Shown here piece after piece: positions 1 to 49,381 of a stretch of 49,381 bases of DNA. Origin of the DNA: Rikenellaceae bacterium (GTDB lineage: Bacteria; Bacteroidota; Bacteroidia; Bacteroidales; Rikenellaceae); NCBI GenBank assembly GCA_017379895.1, contig JAFNVH010000049.1, forward strand, positions 1 through 49,381, written 5' to 3'. Within the stretch, counting starts at the first letter, position 1. The number at the start of each line of letters is the position of its first letter. The translations under genes and the position numbers were made by a program. The notes beneath the pieces were generated by a model. It saw only the letters and a list, made by a program, of their open reading frames with translations, searched no databases and was not told the DNA's origin.

Positions 1-260
1 ATAAACGAGTGGTAGCTCTCGGGGTGCTCCTCGGGCAGGTTGCAGTACTCGTCCATATTGAACGTGATAACGTTCTTGAACGATACCTTGCCAGCCTTGT
101 TCAGTGCGATCAACTCCTTGTAAGTACCCAGGGGAGTACCACCGGTAGGAAGACCCAATACGAAAGGCTTGGGACCCTTGTGTGCATTGATGCGCTCTAC
201 AATGTGATTTGCTGCCCACTTAGCAACCTCGGCAGCGGTGTTCTCGATAATTAATCTCAT
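1..260 (-). CDS. nagB: Glucosamine-6-phosphate deaminase, N-terminal part (cut by window start)
   Basis: NagB converts glucosamine-6-phosphate to fructose-6-phosphate and ammonia in cytosolic amino-sugar catabolism. About 86 N-terminal residues are visible; the C-terminus lies outside the window. They read as a normal Nag[13 protein letters not shown] start, the phosphate-binding stretch [16 protein letters not shown], and NMDEY followed by [10 protein letters not shown], which holds the catalytic-base Asp. The ATG at 258-260 is the only good start. It lies about 40 nt downstream of a second, altered NagB homologue (301-2226) and is probably the last gene of the same minus-strand operon. The normal active-site motifs here contrast with the altered ones in that neighbour. 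Identification is firm; completeness cannot be judged. Confidence 0.93.
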
Positions 261-300
261 CTCTTTTGTATGTTTTATTAGTTAGTTAATTGTCCATAGT

Positions 301-2226
301 TTAGAACATTCGTACGAATACCTCCATAGCCTGATACTCCGCCATTCCAAGCTTGTCGTACAGTATTGCGGTATTCTGAGTGCGCTCCTCGGCTCGCTGC
401 CAGAACTCGCGCGGATCCTCTCCCGGGAAGGGCACAAGATCCTTCTGCGAGAGGTGGCGATAGATCGCGTGGCGCTTCTTGATCACCTCGGCGGGCGAGA
501 GAGGCACGGCCATATCGACCATATCCAGCCCCCACTCCATCCACGCACCGCGATAGAGCCACATTCGGCAATCCTTGAACCACTCCTCGTCCTTGACCTG
601 CTCGACTGCGCCCAGCACCGCCTCGATGCAGACGCGATGTGTGCCGTGCGGATCGGCCAGGTCGCCAGCTGCGAAGATCTGATGCGGTTTCACCTCGCGC
701 AGCAACTTAGCGATGATCTCGATGTCGGCCTGACCCATCGGGTTCTTCTTGATGCCGCCCGACTCGTAGAAGGGCAGATTCAGGAAGTGAATATTCTCCT
801 CTTTGACGCCGAATACCGAGCACGCTCCAAGAGCCTCACCGCGACGCATTGCGCCCTTCAAGTTGAGCAGAGCACGCGGCTCGGGCTCGCCCTTGCGTTT
901 TTGGCCGATGATGCGGTTCACCTCGTCTACCCAATCGCCAAGACCCATCTCTCGTGCCGTTGCGATGAACTGCTTGATCACGTCGTCGTGCACAGCAACA
1001 TTACCTGAAACCTGGTAAGCTACGTGTACGTCGTGACCCTGATCGGTCAGGCGCATAAACGTGCCTCCCATCGAGATCACGTCGTCGTCAGGATGTGGCG
1101 AGAAGATTATCACGCGCTTGGGGTAGGGTGTAGCGCGTTCGGGACGGGTCGAGTCGTCTGCATTGGGTTTGCCACCCGGCCAGCCCGAAATGGTGTGTTG
1201 CAAATCATTGAAAACCTTGATGTTGATCGCGTCGAACGGACCTTCAGCTTCGAGCAACTGACCAAGCGAATTGTCGATATAATCGTCGTAAGTGAGTTTG
1301 AGAATCGGCTTTTGGGTCTTCATCGCCAGCCAGATAACAGCCTTGCGAATGAATTTCGGCGACCAGTTGCACGTGCCTACCAACCACGGAGCCTTGACGC
1401 GCGTCAACTCTTCGGCAGCCTCCTCGTCAATCACGATTTCGATATTGTGGTGCTCCTGCAAGTAGGTCGCGGGGCACATCGGGTCGATAACGCCCTCGAT
1501 CACCTGACCAACAACCGAGGCTTTGTCTTCGCCCCAAGCCACCAGCACAATCTCCTTTGCCGAGAGAATGGTGCCGATACCCATCGTGATTGCCTTCGTC
1601 GGAACGTTCTCTGCGCCCGCAAATGCCGACGCCTCCTCCTTGATGCTTGCGTTGCTCAGCGCCACCATACGGGTTTTGCTGTTAGAGTATGATCCCGCTT
1701 CGTTGAAACCGATCTGACCCTTCGAACCCATACCGAGTAACATCAGGTCAAGACCGCCCATATCGGCGATCTTAGCCTCATAGTCGCGGCAGTATTGCGA
1801 AACCTTCTCGACGGGCACCGACGGATCGGGGATAAAGGTGTTTTCGGGACGCACATTGACATACTCCAAGAACTCCTCGTGAATACGGAAGTTACGGCTC
1901 TGCTGAGCCTCTTTCGATATGCCATAGAATTCGTCGAGCGAGAATACTACCACATTGCGGAAGCTTGCCTCGCCCGCGCGGAACATCTCAACCAACTCCG
2001 AGTAGATCCCGACGGGAGAGCCACCCGGTGTCAAACCTAATACGAATTTCTCGCCTTTAGCCTCTTTCGCTTTGATTGCAGAAACAATCTTGCTGGCAAC
2101 ATATTTAGCTCCCTCATTTTCGCTTTCGAACACATTGGTATTGATACGTTCATAGCGACGGATAATATCCATTGGCTCGGCATTAGGGATCAAACCGCCC
2201 TCTTTTTTCAGCTTGTAATTTCCCAT
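301..2226 (-). CDS. NagB-like domain fused to PIG-L deacetylase domain
   Basis: A 641-residue two-domain cytosolic protein. Residues about 30-290 match the glucosamine-6-phosphate deaminase/isomerase fold (LGLTPGGSPVGIY near 63-75, SLDEF near 96-100). Residues about 370-600 are a PIG-L/LmbE-type zinc deacetylase domain with HPDDD at 378-382 and a DPHGTH motif further on. The NagB loop that in E. coli carries Asp141-Gly-His143 reads Lys169-Gly-Gln171, while the Glu148 equivalent (Glu176) is kept; the HPES motif after DE is also lost. The deaminase half may therefore be inactive or act on another substrate, whereas the PIG-L zinc motif looks intact. From family knowledge, PIG-L enzymes remove N-acetyl groups from amino sugars. 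It sits between a PurF-like gene and true nagB in one operon. A fusion of this kind is common in Bacteroidales and is usually annotated simply as nagB, which may be misleading. Confidence 0.9.
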   Translation of the reverse strand: MGNYKLKKEGGLIPNAEPMDIIRRYERINTNVFESENEGAKYVASKIVSAIKAKEAKGEKFVLGLTPGGSPVGIYSELVEMFRAGEASFRNVVVFSLDEFYGISKEAQQSRNFRIHEEFLEYVNVRPENTFIPDPSVPVEKVSQYCRDYEAKIADMGGLDLMLLGMGSKGQIGFNEAGSYSNSKTRMVALSNASIKEEASAFAGAENVPTKAITMGIGTILSAKEIVLVAWGEDKASVVGQVIEGVIDPMCPATYLQEHHNIEIVIDEEAAEELTRVKAPWLVGTCNWSPKFIRKAVIWLAMKTQKPILKLTYDDYIDNSLGQLLEAEGPFDAINIKVFNDLQHTISGWPGGKPNADDSTRPERATPYPKRVIIFSPHPDDDVISMGGTFMRLTDQGHDVHVAYQVSGNVAVHDDVIKQFIATAREMGLGDWVDEVNRIIGQKRKGEPEPRALLNLKGAMRRGEALGACSVFGVKEENIHFLNLPFYESGGIKKNPMGQADIEIIAKLLREVKPHQIFAAGDLADPHGTHRVCIEAVLGAVEQVKDEEWFKDCRMWLYRGAWMEWGLDMVDMAVPLSPAEVIKKRHAIYRHLSQKDLVPFPGEDPREFWQRAEERTQNTAILYDKLGMAEYQAMEVFVRMF

Positions 2227-2265
2227 AATTTTCGTGTCAAGTCGTTAGTTTTGTTGGTTGTTAAT

Positions 2266-4137
2266 TTATTTAACGTACTTATCGTAGTAAGCCACGTAAG
2301 CGGCATTAACCAAGCGGTTACCGCCCGCAGTGGGGAAGTCTCCCGAGAAGTACCAATCGCCCTTGTTGTTGGGGCACGCTTCGTGCAGACCCTCAATGCT
2401 CTGGTAAACGATGCTTACGGGTACAGTGCAATCCTCGGGGGTCAACATCTTGGTGATCTGAGCGGTAATCTCGTCATCGGTGAACGGTGCGTAGATATCC
2501 TTCACGCAGTTGACCATCTCGGTAACGGGCAGTTTAGCCTGCTCCAAGCACTTATTGTAGGTGTCGTGCAGTAGTTGCTCCATACCGCGCTCGCGCAACA
2601 GCGCAACAGCAGCGTGGAAGGCGATGAACTCGCTCATACGCGACATATCAATACCGTAGTAGTCGGGGTAACGCACCTGGGGCGACGACGATACGATGAT
2701 GATCTTCTTCGGGTTCAAACGGCTGAGGATCTTGATGATACTCTGCTTGAGTGTAGTACCGCGCACGATCGAGTCGTCGATTACGGCGATGCTGTCCACA
2801 CCGGGAGTGATAGTATCGTAGGTGATATCGTAAACGTGGGCAGCCAGATCGTTACGGCTCGAACCCTCGGTGATAAACGTACGCAACTTGATGTCCTTGA
2901 TCGCCAACTTTTCGGTTCGCACGCTGCGATCCAAGATGCGCTCAATCTGCTCAGCCTGCGGATTTGCACCCAGTGCTTCGATCTGCTCCACCTTCTGGCG
3001 ATTCATATAGTTGTTCATACCCTCGACCATGCCGTAGTAAGCAACCTCAGCGGTGTTGGGAATAAATGAGAGCACTAAATGGTCAATATCGTAGTCGACC
3101 TCTTTGAGAATCTGGTCGCAAAGCAGACGACCGAGCATCTTGCGCTCGCGATAGATATCCGAGTCGCTACCACGCGAGAAGTAGATGCGCTCGAACGAGC
3201 AGGGAGCCAACTTCTCGGCAGGCTCCAAAATCTGCTCAACACTTACTTCGCCATCGCGCTTGATGAACAGACCTTCACCCGGCTGCAACTCCTTCACCTG
3301 ATCGGTAGTCAGGTTCATTGCGGTCTGGATTACGGGACGCTCCGATGCTACAATCACTACCTCCTCATCAATGTAGTAGAATGCCGAACGGATACCCCAC
3401 TTATCGCGCAGTACGAAGCAGTCGCCTGTACCCGTTGCGCCTTCGATCACGAAACCACCGTCCCAAAGCGACGATGCCTCGCGCATAATCTTCTGAATGT
3501 TGAGCTCGTCTTCGATTTTGTCGATCAGCTCCGAGCCGGTGTAACCCTCGGCCATAAAGCGGTGCTGCAACTCCTCGACCTGCTCATCGAGCATATAACC
3601 GAGCTGTTCGAGCATAAGGAACATATCGGCGTCTTGACGCGGGTGCTGACCCTGATTCACCACGTGAGCCATCAACTCCTCGGCGTTGGTCAGGCTGAAA
3701 TTACCTGCCAGCACGATGTTGCGGCTACGCCAGTTGTTGCGGCGCAGGAAGGGGTGCACGTACGACATTCCACTGCGACCAGCCGTGCTGTAACGCAGGT
3801 GACCCACGTAGCACTCGCCTACATAGGGCATATCTTCGTCCGACAAACCTGCAGCTAGACCTGCTGCGATATCTTTGTTAGCTGCGGCGAAGCACTCGCC
3901 GATAGCGCCACTACCGAGCGCTCGTTCTCGGAATATATATTCGCTACCGGGCTGTGCTGCGAGCTTAATGCAGGCCAGACCGGCGCCTTCTTGACCACGG
4001 TTGTGCTGTTTCTCCATCAACAGGTAGAGTTTGTTCATACCGTAGAAAGGAGTGCCATACTTTTCGGTGTAATAAGAGATAGGTTTTCTCAACCTAACTA
4101 GGGCGATGCCACATTCGTGTTTAAGTGCCTCACTCAT
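2266..4137 (-). CDS. Divergent amidophosphoribosyltransferase (PurF-like) paralogue
   Basis: 623 residues, longer than ordinary PurF (about 470-510). The N-terminal half is a class II glutamine amidotransferase: HECGI with Cys9 as candidate nucleophile, which would need removal of a short propeptide as in the B. subtilis-type enzyme, and GHLRYSTAG. The C-terminal half is a PRTase-type fold with YFSRGSDSDIYRERKMLG and the PRPP-binding signature AVIDDSIVRGTT. The loop that in PurF reads HNGNLTN reads AGNFSLTN, so the oxyanion-hole glycine is replaced by a bulky Phe. It is first in an operon with two NagB-family genes, not with purine genes. A role in amino-sugar or nitrogen metabolism is therefore as plausible as purine synthesis. 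Family assignment is firm; the reaction is not. Confidence 0.85.
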   Translation of the reverse strand: MSEALKHECGIALVRLRKPISYYTEKYGTPFYGMNKLYLLMEKQHNRGQEGAGLACIKLAAQPGSEYIFRERALGSGAIGECFAAANKDIAAGLAAGLSDEDMPYVGECYVGHLRYSTAGRSGMSYVHPFLRRNNWRSRNIVLAGNFSLTNAEELMAHVVNQGQHPRQDADMFLMLEQLGYMLDEQVEELQHRFMAEGYTGSELIDKIEDELNIQKIMREASSLWDGGFVIEGATGTGDCFVLRDKWGIRSAFYYIDEEVVIVASERPVIQTAMNLTTDQVKELQPGEGLFIKRDGEVSVEQILEPAEKLAPCSFERIYFSRGSDSDIYRERKMLGRLLCDQILKEVDYDIDHLVLSFIPNTAEVAYYGMVEGMNNYMNRQKVEQIEALGANPQAEQIERILDRSVRTEKLAIKDIKLRTFITEGSSRNDLAAHVYDITYDTITPGVDSIAVIDDSIVRGTTLKQSIIKILSRLNPKKIIIVSSSPQVRYPDYYGIDMSRMSEFIAFHAAVALLRERGMEQLLHDTYNKCLEQAKLPVTEMVNCVKDIYAPFTDDEITAQITKMLTPEDCTVPVSIVYQSIEGLHEACPNNKGDWYFSGDFPTAGGNRLVNAAYVAYYDKYVK

Positions 4138-4185
4138 AAAAGTAGAGTTATGAAATAGAAAATGAATTTATAAAAATATCGACTA

Positions 4186-4193
4186 CAAAGATA
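4186..4193 (-). promoter_or_regulatory. Bacteroidota-type -7 element for the PurF-like/NagB operon
   Basis: Read on the minus strand the bases are TATCTTTG, a perfect TAnnTTTG match. It lies 49 nt upstream of the ATG at 4137, in an AT-rich gap that serves only this operon on that strand. Confidence 0.6.
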
Positions 4194-4343
4194 ACAAATG
4201 CTCATTAGACATCAAACATTTCGCGCCCCATTTTTTCGGTTTTCTTGCAACTTTTTTTGCTGATTTCTGACGTCGAGGTTTGTGCGCGCGCGTATTGGAG
4301 GCTGTTTTTGTTCTGCAAGGGTACAGAAATCGACTAAAATACC

Positions 4344-4351
4344 TAAATTTG
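4344..4351 (+). promoter_or_regulatory. Bacteroidota-type -7 element upstream of the BASS transporter
   Basis: TAAATTTG matches TAnnTTTG and ends 30 nt before the ATG at 4382. This supports 4382 over upstream in-frame alternative starts, which would lie before or inside the promoter. No good -33 element was recognised. Confidence 0.55.
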
Positions 4352-4381
4352 CACCCGAAAACGAACTCTCAAAAACAGACG

Positions 4382-5272
4382 ATGAATCCGACCATTAAAA
4401 CCATCTCGATGCCTACGGTGATGATCGCGGGCGCGATTTTTTGCCGACAGATTATGGCTCTCGATACGTGGTGCGACCACCGCATTACGCCCGTAGTGAT
4501 CTTCTCGATGTTGTTCATCACATTTTGCCGTGTCGATATGCGCCAGATGCGTCTGCAACCGATGCATTTTTGGCTTATTGCTTTCCAGTTTTTGGTGGCT
4601 TTGGCGCTCTATGCCGCACTGGCGTGGTGGAATGTGACGGTAGCGCAGGGCGCACTGATTTGCGTGATGGCACCCGTCGCTATGGCAGCTGTGGTGATTG
4701 GCGGAATGTTGGGCGCAAATATCGTCACGATGACCACTTACAGCCTACTGTGCAACCTCGTTTTTGCCTTTCTTGCGCCGGCAGTGCTGTCGTGGGTGGG
4801 CGACGGAACCTGCTCATTTGCAGAGATTCTCGGTCGCGTGACGCCGATGCTTGTGCTGCCGTTCGTGGTGGCTCAGGTGTGCCGCTATGCCGTGCCACGA
4901 GTGAGCGATTGGGTGTCGCGCCACAGCTCACTTTCGTTCTATGCGTGGCTGGTGGGTTTGGCTGTGATTATGGCTCGCACAACCTGCTTTATTCTTGATT
5001 TGGAGGGGGCGGATTTGATGACCGAGATCGCATTGGCGGTTGTGGCATTGTTGGTCTGCATTGCGCAGTTCTCGCTCGGTCGCAAACTCGGTCGCCACTA
5101 TGGCGATCCCGCGGCAGGAGGTCAGTCGCTCGGTCAGAAAAATACGATCCTCGTGGTGTGGATCTCGCAGACCTTCCTCGACCCGCTGTCGTCGATCGCT
5201 CCGACGGCCTATATCGTATGGCAGAATCTTGTGAATAGCTACCAGATGTGGCGTGCCCGCGGGCAGAAGTAG
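4382..5272 (+). CDS. Bile acid:sodium symporter (BASS)-like membrane transporter
   Basis: 296 residues starting MNPTIKTISMPTVM, with about nine hydrophobic segments. The C-terminal part contains GQKNTILVVWISQ, resembling the conserved GQKNT segment of the SBF/BASS family. These transporters import organic anions or related solutes with sodium across the inner membrane; the substrate cannot be read from sequence. The frame is open 34 codons further upstream, but the chosen ATG follows a TAAATTTG promoter at the usual distance. It is convergent with the DUF486 gene, with a hairpin terminator between them. The family call rests on a few motifs and the hydrophobic pattern. Confidence 0.72.
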   Translation: MNPTIKTISMPTVMIAGAIFCRQIMALDTWCDHRITPVVIFSMLFITFCRVDMRQMRLQPMHFWLIAFQFLVALALYAALAWWNVTVAQGALICVMAPVAMAAVVIGGMLGANIVTMTTYSLLCNLVFAFLAPAVLSWVGDGTCSFAEILGRVTPMLVLPFVVAQVCRYAVPRVSDWVSRHSSLSFYAWLVGLAVIMARTTCFILDLEGADLMTEIALAVVALLVCIAQFSLGRKLGRHYGDPAAGGQSLGQKNTILVVWISQTFLDPLSSIAPTAYIVWQNLVNSYQMWRARGQK

Positions 5273-5294
5273 GGTAGCCGCACGACAAATAAAC

Positions 5295-5324
5295 GACGCC
5301 ACCTCGATTGCTCGGGGTGGCGTC
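5295..5324. terminator. Hairpin between convergent genes
   Basis: A perfect 9-bp stem, GACGCCACC (5295-5303) with GGTGGCGTC (5316-5324), and a 12-nt loop. It sits between the transporter stop (5272) and the DUF486 stop (5345). Flanking bases are moderately AT-rich, so it may serve both directions. Confidence 0.7.
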
Positions 5325-5344
5325 TGTGATTTATTGAGGGACAA

Positions 5345-5713
5345 TTATTTGCGGAAGATGAAATAGACTGCAAGAATCAGACAGAGGAAACCCACTGCGT
5401 GGTTCCAGCGCAGTGCCTCGGTGCGGAAAACGAGCAGCGTGAAGATGGTAAATACCGTCAGCGACACCACCTCCTGAATCACCTTCAACTCGACCAGCGA
5501 GAACGGACCGCCATTTTCGCGGAAACCGATGCGGTTTGCTGGCACTTGGAAGAAATATTCGAATAGCGCTATTCCCCAGCTAATCAGTACGATAGCTACC
5601 AAACCGAGTTTATCGAAACCCTTCATTTGGCTGAATTTGAGGTGGCCGTACCACGCCATAGTCATAAACACGTTGGACATCACGAGCAGTCCGATTGTCA
5701 TCAATCCTTTCAT
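5345..5713 (-). CDS. DUF486 family small inner-membrane protein
   Basis: 122 residues with four predicted membrane helices. It matches the DUF486 (DMT-like, COG3169) pattern: an N-terminal helix, MAWYGHLKF, a helix around SWGIALFEYFFQVPANRIG, then FSLVELKVIQEVV and a final helix ending FRK. The length is typical for the family. Its function is unknown; it resembles half of a drug/metabolite transporter and probably dimerises. It is a single gene with no partner downstream. The start MKGLMTIG at 5713 is the only sensible one. Confidence 0.85.
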   Translation of the reverse strand: MKGLMTIGLLVMSNVFMTMAWYGHLKFSQMKGFDKLGLVAIVLISWGIALFEYFFQVPANRIGFRENGGPFSLVELKVIQEVVSLTVFTIFTLLVFRTEALRWNHAVGFLCLILAVYFIFRK

Positions 5714-5760
5714 TGAGTTTGGTGTTAGAGTGTGTCAAAAATCGGCCGCAAAATTATATA

Positions 5761-5799
5761 AATTAATTCAAAATTCAAGATTCACAATTCAAAATTATT
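5761..5799. repeat. AT-rich degenerate repeat (AATTCAAAATT units)
   Basis: The stretch repeats the word ATTCAAAATT with variations (ATTCAAGATT, ATTCACAATT). A related element in inverted orientation lies at 31983-32016 (ATTTTGAATCTTG then TTGAATTTTGAAT). Both are in protein-free gaps. The nature of the element is unknown. Confidence 0.45.
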
Positions 5800-5862
5800 G
5801 ATTGCGTGCGCGAAACGCCACGTTATGGGTAACTTGCTTAGTAGTAAAATTTTTACCTAAAA

Positions 5863-5894
5863 TTTGGAGTTTGGGAATTTAGTTTCTACTTTTG
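5863..5894 (+). promoter_or_regulatory. Complete Bacteroidota promoter in a protein-free gap
   Basis: TTTG at 5863-5866, a 20-nt spacer, then TACTTTTG at 5887-5894. This matches the TTTG-N19-21-TAnnTTTG layout of the main Bacteroidota promoter. The start point would fall near 5899-5902. No plus-strand protein gene follows within about 3 kb; the next feature is the hairpin RNA at 5901-5975. Confidence 0.65.
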
Positions 5895-5900
5895 TATAAA

Positions 5901-5975
5901 ATTAACGAGTTGTTGTTTATAGGCGCGGCCTTTTGAGCTGGTAAGATCCTATTTCAACGACTCGTTTTCTTTTTC
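5901..5975 (+). ncRNA. Candidate small structured RNA, about 70 nt
   Basis: Starting where the promoter at 5863-5894 would initiate, the sequence forms a closing stem of 12 bp (5904-5915 with 5955-5966, one G-U pair). An inner 5-bp stem pairs ATAGG (5919-5923) with CCTAT (5948-5952), around a 24-nt apical region containing GCGGCC and GAGCTGG. The closing stem runs directly into TTTTCTTTTT, as in an intrinsic terminator. There is no credible open frame, and the next gene is on the opposite strand, so this is not a leader. It fits no RNA family I recognise. Promoter, fold and terminator together support a free-standing sRNA; expression is inferred. Confidence 0.5.
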
Positions 5976-5986
5976 CCGCAAATAAT

Positions 5987-6012
5987 AACGCGCTCCCTTT
6001 CGAGAGCGCGTT
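5987..6012 (-). terminator. Terminator of the M48/DUF6624 unit
   Basis: A perfect 9-bp stem, AACGCGCTC (5987-5995) with GAGCGCGTT (6004-6012), and an 8-nt loop. It lies just past the stop of the 6035-6664 gene. The minus strand continues ATTATTTG. Confidence 0.7.
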
Positions 6013-6034
6013 ACAAAACTTTCAAAATATTCAA

Positions 6035-6664
6035 CTATTCAAAATCTTCGATCGTCAGCTGTGAGTCATAGATGCAGGGCGAGCCATAGACCTTGCTGAC
6101 CTTGCGGCAGTAGCGTTTTATGGGTGTCAATCCCATCGCGCGGCGCAGTCGATTGAGTTTGCGCGGATCATCGACAGGCCAGACGTAAATCGTGGCATTC
6201 TCCTCGGCACTACGGTGCTGAACGGTCTGTGTGCCATAGCGTTGCGGCTCGCCTTGTCGCATACGAATACGATCGAACAGCGTCGCATATTGGCTCTTCG
6301 AGATCGCGCCCGTCGCCACCTGCTCCTCGATCAAAGGCATATAGCGCAGTTGGTAGTCGATCGGTGCGTGGTCGATCACGAGCCAAATCGCATTGGTAGC
6401 TTCGTCGGAGAGTTCCTGTGGCCATCCGCTATCGAGCAATCGAGCGACGATTACCTGATTCGTCGAATCTACCTCCTCGATCCTGGTTTGTGCTGCGAGT
6501 ACGGCGTCAATATCGAGCTGGTCACTGCGCGTGAGTTCGATCATTACCAGACGTGCCGACTGATCCGACTCACGCACGTTGCGCAGGAGCGAGTCGAGAT
6601 TTTGCGCCGTCGCACTTGCCATCGCGCAAAACATTACTATTATTATAGCAACGCCTTTTTTCAT
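6035..6664 (-). CDS. Secreted DUF6624-like protein
   Basis: 209 residues with a clear signal peptide (MKKGVAIIIVMFCAMASATAQ, cleavage after about residue 20), so exported to the periplasm. The mature part is helical, with TNAIWLVIDHAPIDYQLRYMP, YATLFDRIRMRQGEPQRYGTQ near 135-165, and a C-terminal PDDPRKLNRLR-like segment. The DR...GEPQRYGTQ pattern is the one I associate with DUF6624, a family without known function. The start lies 10 nt after the stop of the M48 protease gene, so the two are probably co-transcribed. That pairing hints at envelope quality control but does not prove it. Confidence 0.72.
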   Translation of the reverse strand: MKKGVAIIIVMFCAMASATAQNLDSLLRNVRESDQSARLVMIELTRSDQLDIDAVLAAQTRIEEVDSTNQVIVARLLDSGWPQELSDEATNAIWLVIDHAPIDYQLRYMPLIEEQVATGAISKSQYATLFDRIRMRQGEPQRYGTQTVQHRSAEENATIYVWPVDDPRKLNRLRRAMGLTPIKRYCRKVSKVYGSPCIYDSQLTIEDFE

Positions 6665-6674
6665 TGATTAATTG

Positions 6675-7445
6675 CTACTTCTTGGTGTAGGCATCAGCCA
6701 TCTCCTTGATTCGTGCGGCGCGGGTTGCGCTGTCGGGGTGGGTCGAGAACATCTGAGCCACCTTCGATGCAGTCTGGCTGTTGCTGCTGCCCGCCATCTG
6801 GATCAACTTGTTCAGTGCGTTGTACATCGCATAGGGACTGTGACCATTTGTGATACACATGTTGAATGCCTCTTCGTCGGCAGCAAACTCCTGCTTCTGC
6901 GAGAACTGAGCCTCGTTGTATGCCGATGCAAGCGCGCCGAGCTGTGAGTTAGTCAGACTTTCGAGAGTGGGGCTGATCGAGCCGATTGCATCTTTGAGTG
7001 CCGCAGTACGATAGGCTGTCTTCATCATATTCTTGGTGTCGGCGTGTTTGAGGTGGCCGATCTCGTGACCGATAACAGCGAAAACCTCCTCGTCGGTCAT
7101 CACGTCCATCAGACCCGAGTAAACACGAATACTACCGTCGCCACAAGCGAAAGCATTAACCTCGTTGGTTTCGTATACCTTGAAATTAAGCGACATACCC
7201 TCGACCCCTTTGAGGTTCTTGATGAGCTTGTTCAGTCGCTGGGTATATTTCGATGATGACGAAGCGATCTTATTCTGCTGATCTTGATAGACCATATATT
7301 CGCTACACATCTGCGCAACCTGCGCATCGGTAATCGACATCGAAGCGGCCAAATTAGTACCTGCGCTAAGCAGTTTCGAGGTGTTGAGCGTGCCGCACGC
7401 GCTCATTATCAGCGGGCAGATGAGAATGAGGAAAAGACGTTTCAT
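6675..7445 (-). CDS. M48 family zinc metalloprotease, lipoprotein
   Basis: 256 residues from MKRLFLIL. The lipobox LIMSAC (Cys17) makes it a periplasm-facing lipoprotein. The zinc motif HEIGH is at 127-131, and the third ligand is probably the Glu in QKQEFAADEEA about 60 residues later. This layout matches LoiP/YggG-type (BepA-related) M48 peptidases involved in outer-membrane protein quality control. The frame is open 11 codons further upstream, but those codons lie next to the -7 promoter element, so the ATG at 7445 is preferred. It leads a two-gene unit with the DUF6624 gene. The exact substrate is unknown. Confidence 0.9.
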   Translation of the reverse strand: MKRLFLILICPLIMSACGTLNTSKLLSAGTNLAASMSITDAQVAQMCSEYMVYQDQQNKIASSSSKYTQRLNKLIKNLKGVEGMSLNFKVYETNEVNAFACGDGSIRVYSGLMDVMTDEEVFAVIGHEIGHLKHADTKNMMKTAYRTAALKDAIGSISPTLESLTNSQLGALASAYNEAQFSQKQEFAADEEAFNMCITNGHSPYAMYNALNKLIQMAGSSNSQTASKVAQMFSTHPDSATRAARIKEMADAYTKK

Positions 7446-7477
7446 AGTAGTGTGGTTTTTTGATTTGTTCCGATGCA

Positions 7478-7485
7478 CAAATATA
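7478..7485 (-). promoter_or_regulatory. -7 element for the M48 protease gene
   Basis: TATATTTG on the minus strand, matching TAnnTTTG, 32 nt upstream of the ATG at 7445. It decides against the longer in-frame start at 7478. Confidence 0.6.
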
Positions 7486-7558
7486 AGAAAAATAAAAAAG
7501 ATTTTAATCTTTAAATCCCAAAATTGTTTGCGAGTTTGTGGGTCGGGATAAAGAAAAA

Positions 7559-7580
7559 GCCACGCTCTGCGGAGCGTGGC
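7559..7580 (-). terminator. Rho-independent terminator of the metallophosphatase gene
   Basis: A perfect 9-bp stem, GCCACGCTC (7559-7567) with GAGCGTGGC (7572-7580), and a 4-nt loop. On the minus strand it is followed by TTTTTCTTT. Confidence 0.85.
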
Positions 7581-7605
7581 CTAATCCTATTTCGCGAATC
7601 GCTCG

Positions 7606-8874
7606 CTATTTCTTCTTCGCAAGCACCTCACAACGGTCGATCTGGTTGCCATTGCGATCGAGCAGCGTCAGCACCAACTGCTTTTTGTTTGCCGCAATGT
7701 GGATCGCGCCGACCGTCTTCGGACCTTCGTACCAGGTGCAGCGGATTTTGTCCTCGTTCTGCTTGGTCATATCCTTGATCGCTTGACCGCGCTCGTTGTC
7801 CGACGAGGGCAGCTGAACATAGACCGTACCGCGCTTGCCGTCGGTTGCCTCACCTGCGTAGAGGGGCGCAGTGCGCACATAGATATGGTTGTTGCCAGCC
7901 AGTGCGAGGTCAACACCTAACTCATCGAAGAGCTCGCACCAACGACCATATTGTGAATCCTTACCGTCGTGACCGAAGAACCACTGATAGTGCTCGCAAA
8001 CGATCACATAACGAGCCTTGTTCTGCTCAACGACCTGACGTACCCACGCCTGAGCCTCGGCCAGACCCTCGGCTTTGCGCATCATCTCATTGTTGAGCAT
8101 AATGAACAGAGCGTCATTATAATAGAAGTAGTAGCAAACGCCCATTTCGTTGCCGTAACCATTGCGCGGATAGAAGTTCGCATCGCGGAAAAACGCGTTC
8201 GACTGACCATTCACGCGAGTCATATTGTCGTGGTTGCCGTTGACGCCCGCCCACATATACTCGTGGAAGGGTTTGCGGGTGTAGAGGTCGTACCAGAACG
8301 AGTAGCTTCCACCCCACGCGGTGATGTCGCCAAGGTGCAGAATCCAATCGATCGAGGGGTCATATTTCTCGACCGTGCCGATCATCTCCATTGCCGAATT
8401 GACGCGGTGGGGCAGGGGTGTGTAGGCGTGGAAATCGGAGATCGCACACACGCTCCATTCCTTGGCGCCGGCGGTGCGGAAGTAGCGCTCTTCGCTCCAC
8501 TCGTCGCCCGATCCGATAGAGTATTTGTAGTCGGTATTGGGGCGCAAACCGCTGAGTGTAGCCTCACACTTGGTGAATCGTACCTGTTCGTTAACTGTCA
8601 CTCCCTTAGGTGTTTTCGACGAGATACCGTCGTATGTTGTGCAGAGATGTGTCGTGGCTTCGACCACGCGGGCACGCTTCCAATCGCTGTCGCTGATGCG
8701 GGTGTAGCGCACCGATGTCGCCTTCGAGAGAGTATCAACGCCCCAGCTGATATTCATATTTTTCGAGGTGTTCTGATCGGGGCACGCCACGACCGTAAAG
8801 GGGCTTGCGGGCAGCTGCGCAGCGAGAGTTCCGATGGTCAGCACCGCCACAAAAGTAGAAATTATTCGTTTCAT
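7606..8874 (-). CDS. Secreted purple-acid-phosphatase-like metallophosphatase
   Basis: 422 residues. A signal peptide (MKRIISTFVAVLTIGTLAAQ) directs export. A fibronectin-like N-terminal domain (about 25-140, ending LRPNTDYKYSIGSGDEWSEERYFRT) is followed by a calcineurin-like phosphoesterase domain. Its metal-binding motifs are visible as ISDFHAY, HLGDITAWGG, GVNGNHDN, CEHYQWFF and LAGNNHIYVR. The layout matches bacterial purple acid phosphatase/metallophosphoesterases. Likely role: periplasmic release of phosphate from organic esters. The final motif reads GNNH rather than the usual GHxH, so one metal ligand may differ. The ATG at 8874 follows a TAAATTTG promoter. Single gene, with its own terminator. 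Confidence 0.87.
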   Translation of the reverse strand: MKRIISTFVAVLTIGTLAAQLPASPFTVVACPDQNTSKNMNISWGVDTLSKATSVRYTRISDSDWKRARVVEATTHLCTTYDGISSKTPKGVTVNEQVRFTKCEATLSGLRPNTDYKYSIGSGDEWSEERYFRTAGAKEWSVCAISDFHAYTPLPHRVNSAMEMIGTVEKYDPSIDWILHLGDITAWGGSYSFWYDLYTRKPFHEYMWAGVNGNHDNMTRVNGQSNAFFRDANFYPRNGYGNEMGVCYYFYYNDALFIMLNNEMMRKAEGLAEAQAWVRQVVEQNKARYVIVCEHYQWFFGHDGKDSQYGRWCELFDELGVDLALAGNNHIYVRTAPLYAGEATDGKRGTVYVQLPSSDNERGQAIKDMTKQNEDKIRCTWYEGPKTVGAIHIAANKKQLVLTLLDRNGNQIDRCEVLAKKK

Positions 8875-8903
8875 TTTTGGACTGTTTTTAGATTCTTTGA
8901 AGA

Positions 8904-8911
8904 CAAATTTA
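8904..8911 (-). promoter_or_regulatory. -7 element for the metallophosphatase gene
   Basis: TAAATTTG on the minus strand, 29 nt upstream of the ATG at 8874. It is divergent from the plus-strand promoter at 8957-8964. Confidence 0.6.
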
Positions 8912-8956
8912 GTGTTTTTTTTGTAAAATTTCAGTCGAACGTGCAACGAAATCGTT

Positions 8957-8964
8957 TAATTTTG
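8957..8964 (+). promoter_or_regulatory. -7 element for the small barrel gene
   Basis: TAATTTTG matches TAnnTTTG and ends 29 nt before the ATG at 8994. Confidence 0.6.
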
Positions 8965-8993
8965 CGTCTAATAGATAAAACCCCAAACTTTCG

Positions 8994-9554
8994 ATGAAGA
9001 TGAAACGGATTTTATTGGCTTTGACTTTCGCACTTTTGATTCTTTCGGCGAGCGCGCAAGAGGAGGCAAAAGCTGCAAAACGAAATGTTTATAGAGGCGA
9101 TGTCTATGCGAGTGCATTTGTGTTGCCAATAGTTGGCGGATCTTATGCCTTTGAAACAACACACGGTGTCGCACTTGGTCGTAGAGGAAATGGTTTTGTC
9201 GGAGGAGGATTGAAATATACGAGCTATGATTTTGGTAATCATAATGATGCAGATCCAAGCAAAAGTCTTCCGAGCCTGCGTTTTTATACGGGATATGTAC
9301 GTGGTAAGTATGTCGTCCCAAGCAAGAAAATGAAGGTAAATCTATTTTTGTCGGGCGATGTCGGACTGAGCTTTTGGAAAAGCTATAATCTTGAAACTTG
9401 GACTGCTAATCATCGCGCAGGGCTCTATGTCAATGGCGATGTCGGTATGGCGATCAGGCTCTATAAATCACTTTCGCTTGATATTTCGGTCGGTATGTGG
9501 GGTGTTCTGGGCCAAAGTGGGTTGCCCCATCTCAAACTCGGATTTACGTTCTAA
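8994..9554 (+). CDS. Small exported protein, probable outer-membrane beta-barrel
   Basis: 186 residues with a signal peptide (KRILLALTFALLILSASAQ). The mature chain alternates short glycine- and aromatic-rich strands: GGSYAFETTHGVALG, GGGLKYTSYDF, RFYTGYVRGKYV, VNLFLSGDVGLSFW, AGLYVNGDVGMAIR, LSLDISVGMWG. It ends HLKLGFTF with a terminal Phe. These traits fit a small 8-stranded outer-membrane barrel of the kind common in Bacteroidota. No named family was recognised. A second in-frame ATG at 9000 would shorten the leader by two residues. It stands alone: the next gene has its own promoter. Confidence 0.7.
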   Translation: MKMKRILLALTFALLILSASAQEEAKAAKRNVYRGDVYASAFVLPIVGGSYAFETTHGVALGRRGNGFVGGGLKYTSYDFGNHNDADPSKSLPSLRFYTGYVRGKYVVPSKKMKVNLFLSGDVGLSFWKSYNLETWTANHRAGLYVNGDVGMAIRLYKSLSLDISVGMWGVLGQSGLPHLKLGFTF

Positions 9555-9656
9555 ACGAATAGAGTCGTGCAAGGCAAGCGCGGCTTTTTTTGTCGCATGG
9601 CGAGCGCCGGAAGAGTCCCCGCCAATGATAACGAAATCATAGATTTCGGATTTATT

Positions 9657-9689
9657 GATTCTTAATTGCCAAAACTTGAATTAAGAATC
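9657..9689. promoter_or_regulatory. Inverted repeat over the aroQ promoter (candidate operator)
   Basis: Perfect 11-bp arms, GATTCTTAATT (9657-9667) and AATTAAGAATC (9679-9689), with an 11-nt spacer. The right arm covers the expected -33 region of the promoter whose -7 element is at 9701-9708. It could bind a dimeric regulator. It could also be a hairpin in a read-through transcript from the upstream gene, but it lacks a T-tract. Confidence 0.45.
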
Positions 9690-9700
9690 ATATTTTTTGT

Positions 9701-9708
9701 TATCTTTG
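9701..9708 (+). promoter_or_regulatory. -7 element for the aroQ operon
   Basis: TATCTTTG, a perfect TAnnTTTG match, 22 nt before the ATG at 9731. Confidence 0.65.
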
Positions 9709-9730
9709 CAAAAATATAAACTTTCGTAAA

Positions 9731-10165
9731 ATGAAAATCCTGATTCTCAATGGTCCTAACCTCAATTTACAGGGACGACGCGATACAGACATCTACGGCA
9801 CCGAAACTTTCGAGGAGTTTATCGAGCGTCTGCGCGTGGCATTCTCGGAGTGCGAGGTGGATTACTTCCAATCGAATATTGAGGGCGAGCTGATCGACCA
9901 GCTGCATAAATCCATTGGTTGCTACGACGGCGTGGTGCTCAATGCGGGCGGTTATACCCATACGGCTGTTGCGCTGGCTGACGCTGTGGGTGCGGTTTCG
10001 ACACCCGTTGTTGAGGTGCATATCTCGTCGATTCTGGCGCGTGAGGAGTTCCGCCACGTGTCGCTTATCGCACCGCGAGCTGTCGGCTCGATAATGGGCT
10101 TCGGTTTGGATTCGTACCGACTCGGAATGTTGGCTCTCGGAGCAAAACAGACCTCGAAAATGTAA
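9731..10165 (+). CDS. aroQ: 3-dehydroquinate dehydratase, type II
   Basis: 144 residues, the usual length for the type II enzyme, which dehydrates 3-dehydroquinate in the cytosolic shikimate pathway. Motifs run in order: ILNGPNLNLQGRRDTDIYG (with the lid arginine and catalytic Tyr), DYFQSNIEGELIDQLH, LNAGGYTHTAVALADA, and VEVHISSILAREEFRHVS with the catalytic His. All key residues appear present. It leads a run of four plus-strand genes with short gaps (15, 14 and 18 nt). The neighbours are not aromatic-pathway genes, so the operon is functionally mixed. Confidence 0.95.
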   Translation: MKILILNGPNLNLQGRRDTDIYGTETFEEFIERLRVAFSECEVDYFQSNIEGELIDQLHKSIGCYDGVVLNAGGYTHTAVALADAVGAVSTPVVEVHISSILAREEFRHVSLIAPRAVGSIMGFGLDSYRLGMLALGAKQTSKM

Positions 10166-10180
10166 TAAACGTAAGACACG

Positions 10181-11632
10181 ATGCAACTCAAAGACAAGGT
10201 AGTGAGCGGTGTAGCGTGGAGCGCGGCTGAGAAGATCGGCTCGATGCTGCTGCAAATGGTCGTCAGCTTTGTGCTGGCGGGTCTGCTTGTGCCTGACGAT
10301 TACGGCACGATGGCCGTGATGGTGGTCTTTGCTACGTTGTCGTTGCTGATTGTTGATAGCGGATTCTCGCAGGCTCTGATCCGCAAAGCCGAACCGACGC
10401 AGAGCGATTATACGTCGGTGTTCGTTTTTAACCTTGTGGTTTCGTGGGTGCTCTATGCGTTGCTGGTGGCGGGCTCGTTCCCGTTGGCAGCATATTACGA
10501 TCAACCCGAAATGACGCGCATTGCGCCGGTGCTGTTTCTGTTGCTGCCCGTCAATGCGATGTGCGTGATCCAAAATACGATTCTCACCCGCACGTTTGCT
10601 TTCCGAAAGTTGTCGACCATTACCTTCCTCTCGTCGTTGGTGGCGGGCGTGGTGTCGATCACGGTGGCGGTTCTTGGTGGCGGTCTGTGGGCGCTGGTGT
10701 GCCAGCGACTGCTGACGTTGGTGGTTAAGGCGATTCTGCTCTGGTGGTGGGGCGATTGGCGACCGAAGGGCGGTTGGAGTATGGGACCTCTGCGCGAGAT
10801 GTTCCCATATAGCTCGCGATTGTTGGCTACTGACCTGCTCAATGGAATCTACAACAACGTGTCGTCGCTCTTTATTGGTCGTATGTACACGCTGCAACAG
10901 CTCGGCTACTTCTCGCAGGCGCAGAAACTAAAAGATCTGCCCGTAACCTCGACCGTTCAAGCGGTGCAGAATGTTACCTTCCCTGCTTTGGCGGTGATTC
11001 GCGATGATGAGCGTAAGTTTGCCGAAAGCTATCGCCAGGTGCTGATGGTTATGGCATTTGTGATGATCCCGATGATGGCTGGCTTGGTTGCGGTGGCCGA
11101 CGATATGTTTGCGCTGATTGGCGATAAATGGCGCCCGACGGTGCCCTATTTCCGCGTGTTGTGCCTGACGGGTATAACGCAGCCGATCGCAATGGTGGCC
11201 TACAATATTCTCAAAGTGCGTAGCAATGGCCGCATAATCTTTAAGTTGGAAATTATCAAAAAGCTGATAATGACCCCGATACTTGCCCTGACGATACCGA
11301 TGAGTGTCGAGGCTGTGGTTTGGGGCTTGGTGGCGATGTCGGCCATTGAGATGACGATCAACTTCGGTGCTACGTTGCGCTTTACGAGTGTGGCGGTCGG
11401 TCGTGTTCTGCGCGATTTGTTTGCTCCGCTGGCTATTGCGGCGGTGATGTGCGTGGCGGTCTATGCGCTGAGTGGTGCGGTGCAGATGTGGCCGATAGCG
11501 TTGCGCTTGGTGGTGGAGGTAGCGACGGGTGTTGCGATCTATGCCGGTGGGGCGTGGTTGCTGCGCTTGGAGGGTATGCGCGAAATGGTGCGTATCGTGT
11601 GCGGCTTGCTTGGACGAAACAATAATCAATAA
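10181..11632 (+). CDS. Polysaccharide flippase, Wzx/MOP family
   Basis: 483 residues with about 14 hydrophobic helices. It starts MQLKDKVVSGVAWSAAEKIG, a typical opening for WzxC/AmsL-like members of the MOP flippase family. Helices continue through GLLVPDDYGTMAVMVVFATLSLLIVDSGFSQALIRK and FPYSSRLLATDLLNGIYNNVSSLFIGR to a hydrophobic C-terminus. Such proteins move lipid-linked oligosaccharides across the inner membrane for export of O-antigen, capsule or exopolysaccharide. No glycosyltransferase cluster is adjacent; the gene is sandwiched between aroQ and a phosphatase. Its cargo therefore cannot be inferred from context. The family call is strong. Confidence 0.88.
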   Translation: MQLKDKVVSGVAWSAAEKIGSMLLQMVVSFVLAGLLVPDDYGTMAVMVVFATLSLLIVDSGFSQALIRKAEPTQSDYTSVFVFNLVVSWVLYALLVAGSFPLAAYYDQPEMTRIAPVLFLLLPVNAMCVIQNTILTRTFAFRKLSTITFLSSLVAGVVSITVAVLGGGLWALVCQRLLTLVVKAILLWWWGDWRPKGGWSMGPLREMFPYSSRLLATDLLNGIYNNVSSLFIGRMYTLQQLGYFSQAQKLKDLPVTSTVQAVQNVTFPALAVIRDDERKFAESYRQVLMVMAFVMIPMMAGLVAVADDMFALIGDKWRPTVPYFRVLCLTGITQPIAMVAYNILKVRSNGRIIFKLEIIKKLIMTPILALTIPMSVEAVVWGLVAMSAIEMTINFGATLRFTSVAVGRVLRDLFAPLAIAAVMCVAVYALSGAVQMWPIALRLVVEVATGVAIYAGGAWLLRLEGMREMVRIVCGLLGRNNNQ

Positions 11633-11646
11633 ATACTTTCTACACA

Positions 11647-12834
11647 ATGAAAAAACAAACATTTCTAACTGCACTCTTCGCGCTGGTGGCACTGAGCGTT
11701 TCGGCTGCGCAACCGCGTGTGAAGAATGTGATCTATTTGATTGGCGACGGTATGGGTTTTGGCGCCGTGTCGTCGTTGCTATTGTCGCAGAACGAGAAGA
11801 CGGGTTTCGAGTATGCTCCCGTGATTGGTCTGTCGGAGACTTGCTCGGCAGATAACTTTGTTACCGACTCGCCCGCGGGTGGTACGGCTCTGGCAACGGG
11901 CACACGTACCCGCAATGGCTATCTGGGTGTCGATCCCGATGGTAACCAGCTGAATAGTATTCTGCGTAAGGCTCAGACGATGGGCAAGCGCACGGGTATT
12001 GTGGTCAATACGGTGCTGACTGAGGCAACGCCCGCAGCGTTTTATGGTGGCGTGAAGAGCCGTAAGGAGAGCCTGCGTCTGGCGGAGCAGTTTGTCGAGA
12101 GCGGTATCGATGTGGCAATTGGCTCGGGTCTGAGCGTTTTTGTTGGTCGTCCCGATTCGGTTGACCTGACTGCCGAACTGATCCACCGTGGCTACGATGT
12201 ATATCTGGATTGGGGTGCAACGGCTCGCTCGATGGCTGACCGTTTTGTATCGATCCTGCCGATGTCGGACGTTCACCGTCGCAACAAGTCGAGCAACAAG
12301 ACCGCTGGTGCGGCAGATGGCGCCGAGGTATGCTTGGCGGCACAGCTGGCAGCAGAGAGCGGCGAGGAGCCCACATCGAGCGACCCGACCGAGTATCTGA
12401 CTCGCGCGGTTGAGAAGGCTTTGGGTACTTTGGAGCGTACGGCTGATCGCAATGGTTTCTTCCTGATGATCGAGAGCGCGATTATCGACGGCTACGGCCA
12501 CAACAACGACTCGGAGGGTATGATCGAGGAGATGCGCGAGTTCGACCGCACGTTGCAGATGCTGGTTAAGTATGTTGAGTCGCATCCCGAGACTCTGCTG
12601 GTCGTAACGGCTGACCACGAGACGGGCGGTACGGGTGTTTCGTATCGTTCGTATGAGGTAGGAGGCGAGGCTCCTGTGACGCTTTCGTTCAGCACGAAGG
12701 GTCATACGGGTACGGTTGTTCCCATCTTTGCATACGGTGCGGGTGCTGAGGAGTTTGGCGCGATTATGAAGAATACCGAGCTGCCGAAGATCATCGAGCG
12801 CTTGATCAATGGCAAAAAGAAGTCGAAGAGATAA
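11647..12834 (+). CDS. Periplasmic alkaline phosphatase
   Basis: 395 residues. A signal peptide (MKKQTFLTALFALVALSVSAAQ) directs export. The alkaline phosphatase core is complete: LIGDGMGFG (metal-binding Asp), TDSPAGGTALATG with the nucleophile Ser75, MIESAIIDGYGHNND (Glu, Asp and His metal ligands), TADHETGG, and HTGTVVPIFAYG with the last zinc-binding His. It is expected to hydrolyse phosphate monoesters in the periplasm. It sits between the flippase and the hexosaminidase, separated by 14 and 18 nt, so probably co-transcribed with them. The shared job may be scavenging phosphate and amino sugars from glycans, but that is inference. Confidence 0.93.
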   Translation: MKKQTFLTALFALVALSVSAAQPRVKNVIYLIGDGMGFGAVSSLLLSQNEKTGFEYAPVIGLSETCSADNFVTDSPAGGTALATGTRTRNGYLGVDPDGNQLNSILRKAQTMGKRTGIVVNTVLTEATPAAFYGGVKSRKESLRLAEQFVESGIDVAIGSGLSVFVGRPDSVDLTAELIHRGYDVYLDWGATARSMADRFVSILPMSDVHRRNKSSNKTAGAADGAEVCLAAQLAAESGEEPTSSDPTEYLTRAVEKALGTLERTADRNGFFLMIESAIIDGYGHNNDSEGMIEEMREFDRTLQMLVKYVESHPETLLVVTADHETGGTGVSYRSYEVGGEAPVTLSFSTKGHTGTVVPIFAYGAGAEEFGAIMKNTELPKIIERLINGKKKSKR

Positions 12835-12852
12835 ACACACAATGATAAAACG

Positions 12853-15171
12853 ATGAAAAAACTACTAATTGCATTGGTGGCAGTCGCTGCGGTGGCTTGT
12901 GCACCTAAGAACGAGCCTCTGTCGCTTGTTCCCTATCCTAACCACGTTGAGGCGGGTTCGGGTCGATATTCGATTGTTAATGCACCGATTGCGTGCGATG
13001 AGGCTATGGACGATCGCGCATTTGCGTCGGTTGCGCTGTTTGCCGATCAGTTGGCAACCGTAAGCGGTGGCGTGTATGAGGCTGTTAAGGCGGCTGTAAT
13101 GCCTTCGGAGGGTTTCCGTTTTGTGGTTGATGCGGCGGTTGAGCCCGAGGGTTACCGTCTGTCGATCGATCGCAAGGGCGTAGAGGTTCGCGCGAGCCAG
13201 TTCGCAGGTTTCCACTACGCAATCCAGACTATTAAGCAGTTGTTGCCTGCCAAGGTTTATGGTAAGGAGTTGGCTGCTGATGAGGATTGGTCGCTGCCCT
13301 GCCTCGATATTGAGGACGCTCCCCGTTTCGGTTATCGAGGTATGCATCTGGATGTTTCGCGTCACTTCTTCTCGGTTGAGGAGGTGAAGGCCTACATCGA
13401 CATTATGGCAATTCATAAACTCAATCGTCTGCATTGGCATCTGACCGATGACCAGGGTTGGCGTGTTGAGATCAAGCGTTTCCCCAAGCTGACTGATGTT
13501 GGTGCAATGCGTAAACACACCGTAGTTCGCAAGAATTGGGGCACCTACGACGGCGTTCCTCACGGTGGTTTCTACACTCAGGATCAGATCCGCGAGGTTG
13601 TTGAGTACGCTGCTGCAAATGCTATCGAGGTTGTTCCCGAGATCGACCTGCCGGGTCATATGATGGCTGCATTGGCTGCATATCCCGAGTTGGGTTGCAC
13701 GGGCGGTCCGTATGAGGTTTGGCCGCGTTGGGGTATCTCGGACGAGGTGCTTTGCGCTGGTAACGACAAGATTTTCGACCTGTTGGAGGGCGTATTCGAG
13801 GAGGTTATCGAGCTGTTTCCCTCGGAGTTGATCCACATCGGTGGCGACGAGTGCCCGAAGGTGCGTTGGAGCACCTGCCCGACCTGCCAGGCTAAGATCA
13901 AGGAGCTGGGTCTGAAGGACGATGATAAACACTCGGCAGAGCACTACTTGCAGAGCTACGTTATGACACGCATCGAGGAGTTTCTCGCAGAGAAGGGTCG
14001 CCGCGTGATCGGTTGGGACGAGATTCTCGAAGGCCAGATCGGCCCCAATGCTGCGGTTATGTCGTGGCGTGGTAACGAGGGTGGCGTCGAGGCTGCAAAG
14101 CTGGGCCACGACGTTGTTATGGTTCCCACATCGTACTTCTATTTTGACTATTGCCAGTCAGCTGATCAGGAGGCTGAGCCGTTCGGTATCGGCGGTTTCC
14201 TGCCCGTTGATCGTGTCTATTCGTACGAACTGCCCGAGGCACTGACCGAGGAGGACGCAAAGCATATCCTCGGCGTTCAGGCTAATATGTGGACCGAGTA
14301 TATCGCTGACCGCGATCACCTCTACTATATGCTTCTGCCGCGTCTGTCGGCACTGAGCGAGGTGCAGTGGTGCGCTAAGGGTGTACGCGATTGGGATCGT
14401 TTCATCGCTAACTTCCGTATGCACGAGATCTTTGATGTGATGGGTTACAACTACGCAACACATATCTTCGGTATAACAGCCGAGACCGACACCAATATCG
14501 ACAATCGCTCGATTACTGCAACGCTCACCACGCTGGGCGATACTCCGATCTACTACACGCTCGACGGTAGCGTACCTACGACCGAGTCGGCCGTTTATAC
14601 CAAGCCGCTGACCATCACCGAGCAGTGCACGCTGACGGCAGCTGTGTTCCGCGAGGGCGTTGATGTTGATAATTGCGTTGTACCTATTATGTTCAACAAG
14701 GCTACGGCACGCCCCGCAGTCCTCAATAGCAATCCTCACGCTAAGTACCTCTTCGAGGGCGCTAAGACGCTGGTTGATGGTCGTGTTGGCGGTCCCGATT
14801 TCGGTGGCGGTCCGTGGATTGGCTATCTGTTCGAGGATATGGACGTAACCATCGATATGGAGGGTTCGGAGAACTATTCGAAGGTGACGCTGACGGCATT
14901 GGCACAGAAGGCTCCCTGGGTATTCCTTCCTATGTCGATGACTGTGCTCACTTCGGAAGATGGCGAGAACTTCACCGAGGCTGGTCATATCGATATCGAG
15001 CCGCAAGCAAAGGGTGAACCCGACGGTATCTTCACCTTTGCGGTCGAGATCGAGCCCACCACGGCGCGTTACTTGCGCGTGAAGGCTGCAACGCTCGATC
15101 CCGTATCGAAGTGGCATAATGGCGGTGGCGGCAAGGGCTTCTTGTTTGCTGGTGAGATCGAGGTTGAGTAA
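12853..15171 (+). CDS. Beta-N-acetylhexosaminidase, GH20, lipoprotein
   Basis: 772 residues. The lipobox AVAC at residues 13-16 predicts a lipid-anchored protein, at the outer membrane or cell surface. An N-terminal GH20b domain (about 25-150) precedes the GH20 barrel, with FGYRGMHLDVSRHF, HWHLTDDQGWR and the catalytic pair Asp332-Glu333 in HIGGDE. After the barrel comes a chitobiase/HEX C-terminal-like domain (IYYTLDGSVPTTES, about 570-615). The last part is a beta-sandwich resembling F5/8-type carbohydrate-binding modules. It removes terminal GlcNAc or GalNAc from host or microbial glycans. It closes the aroQ-flippase-phosphatase run and ends at a strong terminator. Released GlcNAc would feed NagB (1-260). 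Confidence 0.95.
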   Translation: MKKLLIALVAVAAVACAPKNEPLSLVPYPNHVEAGSGRYSIVNAPIACDEAMDDRAFASVALFADQLATVSGGVYEAVKAAVMPSEGFRFVVDAAVEPEGYRLSIDRKGVEVRASQFAGFHYAIQTIKQLLPAKVYGKELAADEDWSLPCLDIEDAPRFGYRGMHLDVSRHFFSVEEVKAYIDIMAIHKLNRLHWHLTDDQGWRVEIKRFPKLTDVGAMRKHTVVRKNWGTYDGVPHGGFYTQDQIREVVEYAAANAIEVVPEIDLPGHMMAALAAYPELGCTGGPYEVWPRWGISDEVLCAGNDKIFDLLEGVFEEVIELFPSELIHIGGDECPKVRWSTCPTCQAKIKELGLKDDDKHSAEHYLQSYVMTRIEEFLAEKGRRVIGWDEILEGQIGPNAAVMSWRGNEGGVEAAKLGHDVVMVPTSYFYFDYCQSADQEAEPFGIGGFLPVDRVYSYELPEALTEEDAKHILGVQANMWTEYIADRDHLYYMLLPRLSALSEVQWCAKGVRDWDRFIANFRMHEIFDVMGYNYATHIFGITAETDTNIDNRSITATLTTLGDTPIYYTLDGSVPTTESAVYTKPLTITEQCTLTAAVFREGVDVDNCVVPIMFNKATARPAVLNSNPHAKYLFEGAKTLVDGRVGGPDFGGGPWIGYLFEDMDVTIDMEGSENYSKVTLTALAQKAPWVFLPMSMTVLTSEDGENFTEAGHIDIEPQAKGEPDGIFTFAVEIEPTTARYLRVKAATLDPVSKWHNGGGGKGFLFAGEIEVE

Positions 15172-15198
15172 CGAACTCCGATTATCAAACACAAAAAA

Positions 15199-15221
15199 GG
15201 TCGTGCAACGCTTGCACGACC
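15199..15221. terminator. Bidirectional terminator between hexosaminidase and TolC genes
   Basis: A perfect 10-bp stem, GGTCGTGCAA (15199-15208) with TTGCACGACC (15212-15221), and a 3-nt loop. It is flanked by AAAAAA on the left and TTTTTT on the right, so it works in both directions. Confidence 0.92.
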
Positions 15222-15245
15222 TTTTTTCTTTGCGTTTCGGCTCGA

Positions 15246-16430
15246 CTACAACATCACCGAGGTGATCTGTGCGTAAACCTGCTGCAACTGACGCTCGAAG
15301 TCGATACGCGCCTCCAAAACGTCGTAGTAGTTGCTGAGCGACGAGAAGTAATCGACAATCGAGATCTGACCAGCCTCAATCGCGCGCGAGAGATACGAAC
15401 GGTAGTCGCCCATCTCGTTCTCAATCTGGCGATACTCCGCTATCGAGCGCTCCAAAACCTCTACACGCTCATACATCGTAGCTAACGATGTGCGAACATC
15501 ATTCACGGCGCTCAGGTGCTCGGCTTCGGCGTATGCTACCTGCGCCTTAGCTGCGCGGGTGTTGCGGTAGCCCGAGAAGATAGGCACGCTCATACCCACC
15601 ACAATGCCATTGAACTGCTGACCCGTCGAGTGAGCGAGTTTGTAACCAACAGTGAACTGCGGCAATGTCTTTGCGCGCTCGACCTTTACGGCCTGCTCGG
15701 CAATCTCGACCTGCGATGCTGCGATCAATAGTGCTGGCTCGGTGGTCGAGTAGAGATCCTCCATCTCGGCCAGCGGCATCAGTGCAGCGAGAGGAGCATA
15801 CTCTGTATCAAGGAAGGTTATCTCTGCTCCGCCATTGAGCGTGCGCAGACGGTTCTCCGCAGCCTCGATCTCGATTTGGAGCATACTCACCGCATTGCGA
15901 GCGGCGGTCAGCTCCATATCGGCACGATTCTTTTCGAGAATGTTGCCCTTGCCTGCATCAAGACGTGCGGCATAAACCTCGGCAATACGCTCGGCATTCT
16001 GTGCGCGCTCGTCGGCGACCGCCTTCTGGCGGCGCAGAGCGATCAGGTCGATACAGAGCTGCTTGGCTTCGAGTAGTGTCTGCTGACGCACTAGCGCGTG
16101 GTCGGCTGTGAAATGCGAACTCTGCATCTTGGCCATCTGCGAGCGACGAACGTATGCCGTCGGGAAATCAAACGACTGAGTGGCTACCAATTCGCCATTC
16201 TGACCAGCCTCGGCGGGCGTTCCCCACGCGTGAACATATTGCACTTGTGGATTGGGCAACTGGTTTGCGGTGCGTGCATCGAGCGTGCGAGCCTCGGTCA
16301 GCGAGCTGTGGGCACGCAGTGAGAGGTTATTCTCCTCTATCTGGCGCAACACGCCGTCGATACCCTGCGCACGTGTGTTGAGGGCAGTCACGAGAGCCGC
16401 CGCTGCAACGATATATCTAATCTTACGCAT
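15246..16430 (-). CDS. TolC-family outer-membrane efflux channel
   Basis: 394 residues from MRKIRYIVAAAALVTALNTRAQ, a signal peptide. The rest is mostly long coiled-coil-like helices in two repeats, with TANQLPNPQVQYVHAW, ARLDAGKGNILEKNRADMELT, VERAKTLPQFTVGYK and AIEAGQISIVDYFSSLSNYYDVLEARIDFERQL, the usual TolC/CusC pattern. It forms the trimeric outer-membrane duct of the efflux pump encoded just upstream. Its ATG lies inside the end of the RND pump gene (8-nt overlap), indicating translational coupling. It ends at the bidirectional terminator at 15199-15221. Confidence 0.9.
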   Translation of the reverse strand: MRKIRYIVAAAALVTALNTRAQGIDGVLRQIEENNLSLRAHSSLTEARTLDARTANQLPNPQVQYVHAWGTPAEAGQNGELVATQSFDFPTAYVRRSQMAKMQSSHFTADHALVRQQTLLEAKQLCIDLIALRRQKAVADERAQNAERIAEVYAARLDAGKGNILEKNRADMELTAARNAVSMLQIEIEAAENRLRTLNGGAEITFLDTEYAPLAALMPLAEMEDLYSTTEPALLIAASQVEIAEQAVKVERAKTLPQFTVGYKLAHSTGQQFNGIVVGMSVPIFSGYRNTRAAKAQVAYAEAEHLSAVNDVRTSLATMYERVEVLERSIAEYRQIENEMGDYRSYLSRAIEAGQISIVDYFSSLSNYYDVLEARIDFERQLQQVYAQITSVML

Positions 16431-19400
16431 TGTTCTTACGGGTTTTATATTTAGTATAAATAATATATACAATCGGCACGATAAAGCCGTTCAGAATGGT
16501 CGATGAGATCAGACCACCGAGAATAACCTTCGCCATCGGGCTTTGGATCTCGTTACCCGATACATCGCCACCCAGCGCCAGCGGAATCAGCGCCAGAGCC
16601 GACGTGAGCGAGGTCATCAGAATCGGGTTCAGACGGTCGATTGAGCCCTGCACTACGGCGTCATAGAGCGACAGACCCTCGCCCTGCAATTGGTTGTAGT
16701 GCGACACGAGCAGAATTCCGTTACGCACGGCGATACCCAGCAGCGAGATGAAACCGATGATCGCGGGGATACTAACGATACCCGAAGTCATCCAAATGCT
16801 TGCCACACCACCGATCAGCGCCAGCGGCAGGTTGATCAGAATCAATCCCGACAGACCGAAGTCGCGGAACTCCTGATAGAGCAGCAGGAAGATTACGAGC
16901 AGCGCCACGAGCGAGGCGAAGGTCAGCGTGCGGGTTGCGGCCTGCTGGCTCTCGAACTGACCACCATACTCGATATAGTAACCCTCGGGCAGAGTGATCT
17001 GCTCATCGATAACTTCCTGAATTTTCTTCACGGCGCCACCAAGGTCGCCACCTACGACATTTGCCGAAACTACAATTTTGCGCTTCACGTTCTCGCGGTT
17101 GATGGCGTTGGGACCTGATGTCGATCGAATCTCGGCCACCTGCGCCAGAGGCACCTTCGTGCCGTCGCTGCAATCAACCAAGATATTACCGATCGACTCG
17201 ATAGTGTTGCGATAGCGGTCATCAACCTTCACAGTCAGGTCGAACGTAGCATTACCTTCGTAGATCTGCGAAACGGCCTCGCCCTGCAATGCCACTGCTA
17301 CGAACTCCTTGAATTCGGACATCATAATGCCGTGTCGAGCCAACATATCGCGGCGCGGTACGATCTGCAACTCCGAGCGCTCAACCTGCTGCTCGACGGT
17401 CACATCGGCCAGATCCTCGATCGAACCGATCGCACCCTTGATCTGCTTACCGAGCGAATACATCTTGTTCAAATCCTCGCCGAAGAGTTTGATAGCGATG
17501 TTTGCCTTCGTACCCGACAACATAGCGTCGATACGGTGTGAAATGGGCTGACCTATCTCGATATCAAGACCCTTCAAAACGCCCAATCGTGCACGTACAT
17601 CAGCCAGGAACTCGTCGCGCGAGCGGTCGGTCAGAATGTAGGGTGCTTCCAACTCTGAGGCGTGAACACCCAGCGCGTGCTCGTCCAACTCAGCACGACC
17701 CGTCTTGCGGGCTACGGTCTGCACTTCGGGAATCTCCAACAGAATCTGCTCGACGGTGCGACCCATCTTGTCCGACTCTTCGAGTGAGGTGCCGGGCATT
17801 GTGCCGATATTGATTGTCATCGAGCCCTCGTTGAACGCGGGTAAGAAACTGCTACCGAGTGTGAAGAATACAACCAATGTCGCCACCAGCAGAGCCACCA
17901 TACCGCCCAGAATCGAGCGTTTGTGACCGAGAGCCCACTCCAACGCCACGCGATACCAGCGTTTCAGCGTGCGAGCCACGATCGGCTCACGCTCGGTGTG
18001 TCGCAGTGCTCGCTCCGAGGTGAGCATATAGCTACACAAAACGGGTGTCAGGGTCATCGCCACGATCATCGACGCAAAGAGCGACACGATGAACGAGATG
18101 CCGAGCGGCTTCAACATACGACCCTCCATACCGTCGAGGAAGAACAGAGGTACGAACGCCACGATGGTGATGATTGTAGCATTGACGATCGACGAACGGA
18201 TCTCGGTCGAGGCGTCATAGATCACCTTGAACCAACCGCGACGCTTCTCTTTCGGGAGTTGATTATTTTCGCGCAGACGTCGGAATACGTTCTCCACGTC
18301 GATAATCGCGTCATCGACCAGCGATCCGATAGCGATAGCCATACCACCCAAACTCATTGTATTGATCGAGAGGTTCATCAATTTCAGTACGAGAATCGAC
18401 ACCAGCAACGACAGCGGAATAGCCACCAACGAAATGGCCGTTACGCGCGTGTTCATCATAAAGAAGAAGAGCACGATCACCACGAACAGAGCACCTTCGA
18501 GCAGCGCGCGCTGAATGTTGTCGATCGACGATGTGATGAAACGCGACTGACGGAAAATGTCGGTCGAGATCTTAATGTCCTTAGGCAGTGACTTCTGCAA
18601 GTCGGTGAGTTGATGTTCGAGAGCCTCGGTCAGCTCGATCGTGCTGGTCTGGTTCTGCTTGGTCACGGTGAGCAGTACGGCGGGCTTGGTTCGCTCCGAC
18701 GCAACGCCCAATCGCGGGGTCTTGGCGCCGATACGCACCTCGCCAACATCTGCCAACGTGATCGGTTGACCATCTTCGGTCAGTTTGATCACACCGCGTG
18801 CAATCTGCTCGGCCTCTTTGGTTGCGAGCATACCGCGCACGATGAACTCATTACCATATTGATAGAGCACACCTCCTGACGAGTTGAGCGTCATATCTTT
18901 CGTTGCGGCCAGCACCTCGTGTACCGACACGCCCAGCAGGCGCAACTTCTCGGGCGAGAGCAGCACCTGATACTCCTTGATGTCGCCACCGATTACGGCT
19001 ACCTGAGCCACACCGCCCGTCGATAGCAGGCGAGGACGAATGGTCCACTCGGCAATCGTGCGCAACTCTTCGAGCGAGGTTTGCTCGGCCGTCAGACCGA
19101 TGATCATCATCTCGCCCAAGATTGACGACTGAGGCCCTAGCGTCGGTTGACCGACGTTTGCGGGCAGTGCGTCCGAGATCGTCGAGAGCTTTTCGGTTAC
19201 AATCTGGCGGGCGCGATAAATATCTGTATTCCAATCAAATTCGACCCATACGACAGAGAAGCCCGTCGACGATGCCGAACGTACACGACGCACGTCGGTA
19301 GCACCGTTCACGGCGGTCTCGATCACGAAAGTTACGGTACGCTCGACCTCCTCGGCCGCCATACCGTGCGCCTCGGTCATCACTACGACCGTAGGTGCTG

Positions 19401-19527
19401 TCAGGTCGGGGAACACATCGACCTCCATACGGCTGGCCGTATAGACTCCGATGGCCGACAACAGCAGTGCTGCGATAATCACCAACATTCGATTTCGCAG
19501 CGAGTAATCTATGATCTGATTAAGCAT
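16423..19527 (-). CDS. Heavy-metal efflux RND pump, CzcA/CusA type
   Basis: 1034 residues, the normal size for an HME-RND proton/metal antiporter of the inner membrane. It starts MLNQIIDYSLRNRMLVIIAALLLSAIGVYT (TM1), followed by the porter domain (about 35-335), helices, a second porter domain and the C-terminal helix bundle. The proton-relay helix contains GSLVDDAIIDVENVFRRL, the HME signature, with two adjacent acidic residues. The motif resembles CzcA-like rather than classic CusA copper/silver pumps, but the metal cannot be fixed from sequence. It lies between adaptor and channel genes in the order adaptor-pump-channel. Confidence 0.93.
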   Translation of the reverse strand: MLNQIIDYSLRNRMLVIIAALLLSAIGVYTASRMEVDVFPDLTAPTVVVMTEAHGMAAEEVERTVTFVIETAVNGATDVRRVRSASSTGFSVVWVEFDWNTDIYRARQIVTEKLSTISDALPANVGQPTLGPQSSILGEMMIIGLTAEQTSLEELRTIAEWTIRPRLLSTGGVAQVAVIGGDIKEYQVLLSPEKLRLLGVSVHEVLAATKDMTLNSSGGVLYQYGNEFIVRGMLATKEAEQIARGVIKLTEDGQPITLADVGEVRIGAKTPRLGVASERTKPAVLLTVTKQNQTSTIELTEALEHQLTDLQKSLPKDIKISTDIFRQSRFITSSIDNIQRALLEGALFVVIVLFFFMMNTRVTAISLVAIPLSLLVSILVLKLMNLSINTMSLGGMAIAIGSLVDDAIIDVENVFRRLRENNQLPKEKRRGWFKVIYDASTEIRSSIVNATIITIVAFVPLFFLDGMEGRMLKPLGISFIVSLFASMIVAMTLTPVLCSYMLTSERALRHTEREPIVARTLKRWYRVALEWALGHKRSILGGMVALLVATLVVFFTLGSSFLPAFNEGSMTINIGTMPGTSLEESDKMGRTVEQILLEIPEVQTVARKTGRAELDEHALGVHASELEAPYILTDRSRDEFLADVRARLGVLKGLDIEIGQPISHRIDAMLSGTKANIAIKLFGEDLNKMYSLGKQIKGAIGSIEDLADVTVEQQVERSELQIVPRRDMLARHGIMMSEFKEFVAVALQGEAVSQIYEGNATFDLTVKVDDRYRNTIESIGNILVDCSDGTKVPLAQVAEIRSTSGPNAINRENVKRKIVVSANVVGGDLGGAVKKIQEVIDEQITLPEGYYIEYGGQFESQQAATRTLTFASLVALLVIFLLLYQEFRDFGLSGLILINLPLALIGGVASIWMTSGIVSIPAIIGFISLLGIAVRNGILLVSHYNQLQGEGLSLYDAVVQGSIDRLNPILMTSLTSALALIPLALGGDVSGNEIQSPMAKVILGGLISSTILNGFIVPIVYIIYTKYKTRKNNA

Positions 19528-19542
19528 AGTCGTGTCGAGTTT

Positions 19543-20769
19543 TTAGTGTTGGTGCGAGTGGGGAATTGCGCCCGAAGCGGCTGCCATCTTGACATTCACA
19601 GCGCCACGAGTCACCACGCGGTCGCCCGCCTCGATACCCGAAAGTAGCTGCACGCGCTCGCCGTCAGATGCGCCGAGAGCAACCTCACGACGCTCGTAGC
19701 AATCGGCATCCAACTGAACATATACGTAATAGAGTCCCTGAGCCTCGGTTACGGCGGTTACGGGAACAACCAGTGTTTCAGCGATCGGAGCACCGATCAG
19801 GTATGCCTCGACAATTGCGCCTTGGGGCAGGTCGTTGCGATTGTCGAACTCGAATGTTACGGGGATCAGCGTCGAGCCGCTGTCGGCAATGCGACCAACT
19901 GAGAGCAGACGACCGCCACAATCGGCCAGACGATAGCTCTCGCCCGTTGCGGGATCGACTATGTTTGCGGTTTTGAGCGTGCGCAGCTCACGGTAGTAGC
20001 GCTGCGGCAGGTCGGCACGCAACTGCAAGCGGCGGTTCTGCGAAACAGTAGCCAGCGGCTGACCCATCTCCACGAAGTCGCCCTCGCCAATTGACAACGA
20101 GGTGATATAACCTGCGATCGGAGCGCCTACGTTGCTGCCCTTCTCCGACGAGCGAGCAGCAACGGCATCGTACTCAGCTTTAGCTTTGAGGTATGCGCTC
20201 TCGGCAGCCTCGAACTCGCTACGTGCAACGATCTGATCTTCGACGAGCTGTTTCAGTCGGTTGTACTCAGCCTCAGCGCGACGATACTCGGCAGCGATCT
20301 TATCTACCTGCGAGCCCGATGCCAAATCGCGCGATGAAATGGTGAAGAGTGACTGCCCGCGCGAAACCTGAGCACCGGTCGAAAGACGCTTGCCACCGAA
20401 CGAAACCACACCCGAGATCGGTGCCACGATCGTTGCCTCGTCACCCTGAGCTGCCAAAATGCGAGCCGTGCAGGGGATCACGTGGTTGAAGGTCGAGGGC
20501 TGAATCTCCTCCACCTTGAAATCGGTACGTGCAGCCTGATCTGCGGGGAAGTTAATCTCGTTTTCGTTATGCTTGTGCTCCGCCTCGGCGTGTGAGTGGT
20601 TGTGACCCTCGTGCGAGTGTGCCGAGTGATCGTGGCCTGCGTGCGAATGGTTGTGCTCGGCGTGCGAGTGGTCGTGCGCGTGCTCATCGTGCGAGGTGTT
20701 ACGGTTGCCGCAGCTGCTGAGCGAGAGCGTAACGGCCAGAGCCAAAACGGCTGTAAATAATTGTTTCAT
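19543..20769 (-). CDS. RND efflux periplasmic adaptor, CzcB/CusB type, with His-rich N-terminus
   Basis: 408 residues. The lipobox SLSSC (Cys20) anchors it as a lipoprotein. Residues about 27-67 form a low-complexity HDEHAHDHSHAEHNHSHAG-type tract, very likely a metal-binding arm. The membrane-fusion-protein core follows: a barrel-sandwich hybrid with ATIVAPISGVVSFGGKRLSTGAQV, a helical hairpin (about 150-200), the returning lipoyl half with GAPIAGYITSLSIGEGDFVEMGQPL, and beta-barrel and proximal domains. It links the pump to the TolC channel and may hand metal to the pump. The stop lies 15 nt before the pump start. The His tract points to Zn, Cu or Ni but does not decide which. Confidence 0.92.
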   Translation of the reverse strand: MKQLFTAVLALAVTLSLSSCGNRNTSHDEHAHDHSHAEHNHSHAGHDHSAHSHEGHNHSHAEAEHKHNENEINFPADQAARTDFKVEEIQPSTFNHVIPCTARILAAQGDEATIVAPISGVVSFGGKRLSTGAQVSRGQSLFTISSRDLASGSQVDKIAAEYRRAEAEYNRLKQLVEDQIVARSEFEAAESAYLKAKAEYDAVAARSSEKGSNVGAPIAGYITSLSIGEGDFVEMGQPLATVSQNRRLQLRADLPQRYYRELRTLKTANIVDPATGESYRLADCGGRLLSVGRIADSGSTLIPVTFEFDNRNDLPQGAIVEAYLIGAPIAETLVVPVTAVTEAQGLYYVYVQLDADCYERREVALGASDGERVQLLSGIEAGDRVVTRGAVNVKMAAASGAIPHSHQH

Positions 20770-20891
20770 AAGTAAACAGTATGTGTGTGATGTTTGCCGC
20801 TCGAACGTAGTGTCGAAACGGACAGAATCTTGTTAATTTACGAGAAAATGGTAGGCGCGTGCGACGTGAATCCTCGCACCGCGGCAAAAGA

Positions 20892-21341
20892 TTAAGCGCG
20901 CTCAGTTGCGGCGCGTGTCGGCAGGGCACGCGCGATGTAACGCACAATTCGTTGGGCAGGATCGGGCAACAATAATTGTTGATAGTCCGAGTCATCAGCC
21001 TCGAAATCAGCCATAGCCAGCAGTTTGAGTGGCTCGGCGATGACTGCTTGCAGTTGCGCGGGAGGCAACAGCGATTGCTTTGAGAGTTGCGAGATGATCT
21101 CAGCCACATCGATTTTTAGATGACACGATGACGGCTCGCCCGTAGCGTCGTGCTCTGACGAGCAGTGGTCGTGGTCGCGGCAATCCGAATGGTTGTCCGA
21201 GTGAGCAAAGCAGTGCGTGGGATTGAAGCATACGGCCTCGTCACCATCGTGATGATGGTGGGGCAGTGCAGCGAGCATTACAGCTGCCGCACAGAGAGCG
21301 AAAACCGCACGAAAAATCCAATTATGCACGTTGGTTGCCAT
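20892..21341 (-). CDS. Small His-rich exported protein (DUF6769-like)
   Basis: 149 residues from MATNVHNWIF. One N-terminal hydrophobic segment (FRAVFALCAAAVMLAAL) is directly followed by HHHHDGDEAVCFNPTHCF and a His/Asp/Cys-rich tract with HSDCRDHDHCSSEHD. The rest is a helical tail. This HHHH-D-G-...-CF arrangement matches DUF6769-like proteins of Bacteroidota. The role is unknown, but a periplasmic metal-binding or sensing job fits its place 122 nt upstream of the CusBAC-type operon on the same strand. The chosen ATG is only 9 nt downstream of a perfect TAnnTTTG, so the message may be almost leaderless. Confidence 0.7.
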   Translation of the reverse strand: MATNVHNWIFRAVFALCAAAVMLAALPHHHHDGDEAVCFNPTHCFAHSDNHSDCRDHDHCSSEHDATGEPSSCHLKIDVAEIISQLSKQSLLPPAQLQAVIAEPLKLLAMADFEADDSDYQQLLLPDPAQRIVRYIARALPTRAATERA

Positions 21342-21350
21342 AGTCGAGTG

Positions 21351-21358
21351 CAAATATA
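21351..21358 (-). promoter_or_regulatory. -7 element for the His-rich protein/efflux operon
   Basis: TATATTTG on the minus strand, ending 9 nt before the ATG at 21341. The predicted transcription start would fall only a few bases before the start codon. No equally good element was seen between this gene and the adaptor gene (20770-20891), so the efflux genes may depend on it. Confidence 0.5.
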
Positions 21359-21422
21359 CGTATTATTCGGTAATTTTGTGGTAAAGATTGATGGATTTCG
21401 TTCGATGATACGGAAAAATTCA

Positions 21423-21430
21423 TAAATTTG
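21423..21430 (+). promoter_or_regulatory. -7 element for the receptor/DUF5689 operon
   Basis: TAAATTTG, a perfect TAnnTTTG match, 21 nt before the ATG at 21452. It is divergent from the promoter at 21351-21358. Confidence 0.6.
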
Positions 21431-21451
21431 TGTTAGTAAAAGGGTGTGAGA

Positions 21452-23881
21452 ATGAAATATTTGGGCATAATCGGCTTGATTTGTGCTATGTTGTTTGCAT
21501 CTGATTGTCTGTCGGCGCAGGAGCTTGACGGCAATTACTATCCGTTCGGAGAAGTGCGCGAGCAACTGCCTGAGATTGATGTCGATTCGACTCTCTTCTA
21601 TATTCCTGTCACTGATGATGGCGCGTTATTCGACCGATTGATGCGCTATGGATTGTCGTCTGTCCGTTTTGAGCGCCGAGGTGCGTCGAATGTGGCGATT
21701 GATCTCGATGGAATCCCCGTCAGCGTAGGCGAGTCTTACGCTCTGCAACGTCTTTTGCGTAACGAAATCCGAACAGACGGAATGGGCTTTTCAACGCGGT
21801 CGTTCGGAGGTTTTGCGGGGGCTCGATCATTCGTGACCGAAAACTCTTTCGGACTGCGTCGTACGGCGACAACAATCTCGGCAACCGATCGCAATAAACT
21901 TCTGACCGTTAGATTCTACGACGCTCGCCCGCTGGGTCGCAACAATCGTTGGAGCTATGCCCTCTCGCTTTCGGGCGAAGGAGGCTACGATATGCGTGTC
22001 GGTGGAGTGTTTACTCAGCGTATCGAGGCTTCGGCGCTGCTTTCGCGCAAGTGGAACGAGGGCAGCCTGTCGATTGTGGCTATGGCCTCGCCTTCGCAAC
22101 GTGGTGTGCGCTCGGCAACCTCGGCCGAGGCTTTCGACCTGATAGGTGATAAACTCTATAATCCCTCTTGGGGTATGTATAATGGCCGCGAACGCAATAG
22201 TCGTGTGCGCCGTGAGGTGCTGCCGTCGATGGCTGTTTCGTTGCGCCACAAGGGGTGGTTTGCAACGCTGTATGGTCGCGCAGGTCGCCAATCGATCAGC
22301 GGCCTGAATTGGTACGACGCGCGTATTCCGACTCCCGATAATTATCGCAATCTGCCCTCATATTTCGATTCGGAGCAGGTGCGCGAGGAGGTAGAGAGCG
22401 TGTGGCGCGAGCGCAATGCCCGCTATACTCAGATTGATTGGGCGGAGCTATATGCTCGTAATTCGATGACCGACGGTCGCTCGGTCTATGTGGCTGAGGA
22501 TCACACTGAGGCTCCGCGCGAGTTGCGGGCTGTGGCAGGAGGCGAGTTCTCGGTGGCCCGCAACACGACAGTGAAGGTGGCAGTCGTTGCCGAATACAAT
22601 TCTACGGAGTATTATAAACGTCTGCGCGATCTGTTGGGCGGAACGCATATCATTGATATTGATCAATATCTGGTTGATGATGAACGCTTTGGAACGTCGT
22701 TGCAGAACGATATGTGCAATCCGAATCGTCGGGTCGAGCAGGGCGAAAAGTTTGGATATGATTACCGCTTGGAGGAACGCAGTTGTGATGCGCGAGCCTC
22801 GTTGCACTATCGTGGTAATAGGCTGCTGGTTGAGGCAGGCGCGCAAATTGGGTTGGCGACGGCTTGGCGTGTGGGTTTGTACGAGAAGCAGCTTTTTGCC
22901 GGTGCAGGATCTTATGGTTGCTCGGAGCGTGTAACGAGTGTCGAGGCGACGGCAAAGTTGGCATTGCGTTATTCGCTGTCGGCACGTCATCGTCTGTCGA
23001 TGGCTGTGGCGATAGATCGTGCGCAACAACCTTTCGAACAGCTACTTCTGCAACCTGCATATAATAACGCATTGGCTGATGTCGATCCGATGTGTACACG
23101 TTTCGATGGCGAGGTTGGCTATTCCTATCGTGCGACGGTATTTGAACTGACGGTCAAGGGCTTTGTGAGAATCGAGCGCGGAGACGACGCCACAATGCGC
23201 TTTTTCGACGATGTGACCTACACCTATGCTGACGCTGTGGTAAGCGGTATCGACCGTCATCGCTATGGTGCGGAGTTGAGTACCTCGGTGGAGTTGTCGC
23301 CGCGTTTTACACTCGAAGGTGCTTTGACGGTGGGCAGTTATCGCTATGCATCGAATCCCGAAGTGTCGCTCTATGCCGATGCCGATAATCGGGTGATTGT
23401 AGAGCGTACTACGAGCTATATGAGTGGTCTGCATACGGCCGAAACTCCGACTGTGGCAACTGTGGCGAAGTTGCGCTATTCGACTCCGTATGGTTGGCGA
23501 GTGGAGGCTGAGGCTGCATTTGCGTCGGGACGATATGCTTCGCCCACGCCTGTGCGCCGAATGACGCGTGTGACCGATCTTGCGGCATCGCCCGAGGAGT
23601 TTGGGGCAATGACGCGCCAGCAACGTCTTGACGACGCGCTGACCGTCGGTCTGTCAGCTATGCGTTCGTGGTCGATTGGCGGAGTGCCGTCGCGTCTGAC
23701 GCTTGTGGCGTCGGTGCGTAATCTACTGTGCGATAAAGGTATAGTTTATTCGGCTTATGAACCTTCGCGCGTGCTACGATCGGGGTCGGGTGTCAATATC
23801 CACTGTCGCCCAATGCCCGAACGCTACACCTACGCCTATCCGCTGTCGTTCAATGTTTCACTGACTTATAAATTTCGATAG
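21452..23881 (+). CDS. TonB-dependent-receptor-like outer-membrane protein
   Basis: 809 residues with a signal peptide (KYLGIIGLICAMLFASDCLSAQ). The region about 40-140 looks like a diverged plug (ALFDRLMRYGLSSVRFERRG, VAIDLDGIPVSVGE, FGGFAGARSF). The remainder is beta-strand-rich, with many alternating aromatic patterns and a C-terminal LSFNVSLTYKFR, as in outer-membrane barrels. It lacks the carboxypeptidase-like domain that precedes many Bacteroidota receptors, and no SusD partner follows. Instead two DUF5689 lipoproteins follow; the first begins on the base after this stop. The substrate is unknown. A GTG six bases upstream is in frame, but ATG is more likely. Confidence 0.75.
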   Translation: MKYLGIIGLICAMLFASDCLSAQELDGNYYPFGEVREQLPEIDVDSTLFYIPVTDDGALFDRLMRYGLSSVRFERRGASNVAIDLDGIPVSVGESYALQRLLRNEIRTDGMGFSTRSFGGFAGARSFVTENSFGLRRTATTISATDRNKLLTVRFYDARPLGRNNRWSYALSLSGEGGYDMRVGGVFTQRIEASALLSRKWNEGSLSIVAMASPSQRGVRSATSAEAFDLIGDKLYNPSWGMYNGRERNSRVRREVLPSMAVSLRHKGWFATLYGRAGRQSISGLNWYDARIPTPDNYRNLPSYFDSEQVREEVESVWRERNARYTQIDWAELYARNSMTDGRSVYVAEDHTEAPRELRAVAGGEFSVARNTTVKVAVVAEYNSTEYYKRLRDLLGGTHIIDIDQYLVDDERFGTSLQNDMCNPNRRVEQGEKFGYDYRLEERSCDARASLHYRGNRLLVEAGAQIGLATAWRVGLYEKQLFAGAGSYGCSERVTSVEATAKLALRYSLSARHRLSMAVAIDRAQQPFEQLLLQPAYNNALADVDPMCTRFDGEVGYSYRATVFELTVKGFVRIERGDDATMRFFDDVTYTYADAVVSGIDRHRYGAELSTSVELSPRFTLEGALTVGSYRYASNPEVSLYADADNRVIVERTTSYMSGLHTAETPTVATVAKLRYSTPYGWRVEAEAAFASGRYASPTPVRRMTRVTDLAASPEEFGAMTRQQRLDDALTVGLSAMRSWSIGGVPSRLTLVASVRNLLCDKGIVYSAYEPSRVLRSGSGVNIHCRPMPERYTYAYPLSFNVSLTYKFR

Positions 23882-24658
23882 ATGAGAGTCCTGCGCTACA
23901 TACAGCTCTTTGCGACACTGCTTATAGTGGGGTGCGATTACGATCGTTTCGATACGATCGAGCCGCGCGACGAGGTGGAGTGGGTGCCCAATGCCGAGCT
24001 TTCGGATGTGCGACATTCGTTTGCTGTGGCGACCACCATACGCGAGAATATGATCATTACGGGTCGCGTGGTTACGAGCGATGAGGGTGGTAATTTCTAT
24101 CGCACCTTGGTTATCGAGGACGCCACAGGAACGCTCGAACTGATGATCGGAATGGACTATCTCTATCGTACCTATCCCGTTGGTAGTCTGTTGGCGGTGC
24201 GCTTGCAGGGGCTGGCAATCGATGAGTATAACGGAGTGCTTAGCGTGGGTTTGCAACCCGATAAGTGGGATTACCGCACCACAAGCTATATGTCGCATCA
24301 GGCAGTTGTCGATCGGTATGTCTATCGCACTAATTCGATCGTTGCACCCGAGCCCGAGAGGTTGTCTGCAGGCGAACTGACCAAGCGCTTGTGTGGCCGA
24401 TTGGTGACGGTCGAGGGACTGCACGCTGATGACCAGGCCACGACGTGGGCCGAGGGTCGCTACACCTCCTATCGCAGGTTCCGCGATGAACAAGGCGATT
24501 CGATCTATGTTCAGACTTCGCCCTATGCGCGGTTTGCGGCTCAGGAGCTACCGAGCGACGAGGTTTCGATAACGGGCGTGCTCTATTATGGAGATGTGTC
24601 AGGTAGCAGCAAGGCGTTTGTAATTAAGATGTGTGATGAGAAAGACGTTGTTCGTTAG
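23882..24658 (+). CDS. DUF5689-like lipoprotein 1
   Basis: 258 residues. The lipobox LIVGC (Cys18) predicts an outer-membrane lipoprotein. After a short linker, IITGRVVTSDEGGNFYRTLVIEDATGTLELMI and GSLLAVRLQGLAIDEYNGVLSVGL form an OB-fold-like domain, the pattern of DUF5689. A second OB-like half includes GRLVTVEGLH and SIYVQTSPYARFA. These domains resemble nucleic-acid- or sugar-binding OB folds, but no function is known. It starts immediately after the receptor stop and overlaps the next gene by 23 nt, so the three are tightly coupled. Likely a surface partner of the receptor. Confidence 0.8.
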   Translation: MRVLRYIQLFATLLIVGCDYDRFDTIEPRDEVEWVPNAELSDVRHSFAVATTIRENMIITGRVVTSDEGGNFYRTLVIEDATGTLELMIGMDYLYRTYPVGSLLAVRLQGLAIDEYNGVLSVGLQPDKWDYRTTSYMSHQAVVDRYVYRTNSIVAPEPERLSAGELTKRLCGRLVTVEGLHADDQATTWAEGRYTSYRRFRDEQGDSIYVQTSPYARFAAQELPSDEVSITGVLYYGDVSGSSKAFVIKMCDEKDVVR

Positions 24659-25436
24659 TCTGCTGGTTGCATTGTGGTTGGTGGCGTGCCGCGAGCCTAA
24701 TCCTCTCGAGTATGAGCCCGAGCTGCATCCCGAGCGTGTGTCGGTGGCTTATCTCAAGTCGTTCTATCGCACAGCTCCGGTGCGTGTCGATCGCGCTTTA
24801 CGTATCGAAGGTCGTATCGTGGCCAATGACTTTAATGGCAATCTGTATAACGAAATAAGTGTGGCCGATTCGACGGGCGGAATCATCGTGCGCCTTGATG
24901 CCGATAGGCTCTATCGCCGTTTTTGGACGGGTGCGCAGGTTGCGGTGCGCTGCAACGGATTGTGGCTCGGATCGTCTGGCGGTACGATCGAATTGGGCGC
25001 AGCGCCGACGGGAGAATATGAGATTGATCCTATCCCGACCGAAGATATTGGACTCTATCTCTCAACCGACTCAACGAACCAAATTGAGGTTGCAGCACGT
25101 TCGCTGACTATTGCCGAGTGCTCTCCCGAGTATGTATCGACACTTGTTCGTTTCGAGCGCGTTCAGTTTGTCGAGGAGGAGCTTCCGTTGGGGTGGTGCA
25201 ATACGAAGGTTGATTCACTAACGGACGAGCCGATCGCGGTCGCTACCGTGCGTCATTTGGTTGATCCTTGTGGCGATACAATCGATGTTTACACCTCGCC
25301 CTACGCCGATTTCGTTCAGGCTCCGTTACCGTCGGGTAGTGGCTCGATTGAAGGATTGCTTGGCTATTTCAATCGTCGTTATCAACTACGCATACTTAAC
25401 TCCTATCATATCGCACTGACCGAAGCACGTTTCTGA
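24636..25436 (+). CDS. DUF5689-like lipoprotein 2
   Basis: 266 residues from the ATG at 24636 (a GTG lies one codon upstream). The lipobox LVAC at about residues 15-18. The same architecture as the preceding gene is visible: LRIEGRIVANDFNGNLYNEISVADSTGGIIVRL, GAQVAVRCNGLWLGSSGGTIELG, and later DTIDVYTSPYADF and GSIEGLLGYFNRRYQLRI. It is a diverged paralogue of the 23882-24658 product, probably by tandem duplication. The start lies inside the previous gene. The pair could form a heteromeric cap on the receptor, but this is inference. Confidence 0.8.
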   Translation: MRKTLFVSLLVALWLVACREPNPLEYEPELHPERVSVAYLKSFYRTAPVRVDRALRIEGRIVANDFNGNLYNEISVADSTGGIIVRLDADRLYRRFWTGAQVAVRCNGLWLGSSGGTIELGAAPTGEYEIDPIPTEDIGLYLSTDSTNQIEVAARSLTIAECSPEYVSTLVRFERVQFVEEELPLGWCNTKVDSLTDEPIAVATVRHLVDPCGDTIDVYTSPYADFVQAPLPSGSGSIEGLLGYFNRRYQLRILNSYHIALTEARF

Positions 25437-25452
25437 GTGCACCACAACAAAA

Positions 25453-25479
25453 ATGGCCACCCGTCTGCCGAGTGACCAT
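25453..25479 (-). terminator. Terminator of the porin-like gene
   Basis: On the minus strand ATGGTCAC pairs with GTGGCCAT (one G-U), with an 11-nt loop, followed by TTTTTGTTG. On the plus strand the same pair gives a C-A mismatch, so it favours the minus-strand gene. Confidence 0.75.
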
Positions 25480-25488
25480 CTATTGCGT

Positions 25489-26469
25489 TTAGAATCCAAA
25501 GTAACAATTTATATATGCCGAGTAGCGGTTTTTTGCGCCGTCGGCTTTGGGTAGACTCACTCTAAAATTTGGGGCGATCTTCACGTACTTACCCAATTTG
25601 AATTGCGCGCCAAGAATCGTTGCCTGCTCGTCTTTGGCAATATTCCAGCCGTTATTTGAATAGAGATCGTCGAATCGGGCATAGAGGTCGGCAAATTTTG
25701 CAACCTTGACCGATGCAAATGCCGAATAACCATATTGGTTGCGACCATTCGTGTAGGAGGCATTTTGCATAAGGTTGTACTCTGCACCGATAGTGAAACT
25801 CTCGCTTTTGTAGCCCGCAAAAGCTGACAGATTGAAGATGTTTGCCGCATTGCCAATTCCCTCGTTCAAGCTACCATAAATGCGAATCTGAAAACCCTTG
25901 ACGGGGGTCAGTGTCACGCCCAAACCGTAGTTGAGTCCGTCGTTAATCTGGATCTTTTTGTAGCCCTCGCCATTTACGATGATTGCGTCAGCAGAGATCC
26001 AATCGGCAAATTTGTAGGCCACCGACAAACCCAAGTCGGCACTGCTGCCAAACTTATACTGATCCTGAAACGACTTCATTATGTAGCGATAGCCCCAAAA
26101 CTTCTCTTGGAAATTGAACTGCGTGGTCGAGATCAAACCTCCATTCAGGGTTAAGCTGCCGCTCTTCCACGATACCATCGCATTCTTGATGTAAGCGATA
26201 TGGTGGTAATCATCCACGCTTTTCGATTGGCCGATGTCCATAACGCCCTTCACCGAAAGCCCCTTCGTGAGTTGATACTCATAGCCCAGATAGCTACGAT
26301 CCAGTTCGAAACCTCGATCGTTATTATCCTCTCCGAAGCCTGTGTGGAAATTGGCAAACACCTGCACGATCGCTTTGCCCTTCGGCTCCGACAGTTGGGC
26401 CTCCTGCGCCTGTGCGGCGATACCGATGAAGGTCAGAAAAAGGGTCGCTAAGATTAGTCTAGTTCTCAT
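25489..26469 (-). CDS. Porin-like outer-membrane beta-barrel protein
   Basis: 326 residues with a signal peptide (MRTRLILATLFLTFIGIAAQAQ). The mature chain is strand-rich: VQVFANFHTGFGEDNNDRGFELDRSYLGYEY, GLSVKGVMDIGQ, GGLISTTQFNFQEKFWG, IRIYGSLNEGIG, and a C-terminal RYSAYINCYFGF with terminal Phe, the hallmark of outer-membrane barrels. It resembles the phosphate-selective porin (OprO/P-like) group in general layout. It lies next to a Na/phosphate cotransporter gene, so phosphate uptake is an attractive guess. The identity of the solute is not shown by the sequence. No convincing TAnnTTTG was found upstream. Confidence 0.7.
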   Translation of the reverse strand: MRTRLILATLFLTFIGIAAQAQEAQLSEPKGKAIVQVFANFHTGFGEDNNDRGFELDRSYLGYEYQLTKGLSVKGVMDIGQSKSVDDYHHIAYIKNAMVSWKSGSLTLNGGLISTTQFNFQEKFWGYRYIMKSFQDQYKFGSSADLGLSVAYKFADWISADAIIVNGEGYKKIQINDGLNYGLGVTLTPVKGFQIRIYGSLNEGIGNAANIFNLSAFAGYKSESFTIGAEYNLMQNASYTNGRNQYGYSAFASVKVAKFADLYARFDDLYSNNGWNIAKDEQATILGAQFKLGKYVKIAPNFRVSLPKADGAKNRYSAYINCYFGF

Positions 26470-26523
26470 CTGTTATAGATTGATTTGTTGGTAAACGTCA
26501 CTCTGTTTTGTTACGGCCAAAAA

Positions 26524-26558
26524 CGTCGTACTACTCTTGCGCGAAGAACAGTACGACG
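26524..26558 (-). terminator. Terminator of the Na/Pi cotransporter gene
   Basis: A perfect 9-bp stem, CGTCGTACT (26524-26532) with AGTACGACG (26550-26558), followed on the minus strand by TTTTTGG. It separates the cotransporter gene from the porin-like gene. Confidence 0.75.
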
Positions 26559-26613
26559 CTATTAGCTGTGTATGTTTATGCCGAGAAGTGTGATCTCGAC
26601 AGCTCTTTCGGGC

Positions 26614-28350
26614 TTACTTATGAATAAATCCGCGTTCCAAATCCTGCGAAACGTTGATCATAAAGTCGCCCATATGCTCGAACTCATTCATAATGTCCAT
26701 ATAGTAGACACTCGTCTGGTAGTTCTTGCTGCCGTTGTCAATCTCCTCGACTGCCGCCTCTCTGTAATTGTTGCGGAGCGTGTTGATGTGCGCCTCGGCA
26801 TTGTAAGCATTGGTAATGTCGACCAAAGTACCCTTGTGTGCAGCATTCAGGTTCTCGATCATCACATCGTATGCCTCCATTACTGCGTCAGCCATCGTGT
26901 TGAGGTTCTTGATCGACTCAGCATCGAACATCTTCTTGTGGATGTTCTTTCGCGACAAGATGCGGCTGATCGTCTCGCCCGAGTCACCCAACGACTCCAA
27001 CTCGCCGATAATCTTGTACATAGCCTTAATCTTAATCGTGGTGCTCTCGCTGATTTCCTCGGCCGATACACCATTGAGGAACGACGCGATCTCATACTCG
27101 ATGCGGTCCGATATCTCCTCGTACTTCACCAGCTTGCCGCGCAGCGTCTCGAAGTTATCCGAGTCTGCCTCGTTGATTGCTGACTGAGCATATACCGCGC
27201 CATTCTTTGAAATCTTGGCGAAGTGAATGATCTCGTCAAAAGCCTGCTCGACACTCAGCTCGGGAGTAGCGAGGGGACCTGCCGAGATATATTTGAGTCT
27301 GAAAACCTCCTTTTCCTGATTCTCCGGAGTGCGAATGATCCAGCTTACGGCCTTGCTTATCAGGCTGGTGAACCACACCAAAATCAGAGTATTGGTCAGG
27401 TTGAACAGCGTATGCAACATCGACAGACCATACAATGCTGCGGTACCCTCGGCCGAAGTAGCCTCGGTTACAGCAAAGCCCTCAGTCGCAGGATTAGGCA
27501 GACCGAACAGATGCTCTGTGATGAAACCTACCAATTTCAGGAACGGAGTGAACAGAATCAGCGCCCAAATCACACCGAATACATTGAATATGGTGTGCGA
27601 CATTGCGGCGCGCTTCGCCTGAGTATTACCGACCGAAGCTGCGATATTAGCCGTGATGGTTGTACCGATGTTCTCGCCGAGCACCATTGCGCACGCCATA
27701 TTGAACGGAATCCAACCCATACTCAACATAATCAGCGTGATAGCCATTGTTGCTGACGACGACTGCAACACCAGAGTCAAAATTGAGCCGAAAGCGAGGA
27801 AGAGCAGCACCGAGCCAAAGCCGTGTGCCGACCACGCGCTAACAAAATCCAACACCTCGGGTGTCTGTCGCAGATCGGGCACCGACTCCTTCATAAATGA
27901 AAGGCCCAGGAACAGAAGACTGAAACCAACGATCAGCTCGCCGATATTCTTGCGCTGGTCCTTCTTCGAGTTAGAGAAGAGGAAACCGAGCAACATCAGA
28001 GGAATTGCAAGAATTGAAATGTCGGCCTTGAAGCCCAGCCAAGCGACCATCCACGCTGTGATTGTGGTACCGATGTTGGCACCCATAATCACTCCGATAG
28101 CCTGCGTCAGCGTGAGTAGACCGGCGTTTACGAAGCTAACCACCATTACTGTGGTTGCCGACGACGACTGAATGATAGAAGTAACTCCCACACCTGTCAG
28201 CACGCCCTTTAATGGGTTTGAAGTCATTGCCGACAGGAAACCGCGCAAACGCTCACCGGCAGCTTTCTGCAATCCCGAGCTCATCAGGTTCATTCCATAG
28301 AGGAACATACCCAATGCTCCCAATAGTGTGAAAATTTGTAATATACCCAT
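26614..28350 (-). CDS. Na/Pi cotransporter family protein with PhoU-like tail
   Basis: 578 residues. The membrane part (about 1-340) contains the two inverted-repeat signatures IIQSSSATTVMVVSFVNAG and LQSSSATMAITLIMLS, plus GANIGTT and GENIGTTITAN, all typical of NptA/YjbB-type sodium-dependent phosphate cotransporters. The C-terminal part (about 370-570) is a helical PhoU-like domain ending MNEFEHMGDFMINVSQDLERGF. It imports or balances phosphate at the inner membrane, with the PhoU domain probably regulating flux. Promoter and terminator bracket it as a single-gene unit. With the porin-like gene downstream it may form a two-membrane route for phosphate. Confidence 0.93.
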   Translation of the reverse strand: MGILQIFTLLGALGMFLYGMNLMSSGLQKAAGERLRGFLSAMTSNPLKGVLTGVGVTSIIQSSSATTVMVVSFVNAGLLTLTQAIGVIMGANIGTTITAWMVAWLGFKADISILAIPLMLLGFLFSNSKKDQRKNIGELIVGFSLLFLGLSFMKESVPDLRQTPEVLDFVSAWSAHGFGSVLLFLAFGSILTLVLQSSSATMAITLIMLSMGWIPFNMACAMVLGENIGTTITANIAASVGNTQAKRAAMSHTIFNVFGVIWALILFTPFLKLVGFITEHLFGLPNPATEGFAVTEATSAEGTAALYGLSMLHTLFNLTNTLILVWFTSLISKAVSWIIRTPENQEKEVFRLKYISAGPLATPELSVEQAFDEIIHFAKISKNGAVYAQSAINEADSDNFETLRGKLVKYEEISDRIEYEIASFLNGVSAEEISESTTIKIKAMYKIIGELESLGDSGETISRILSRKNIHKKMFDAESIKNLNTMADAVMEAYDVMIENLNAAHKGTLVDITNAYNAEAHINTLRNNYREAAVEEIDNGSKNYQTSVYYMDIMNEFEHMGDFMINVSQDLERGFIHK

Positions 28351-28374
28351 AGTGTTTTCTTAATTATTCGGACA

Positions 28375-28382
28375 CAAAGATA
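28375..28382 (-). promoter_or_regulatory. -7 element for the Na/Pi cotransporter gene
   Basis: TATCTTTG on the minus strand, a perfect TAnnTTTG match, ending 24 nt before the ATG at 28350. Upstream at 28425-28441, TTCAAC-TAAAA-GTTGAA is a weak inverted repeat that could be an operator or the end of the obgE transcript. Confidence 0.6.
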
Positions 28383-28523
28383 TTATAAAAAAATGTTCCA
28401 TAAATACATCGAGAGACACTTCGATTCAACTAAAAGTTGAAATCTTTCGTATAAATAGTGCAGTTTTGTCTCTTTCAGTATAATGAAACACTCTTATAAT
28501 TCGAATTGTCTTGTACTGCGAGT

Positions 28524-29516
28524 TTACTTGTGCAGAGCCTCCCAAAGCATATCTTTGAGCTGCTGAATGTTCAGACCCGTCACCGACGAAATCATCACTG
28601 TGGGCAGGCCCTCAGGCAGATGAGCACGCATCTCGGTCATCAACTCTTCGTCGAGCATATCGCACTTGGTGATCGCCAGCAGACGCTGCTTGTCGAGCAA
28701 CTCGGGGTTGTACTGCGTCAGCTCGCCGAGCAGTACCTCGTAATCCTTCTGAATGTCGTCGCTATCGGCTGGAATCATAAACAACAGCACTGAGTTACGC
28801 TCGATGTGGCGCAGGAATCGCGTACCGAGGCCACGACCCTCGTGCGCACCCTCGATGATACCCGGAATGTCGGCCATCACGAACGAGTGATTGTCGCGGC
28901 AAGCTACGATACCCAAGTTGGGTTCGAGCGTGGTGAAGGCGTAGTTCGCAATCTTGGGTTTTGCAGCCGAAACCACCGACAGCAGGGTCGATTTACCTGC
29001 ATTGGGGAAACCTACCAGACCAACATCAGCCAGCACCTTCAACTCCAAGATGAAAGCACCCTCGGCACCCTCTTCACCTGGCTGAGCATAGCGCGGAGCT
29101 TGGTTTGTTGCAGTCTTGAAGTGCCAGTTGCCCAGACCTCCGCGACCACCTTTGAGCAGAACGAGCTGTTCGCCGTCGTCGGTCACCTCGCCAACGATCT
29201 CACCCGTCTCGGCATCGCGGGCAACGGTACCCAGCGGCACACGCACGATGATGTCCTGCGCGTCCTTACCCGACGAGCGGGCACCCGAGCCGCACTGGCC
29301 ATCTTCGGCGAAGATATGTCGCTGATATTTAAGGTGAATGAGCGTCCAATATTGGCTATCGCCCTGCAAGATGATGCTGCCGCCCTTACCACCATCACCG
29401 CCATCGGGTCCACCGAAAGCGACGAATTTTTCACGACGGAAGTGAGCCGATCCAGCTCCACCGTGTCCCGATCGAGCAAATATCTTGACGTAATCCACAA
29501 AGTTCGACGATGCCAT
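28524..29516 (-). CDS. obgE: GTPase Obg
   Basis: 330 residues. The glycine-rich Obg domain (about 1-158: [47 protein letters not shown]) is followed by the G domain, with [12 protein letters not shown] (G1), FTTLEPNLG (G2), [16 protein letters not shown] (G3), TKCD (G4) and SSVTG (G5). This essential GTPase helps large-ribosomal-subunit assembly and stringent-response control. The variable C-terminal OCT domain of some Obg proteins is absent, as is common in this phylum. The ATG at 29516 follows a TACCTTTG promoter; the longer frame upstream would start within the previous gene's terminator region. Confidence 0.96.
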
Positions 29517-29556
29517 AACGCTATAATTGTTTGTAATTAATTTCGATTTTCGTCTG

Positions 29557-29564
29557 CAAAGGTA
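29557..29564 (-). promoter_or_regulatory. -7 element for obgE
   Basis: TACCTTTG on the minus strand, matching TAnnTTTG, 40 nt upstream of the ATG at 29516. It lies between the alanine dehydrogenase terminator and obgE, so obgE has its own promoter. Confidence 0.6.
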
Positions 29565-29590
29565 CGCAAATAAATTGATTTGCACAAAAT

Positions 29591-29625
29591 AACCGTTCCG
29601 CCTTCATGCAGAAGACGGAACGGTT
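29591..29625 (-). terminator. Terminator of the alanine dehydrogenase gene
   Basis: On the minus strand AACCGTTCCG pairs perfectly with CGGAACGGTT, extended by a G-U and GAAG/CTTC pairing, with a 5-nt loop. It is followed by TATTTTG. A long, stable stem. Confidence 0.85.
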
Positions 29626-29648
29626 GAGTGAGTTAGATAATTTCTTGA

Positions 29649-30755
29649 TTAGAATTCCAGCGGAGTGTACTCCAAACCCCAAGCATCGGCAACGCTCTTG
29701 TAAACAACTTTGCCACCGATGATGTTCAGACCCTTCTTCAACTCCTTGTTCTCGCGGCAAGCCTTCTCCCAGCCCTTGTTAGCTAGCTGCAGAGCGTAGG
29801 GCAGAGTAGCGTTGGTCAGTGCCAAAGTCGAGGTGTAGGGAACTGCACCGGGGATGTTTGCCACGCAGTAGTGCAGAATACCGTCAACGTAGTAAACGGG
29901 ATCCTCGTGAGTTGTGGGATGCGAGGTCTCGAAGCAACCACCCTGGTCGATCGCAACGTCCACCATTACGGTACCCGGCTGCATATCCTTCAACATATCG
30001 CGGGTAACGAGCTTGGGCGCCTTAGCACCGGGGATCAGAACCGAACCGATAACCAGATCGGCACGCTTCAGCTCCTCGCGGATATTGTACTCCGACGACA
30101 TCAGCGTCTTCACGTTCTTGGGCATTACGTCAGCCAGATAGGTCAGACGGCGCAGCGAGATATCGCAGATGGTAACGTCTGCACCTGTACCGGCAGCGGT
30201 GCGAGCAGCAGCAGTACCTACCACACCTGCACCGATAACGAATACGCGAGCAGGCTTCACACCCGGTACGCCACCGAGCAGAATACCCTTACCGCCACGC
30301 GGCTTCTCGAGGAAGTAGCGACCTTCCTGAGTCGACATACGACCAGCCACCTCCGACATCGGGATCAGCAGGGGCAGCGAGCGGTCGTCGCGCTCAACGG
30401 TTTCGTAGGCGATACAGATAGCGCCGCTCTCGACCATAGCTTTGGTCAGGGGCTCGCTACTTGCGAAGTGGAAATATGTAAATACGACCTGATCCTTCTT
30501 GATCAGACCATATTCGGGAGCGATAGGCTCTTTTACTTTGATGATCATTTCGGCGATTGCGTATACTTCCTCGATAGTGGGGAGGATCTTAGCGCCCACC
30601 TTTTCGTATTCGCTGTCGGGGAAACCGCTGTTTACACCTGCGGTAGCCTGAACATAGACAGTGTGGCCGTGCTTAACAAATTCCTGCGCACCGGCGGGAG
30701 TCAAACCAACGCGATTTTCGTTGTTTTTGATCTCTTTGGGAACACCAATAATCAT
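29649..30755 (-). CDS. ald: Alanine dehydrogenase
   Basis: 368 residues, the normal length. This cytosolic NAD-dependent enzyme interconverts L-alanine and pyruvate plus ammonia. It begins [31 protein letters not shown] (substrate-binding Arg and Lys region). It continues with [24 protein letters not shown], the NAD-binding loop [24 protein letters not shown], and [21 protein letters not shown] near the active site. It ends [14 protein letters not shown]. The ATG at 30755 is chosen because the sequence upstream has no homology-like content and is AT-rich. A single gene with its own terminator; no exact TAnnTTTG was found upstream. Confidence 0.95.
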
Positions 30756-31016
30756 AGTTTTAGAAGTTTTTGAGTAGGTTGTTTTTATTTGTTTTTTGGT
30801 TTTCGCGCGTGTTTTGTTGATCGCGTGGACTCGCTGAAAGGTTATTTTCAGTTTGCCGACCTCAAATTTCGAAAAAAAAGAGAAAAAAAGCAATAGTTTG
30901 CGCTATTTTTTTCGTTTGATGGTCAGATTTTTTGATGTTTTTCACTTATGTGGACAGAGTTGTGTCATTTGGCTATGGTCAAGTCCTCGATTAATTAACG
31001 TTTGTGTAACAAAAAA
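30756..31016. other. Protein-free AT-rich gap upstream of alanine dehydrogenase
   Basis: About 260 bp with T- and A-runs (an A8 run near 30873). The open frame crossing it on the plus strand is cut by terminator-like hairpins and has no recognisable protein character. The near-match TAACGTTTG at 30996-31004 has a 3-nt instead of 2-nt gap and is not accepted as a promoter. The ald promoter must lie here but was not recognised. Confidence 0.4.
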
Positions 31017-31038
31017 CCGCACCTCTACGAGGACGCGG
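31017..31038. terminator. Terminator downstream of the MORN gene
   Basis: CCGC (31017-31020) pairs with GCGG (31035-31038), and CCTC pairs with GAGG inside. On the minus strand it is followed by TTTTTTG, so it suits the MORN gene; the plus side has CTTTGTTTT. The left arm with its A-run (CAAAAAACCGCACCTC) recurs in the serB terminator at 32025-32048. Confidence 0.75.
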
Positions 31039-31058
31039 CTTTGTTTTGCGGATTTATC

Positions 31059-31107
31059 CAAGTTCTGTGGCTGGGGCGGTCGCCCAAAGGGCGAGCCACA
31101 GAACTTG
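31059..31107. repeat. 49-bp near-perfect palindrome
   Basis: Outer arms CAAGTTCTGTGGC (31059-31071) and GCCACAGAACTTG (31095-31107) pair over 13 bp. Inner arms TCGCCC (31080-31085) and GGGCGA (31089-31094) pair over 6 bp around AAA. An 8-nt bulge, TGGGGCGG, sits on one side. It lies in the 3' untranslated region of the MORN gene, before its terminator. It resembles a REP/MITE-like unit or a processing hairpin; no second copy was noticed in this window. Confidence 0.6.
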
Positions 31108-31126
31108 ACACGTTTGAAAAACGTGT
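31108..31126 (+). terminator. Hairpin with plus-strand T-rich tail
   Basis: A perfect 8-bp stem, ACACGTTT (31108-31115) with AAACGTGT (31119-31126), and a GAA loop. It is followed on the plus strand by GATTTATTTATTTTTG. No plus-strand gene ends here, so its role is unclear; it abuts the 49-bp palindrome and the MORN stop codon. Confidence 0.45.
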
Positions 31127-31129
31127 GAT

Positions 31130-31696
31130 TTATTTATTTTTGAGGGGCTTGATTGATTTCTCTTTCAGAACTCCACGTACCCAGCGAGCTGAGTATAAGC
31201 GACCGTAGAGGTCTTGAAGTACGCCCTTGCCGTGAGGCACCCCATTCTCAAAATTAACCGTAAAAGTAATGCCTTCGGGTGTTTGGAAAGTGCCTTGACC
31301 ATTTGGCAGGTCGCGCTCCCACGTGCCGCAATATTTACTATTATCGGGATAAATCATCGTGCCTACGCCCTTGATTTCTCCGTAGTAGGTCTGACCTTGA
31401 TAAACCGAGCCATCATTCCATCGAATAGTTGTTTGACCTGTTTCGGGATTTTTGGTCATTTCAGCGACCAAATCCTCCTTCGTAATAGGGGTCTTGGATT
31501 TTCTTGATTTAGGCGGGAAATCTTTTTTGAAATGATCCGATAATGATGGCATCATCGACTTCCACGTCGATTCTGGTGTTACGTTTGACAACTTATGCCA
31601 CGGATCTCGTCCCCAATCTGGGCCAGTTTCTTGCGCAAAACCAACGTTCGGCAAACAGAAAATAGCGGCTATAAGAATAAGTAAAAATCTTTTCAT
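31130..31696 (-). CDS. Exported MORN-repeat protein
   Basis: 188 residues from MKRFLLILIAAIFCLPNVGFAQ, a signal peptide. A short linker rich in Lys and Ser (PPKSRKSKTPITKEDL) precedes about three MORN repeats at roughly 100-175: WNDGSVYQGQTYYGEIKGVGTMIYPDNSKYCGTWERDLPNGQGTF and GVPHGKGVLQDLYGRLY. MORN repeats form a beta-meander that binds lipids or proteins; the partner is unknown. The gene and its gaps are more AT-rich than the surroundings and are flanked by two terminators sharing the same arm, which may mark an inserted segment. Confidence 0.82.
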   Translation of the reverse strand: MKRFLLILIAAIFCLPNVGFAQETGPDWGRDPWHKLSNVTPESTWKSMMPSLSDHFKKDFPPKSRKSKTPITKEDLVAEMTKNPETGQTTIRWNDGSVYQGQTYYGEIKGVGTMIYPDNSKYCGTWERDLPNGQGTFQTPEGITFTVNFENGVPHGKGVLQDLYGRLYSARWVRGVLKEKSIKPLKNK

Positions 31697-32024
31697 AGTT
31701 CTTGATTTTAAGCGTTTTGCAAAAAAACAAAATTTATTGACAAAAGCAAAATTTTTGCCCCAAAAATCGCATTTTTCTTGCAATTTTTTTCATTTTCGCC
31801 CAAAATCGCCCTCGTTCCACCCGTTTTCGCCAGCCATGTCCGCCCACTCAGCCCCTCCTTACGCGGCACGCCCCCCCCCAGAAAAACCGAAACAAAAACT
31901 TGTTTCAAAAATGTATAGTGTGCGCGGTGGTGATGAGGAGGGGTGTGCGGGAGGTGGAGATAAAAGGGGGCACGCGAAGAATCTAATTTTGAATCTTGCT
32001 TGTTGAATTTTGAATAAACAAAAA
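31697..32024. other. Protein-free gap with C9 tract and AT-rich repeat
   Basis: About 330 bp. It holds A-runs near the MORN start, a run of nine C (31871-31879), a G-rich segment (31922-31975) and an AT-rich element at 31983-32016 similar to the inverted sequence at 5761-5799. No credible coding frame and no exact TAnnTTTG for the MORN gene was found; TAAATTTTG on the minus strand near 31727-31735 is a near match. Confidence 0.4.
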
Positions 32025-32048
32025 AACCGCACCTCGAAGGGCGCGGTT
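32025..32048 (-). terminator. Terminator of serB
   Basis: On the minus strand AACCGC pairs with GCGGTT over 6 bp, with an inner CCT/AGG pairing, followed by TTTTTG. It lies just past the serB stop at 32056. Confidence 0.75.
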
Positions 32049-32055
32049 CTATCGG

Positions 32056-33273
32056 TTACTCAATCTGCGAATCTTTCAATCCGAGGAAGTAGAGCACTCC
32101 GTCGATACCGATCGAAGAGATCGACTGACGAGCCGTTGCCTTCACCTTCGGTTTTGCGTGGAAGGCGATACCCAGACCTGCGGTGCCCAACATCGGCAGA
32201 TCGTTTGCACCGTCACCAACAGCCACCGCCTGAGCGATGTTGATACCCTCGAATTGGCACAACAGACGCAGCAGCTCGGCTTTGCGCTTGCCGTCGACTA
32301 CATCGCCCACGTAGCGCCCCGTCAGCTTGCCGTTCTCGATCTCCAACTCGTTGGCATACATATAATCGAATCCGAAGCGCTGTTTGAGATAGTTACCGAA
32401 GTAGGTAAAACCACCCGACAGAATCGCCGTCTTATATCCCACGCGCTTCAAAATGGTCATCATTCGCTCCAAACCCTCGGTAATGGGTAGGTTCACTGCG
32501 ATATCCTCCATCACGCTCTCGTCCAAGCCTTTGAGCAGAGCAACACGCTGAGTGAAGCTCTCGCGGAAGTCGATCTCGCCACGCATCGCGCTCTCGGTAA
32601 TAGCGCGCACCTGCTCGCCCACGCCTGCGCGATCGGCTAGCTCGTCGATAACCTCGGTCTGAATCAGTGTCGAGTCCATATCGAAGCAAATCAGACGGCG
32701 TGAACGGCGGTAGATATCGTCGCGCTGGAACGAAACATCAACGCCAAAATCGTTCGACATCTGCATCAGCTGCGACTGCATCGCGTCGCGATCCTCGACC
32801 GTACCGCGCACCGAAAGTTCGATACACGACTTCGGGGTACGAGCGTCGGGTTCGAGGGGTACGCGACCCGTCAAGCGGCGAATAGCATCAATATTGAGTT
32901 TCTGCTGCGTCACGATCTTGGTTGCCTCGGCAATCTGGCGTGCCGTAACCTCGCGACCGAGCAGAGTGATGATGTTGCGGTTTTTGCCCTGGCGAGCTAC
33001 CCACTGCGCATAGTGCTCCTCGTCGACGGGGCTGAAACGGATATTAATATCCAGCTCGTAGGCTTTGAGCAGCAGATCCTTCATAATCTCGCCCGAGTGG
33101 TCAGATGTAGTCTTGAACAGAATGCCGAGCGAGAGGGTTTGATGAATGTTTGCCTGACCGATGTCGAGGATATATGCGTCGTGGCGCGCCAAGATGTCGG
33201 TAAGCGAAGAGGTCACACCAGGTTTGTCGATACCTGAGATGTTGATTTGGATAATTTCTGCCTGTTGCTCCAT
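32056..33273 (-). CDS. serB: Phosphoserine phosphatase with two ACT domains
   Basis: 405 residues from MEQQAEIIQINISG. Two ACT-like regulatory domains (about 5-85 and 98-182) precede a HAD phosphatase domain. The nucleophile motif D198-M-D200-ST is followed by SAMRGEIDFRESFTQRVALLKG, LSGGFTYFG, and GDGANDLPML with the Mg-binding aspartates. It removes phosphate from L-phosphoserine, the last step of serine synthesis; the ACT domains suggest feedback by an amino acid. The frame is open 54 codons upstream but would run through the promoter, so 33273 is the start. It is divergent from the MscS gene. Confidence 0.95.
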   Translation of the reverse strand: MEQQAEIIQINISGIDKPGVTSSLTDILARHDAYILDIGQANIHQTLSLGILFKTTSDHSGEIMKDLLLKAYELDINIRFSPVDEEHYAQWVARQGKNRNIITLLGREVTARQIAEATKIVTQQKLNIDAIRRLTGRVPLEPDARTPKSCIELSVRGTVEDRDAMQSQLMQMSNDFGVDVSFQRDDIYRRSRRLICFDMDSTLIQTEVIDELADRAGVGEQVRAITESAMRGEIDFRESFTQRVALLKGLDESVMEDIAVNLPITEGLERMMTILKRVGYKTAILSGGFTYFGNYLKQRFGFDYMYANELEIENGKLTGRYVGDVVDGKRKAELLRLLCQFEGINIAQAVAVGDGANDLPMLGTAGLGIAFHAKPKVKATARQSISSIGIDGVLYFLGLKDSQIE

Positions 33274-33303
33274 AATGATTGGTGTATTTTTCTTATCGAA
33301 TTT

Positions 33304-33311
33304 CAAAGTTA
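33304..33311 (-). promoter_or_regulatory. -7 element for serB
   Basis: TAACTTTG on the minus strand, a perfect TAnnTTTG match, ending 30 nt before the ATG at 33273. It forms a divergent pair with 33324-33331, only 12 nt away. Confidence 0.65.
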
Positions 33312-33323
33312 CAGATAATTCAC

Positions 33324-33331
33324 TACTTTTG
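33324..33331 (+). promoter_or_regulatory. -7 element for the MscS gene
   Basis: TACTTTTG, a perfect TAnnTTTG match, 41 nt upstream of the ATG at 33373. The two -7 elements are so close that each -33 region overlaps the other promoter, implying mutual influence on transcription. Confidence 0.65.
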
Positions 33332-33372
33332 CAACCTTCGAAACAGAAATTTAACAAAACAATTAGGAATTT

Positions 33373-34281
33373 ATGCTTTTTCTTACAACTGATAAGGTGA
33401 AGACCATTCTTGCGGATACCACAGCAACTCAGCAAGAGAAGGCCGTTGCGCTTGGTCAGACGTTGAAGAATATGACCTTCGAAGACATTCTCGCGTTGTC
33501 GATAGAGTGGGGTCTCGAGATTGCTGCCAAAATTGCAATCGCCCTGGTTATCTATATCATTGGCCGCTGGTTGATCGGTCGCTTGGTTAAGGTTGTCAAT
33601 AAGATCTGTGACAAGCGCGGTGTTGAGATTTCGTTGCAGCGATTCTTCTATAATATGATCAAGGTGGTGCTCTACATCTGCCTGGTGCTGACTATTATTG
33701 GTGTGCTTGGTATCGATACCACCTCACTCATCGCAATGTTTGCATCGGCGTCGTTGGCTATAGGTATGGCGCTGAGCGGCACGATGCAGAACTTTGCAGG
33801 CGGTGTGATGATTCTGCTGCTGCGTCCCTATCGCATTGGCGACTATATCGAGGCGCAGGGTCAGGCGGGTACGATCAAGGAGATCTCGCTCTTCAATACT
33901 GTGATCACCACGGTCGACAATAAGATTATTTACGTGCCCAACAGCACTATCTCGACCGGTATCATCAACAACTACTCGCAGGCGGCAACGCGTCGTGTCG
34001 ATTGGAATATCTCAATCTCGTATGGCGACGATGTTGAGGTTGCGCGTCGAGTGCTGATGCAGATGATGACCGAGGATAAGCGCGTGAAGCAGGACCCCGC
34101 ACCTGTGGTTTATCTGACTTCGCTGGGCTCGGATGCGGTGAATATCTCGGCTCGTGCGTGGGTCGATAATGCTGACTATTGGGGTGTATTCTTTGAGCTT
34201 AATGAGCGCATTTATAGCGAGTTGCCTAAGCACGGTCTGCACTTCCCCTTCCCGCAGCTATCGGTACATATCGAGAAGTAG
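33373..34281 (+). CDS. Small-conductance mechanosensitive channel, MscS family
   Basis: 302 residues. Three transmembrane helices are visible: WGLEIAAKIAIALVIYIIGRW, FFYNMIKVVLYICLVLTIIGVLG, and the pore-lining TM3 with ASLAIGMALSGTMQNFAGGVMILLLRPYRIGD, whose Gly/Ala packing is the MscS hallmark. A cytosolic beta domain (YIEAQGQAGTIKEISLFNTVITTVDNKIIYVPNSTI) and C-terminal alpha-beta cage follow. It forms a heptameric inner-membrane channel that opens under tension to release solutes during osmotic downshock. The length and motifs match the minimal MscS. Single gene with a promoter and a strong terminator. Confidence 0.95.
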   Translation: MLFLTTDKVKTILADTTATQQEKAVALGQTLKNMTFEDILALSIEWGLEIAAKIAIALVIYIIGRWLIGRLVKVVNKICDKRGVEISLQRFFYNMIKVVLYICLVLTIIGVLGIDTTSLIAMFASASLAIGMALSGTMQNFAGGVMILLLRPYRIGDYIEAQGQAGTIKEISLFNTVITTVDNKIIYVPNSTISTGIINNYSQAATRRVDWNISISYGDDVEVARRVLMQMMTEDKRVKQDPAPVVYLTSLGSDAVNISARAWVDNADYWGVFFELNERIYSELPKHGLHFPFPQLSVHIEK

Positions 34282-34307
34282 CGACCGACATCAACGAACT
34301 GAACAGT

Positions 34308-34339
34308 CGAGCCGACCTTCGCAAATGGGGGTCGGCTCG
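34308..34339 (+). terminator. Rho-independent terminator of the MscS gene
   Basis: A perfect 10-bp stem, CGAGCCGACC (34308-34317) with GGTCGGCTCG (34330-34339), and a 12-nt loop, followed by GTTTGTTTC. Confidence 0.85.
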
Positions 34340-34383
34340 GTTTGTTTCAATAAACAATTTTCTCGCCAAAATAAAATTTTTGT

Positions 34384-34391
34384 TATATTTG
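34384..34391 (+). promoter_or_regulatory. -7 element for the NSS transporter gene
   Basis: TATATTTG, a perfect TAnnTTTG match, 56 nt upstream of the ATG at 34448. This leaves a leader of about 50 nt. Confidence 0.6.
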
Positions 34392-34447
34392 CGCCGTTTG
34401 TTTGCGCGATCATCGCAACCAAACGTACAAAAATTTTAGGTTAAGTT

Positions 34448-35803
34448 ATGGAAAAACAACGTGCCACATTTGGCAGTAAATTAGGCGTAATACTCGTTTC
34501 GGTCGGCAGTGCTGTCGGTCTGGGCAACATTTGGCGTTTCCCCTACATCGCAGGCGAAGGCGGCGGTGGTGCATTCTTGTTGATATATCTGCTATGTCTG
34601 CTCATTATGGGTATCCCCGTGCTCACGGCGGAGTTTTTTGTGGGTAAATATACCCGCCTGAACGCCGTTGGAGCCTATCGCAAACTCGCACCGCGAAGTC
34701 CCTGGGTTGCAATTGGCTATAACGGAGTGTTGGCGGCATTTCTGATCTATGGCTTTTACTCGGTGGTGGCGGGTTGGACGCTCCACTATGTTTGGGAGTC
34801 GGTAACGGGTGCGCTGTCGCAATTCTCGACGCCGGCCGAATATGAGGAGCACTTCAACACCTTTGTTGCCAATCCCTGGCGTCCGACGCTCGCAACCATT
34901 GGCTTTATGCTGATCACGCACGTCATCATTATGCTCGGCGTGCAGAAGGGTATTGAGCGTTCGTCGAAACTGATGATGCCTCTATTGTTTGTGATTCTGC
35001 TTGTGTTGTGCGGTCGCTCGATCTCGATGGAGGGCGGTATGGAGGGTCTGAAGTTCCTCTTCACGCCCGACTTCTCGAAGGTTACCTCGCAAACCATACT
35101 CAACGCTGTGGGTCAGTCGTTCTTCTCGATCTCGGCAGGTCTGGGCTGTATGATCGTCTATGCATCGTATTTCGGCAACTCGACCAAAATCGGATCGACG
35201 GCGGTGAGTGTTGCGCTGATTGATACCCTCGTGGCGGTGTTAGCGGCGGTGATGATCTTCCCGGCGGTATTCAGTGTCGGGATCCGCCCCTCGGCAGGCC
35301 CCTCGTTGGTATTCATCACTCTGCCTAATATTTTGAACGGACTGTCGTTCAGTTGGCTCTGGTCTACAATCTTCTTCCTGCTGTTGGCTTTGGCGGCGTT
35401 GACCTCGACAATCTCGATTCACGAGGTGGTGACGGCATACGTCAGCGAGCAGTGGAATATGCGTCGTAATAATGCTGCGTGGCTCTCGACTGCAGCGATG
35501 TTGGTGCTGGGCGTGATCTGTTCGTTGTCGTTCAGTGTGCTGAGTGGCTGGACCATTGGCGGTAGATCGATTTTCGACTTCTTCGACTACCTGACGGCTA
35601 ACTTTATGCTGCCCATTGGTGGTATCTTCACCTGTCTGTTTGTAGGTTGGAAGATCGATCAGAACCTGCTCAAAAATGAGATCACGAACTACGGCACGGC
35701 TCGATTCATCGGTATCAAGACCTATGTATTCTTGCTGCGATGGATTGCTCCGACGTGCATTCTGTTCGTCCTGCTCAATCAGCTCGGCATTGTGAAGCTC
35801 TAA
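34448..35803 (+). CDS. Sodium-dependent amino-acid transporter, NSS (SNF) family
   Basis: 451 residues with about 11-12 helices, the size of bacterial LeuT/MhsT-like transporters. TM1 carries the unwound sodium/substrate site in SAVGLGNIWRFPYIAGEGGGGAFLLIYLLC. TM6 includes SQSFFSISAGLGCMIVYASYF, and TM8 includes AALTSTISIHEVV. It imports a hydrophobic or small amino acid (or related solute) with sodium at the inner membrane; the substrate is not predictable here. The C-terminus is helical. It is convergent with the LAB_N operon, sharing the terminator at 35828-35856. Confidence 0.94.
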   Translation: MEKQRATFGSKLGVILVSVGSAVGLGNIWRFPYIAGEGGGGAFLLIYLLCLLIMGIPVLTAEFFVGKYTRLNAVGAYRKLAPRSPWVAIGYNGVLAAFLIYGFYSVVAGWTLHYVWESVTGALSQFSTPAEYEEHFNTFVANPWRPTLATIGFMLITHVIIMLGVQKGIERSSKLMMPLLFVILLVLCGRSISMEGGMEGLKFLFTPDFSKVTSQTILNAVGQSFFSISAGLGCMIVYASYFGNSTKIGSTAVSVALIDTLVAVLAAVMIFPAVFSVGIRPSAGPSLVFITLPNILNGLSFSWLWSTIFFLLLALAALTSTISIHEVVTAYVSEQWNMRRNNAAWLSTAAMLVLGVICSLSFSVLSGWTIGGRSIFDFFDYLTANFMLPIGGIFTCLFVGWKIDQNLLKNEITNYGTARFIGIKTYVFLLRWIAPTCILFVLLNQLGIVKL

Positions 35804-35827
35804 GAGACGTATTCGGCTGAAAAACAG

Positions 35828-35856
35828 CGCAGGTCACCCCATCGGAGTGACCTGCG
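35828..35856. terminator. Bidirectional terminator between NSS gene and LAB_N operon
   Basis: A perfect 10-bp stem, CGCAGGTCAC (35828-35837) with GTGACCTGCG (35847-35856), and a 9-nt loop. TTTTACTTTG follows on the plus side; CTGTTTTT follows on the minus side. Confidence 0.85.
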
Positions 35857-35876
35857 TTTTACTTTGTTGAGAACCT

Positions 35877-36506
35877 CTATTTCTTGCGATTTTTCAGCTC
35901 GATCATCACATTGCGCGAGTAGGTGAATATACCCGTCAGATGACCTAAAATCAGCGGCAACATATTGCCTCGCAGCAGGGCATAGGTGATGATTATTGCC
36001 GAGCCGCTCAGGCTTATCAGCCAGAAACCAAGTGGTAGTACCGATTCGCCCTTTCGGCGCGAATACCACCACTGATAGACAAATCGCAGAGTGAAGACGA
36101 TCTGTCCCGTTGTGCCCATCACGATCAACCACATCGGCAGGTCGCTATTGCCGAACAGATGTGCGCTCGCTGCGTCCCAATTCGACAGCAACCACACCAC
36201 ACCTGCAACGGGCACCGAGATGATCACCCATTGCAGTGGCAGCCACAGCTTTTTCCACGAGTTGTGGGCATTGAGGTTCCAGATGTAGATGTAGTAGGTG
36301 ACCAACTGTCCGACGATGATCGAGAAGTCGTTGCGCAACCAACCGTAGAGACAGAAGATGCACGACGCCACCATACTGATCTGCCAGAAGATCGTCGGCG
36401 AGAGCACCTTTTTGGCACGTTCGCTCATAATCCACTGCACGAAGAATCGAGCCGAGAAGAGCGCTTGTGCCAAGTAGCCTAAACAATCTATAAAGAACGA
36501 TGTCAT
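35877..36506 (-). CDS. LAB_N (lipid A biosynthesis N-terminal) domain membrane protein
   Basis: 209 residues, about six helices. Two copies of the LAB_N pattern are visible: LGYLAQALFSARFFVQWIMSERAKKVLSPTIFWQIS near residues 10-45, and GTTGQIVFTLRFVYQWWYSRRKGESVLPLGFWLISL near 130-168. LAB_N is known as the N-terminal domain of some LpxB proteins and as a stand-alone protein next to glycosyltransferases. It overlaps the GT2 gene by 4 nt (ATGA), so the two are translationally coupled. Together with the ArnT-like gene this suggests modification of lipid A or another lipid-linked glycan. Its own biochemical role is not known. Confidence 0.88.
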   Translation of the reverse strand: MTSFFIDCLGYLAQALFSARFFVQWIMSERAKKVLSPTIFWQISMVASCIFCLYGWLRNDFSIIVGQLVTYYIYIWNLNAHNSWKKLWLPLQWVIISVPVAGVVWLLSNWDAASAHLFGNSDLPMWLIVMGTTGQIVFTLRFVYQWWYSRRKGESVLPLGFWLISLSGSAIIITYALLRGNMLPLILGHLTGIFTYSRNVMIELKNRKK

Positions 36507-37231
36507 ACGTTACCTTCGCCGATCTGGTAGTTAATGTAGCGTTTGCGCATCCAGCGGTATGCAAAGCAGTCCTTGAACGGACCGATAAGACGATTCCAGA
36601 GGTGGTACTTCGATACGCCCTCGGTGCGCGGGAAGTGGCGCACGGGAATCTGCATCATACGACCCTCCTGCAACTGAATGAGCGCTGGCAGAAAACGATG
36701 CATACCCGTGAAGAAGGGGATGCGCTTGGCATAGTCGGTCCACATCACTTTCAGTGGACAACCCGTATCTTTCGCCCCGTCGTGGGTCATCATATTGCGG
36801 AAACCGTTTGCGATTTTCGATTGCAGGTTCTTGAAGAAACTATCCTTGCGACCTGCGCGAATACCCATAACCAACTGATAGTCGGCCACGTGCTCCAACA
36901 GCAGGTTGAAATCCTCGGGTGTGGTTTGCAGGTCTGCGTCGATGTAACCCACATAGCGCGAGTGCGTAGCGTCGATACCCGCCTTCATCGCGGCACTCAG
37001 ACCTCCGTTCTTTGCCAGCGAGATGTAGTACATCGCCTCGTTGCGGGCGCAGATCTCGCGCATCAGTTCGAGCGAGCCGTCCTTCGATCCGTCGTTGACC
37101 ATTAGCACACACGCCTTGACGGGCGATGTGGGCAGCCATTCGCGCATTGCACGCTCGACGCGGGGCAGGCTCTCGACTTCGTTGTAGACGGGCACAACGA
37201 CCGTCAGTTCATATTCTTGTGTCTTGTTCAT
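36503..37231 (-). CDS. GT2 family glycosyltransferase, ArnC/DPM1-like
   Basis: 242 residues, a GT-A fold enzyme: LTVVVPVYNEVESLPRVERAM at the nucleotide-sugar site, VNDGSKDGS, LAKNGGLSAAMKAGIDA, and YIDADLQTTPEDF carrying the metal-binding DxD. It lacks the two C-terminal transmembrane helices found in ArnC/GtrB, so it is probably a cytosolic or peripheral enzyme. Such enzymes charge polyprenyl phosphate with a sugar. The gene sits between the ArnT-like transferase (9 nt gap) and the LAB_N gene (4-nt overlap), forming one operon. This suggests it supplies the lipid-linked donor used by the ArnT-like protein. The sugar is unknown. Confidence 0.9.
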   Translation of the reverse strand: MNKTQEYELTVVVPVYNEVESLPRVERAMREWLPTSPVKACVLMVNDGSKDGSLELMREICARNEAMYYISLAKNGGLSAAMKAGIDATHSRYVGYIDADLQTTPEDFNLLLEHVADYQLVMGIRAGRKDSFFKNLQSKIANGFRNMMTHDGAKDTGCPLKVMWTDYAKRIPFFTGMHRFLPALIQLQEGRMMQIPVRHFPRTEGVSKYHLWNRLIGPFKDCFAYRWMRKRYINYQIGEGNV

Positions 37232-37240
37232 AGCGTAGGG

Positions 37241-38902
37241 TTATTCCGTTTTTTGTAATTTTGATTTGTCTATTTTCAGTTTGATGGGTAGTATCTTTTC
37301 GTGCTCAACATCTTTAATCGTGAGCGGTTTGAATTTCATCTTTTTTGAACCTACGATCGTGAACGAGCGGTTGCCGACAACGGTCTGCTCGCGACCTTCG
37401 AGCCACTTGGCAAAGAGTGAGTCGCGCTGAGGCTCTTTCCAGCCGATGAAGAGTACCGAGCGATGCGGCAGAGCGTCGAGGCTGTCGAGCTGCTCGACGT
37501 CGTAGATCGGTTCACACGGCTGTCCGAGATAAATATCCATATTCTGCCCGCTGCGGAAACGGTAGAAAGCATAGTGGTTGATACCCTCTGCCTCGGCCAC
37601 CTCCATAGCCTTTGCCGAGAGGTCGCCAACGCCCAATTGGCGGTTGAACTGCGGTATTGCGGGAGTAGCGAGGGCGATCATCGCCAACAGACCACCGCCG
37701 CACCAAACGATCGAGCGCTCGATCTCTCCGCGCCACAACTGCCACAGCGACACGCACGATGCAACGAACAGAGCGCTTAACGCAACATAGCCCCACGCAA
37801 GCGAGTCATACTCGACGGGTATCAGGTTGCACACATCGGCCACTACCGCCGCGGGTAACAGCACAACGAACACCGCAGGGGCAAAACCGGCTGCCCACTT
37901 TGCCCATTTCGTCTTCTCGAATTGTGGCAGCCACAACATTGCCAGATAGACTACAAAGGGGTAGATCGGCACGAGATAGATATCCAGCTTTGAGCTAAAC
38001 AGCGAGAGCATAACGAACGTAGCGGCGATCGCCACCATAAACAATCTTTCGAGATCCGTGCGTACCATTCTTCGCCACGCACCTGCGCCCAGCACGCCCA
38101 CCAACAGGAACACCCACGGAGCGAACGACTGCGGAATATGTGCGATGTAGTACCACCAGGGACGTTTGTGGTGGAACGAGTCGATACCGCGTCCGATAGT
38201 CTGATGGAAGAGTAGGTTGTTGATGTACTCAGCGCCGCCCTCGATGTAGACCAGTGTCCACCACGCGGCACAAAGTCCGATCAGCAGGCCCCACTGACGC
38301 AATCCCATATATCGCCCGAAGGTGCGTATCTGGCCCTTCACTGCGAGGAAAACCGCAATCACCAGCACGGGCATCATAAAGCCTACGGGACCTTTGGTGA
38401 ATGTTGCGAGAAATATCCACACGGGTAGCAACCAGCGGTGGTATGAGTGCCCCGTACCGCGATACAACCGCCAGAAGGTGTAGATCGCCAGCACGATAAA
38501 GAAACACATCAGCATGTCCATTCGCAGCACCAGCGCGCTACCGAGGAACATACCCGTAGTTGCGAGCATCACATCGGCGGCTTTCGGGTCGAACGAGGGC
38601 ATCTCCTCGCGCACCCAGCGCCCCATTACGGCGAGTATTCCCGCCACGGGCAGCACGCTCGCCAGCGCGATAAACCACATCTGATACGACCCGAACAGCA
38701 GTTTCGAGAGCATTACGATCCAGAGGTACAAGGGTGGTTTGTCGGCGTAAGCCTCGCCGTGGTTGTAGAACGAGAACCAGGTTCCGTCGCGCAGAGCCTC
38801 TTCGGCAATGCTTATGTATTTCAGCTCATTGTTGAGCGTGTAGTCGCGCAGCAGAAAGGGCGCGATGAGAGCGGCTGCAATGAGCAGATGACGCAGTTTC
38901 AT
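37241..38902 (-). CDS. ArnT-like membrane glycosyltransferase (GT39/GT83 superfamily)
   Basis: 553 residues with about 12 helices followed by a soluble C-terminal domain, the ArnT/PMT layout. Near the N-terminus, NNELKYISIAEEALRDGTWFSFYNHGEAYADKPPLYLWIVML corresponds to the first periplasmic loop with its conserved KPPLY. In most relatives this loop opens with Asp-Glu; here it opens Asn-Glu, which may be a lineage variant or affect catalysis. The enzyme is expected to transfer a sugar from a polyprenyl-phosphate carrier to lipid A or a similar acceptor on the periplasmic side. It is first in the operon with GT2 and LAB_N. The promoter TACATTTG lies 25 nt upstream. Confidence 0.87.
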   Translation of the reverse strand: MKLRHLLIAAALIAPFLLRDYTLNNELKYISIAEEALRDGTWFSFYNHGEAYADKPPLYLWIVMLSKLLFGSYQMWFIALASVLPVAGILAVMGRWVREEMPSFDPKAADVMLATTGMFLGSALVLRMDMLMCFFIVLAIYTFWRLYRGTGHSYHRWLLPVWIFLATFTKGPVGFMMPVLVIAVFLAVKGQIRTFGRYMGLRQWGLLIGLCAAWWTLVYIEGGAEYINNLLFHQTIGRGIDSFHHKRPWWYYIAHIPQSFAPWVFLLVGVLGAGAWRRMVRTDLERLFMVAIAATFVMLSLFSSKLDIYLVPIYPFVVYLAMLWLPQFEKTKWAKWAAGFAPAVFVVLLPAAVVADVCNLIPVEYDSLAWGYVALSALFVASCVSLWQLWRGEIERSIVWCGGGLLAMIALATPAIPQFNRQLGVGDLSAKAMEVAEAEGINHYAFYRFRSGQNMDIYLGQPCEPIYDVEQLDSLDALPHRSVLFIGWKEPQRDSLFAKWLEGREQTVVGNRSFTIVGSKKMKFKPLTIKDVEHEKILPIKLKIDKSKLQKTE

Positions 38903-38927
38903 AGAGTCTGTTTTTGTATTGAAAATA

Positions 38928-38935
38928 CAAATGTA
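38928..38935 (-). promoter_or_regulatory. -7 element for the ArnT-like/GT2/LAB_N operon
   Basis: TACATTTG on the minus strand, a perfect TAnnTTTG match, ending 25 nt before the ATG at 38902. Confidence 0.6.
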
Positions 38936-39027
38936 TTAAAATTTCGTATAGGTTGTTCCTCCGTGCCTCATTCCACCATAAAAAAGTCCAAAAAGTCAAA
39001 CCTTGCCTCAGGCATTTCCACAAACAA

Positions 39028-39054
39028 CGAGCGACCCTTTTGCGGGGTCGCTCG
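39028..39054 (-). terminator. Terminator of the distal lipoprotein gene
   Basis: A perfect 10-bp stem, CGAGCGACCC (39028-39037) with GGGTCGCTCG (39045-39054), and a 7-nt loop. On the minus strand it is followed by TTGTTTGTGG. Its right arm contains the TCGCTCGG that marks the left edge of the tandem duplication. Confidence 0.75.
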
Positions 39055-39060
39055 GAGAGG

Positions 39061-39656
39061 TTATTGGTTGTTATTGGTATTACTCAATATATTATGCCAA
39101 AAATTTAGATATTCGCTCATTGGCTTTGCGTTTTCGAAAGATTTAAGTAAATCAGTTGATAGTGATGTGCGAGCAAAAGCCTTGTAGTGGCGATTTAGAT
39201 TCTTATCGTCCTTACAACGCTCTATGCTCATCTGCATTGGTTCAATAAGAATAATTGAATCATTTGTAAGTTTCAGTATGTCATACATTGTTGTACTCGA
39301 CATTCCACTATACATTTTGTAATTCTCTAAGTCAATCGGATTCTCGCATTTGTTTTCAACAAATGATTGCTCGATTTTGGGAGAAATGCATTTAGTGTAA
39401 AGATATGGCGTTACATAAATGTCATCAATAGCCAAATAAGTATAGGTGTCTACGCTTAAAAAACAGTACTTGGCATTTTTATGAATTCGGTTGGCTTCCC
39501 ATTTTCGTAATGAATGTATTTATCCTCAACTTGAAGATAATAGCCATTCATATCCGAACGGGTAATCTCTCGATCGATCTCAATATCGGGAATCTCAAAT
39601 TTTTCGCACGCCACCGCCGCGCAACAAAGTACCAAAAGGAAAAGTAGTTTTTTCAT
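39061..39656 (-). pseudogene. Lipoprotein paralogue A, split by a -1 slip in a T6 run
   Basis: From the ATG at 39656 a lipoprotein signal (KKLLFLLVLCCAAVAC) and 66 residues are read to ...KMPSTVF, then a TAA at 39456-39458. Stepping back one base within the six-T run (39458-39463 on the plus strand as A6) continues as LSVDTYTYLAIDDIYVTP...YLYTKC to the stop at 39061. This restores a protein of about 198 residues aligned end to end with the intact neighbour (39861-40448), including PSTV, xxTKC, PIDL and ILIxPM landmarks. It may be a pseudogene, a phase-variable gene or a sequencing error; slippage during expression could also rescue it. Function unknown. Confidence 0.7.
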
Positions 39657-39663
39657 AATCAAA

Positions 39664-39671
39664 CAAAGTTA
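39664..39671 (-). promoter_or_regulatory. -7 element for lipoprotein A
   Basis: TAACTTTG on the minus strand, a perfect TAnnTTTG match, ending only 7 nt before the ATG at 39656. As at 21351-21358, this would make a nearly leaderless message. The matching position in the other duplication unit has no such element. Confidence 0.45.
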
Positions 39672-39747
39672 GAGTGTTTATTATATAGACGTTCGACGAG
39701 GCCATTTTGTGCCACGACAATGCAACTTTTTTTGCTGATGTTTTTAA

Positions 39748-39855
39748 CTATTTGATAAACAACCTATAAATATCGTTTCCGTTTGCATACAAAAGCAGTG
39801 CAAACAGCACTACCAAACCGAACATCTGAGCATATTCGAGGAACTTATCGCTCGG
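39748..39855 (-). pseudogene. Duplicate fragment of the rseP 3' end (last 35 codons)
   Basis: Read on the minus strand, 39855 to 39748 encodes PSDKFLEYAQ, then MFGLVVLFALLLYANG, then NDIYRLFIK and a stop. It matches residues 409-443 of the RseP encoded at 40557-41888, with one change (Met for Ile). The DNA differs at 13 positions in 12 codons, and 11 of these are silent. The fragment has no start and its 5' side is joined to unrelated sequence at TCGCTCGG. It is a dead remnant, but its substitution pattern is that of a gene under protein-level selection, not of a decaying pseudogene. Confidence 0.82.
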
Positions 39856-39860
39856 AGAGG

Positions 39861-40448
39861 TTATTGTTGTTTGCAATTAAAATCTTTGCAGAAATCGACA
39901 TCTTCCCGTTCAAACGGATTGTCGCTGTGCTTAATGTATGTAATCGAATTGAAGTTTGCCGTCGGAGTTGTTCGCTCATAGACAATGTAGTTGCGCCAGA
40001 AACTTTGATTATCCGATTTAGCTGCTTTTTCCATAGGCTTAATCAATATGATTTGATCATTTGTGAATTTGTAAATCTCCATTGAGCCTTGCCAAACCAA
40101 TCTGTTTTGCAGGTCAATAGGAGAGTTATAATATTCCCAGCAAAAGACCTTCTTGTCGTTACATTTCGTGCAATGATATTCGTGCAACATATCCAAAGCA
40201 CCGTCTTCTACTCTAAGGTAGCCGTATATATTTACAGTCGAAGGATTGTAGCTATCCATCTCCTCAGGCTCTCCAAATCTAACGGGGATGCCATTCTCGT
40301 AAAACACGTTTGTGTTTTTTACAACCATATATAGACCATTGGCAGTGTTGGGATCAAGTTCGCCCACCTCGGGAAAATCGAAGTGTCCCTCTTTCTCGCA
40401 CGCCACCGCCGCGCAACAAAGTACCAAAAGGAAAAGTAGTTTTCTCAT
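39861..40448 (-). CDS. Lipoprotein paralogue B, unknown function
   Basis: 195 residues. The signal peptide and lipobox MRKLLFLLVLCCAAVAC (Cys17) predict a lipid-anchored envelope protein. The mature part shows NGLYMVVKNTNVFYENGIPVRFGE, then PSTVNIYGYLRVEDG, CTKCNDKKVF, SPIDLQNRLVWQGSMEIYKFTNDQIILIKPME and a C-terminal cysteine-containing tail. Its CTKC hints at a disulfide or metal site, but paralogue A keeps only TKC. No known family was recognised. It lies 108 nt downstream of rseP on the same strand and may be expressed by read-through. The lineage-specific paralogue pair evolves fast in the body while the signal-peptide DNA stays nearly identical. Confidence 0.75.
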   Translation of the reverse strand: MRKLLFLLVLCCAAVACEKEGHFDFPEVGELDPNTANGLYMVVKNTNVFYENGIPVRFGEPEEMDSYNPSTVNIYGYLRVEDGALDMLHEYHCTKCNDKKVFCWEYYNSPIDLQNRLVWQGSMEIYKFTNDQIILIKPMEKAAKSDNQSFWRNYIVYERTTPTANFNSITYIKHSDNPFEREDVDFCKDFNCKQQ

Positions 40449-40556
40449 AATCGAATAGTTTTTAGTTGTGTTCTATATATATATAGACGCAAAATGACCC
40501 CGTTTCGTTGCATCAAAGTGCAAAAAAATGCAACTTTTTTCGTATTCGGCTCGCAA

Positions 40557-41888
40557 CTACTTGATAAACAGCCTATAAATATCGTTGCCGTTGGCGTAGA
40601 GCAGCAGCGCGAAAAGCACTACCAAACCGAAAATCTGCGCATATTCGAGGAACTTATCGCTCGGCTTGCGGCGTGTGATAACCTCCCACAGCAGGAACAG
40701 CACGTGACCACCGTCCAATGCCGGAATAGGCAGAATATTCATCACTGCCAAAATCACCGACAGCAGTGCTGTCGTCAGCCAGAAACGCTCCCAATTCCAC
40801 TCGCTGGGGAAGATGTTGCCAATCGACAAGAAACCACCCAGCTCCTCATAGAGTTTGCTCTCGGGCACGACCATAGCCTTGATCTGCTTCCAGTAGCCAC
40901 TGATCTCCTCGCCCGTGCGGCGCATACCTGCGGGAATCGACTCCAACAGTGTATATTCGCGCATACGAGCCACGAACGGACTGCGTGCCATAACGCCGAT
41001 CGAGCCATTCTCGTCGAGCGTCACAACCGCCTCGCGTGCCACAACCACATTGGCGCTATCGCGCTCGATACCGAGCGTTACGGTCTGACCTGCCAAGGCG
41101 GGTAACTCGCGCTTATACTCGTCGAAGTAGCGCATCTCGACGCCATTGAGTGCCACCAGACGGTCGCCACTGAGCAGACCCGCCTCGCGTGCCGCGTCGG
41201 TCGCTACGCTATCGAGTTCGAAGGGCATACGCATCGCATACATATTCTTATAGCCCCCCTCCTGACGCATCTTGACCAGCTGCTCCAACGGAATGTTGAA
41301 GGTGTGCTCCGCGCCACCGCGCTCGACAACCACCTCGCGATCCTCGGCCGTAATGAGCAATTCGTTGACGATCTGATCCACCTCGGTGATCTCTGTGCCA
41401 CCGATCGAGAGTACCTTGTCGCCGTCCTCGAAACCGAGTTCGTGACCTGCGTCGCTCCAAACGTAACCCCACTGCGCATCCTCGGCAGGCATATAGGGCT
41501 CGCCCCAATGGTAGCAGATACCGCAGTAGATCACAAATGCCAGCACCACGTTCATCACCACGCCCGCAACCATCACAATCAGGCGCTGCCAAGCGGGTTT
41601 CGAGCGGAACTCATCGGGCTGAGGCTCGGCGGCCATCTGCTCGGTGTCCATACTTTCGTCGATCATACCTGCGATCTTGACGTAGCCACCCAGCGGTAGC
41701 CAGCCCATGCCGTACTCGGTCTGTCCGCGACGGAACTTGAAGATCGAGAACCAGGGGTCGAAAAAGAGATAGAATTTCTCAACGCGAATGCCGAACATAC
41801 GTGCGGCCAAAAAGTGTCCCAACTCGTGAATAATCACCAGCAGCGACAAACTCATAAAGAATTGAATTACTTTGATCAGAATATCCAT
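40557..41888 (-). CDS. rseP: Site-2 protease RseP
   Basis: 443 residues, an inner-membrane zinc protease that cleaves membrane-bound regulators or signal peptides within the bilayer. The zinc site HELGH is at 21-25 in the first helix, and the third ligand is Asp392 in IPALDGGH. Between them lie two PDZ-like regions (about 130-205 and 215-300), with AGHELGFEDGDKVLSIGG and AGLLSGDRLVALNG. Four helices in all. It is downstream of dxr (24 nt gap), a common pairing in bacteria. The last 35 codons were duplicated at 39748-39855. The HEXXH and LDG motifs are intact, so the gene is expected to be functional. Confidence 0.95.
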   Translation of the reverse strand: MDILIKVIQFFMSLSLLVIIHELGHFLAARMFGIRVEKFYLFFDPWFSIFKFRRGQTEYGMGWLPLGGYVKIAGMIDESMDTEQMAAEPQPDEFRSKPAWQRLIVMVAGVVMNVVLAFVIYCGICYHWGEPYMPAEDAQWGYVWSDAGHELGFEDGDKVLSIGGTEITEVDQIVNELLITAEDREVVVERGGAEHTFNIPLEQLVKMRQEGGYKNMYAMRMPFELDSVATDAAREAGLLSGDRLVALNGVEMRYFDEYKRELPALAGQTVTLGIERDSANVVVAREAVVTLDENGSIGVMARSPFVARMREYTLLESIPAGMRRTGEEISGYWKQIKAMVVPESKLYEELGGFLSIGNIFPSEWNWERFWLTTALLSVILAVMNILPIPALDGGHVLFLLWEVITRRKPSDKFLEYAQIFGLVVLFALLLYANGNDIYRLFIK

Positions 41889-41912
41889 AGCGTATTATTG
41901 TTTTTCAAATGT

Positions 41913-43064
41913 TTACAAACCGAGAGCCTCGCGTGCCAAAGCTCGTGCCTCGGCGTCCGAGTATGCATAATCGTCGAGTGTAGGGTGGGCGATGAAGGTC
42001 GCACGCACGAGCGATTGCTCGATCGAGCGAACGATATCCAGATAGCCGATCTTACCCGCGAGGAATGCCGCCACGGCCACCTCGTTTGCGCCGTTCATCG
42101 TGCAGGCTGCCGTGCCACCGCGACGCAGACAGTCGTAGGCCACATCCAATGCGGGGTACTTCACGCGATCGACTTCGCGGAAGGTGAGGTTGGGGTTAGC
42201 CAGGAAATCGAAACGCTCCGTCGGGCGCGACTTACGCTCGGGGAAGGTGAGCGCATAGCTGATCGGCAGGTGCATATCGGGCGTACCTAGCTGCGCCTTG
42301 ATTGCGCCGTCCTCAAACTCGACCATCGAATGAACGATCGATTGGGGGTGGATCAGTACCGAGATCTGATCGGCGGGAGTGCCGAACAACCATCGTGCCT
42401 CGATCACCTCGAAACCCTTATTGACCATCGTTGCGCAGTCGATCGTGATCTTTGCGCCCATCGACCAGTTGGGGTGGCGCAGAGCCTCAGCGGCGGTCAT
42501 ACGACTCAGCTCCTCGATCGGTGTGTCGCGGAAGGCCCCACCACTTGCCGTGAGGATCAATCGACGCACGGGCGACTGCTCGCCAACCAAACATTGGAAG
42601 ATCGCCGAGTGCTCCGAATCGACGGGCAGAATCGGTGCGCGGTGCTCTGTTGCAAGGCGCATCACCAACTCGCCACCAACCACCAGTGTCTCCTTGTTGG
42701 CCAAGGCGATCTTTTTGCCTTTGCGCACAGCTGCGACCGTCGGCAGCAGACCTGCGTAGCCGACCAGCGCATTGACCACCACGTCTACATTCGACCCTGC
42801 CGCAACATCTTCCATCGCTTTAGCACCGGCATAGACCTTCGTGTCGGTCGTCGCCAAAGCCTCTTTGAGCGGAGTGTAGTATTGCTCGTCGCCGATTACC
42901 ACACAGTCGGCATCAAATTCGATTGCCTGCTGGGCAAGTTGCTCCCAATTGCGATTGGCAACCAAAGCCGTTATCTCGAATTGTTCGGGGTTCTCGCGCA
43001 CGATGTCGAGCGTCTGCACGCCGATCGAGCCGGTCGACCCCAAGAGTGCTATACGTTGTTTCAT
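41913..43064 (-). CDS. dxr: 1-deoxy-D-xylulose 5-phosphate reductoisomerase
   Basis: 383 residues, the usual length. The enzyme makes 2-C-methyl-D-erythritol 4-phosphate with NADPH, the committed step of the MEP isoprenoid pathway. It begins MKQRIALLGSTGSIGVQTLDIV (NADPH site). It continues with ALVGYAGLLPTVAAVRKGKKIALANKET and PVDSEHSAIFQCL (the metal-binding Asp-Ser-Glu). The flexible loop follows in LTASGGAFRD, then HPNWSMGAKITIDCATMVNKGFEVIEARWLF, and later NGANEVAVAAFLAGKIGYLDI. All catalytic motifs are present. It is 6 nt downstream of the M23-like gene and 24 nt upstream of rseP. Confidence 0.96.
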   Translation of the reverse strand: MKQRIALLGSTGSIGVQTLDIVRENPEQFEITALVANRNWEQLAQQAIEFDADCVVIGDEQYYTPLKEALATTDTKVYAGAKAMEDVAAGSNVDVVVNALVGYAGLLPTVAAVRKGKKIALANKETLVVGGELVMRLATEHRAPILPVDSEHSAIFQCLVGEQSPVRRLILTASGGAFRDTPIEELSRMTAAEALRHPNWSMGAKITIDCATMVNKGFEVIEARWLFGTPADQISVLIHPQSIVHSMVEFEDGAIKAQLGTPDMHLPISYALTFPERKSRPTERFDFLANPNLTFREVDRVKYPALDVAYDCLRRGGTAACTMNGANEVAVAAFLAGKIGYLDIVRSIEQSLVRATFIAHPTLDDYAYSDAEARALAREALGL

Positions 43065-43070
43065 AGTTGA

Positions 43071-43934
43071 TTAGAATACGATGTAACTTTCCGGATCGAC
43101 GGGTTTGCCATCGCTCCAAATTTCGAATTGTAGCAGTCGCGGGGTGTTACCCTCGTCGGTAGCCTCAGCACTGTAACCGACGATCTGTCCTGCGGTCAGT
43201 TTCTGTCCTACCTCGACCAGCGATTGAGCCATATTGCGGTAGAACGAGATCAAACCTCCCATATGCTGCACTTCGACCAAATAGCCGTCATCGGGCGACC
43301 ACGTTGTGAGAATTACTGTACCTTCGCCAATTGCCACTACCTGCGTATCGGAGGTCGGAGCGATGCTGACGCCCATCGAACCCGAACGAGGACTGAAATT
43401 ATTGACGATTACACCACCAGCTAACGGGGCTATCAACTCCATCGATTCGCGCACACTGCGGCGGCTTGATGCCTGACTAGCAATCGAATATGCGCCATCG
43501 CCTTCGATCTGTGCGCGGAGAATCGAGTCCTCGACCGAGGGCATTACGATTGTCTTATCGGTATTCGATTGGTTCTGGTCTGATAGACTTCGCATAACCG
43601 GTGTTTTGCCCTCCATAATGAGTGCGATGTTGTCGCTATACACCTTCATCTGACTCAATTGACGCTCCATCGAGTCCAGTCGCACGATGTTCTCGAGCAG
43701 GATTGTTCGGGTGCGGTTGCCCTGATAGCCGGGCAGGAATTCGAGCAGCGGGGTGTACGCCACCGACGACAGAATTACGATAAACAATACCAGCGCCAAC
43801 GCCAGAAAACCTGCCACGATACTCAGCGGTGAGATGTACATATACCACATCTCGCGGTTGTCGCGCTCGTCGCGGAGCGAGAGGCGATGTTTGCGCCAGA
43901 GGTTTGCGATCTTATCTTTCCAAGAAGTTTTCAT
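43071..43934 (-). CDS. Membrane-anchored M23/LytM-like protein lacking zinc ligands
   Basis: 287 residues: a basic cytosolic start, one helix (about 37-58), a coiled-coil-prone stretch (about 78-108), and a C-terminal LytM/peptidase M23 fold (about 165-287). The zinc ligands of active M23 enzymes are missing. The HxGxD motif reads SMGVS (186-190), the YAHL histidine is Asn234 in YRNM, and the LHFEI histidine is Gln269 in LQFEI. The fold is still plain from VVAIGEGTVILTTW, VEVQH and LTAGQIVGYS. It is therefore probably a non-catalytic cell-wall adaptor, in the manner of EnvC/NlpD which activate amidases. It leads the operon with dxr and rseP. Confidence 0.85.
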   Translation of the reverse strand: MKTSWKDKIANLWRKHRLSLRDERDNREMWYMYISPLSIVAGFLALALVLFIVILSSVAYTPLLEFLPGYQGNRTRTILLENIVRLDSMERQLSQMKVYSDNIALIMEGKTPVMRSLSDQNQSNTDKTIVMPSVEDSILRAQIEGDGAYSIASQASSRRSVRESMELIAPLAGGVIVNNFSPRSGSMGVSIAPTSDTQVVAIGEGTVILTTWSPDDGYLVEVQHMGGLISFYRNMAQSLVEVGQKLTAGQIVGYSAEATDEGNTPRLLQFEIWSDGKPVDPESYIVF

Positions 43935-43941
43935 ATCAAAA

Positions 43942-43967
43942 CAAAGTTATTTGAATTTACAAAGATA
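43942..43967 (-). promoter_or_regulatory. Two -7-like elements upstream of the M23-like/dxr/rseP operon
   Basis: On the minus strand TATCTTTG (43967-43960) and TAACTTTG (43949-43942) both match TAnnTTTG. They end 25 and 7 nt before the ATG at 43934. The farther one has the more usual distance; the nearer would give an almost leaderless message. Confidence 0.55.
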
Positions 43968-44043
43968 GCGATTTTGTTCATACGTGCGTCACGCACGCGC
44001 ATAAATTTTGGTGCTTAATGTTGTCTATAACGGAAAAAGCCCA

Positions 44044-44051
44044 TATATTTG
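44044..44051 (+). promoter_or_regulatory. -7 element for the aldose epimerase operon
   Basis: TATATTTG, a perfect TAnnTTTG match, ending 23 nt before the GTG start at 44075. This supports the GTG. Confidence 0.6.
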
Positions 44052-44074
44052 TTGTTCATTAACGAAAGAAAACA

Positions 44075-45118
44075 GTGGAAATCGAACAAAATATCTGGGG
44101 ATTCTCGCCCGAAGGTGAGGGCGGACTGCTCTATACGATGCGCACTGCGTCGGGTGGTGAGGTGTTGCTGACCAATGCAGGTGCGGCACTTGTGGGCGTG
44201 CGACTGCCGAATGGCGACGGCACGCTGACCAATGTTGTGGCGGGCTATGGCTCGTTTGCCGAGTATATCGACGATACGGTCGGAATGGGTAAGATCATTG
44301 GTCGCGCGAGTGGCGTGATTTCGCGTGGTCGTTTGACGATCGACGGGCAGACAACGCGTCTTGCTGTTAATCGTCCTCCGCACCACGTCGACGGTGGTCG
44401 CAAGGGCTTTGGTGCACGTATGTGGGAGGCTCGCACTGAGGTTAATCGTGTGGTCTTTGCGCTGGATAGCGCGGCGGGCGATGAGGGTTATCCGGCGGGC
44501 TTGCGAACAGAGGTAATCTATGATTGGGACGATGATAACCATCTGGAGATTACTGTCGTAGCTCAAGCTGACGGTGCAACTCCGATCGATATTACGGCGG
44601 CGCCGATGTTCGATCTCTCGGGCGAATTTACTCCCTCGTCAGTTGCTCGCCACCGCTTGCAGGTCAATGCGTCGCGATATGTGGCGATGCGTGGCGATAA
44701 TGTCCCGACGGGTGAGTTGCCGACGGTCGAGGATACCGATCTCGATTTCCGTTCTGAGCGCGAGGTGGGCGACTTGGATACCTTTGAAGGCCTGATTGGC
44801 GAGCGTGATGGTTTGGATCATTGGCTGGTGGTCGATGGTTGGCAGCGTTCGATTCTGGCAAAGGTGGCGACGCTCACCGATCCGCAGTCGGGACGCACGA
44901 TGAATGTCTATTCGTCGCAGCCTGCACTGCACCTCGACTCGGCCAATGCGATGAGTGGCAGTGGCGCACGCCGCAATGAGCGCGAGTATGAGGATCACTC
45001 GGCCATTGCACTGCACTGTATGGCACTGCCTGATGCGGTGAATCAGCCTGATTTCCCGTCGATTGTGATGCAGGCGGGTGAGCTCTATGTTCAAAAAACG
45101 GTCTACGAATTTCTCTAA
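44075..45118 (+). CDS. Aldose 1-epimerase
   Basis: 347 residues starting with GTG (MEIEQNIWGF). It interconverts alpha and beta anomers of sugars such as galactose or glucose. The mutarotase pattern is visible: LTNAGAALVGVRLPNGDG near the N-terminus, VVAGYGSFAEYIDDTVGMGKIIGRASGVIS, NRPPHHVDGGRKGFGARMWEA with the catalytic His region, ITAAPMFDLSG in place of the usual TN.yFNL, and MNVYSSQPALHLDSANAM near the end with the substrate-binding region. The NHxYF stretch reads TAAPMFDLSG, so one of the two catalytic histidines may be replaced. No signal peptide, so cytosolic. The next gene begins 3 nt after its stop. Confidence 0.86.
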   Translation: MEIEQNIWGFSPEGEGGLLYTMRTASGGEVLLTNAGAALVGVRLPNGDGTLTNVVAGYGSFAEYIDDTVGMGKIIGRASGVISRGRLTIDGQTTRLAVNRPPHHVDGGRKGFGARMWEARTEVNRVVFALDSAAGDEGYPAGLRTEVIYDWDDDNHLEITVVAQADGATPIDITAAPMFDLSGEFTPSSVARHRLQVNASRYVAMRGDNVPTGELPTVEDTDLDFRSEREVGDLDTFEGLIGERDGLDHWLVVDGWQRSILAKVATLTDPQSGRTMNVYSSQPALHLDSANAMSGSGARRNEREYEDHSAIALHCMALPDAVNQPDFPSIVMQAGELYVQKTVYEFL

Positions 45119-45121
45119 ACA

Positions 45122-45613
45122 ATGCGACGTATAGGCCTAATCTCGGATACTCACAACGCCTTCGACGATACGCTGCGCGATTTCCTGCGCGATGTCGATG
45201 AGGTGTGGCACGCGGGCGATATCGGCTCGTTGGCTATGGCTGACGAGATTGCTGCGTTCAAACCCCTGCGTGCGGTCTATGGCAATATCGACGACCACGA
45301 GGTACGCCGCGTCTATCCCGAGGTTGCGGTCTTCGATGTCGAGGGTTTTCGCGTGCTGATGACCCATATAGGCGGCTATCCCGGCCACTACGATCGTCGT
45401 GCGTTGGCTCATATCTACCAGACGCGCCCGACTATTTTTGTTGCGGGTCATTCGCATATTTTGAAGGTAATCTATGATAAGCGTTTCTCGCTGTTGCATC
45501 TCAACCCTGGCGCAGCGGGACGCTATGGTTTTCACAAGGTTCGCACGGCGTTGCGATTTACGCTTGATGGGGGCGATATCCGCGATATGGAGATCGGCGA
45601 GTGGCCTCGCTAA
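45122..45613 (+). CDS. YfcE/MJ0936-family metallophosphoesterase
   Basis: 163 residues, a compact calcineurin-like phosphoesterase. The metal ligands are all present: LISDTHNAF (Asp and His), WHAGDIGS (Asp), VYGNIDDHEV (Asn), MTHIGGYPG (His) and VAGHSHIL (GHxH). It hydrolyses phosphodiesters; the physiological substrate is unknown. NPGAAGRYGFH near 130-140 is typical of the family. It begins 3 nt after the epimerase stop, so the two are co-transcribed. Confidence 0.92.
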   Translation: MRRIGLISDTHNAFDDTLRDFLRDVDEVWHAGDIGSLAMADEIAAFKPLRAVYGNIDDHEVRRVYPEVAVFDVEGFRVLMTHIGGYPGHYDRRALAHIYQTRPTIFVAGHSHILKVIYDKRFSLLHLNPGAAGRYGFHKVRTALRFTLDGGDIRDMEIGEWPR

Positions 45614-45697
45614 AAATACAATACAATATTTGTACTGTTGCCTGCGTTATATGTGTGCCGAACAGATCGGCATAACATTAAACCTAATACAGACAGT

Positions 45698-46168
45698 ATG
45701 AATTTCAGACCTACCTTAACTCTGGGATCCATCATTGCCAGAGCGGCCTTCACAGCCGAGAAGAATGATTTTACTAACCATCTTATTGATCGCTTGTTGT
45801 TGCTTGCTATCAGCGAGCCCAATAGCCACGCTGCACGCCTCTTGCAGACGCTTGTGGGCGAGGCGACGTTGGCTCAACTGTGCACCCAAATCGAGCACGA
45901 ATTAAGCGACGTTGAGTTTGCTTCAAACTCCGAAAATGCGAATATTCGCAGCAACTTTTTTACGAAAATTTTCGACCGTCTTGCCTCTGTTTCGGTCGTT
46001 GGTGAGCCCAATAATACGGGCCATATTTTGCTGCTTGCGGTGGCCGATCCGACGACGATTTCGGCTGAACTTCTGCAACGCAACAATATCGACTACCAAA
46101 GGCTGCTTGTTGCAATGGGAACGCTGTCGGTTGATGAGGATCGCTACCTCGATTTGATCCTGCAATAG
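45698..46168 (+). CDS. Orphan Clp-N-like (Clp amino-terminal domain) protein
   Basis: 156 residues from MNFRPTLTLGSIIARAAFTAEKND. Two helical halves, about 15-75 and 85-150, each carry a pattern of the Clp repeat: NHLIDRLLLLAISEPNSHAARLLQTLVG, and NNTGHILLLAVADPTTISAELLQRNNIDYQRLLVAM. In ClpA/B/C this domain sits in front of the AAA+ motor and receives substrates or adaptors. Here no ATPase part follows and the gene is complete. It could act as an adaptor, a competitor of ClpB/ClpC docking, or an anti-adaptor. The assignment is by pattern only. No exact TAnnTTTG was found; AATATTTG near 45625-45632 is one base off. Confidence 0.6.
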   Translation: MNFRPTLTLGSIIARAAFTAEKNDFTNHLIDRLLLLAISEPNSHAARLLQTLVGEATLAQLCTQIEHELSDVEFASNSENANIRSNFFTKIFDRLASVSVVGEPNNTGHILLLAVADPTTISAELLQRNNIDYQRLLVAMGTLSVDEDRYLDLILQ

Positions 46169-46319
46169 CCTTTTGTCCACACTCGGTGCCGCCCATTTTC
46201 TCGCGCGCGAAGAAAAAATGTGTGTAATATAGCGATGATTCGGAAAATTTTGACGATATTTGCAGTTCAAGCAAACGCGAAAACAAAAACAATAAAAATA
46301 TAAAAACAAGAAACTCACT

Positions 46320-47714
46320 ATGTTAAGCGGAGGAAGAACCAAAATTGCGGATTTGCTCAAATCCGATCAGCGCGACATCGACGTCGTAGCAAAAGGCTGG
46401 GTGCGCACCAAGCGCGGTAACAAAAACGTGGCATTCATCGCACTGAACGATGGCTCGTGCGTGGCAAATATTCAGATCGTAGCCGACGTAGCTAAGTTTG
46501 ATGAGCAGTTGTTGAAGGACATCACTACCGGTGCTTGTCTGCGTGTTGCAGGTAGCCTGGTTGAGTCGGTTGGCTCGGGTCAGCCCGTTGAGATTCAGGC
46601 TTCGGAGATCGAGATCTACGGTAAGGCTGATTCGACTTACCCCTTGCAGAAGAAGGGTCACTCGCTCGAATTCTTGCGCGAGATCGCTTACCTGCGTCCC
46701 CGTACCAACACCTTCGGTGCAATTCTGCGTATCCGCCATGCAATGGCTTACGCAATCCATAAGTATTTCAATGATAGAGGTTTCTACTATCTGCATACGC
46801 CGCTGATCACCGGCTCGGACTGCGAGGGTGCAGGCGCAATGTTCAACGTAACCACTATGGACCTGAACAACATTCCTCGTAATGAGGAGGGTGCAGTAGA
46901 CTACTCGCAGGACTTCTTCGGTAAGCCTTGCAACCTGACCGTTTCGGGTCAGTTGGAGGGTGAGCTGGGTGCTCTGTCGATGGGTCAGATCTATACTTTC
47001 GGTCCCACTTTCCGTGCTGAGAATTCAAACACTCCGCGACACTTGGCCGAGTTTTGGATGATCGAGCCCGAGGTTGCGTTCTATGATTTGACTGACAATA
47101 TGGAGTTCGCTGAGGACTTCTTGAAGTACCTGATCCGCTATGCGTTGGAGAACTGCAAGGAGGACTTGGAGTTTATGAACAAAATGTGGGATAACGAACT
47201 GTTGGAGCGTCTGAACTTCGTTGTTGAGAACGACTTCAAGCGTTTGGACTACACCGAGGGTATCGAGATCTTGAAGGCAAGTGGCCAAAAGTTCGAGTTC
47301 CCCGTTGAGTGGGGTTGCGACTTGCAGAGCGAGCACGAGCGCTACCTGGTTGAGAAGCACTTCAAGCGTCCCGTAATCCTGATCAACTACCCCAAGGAGA
47401 TCAAGGCATTCTATATGAAGCAGAACGAAGATGGTCGCACGGTACGCGCAATGGACGTTCTGTTCCCGAAAATCGGCGAGATTATCGGAGGTTCGGAGCG
47501 TGAGGCCGATTATGGCAAACTTCGTGCAAGAATCGAGGAGCTTGGTATGAACGAGAAGGATGTATGGTGGTATCTCGACACTCGTCGTTGGGGTTCGGCA
47601 CCTCACAGCGGCTTTGGCTTGGGCTTCGAGCGTCTGCTGTTGTTCGTAACGGGTATGGCTAATATCCGTGACGTGATTCCCTTCCCGCGCACGCCGAAGA
47701 ACGCCGAGTTCTAA
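46320..47714 (+). CDS. asnS: Asparagine--tRNA ligase
   Basis: 464 residues, a class II aminoacyl-tRNA synthetase that charges tRNA-Asn in the cytosol. The N-terminal OB fold ([27 protein letters not shown]) binds the anticodon. The catalytic domain holds motif 1 (around [15 protein letters not shown]), motif 2 ([26 protein letters not shown]) and motif 3 ([31 protein letters not shown]). AENSNT marks AsnRS as opposed to AspRS. The length is normal. A one-mismatch promoter (GATATTTG near 46255) is present upstream. A hairpin follows at 47740-47776. Confidence 0.97.
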
Positions 47715-47739
47715 CAGATAGCGAACAAACAAATGATCG

Positions 47740-47776
47740 AGATTGTGCGCTGCGCGTTAGGCGTGGCGCACAATCT
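47740..47776 (+). terminator. Hairpin after asnS
   Basis: A perfect 11-bp stem, AGATTGTGCGC (47740-47750) with GCGCACAATCT (47766-47776), and a 15-nt loop. The following bases (GTTCTACTT) are only mildly T-rich, so termination strength is uncertain. Confidence 0.6.
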
Positions 47777-47856
47777 GTTCTACTTACCGAAATCGAAAGC
47801 GAAGAGACCCCGTAACTAATTGGTTGTGAAATTATTTAGAAACAAGGTCTTAAACT

Positions 47857-49281
47857 ATGTCACACATTAATCAACGACAGGTTCAAACCCTGCAACAGAA
47901 ACTTTCGCCGCAGCAGATCCAGATGATCAAACTCTTGGAGTTGCCGACGGCGCAGCTCGATTCGCGTATCAAGGAGGAGATTGAATCGAACATAGTTCTC
48001 GAGGAGCAGGAACCCGAGCAGACTGACGATGAGCAGCCTGCACGCATCTCTGTCGAAGAGTATCTGAAAGAGGACGACACACCATCGTACAAAGCGCATA
48101 TCAACAACCGCTCGAAGGACGACAAACAGCGTCCGGTCTATATCACTGGTGGTCGCTCGTTGCAGGAGTCGCTCATCGAGCAGTTGGGCTTCCGCAGTTT
48201 GTCACAGCGCGAGATGACGTTGGCACGCTACCTTGTCGGCAGTCTTGACGAGGATGGATACCTGCGCCGCGATATGGAGGCGATCAGTGACGATTTGGCT
48301 TTTACGGTGGGTGTTGAGGCCTCGATCGAGGAGTTGGAGCGACTGCTCGCGGTGATTCAGGATTTAGAACCTGCGGGTATTGGAGCGCGTTCGTTGCAGG
48401 AGTGCCTGTTGTTGCAGATCAATCAGATACCGATGACTTCGCTAGCTCGTCGTACGGCTCGTAAGATTCTGTCGGACCATTTCGATGAGTTCGTCAAGAA
48501 ACACTACGAGAAGTTGATTTCGCGTATGCATATCAGCGAGGACGAATTCCGCGAGGCGGCGGCCGAGATTCGTCGCTTGTCGCCGCGCCCTGGTGGTAGT
48601 TTTAGCGAGGGTACGGGCGATGCAGCGCCATATATCATTCCCGATTTCTTGCTCGATTATCAGAATGGCAAGTTCGATCTGCAATTCAACTCGTATAATG
48701 TGCCCGAACTGAGGGTCAATCGTCGCTATGTAGAGATGATGCGCGAGATGGCGTCGCCCGATGGTAAGGTGAGCGAGGAGAATCGTGAGGCAGTGCAATT
48801 TGTCAAGAGCAAGATCGACTCAGCTAAGTGGTTTATTTCGGCTATCAAGCAGCGCCACGACACGCTGATGCAGACGATGCGTGAGATTTTGGATTACCAG
48901 CAGGAGTACTTCAAAGATGGCGATAAGAGTTGCCTGCGTCCGATGATCCTCAAAGATATTGCCGACCGCACGGGATTGGACGTGTCGACCATTTCGCGTG
49001 TGGTGAATAGTAAATATGTGCAGACACATTTCGGGGTTTTATCGCTCAAATCGCTCTTTTCGGAGGCGATGCAGACCGAGAGTGGCGAGGAGGTTTCGAG
49101 CCACGAGATCAAGCATATTTTGCAGGAGTGCATAGCCGAGGAGGATAAGCGCAAGCCGCTGACTGATGAGGTGCTGATGGATATTCTGAATGCGAAGGGT
49201 TATCGCATTGCGCGTCGCACGGTGGCCAAGTATCGCGAGATGTTGGATATCCCCGTAGCACGTCTGCGCAAACAGATTTAA
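47857..49281 (+). CDS. rpoN: RNA polymerase sigma-54 factor
   Basis: 474 residues. Region I is Gln/Leu-rich (QVQTLQQKLSPQQIQMIKLLELPTAQLDSRIKEEIESNIVLEE) and binds activators. An acidic linker follows (about 47-85), then the core-binding and DNA-binding regions. The C-terminal RpoN box ARRTVAKYRE (approximately residues 450-459) recognises the -24 element. SPRPGGSF and DGKVSEENREAV lie in the core-binding part, and DVSTISRVVNSKYVQTHFGV is the helix-turn-helix. It directs transcription of genes that need an AAA+ activator. All hallmark motifs are intact. Only 9 nt separate its stop from the next start. Confidence 0.96.
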   Translation: MSHINQRQVQTLQQKLSPQQIQMIKLLELPTAQLDSRIKEEIESNIVLEEQEPEQTDDEQPARISVEEYLKEDDTPSYKAHINNRSKDDKQRPVYITGGRSLQESLIEQLGFRSLSQREMTLARYLVGSLDEDGYLRRDMEAISDDLAFTVGVEASIEELERLLAVIQDLEPAGIGARSLQECLLLQINQIPMTSLARRTARKILSDHFDEFVKKHYEKLISRMHISEDEFREAAAEIRRLSPRPGGSFSEGTGDAAPYIIPDFLLDYQNGKFDLQFNSYNVPELRVNRRYVEMMREMASPDGKVSEENREAVQFVKSKIDSAKWFISAIKQRHDTLMQTMREILDYQQEYFKDGDKSCLRPMILKDIADRTGLDVSTISRVVNSKYVQTHFGVLSLKSLFSEAMQTESGEEVSSHEIKHILQECIAEEDKRKPLTDEVLMDILNAKGYRIARRTVAKYREMLDIPVARLRKQI

Positions 49282-49290
49282 CGAATCAAA

Positions 49291-49381
49291 ATGGTTGAGC
49301 AGAATCAAATAGATACCGAACAGATCCAAGTCGAGGAGCCGTCAATTGCTAACGATCCGTCGTGGCAGACTCGTCTGTCGC
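49291..49381 (+). CDS. Start of an unidentified gene (cut by window end)
   Basis: An ATG at 49291, 9 nt after the rpoN stop, opens a frame that runs off the window end after about 30 codons (MVEQNQIDTEQIQVEEPSI...). The start is acidic and glutamine-rich, with no signal peptide visible. Too short to identify; probably co-transcribed with rpoN. Confidence 0.5.
   Translation, partial: MVEQNQIDTEQIQVEEPSIANDPSWQTRLS

Follow-up and report, generated by a model that had tools for sequence, protein, structure and literature searches.

A repeated rseP 3′ end between two lipoprotein genes in a Rikenellaceae genome suggests displacement of a gene end at a housekeeping locus

The DNA analyzed here, referred to below as the window, is a single MAG contig of 49,381 nucleotides (C62 of a 1.5 Mb assembly, G000). 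Its minus strand reads, in order, dxr, rseP, a first lipoprotein gene (B), a copy of the rseP tail, a second lipoprotein gene (A), a hairpin terminator and a membrane glycosyltransferase-like gene (Table 1). We call the last glycosyltransferase-like by its general likeness; it had no match in Pfam. The lipoproteins are separate genes, lying 108 (B) and 91 (A) bases past the respective rseP stops and not fused in frame to rseP. AVAC at the end of the B signal peptide is presumably the lipobox. In A, a first frame ends at 39456 and a second reads from 39453 to 39061, both matching the lipoprotein family; the frame change near the six-T run may reflect a broken gene, phase variation or an assembly error. 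The two copies of the rseP tail lie 809 bases apart (40664 to 39855), and parts of the spacer, the lipoprotein leader (55/57 bases) and 13 bases behind the lipoprotein stop also recur. The rseP-tail copy is thus part of a tandem unit (rseP tail, spacer, lipoprotein) rather than a lone fragment.

Table 1. Features of the rseP-lipoprotein interval (window coordinates)
Feature	Position	Strand	Remarks
Resident rseP	40557..41888	-	intact, 443 aa site-2 protease, Peptidase_M50 and PDZ; PF02163, E 2.5e-55
Putative imported rseP end	40557..40622	-	left edge about 40614-40632, possibly up to 40670
Spacer with presumed promoter of lipoprotein B	40449..40556	-	diverged from spacers of A and G126
Lipoprotein B	39861..40448	-	intact, 195 aa, signal peptide ending AVAC
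Junction CCGAGCGA	39848..39855	-	common to lipoprotein terminator stem and start of rseP tail
Displaced, putatively native rseP 3′ end (fragment)	39748..39855	-	35 codons and stop
Spacer before lipoprotein A	39657..39747	-	matches rseP-lipoprotein spacer of G126
Lipoprotein A	39061..39656	-	two frames, split near T6 run at 39458-39463
Intact hairpin terminator behind A	39028..39054	-	32/34 bases as in G126
Membrane glycosyltransferase-like gene	37241..38902	-	next in order in 4/4 clade members

DNA matching rseP was found in 172 of 180 genomes of the genus, at 86% identity over the whole gene in three only (G018, G126 and G127), which are the relatives compared throughout; the next whole-gene match was at 67% (G050), and the others covered shorter stretches at up to 81%. 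The distance from the rseP stop to the glycosyltransferase-like gene is 35 bases in G018, 35 in G127, 814 in G126 and 1654 in the window, with none, none, one and two lipoprotein genes, respectively, behind rseP. G018 and G127 have an identical 35-base spacer here though their rseP genes differ by 14%, and G126 rseP is 96.5% alike to that of G127, yet G126 has a lipoprotein gene where G127 has the 35-base spacer.

The fragment and the resident tail (40557-40664) align without gaps and are identical at 95 of 108 bases. A preliminary description of this DNA had counted 13 base changes in 12 of 35 codons, 11 of these codons being silent, and our count is the same, the sole amino acid change being ATG (Met) vs. 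ATT (Ile). The tails thus agree at 34 of 35 residues, a conserved part that was kept while the lipoproteins differ. When 13 random substitutions, with transitions favoured, were placed in the 105 coding bases, the mean number of amino acid changes was 8.5 and none of 20,000 draws gave one or fewer. Since random substitution never yielded the pattern, the differences between the tails arose under protein-level selection. This agrees with the preliminary statements that random decay would give mostly amino acid changes and that the two tails parted as the ends of two working rseP genes. That description also took the fragment to lack a start codon, which needs qualification: a 42-codon frame that begins with TTG at 39876 enters the fragment in frame, running from behind the B stop across its whole length (39748-39876, minus strand), and could encode a small hydrophobic peptide. 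A promoter inside the tail may still account for selection on its bases: a sigma-70-type scan gave 4 sites vs. 5.7 in shuffles, and Bacteroidales promoters differ from that type.

The silent pattern alone leaves both copies as candidates for having changed, since silent changes are also expected in a resident gene under selection. Comparison with the relatives singles out the resident tail. The fragment differs from G127, G018 and G126 at 6, 7 and 7 of 108 bases, respectively, and the resident tail at 17, 19 and 18, while the tails of the relatives differ among themselves at 5-9. At the sites where fragment and resident disagree, the relatives carry the base of the fragment in 12 cases and that of the resident in none or one (relative-rate test, p 0.0005-0.0023, treating the relatives as outgroups). 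If the free copy had taken three quarters of the changes, the probability that it holds at most one of the 13 would be 6e-7. Own sites, counted against all three relatives, make up 0 of 4 informative sites in the fragment and 12 of 17 in the resident tail, vs. 141 of 392 for G000 in dxr plus rseP outside the tail, a set from which the resident tail differs with Fisher p 0.008. The change point of the resident-only sites falls at rseP nt 1275 (40614), with 11 of 11 from this base on and a fraction of 0.36 before; no permutation of 2000 was equally good. Upstream of it, nt 1257 and 1218 are resident-only and nt 1263, 1264 and 1267 are not. When 59 further tails from the genus are compared, the base of the resident outnumbers that of the fragment at 10 of the 13 sites, which fits newer states common to the fragment and the relatives; silent sites are near saturation at this distance, and a shared G+C leaning could contribute.

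In a tree of 53 tails over 105 columns (48 distinct tails of the 59 others were used, tails with an internal stop or unknown base within the 35 residues being dropped), the fragment and its three relatives formed one group (97/97); the resident fell just outside, all five together receiving 100/99. The grouping with rseP of another lineage that the preliminary description looked for was therefore found, and it supports the proposal that two alleles were joined later through recombination with a related lineage. The sister relationship of fragment and resident that was named as refuting evidence fared less clearly: the tree places the resident outside, and the AU test does not reject the two as sisters (p 0.363, 105 columns, tails only). 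With so few columns, an unsettled bootstrap and this AU result, the tail tree alone is no proof. By distance, the copies are not nearer to each other than to their orthologues (13 differences between fragment and resident vs. 6-7 between fragment and relatives, out of 108). The case for import is carried by the site counts and the noncoding spacer.

It should be noted that an excess of own sites is found elsewhere. The ratio G000 : G018 : G126 is 14 : 3 : 2 over the last 92 bases of rseP, 11 : 5 : 3 over rseP 1000-1110 and 21 : 4 : 4 over dxr 42000-42149 (150-base windows). The excess in the tail is thus not unique evidence for import, and the two other stretches may be further imports or fast-changing DNA. 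What sets the tail apart is its second copy, a fragment in the same genome with no excess of own sites. Between rseP nt 865 and 1026 (window 40863-41024), the resident gene is near G018 (10 differences per 108 bases) and far from G126 and G127 (25-32), unlike in other parts of the gene; this is a second mosaic stretch, pointing to exchange within rseP.

The spacers show the same contrast between the two units. The spacer before A matches the rseP-lipoprotein spacer of G126 at 88 of 90 aligned bases, with 18 gap columns of which 16 are one repeat of G126, vs. 72 of 88 aligned bases and 39 gap columns for the spacer before B. Spacers have no codons, so that protein-level selection cannot explain this contrast. 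The A spacer is closer to G126 than silent sites predict, and the A unit may therefore also have been exchanged. A and the G126 lipoprotein are both followed by a complete hairpin terminator, and B by no more than the beginning of its first arm; from the A terminator to the next gene, the DNA is 88% alike to G126.

The title claim of the preliminary description, that the fragment is the imported allele, is thus not supported: the fragment lies at much the same distance from each of the three relatives and lacks changes of its own, and the outliers are the resident tail and the B spacer. Tail distances, own-site counts, the change point and the spacer match to G126 indicate that, with the proposed polarity reversed, the native end of rseP is most probably the fragment. 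The left border of the foreign stretch then lies at or within the repeated tail.

The right border can be placed by comparing the B side, the A and G126 side and the rseP tail. Behind the B stop comes CCTCTCCGAGCGA and then the rseP tail TAAGTTCC, so that the break reads CCTCTCCGAGCGA/TAAG; behind A and in G126, the corresponding DNA is CCTC(T/A)CCGAGCGACCCCGCAAAAGGGTCGCTCG with a complete hairpin, and the rseP tail starts with CCGAGCGATAAG. From these sequences, the joint is an 8-base match, CCGAGCGA, inside the terminator stem. The match is not rare in itself, since the window holds this 8-mer 10 times, counting both strands.

The lipoproteins gave a mixed picture. The second frame of A is 31% identical to B over 105 amino acid positions, in keeping with the preliminary remark that the lipoprotein bodies differ strongly. 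It scores 57 bits against the G126 lipoprotein and 44 against B, a weak difference that concerns the second frame only. The expectation that the neighbouring lipoprotein would group with A is hence borne out slightly for the protein, at 33-42% amino acid identity, and not for the DNA of the bodies: A and the G126 lipoprotein are 80.4% alike as DNA, no better than shuffled sequence (75.3-82.6%). The other pairs of bodies (76.8 and 77.0%) lie inside this A/G126 range; the aligner used for spacers and bodies is gap-rich and inflates identities, and shuffling was applied to the A and G126 bodies only. The tail, spacer, leader, terminator and following spacer of the A unit are 88-98% alike to G126 in aligned columns, the A leader matching that of G126 at 49 of 55 bases with 4 gap columns. 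Behind the stop, A and B share the single base that departs from G126. This shared base and the near-identical A and B leaders fit in-place duplication better than a wholly foreign B unit. The nearest relative of B (56% amino acid identity) is a gene at another locus of G127 (C7:34378-34962), and the G126 lipoprotein behind rseP is only 33% alike to B. Given that the A and B leaders are alike, that B is nearest to a G127 gene and that the second frame of A is nearer to G126, the B unit is itself probably a mosaic.

No other genome with B at the rseP end was found among 180 genomes of the genus and 268 of the family, where only G126 and G127 gave matches (E <= 0.001). A profile of the three lipoproteins matched 29 of 180 genus genomes at E <= 0.01; the matches outside G000, G126 and G127 were all weak (E >= 7.6e-5) and confined to the first 84 positions, much of which is signal peptide. 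B had no telling match in Pfam, NCBIfam or PADLOC, the family libraries returned chance-level matches only, and PDB sequences likewise (best E 0.099; we read the repeat-protein rows as chance). In G127, an insert of ~800 bases (region 6190-7130 of L105, C7) holds the B-like gene and is flanked on either side by a copy of one hairpin terminator, the two copies having diverged; at the same place, G126 (L214, C9) and G018 (L215, C66) have a single hairpin and no lipoprotein match. A lipoprotein gene may thus have been gained at a terminator a second time in G127. In G126, a remoter relative of the family stands alone (L209, C11, 6752-7456) beside genes whose sequences look fructose-bisphosphate aldolase-like and fumarase-like.

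The search for a donor gave no source. No other genome among the 180 of the genus had a resident-type tail. In a scan of genome contigs, only one locus (L106) was near among the best 80 of 569 matches, and the other 79 of these, at 46-52% identity, were left out. The fragment was matched by 62 of the 180 genus genomes, and G000 alone had two matches. A literature search of titles and abstract openings found no published account of the locus. A rough date can be given. At fourfold sites in dxr and in rseP (1-999), G000 is 0.36-0.66 substitutions per site away from the three relatives, or about 0.18-0.33 on a single branch; had the fragment been free since the species split, it would be expected to hold some 19-36 changes over its 108 bases. 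One base of the fragment is absent from both the relatives and the resident, and by this rough measure the tail lost its function late.

Our preferred reading, which we consider fairly probable, is that the fragment is the native end of rseP and that the last 60-100 bases of the resident gene, the spacer behind it and probably the B body were imported at the CCGAGCGA joint. The ancestral order would have been rseP, lipoprotein A and terminator, as in G126. Incoming DNA from an unsampled lineage near the clade, made up of its rseP end, another spacer and lipoprotein B, would have entered through the rseP end. One border would be homologous, within the final 108 bases of rseP or at their edge, and the other would be the 8-base match between the stem of the lipoprotein terminator and the rseP tail. 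The incoming end would restore an intact rseP, with B taking the adjoining place, and would shift the native rseP end, dead from then on, and A, whose frame is now split, further downstream. What we observe directly is the mosaic with its approximate edges, the junction, and the states found in the relatives. We infer from them one event, either a single crossover of a circle or a one-sided join, rather than duplication followed by allelic exchange. A single crossover of a circle bearing the tail and a lipoprotein gene is expected to leave two copies of a conserved stretch and foreign DNA that starts within the first of them; if the unit was instead duplicated in place and its first copy then exchanged, the outcome would be the same.

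That the resident rseP is native, and the fragment and A came from a G126-like lineage, seems to us rather unlikely. Although the fragment and the A spacer are near to G126 and A is slightly nearer to the G126 lipoprotein than to B, the fragment is no nearer to G126 (7 differences) than to G018 (7) or G127 (6), the own-site excess in rseP is sharpest over its last ~60 bases, and both the intact terminator and the G126-like DNA leading to the next gene lie on the A side. We give still less credence to a tandem duplication in place through the 8-base match, without any import, after which the resident tail diverged silently. It would account for the nearly identical leaders, the AU test allows the sister tails that it predicts, dxr of G000 holds another stretch rich in own sites, and microhomology-bounded tandem units are common; against this, it needs 12 changes in the copy under selection vs. 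0-1 in the free one, and the noncoding spacer of A is nearer to that of another species than to that of B. Just as improbable, in our view, is a two-step history in which the native unit was duplicated through CCGAGCGA and the tail, spacer and lipoprotein body of the first unit were later exchanged by homology: it explains why the common leader and post-stop bases stand alongside a foreign tail, spacer and body, and rseP is mosaic elsewhere (the windows from nt 865 and 919), but it takes two events where one suffices, and none of the 62 genomes (of 180) matching the fragment was seen to have two native-type units.

The preliminary description went further and saw a cassette-like site for swapping lipoproteins beside a core gene. 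That the site varies is clear from the lipoprotein counts of the four species, which differ at this interval in a clade-restricted, strongly diverged lipoprotein family. The stronger version, that the rseP end is a standing docking site and that a mobile unit of rseP end and lipoprotein circulates in and near the clade without an integrase, we regard as unlikely. If it were true, each entry would rebuild rseP and shunt the earlier lipoproteins downstream, producing a growing archive beside an envelope protease gene, and the B-like gene of G127 between its diverged terminators would be the trace of a like process elsewhere.

Under the preferred reading of displacement by an incoming rseP end, the locus resembles several known systems. 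In the displacement of Rhs C-terminal tips, for which Jackson et al. 2009 (PMC2935791) propose single crossover of a circular intermediate, a new variable part likewise comes to stand behind a conserved stretch and the old one is shunted downstream with a conserved piece. Here, the displaced copy carries such a piece in the form of the final 35 codons and stop of rseP, the conserved gene upstream (39748-39855). Unlike in Rhs, the stretch conserved here forms the end of a housekeeping protease whose protein is nearly unchanged, the variable cargo is a separate lipoprotein gene, and the conserved copies differ by 12%, whereas identical cores are reported in that paper.

The orphan immunity gene arrays of T6SS, formed via effector displacement (Kirchberger et al. 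2017, PMC5361080), also combine a homologous anchor on one side with a non-homologous join on the other, and keep the displaced gene downstream, in one T6SS case with a shifted effector 3′ end. In contrast to these arrays, we recognised no toxin or immunity gene here, and the displaced lipoprotein gene is frame-split. One homologous and one illegitimate border are likewise features of homology-facilitated illegitimate recombination as summarized in PMC3240628. Compared with the mechanism sketched in that source, the left edge, if at 40614-40632, lies downstream of the right joint on the recipient; some recipient bases would then be doubled, and a simple linear one-sided join would not fit.

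By analogy with these systems, the locus would act mechanistically like gene-end displacement, at a housekeeping gene and with its protein all but unchanged. It may thus offer a small and recent example of such displacement with a lipoprotein cargo, in a gut Bacteroidales clade, in which the remnant of a core gene can show which of two alleles is the newcomer.
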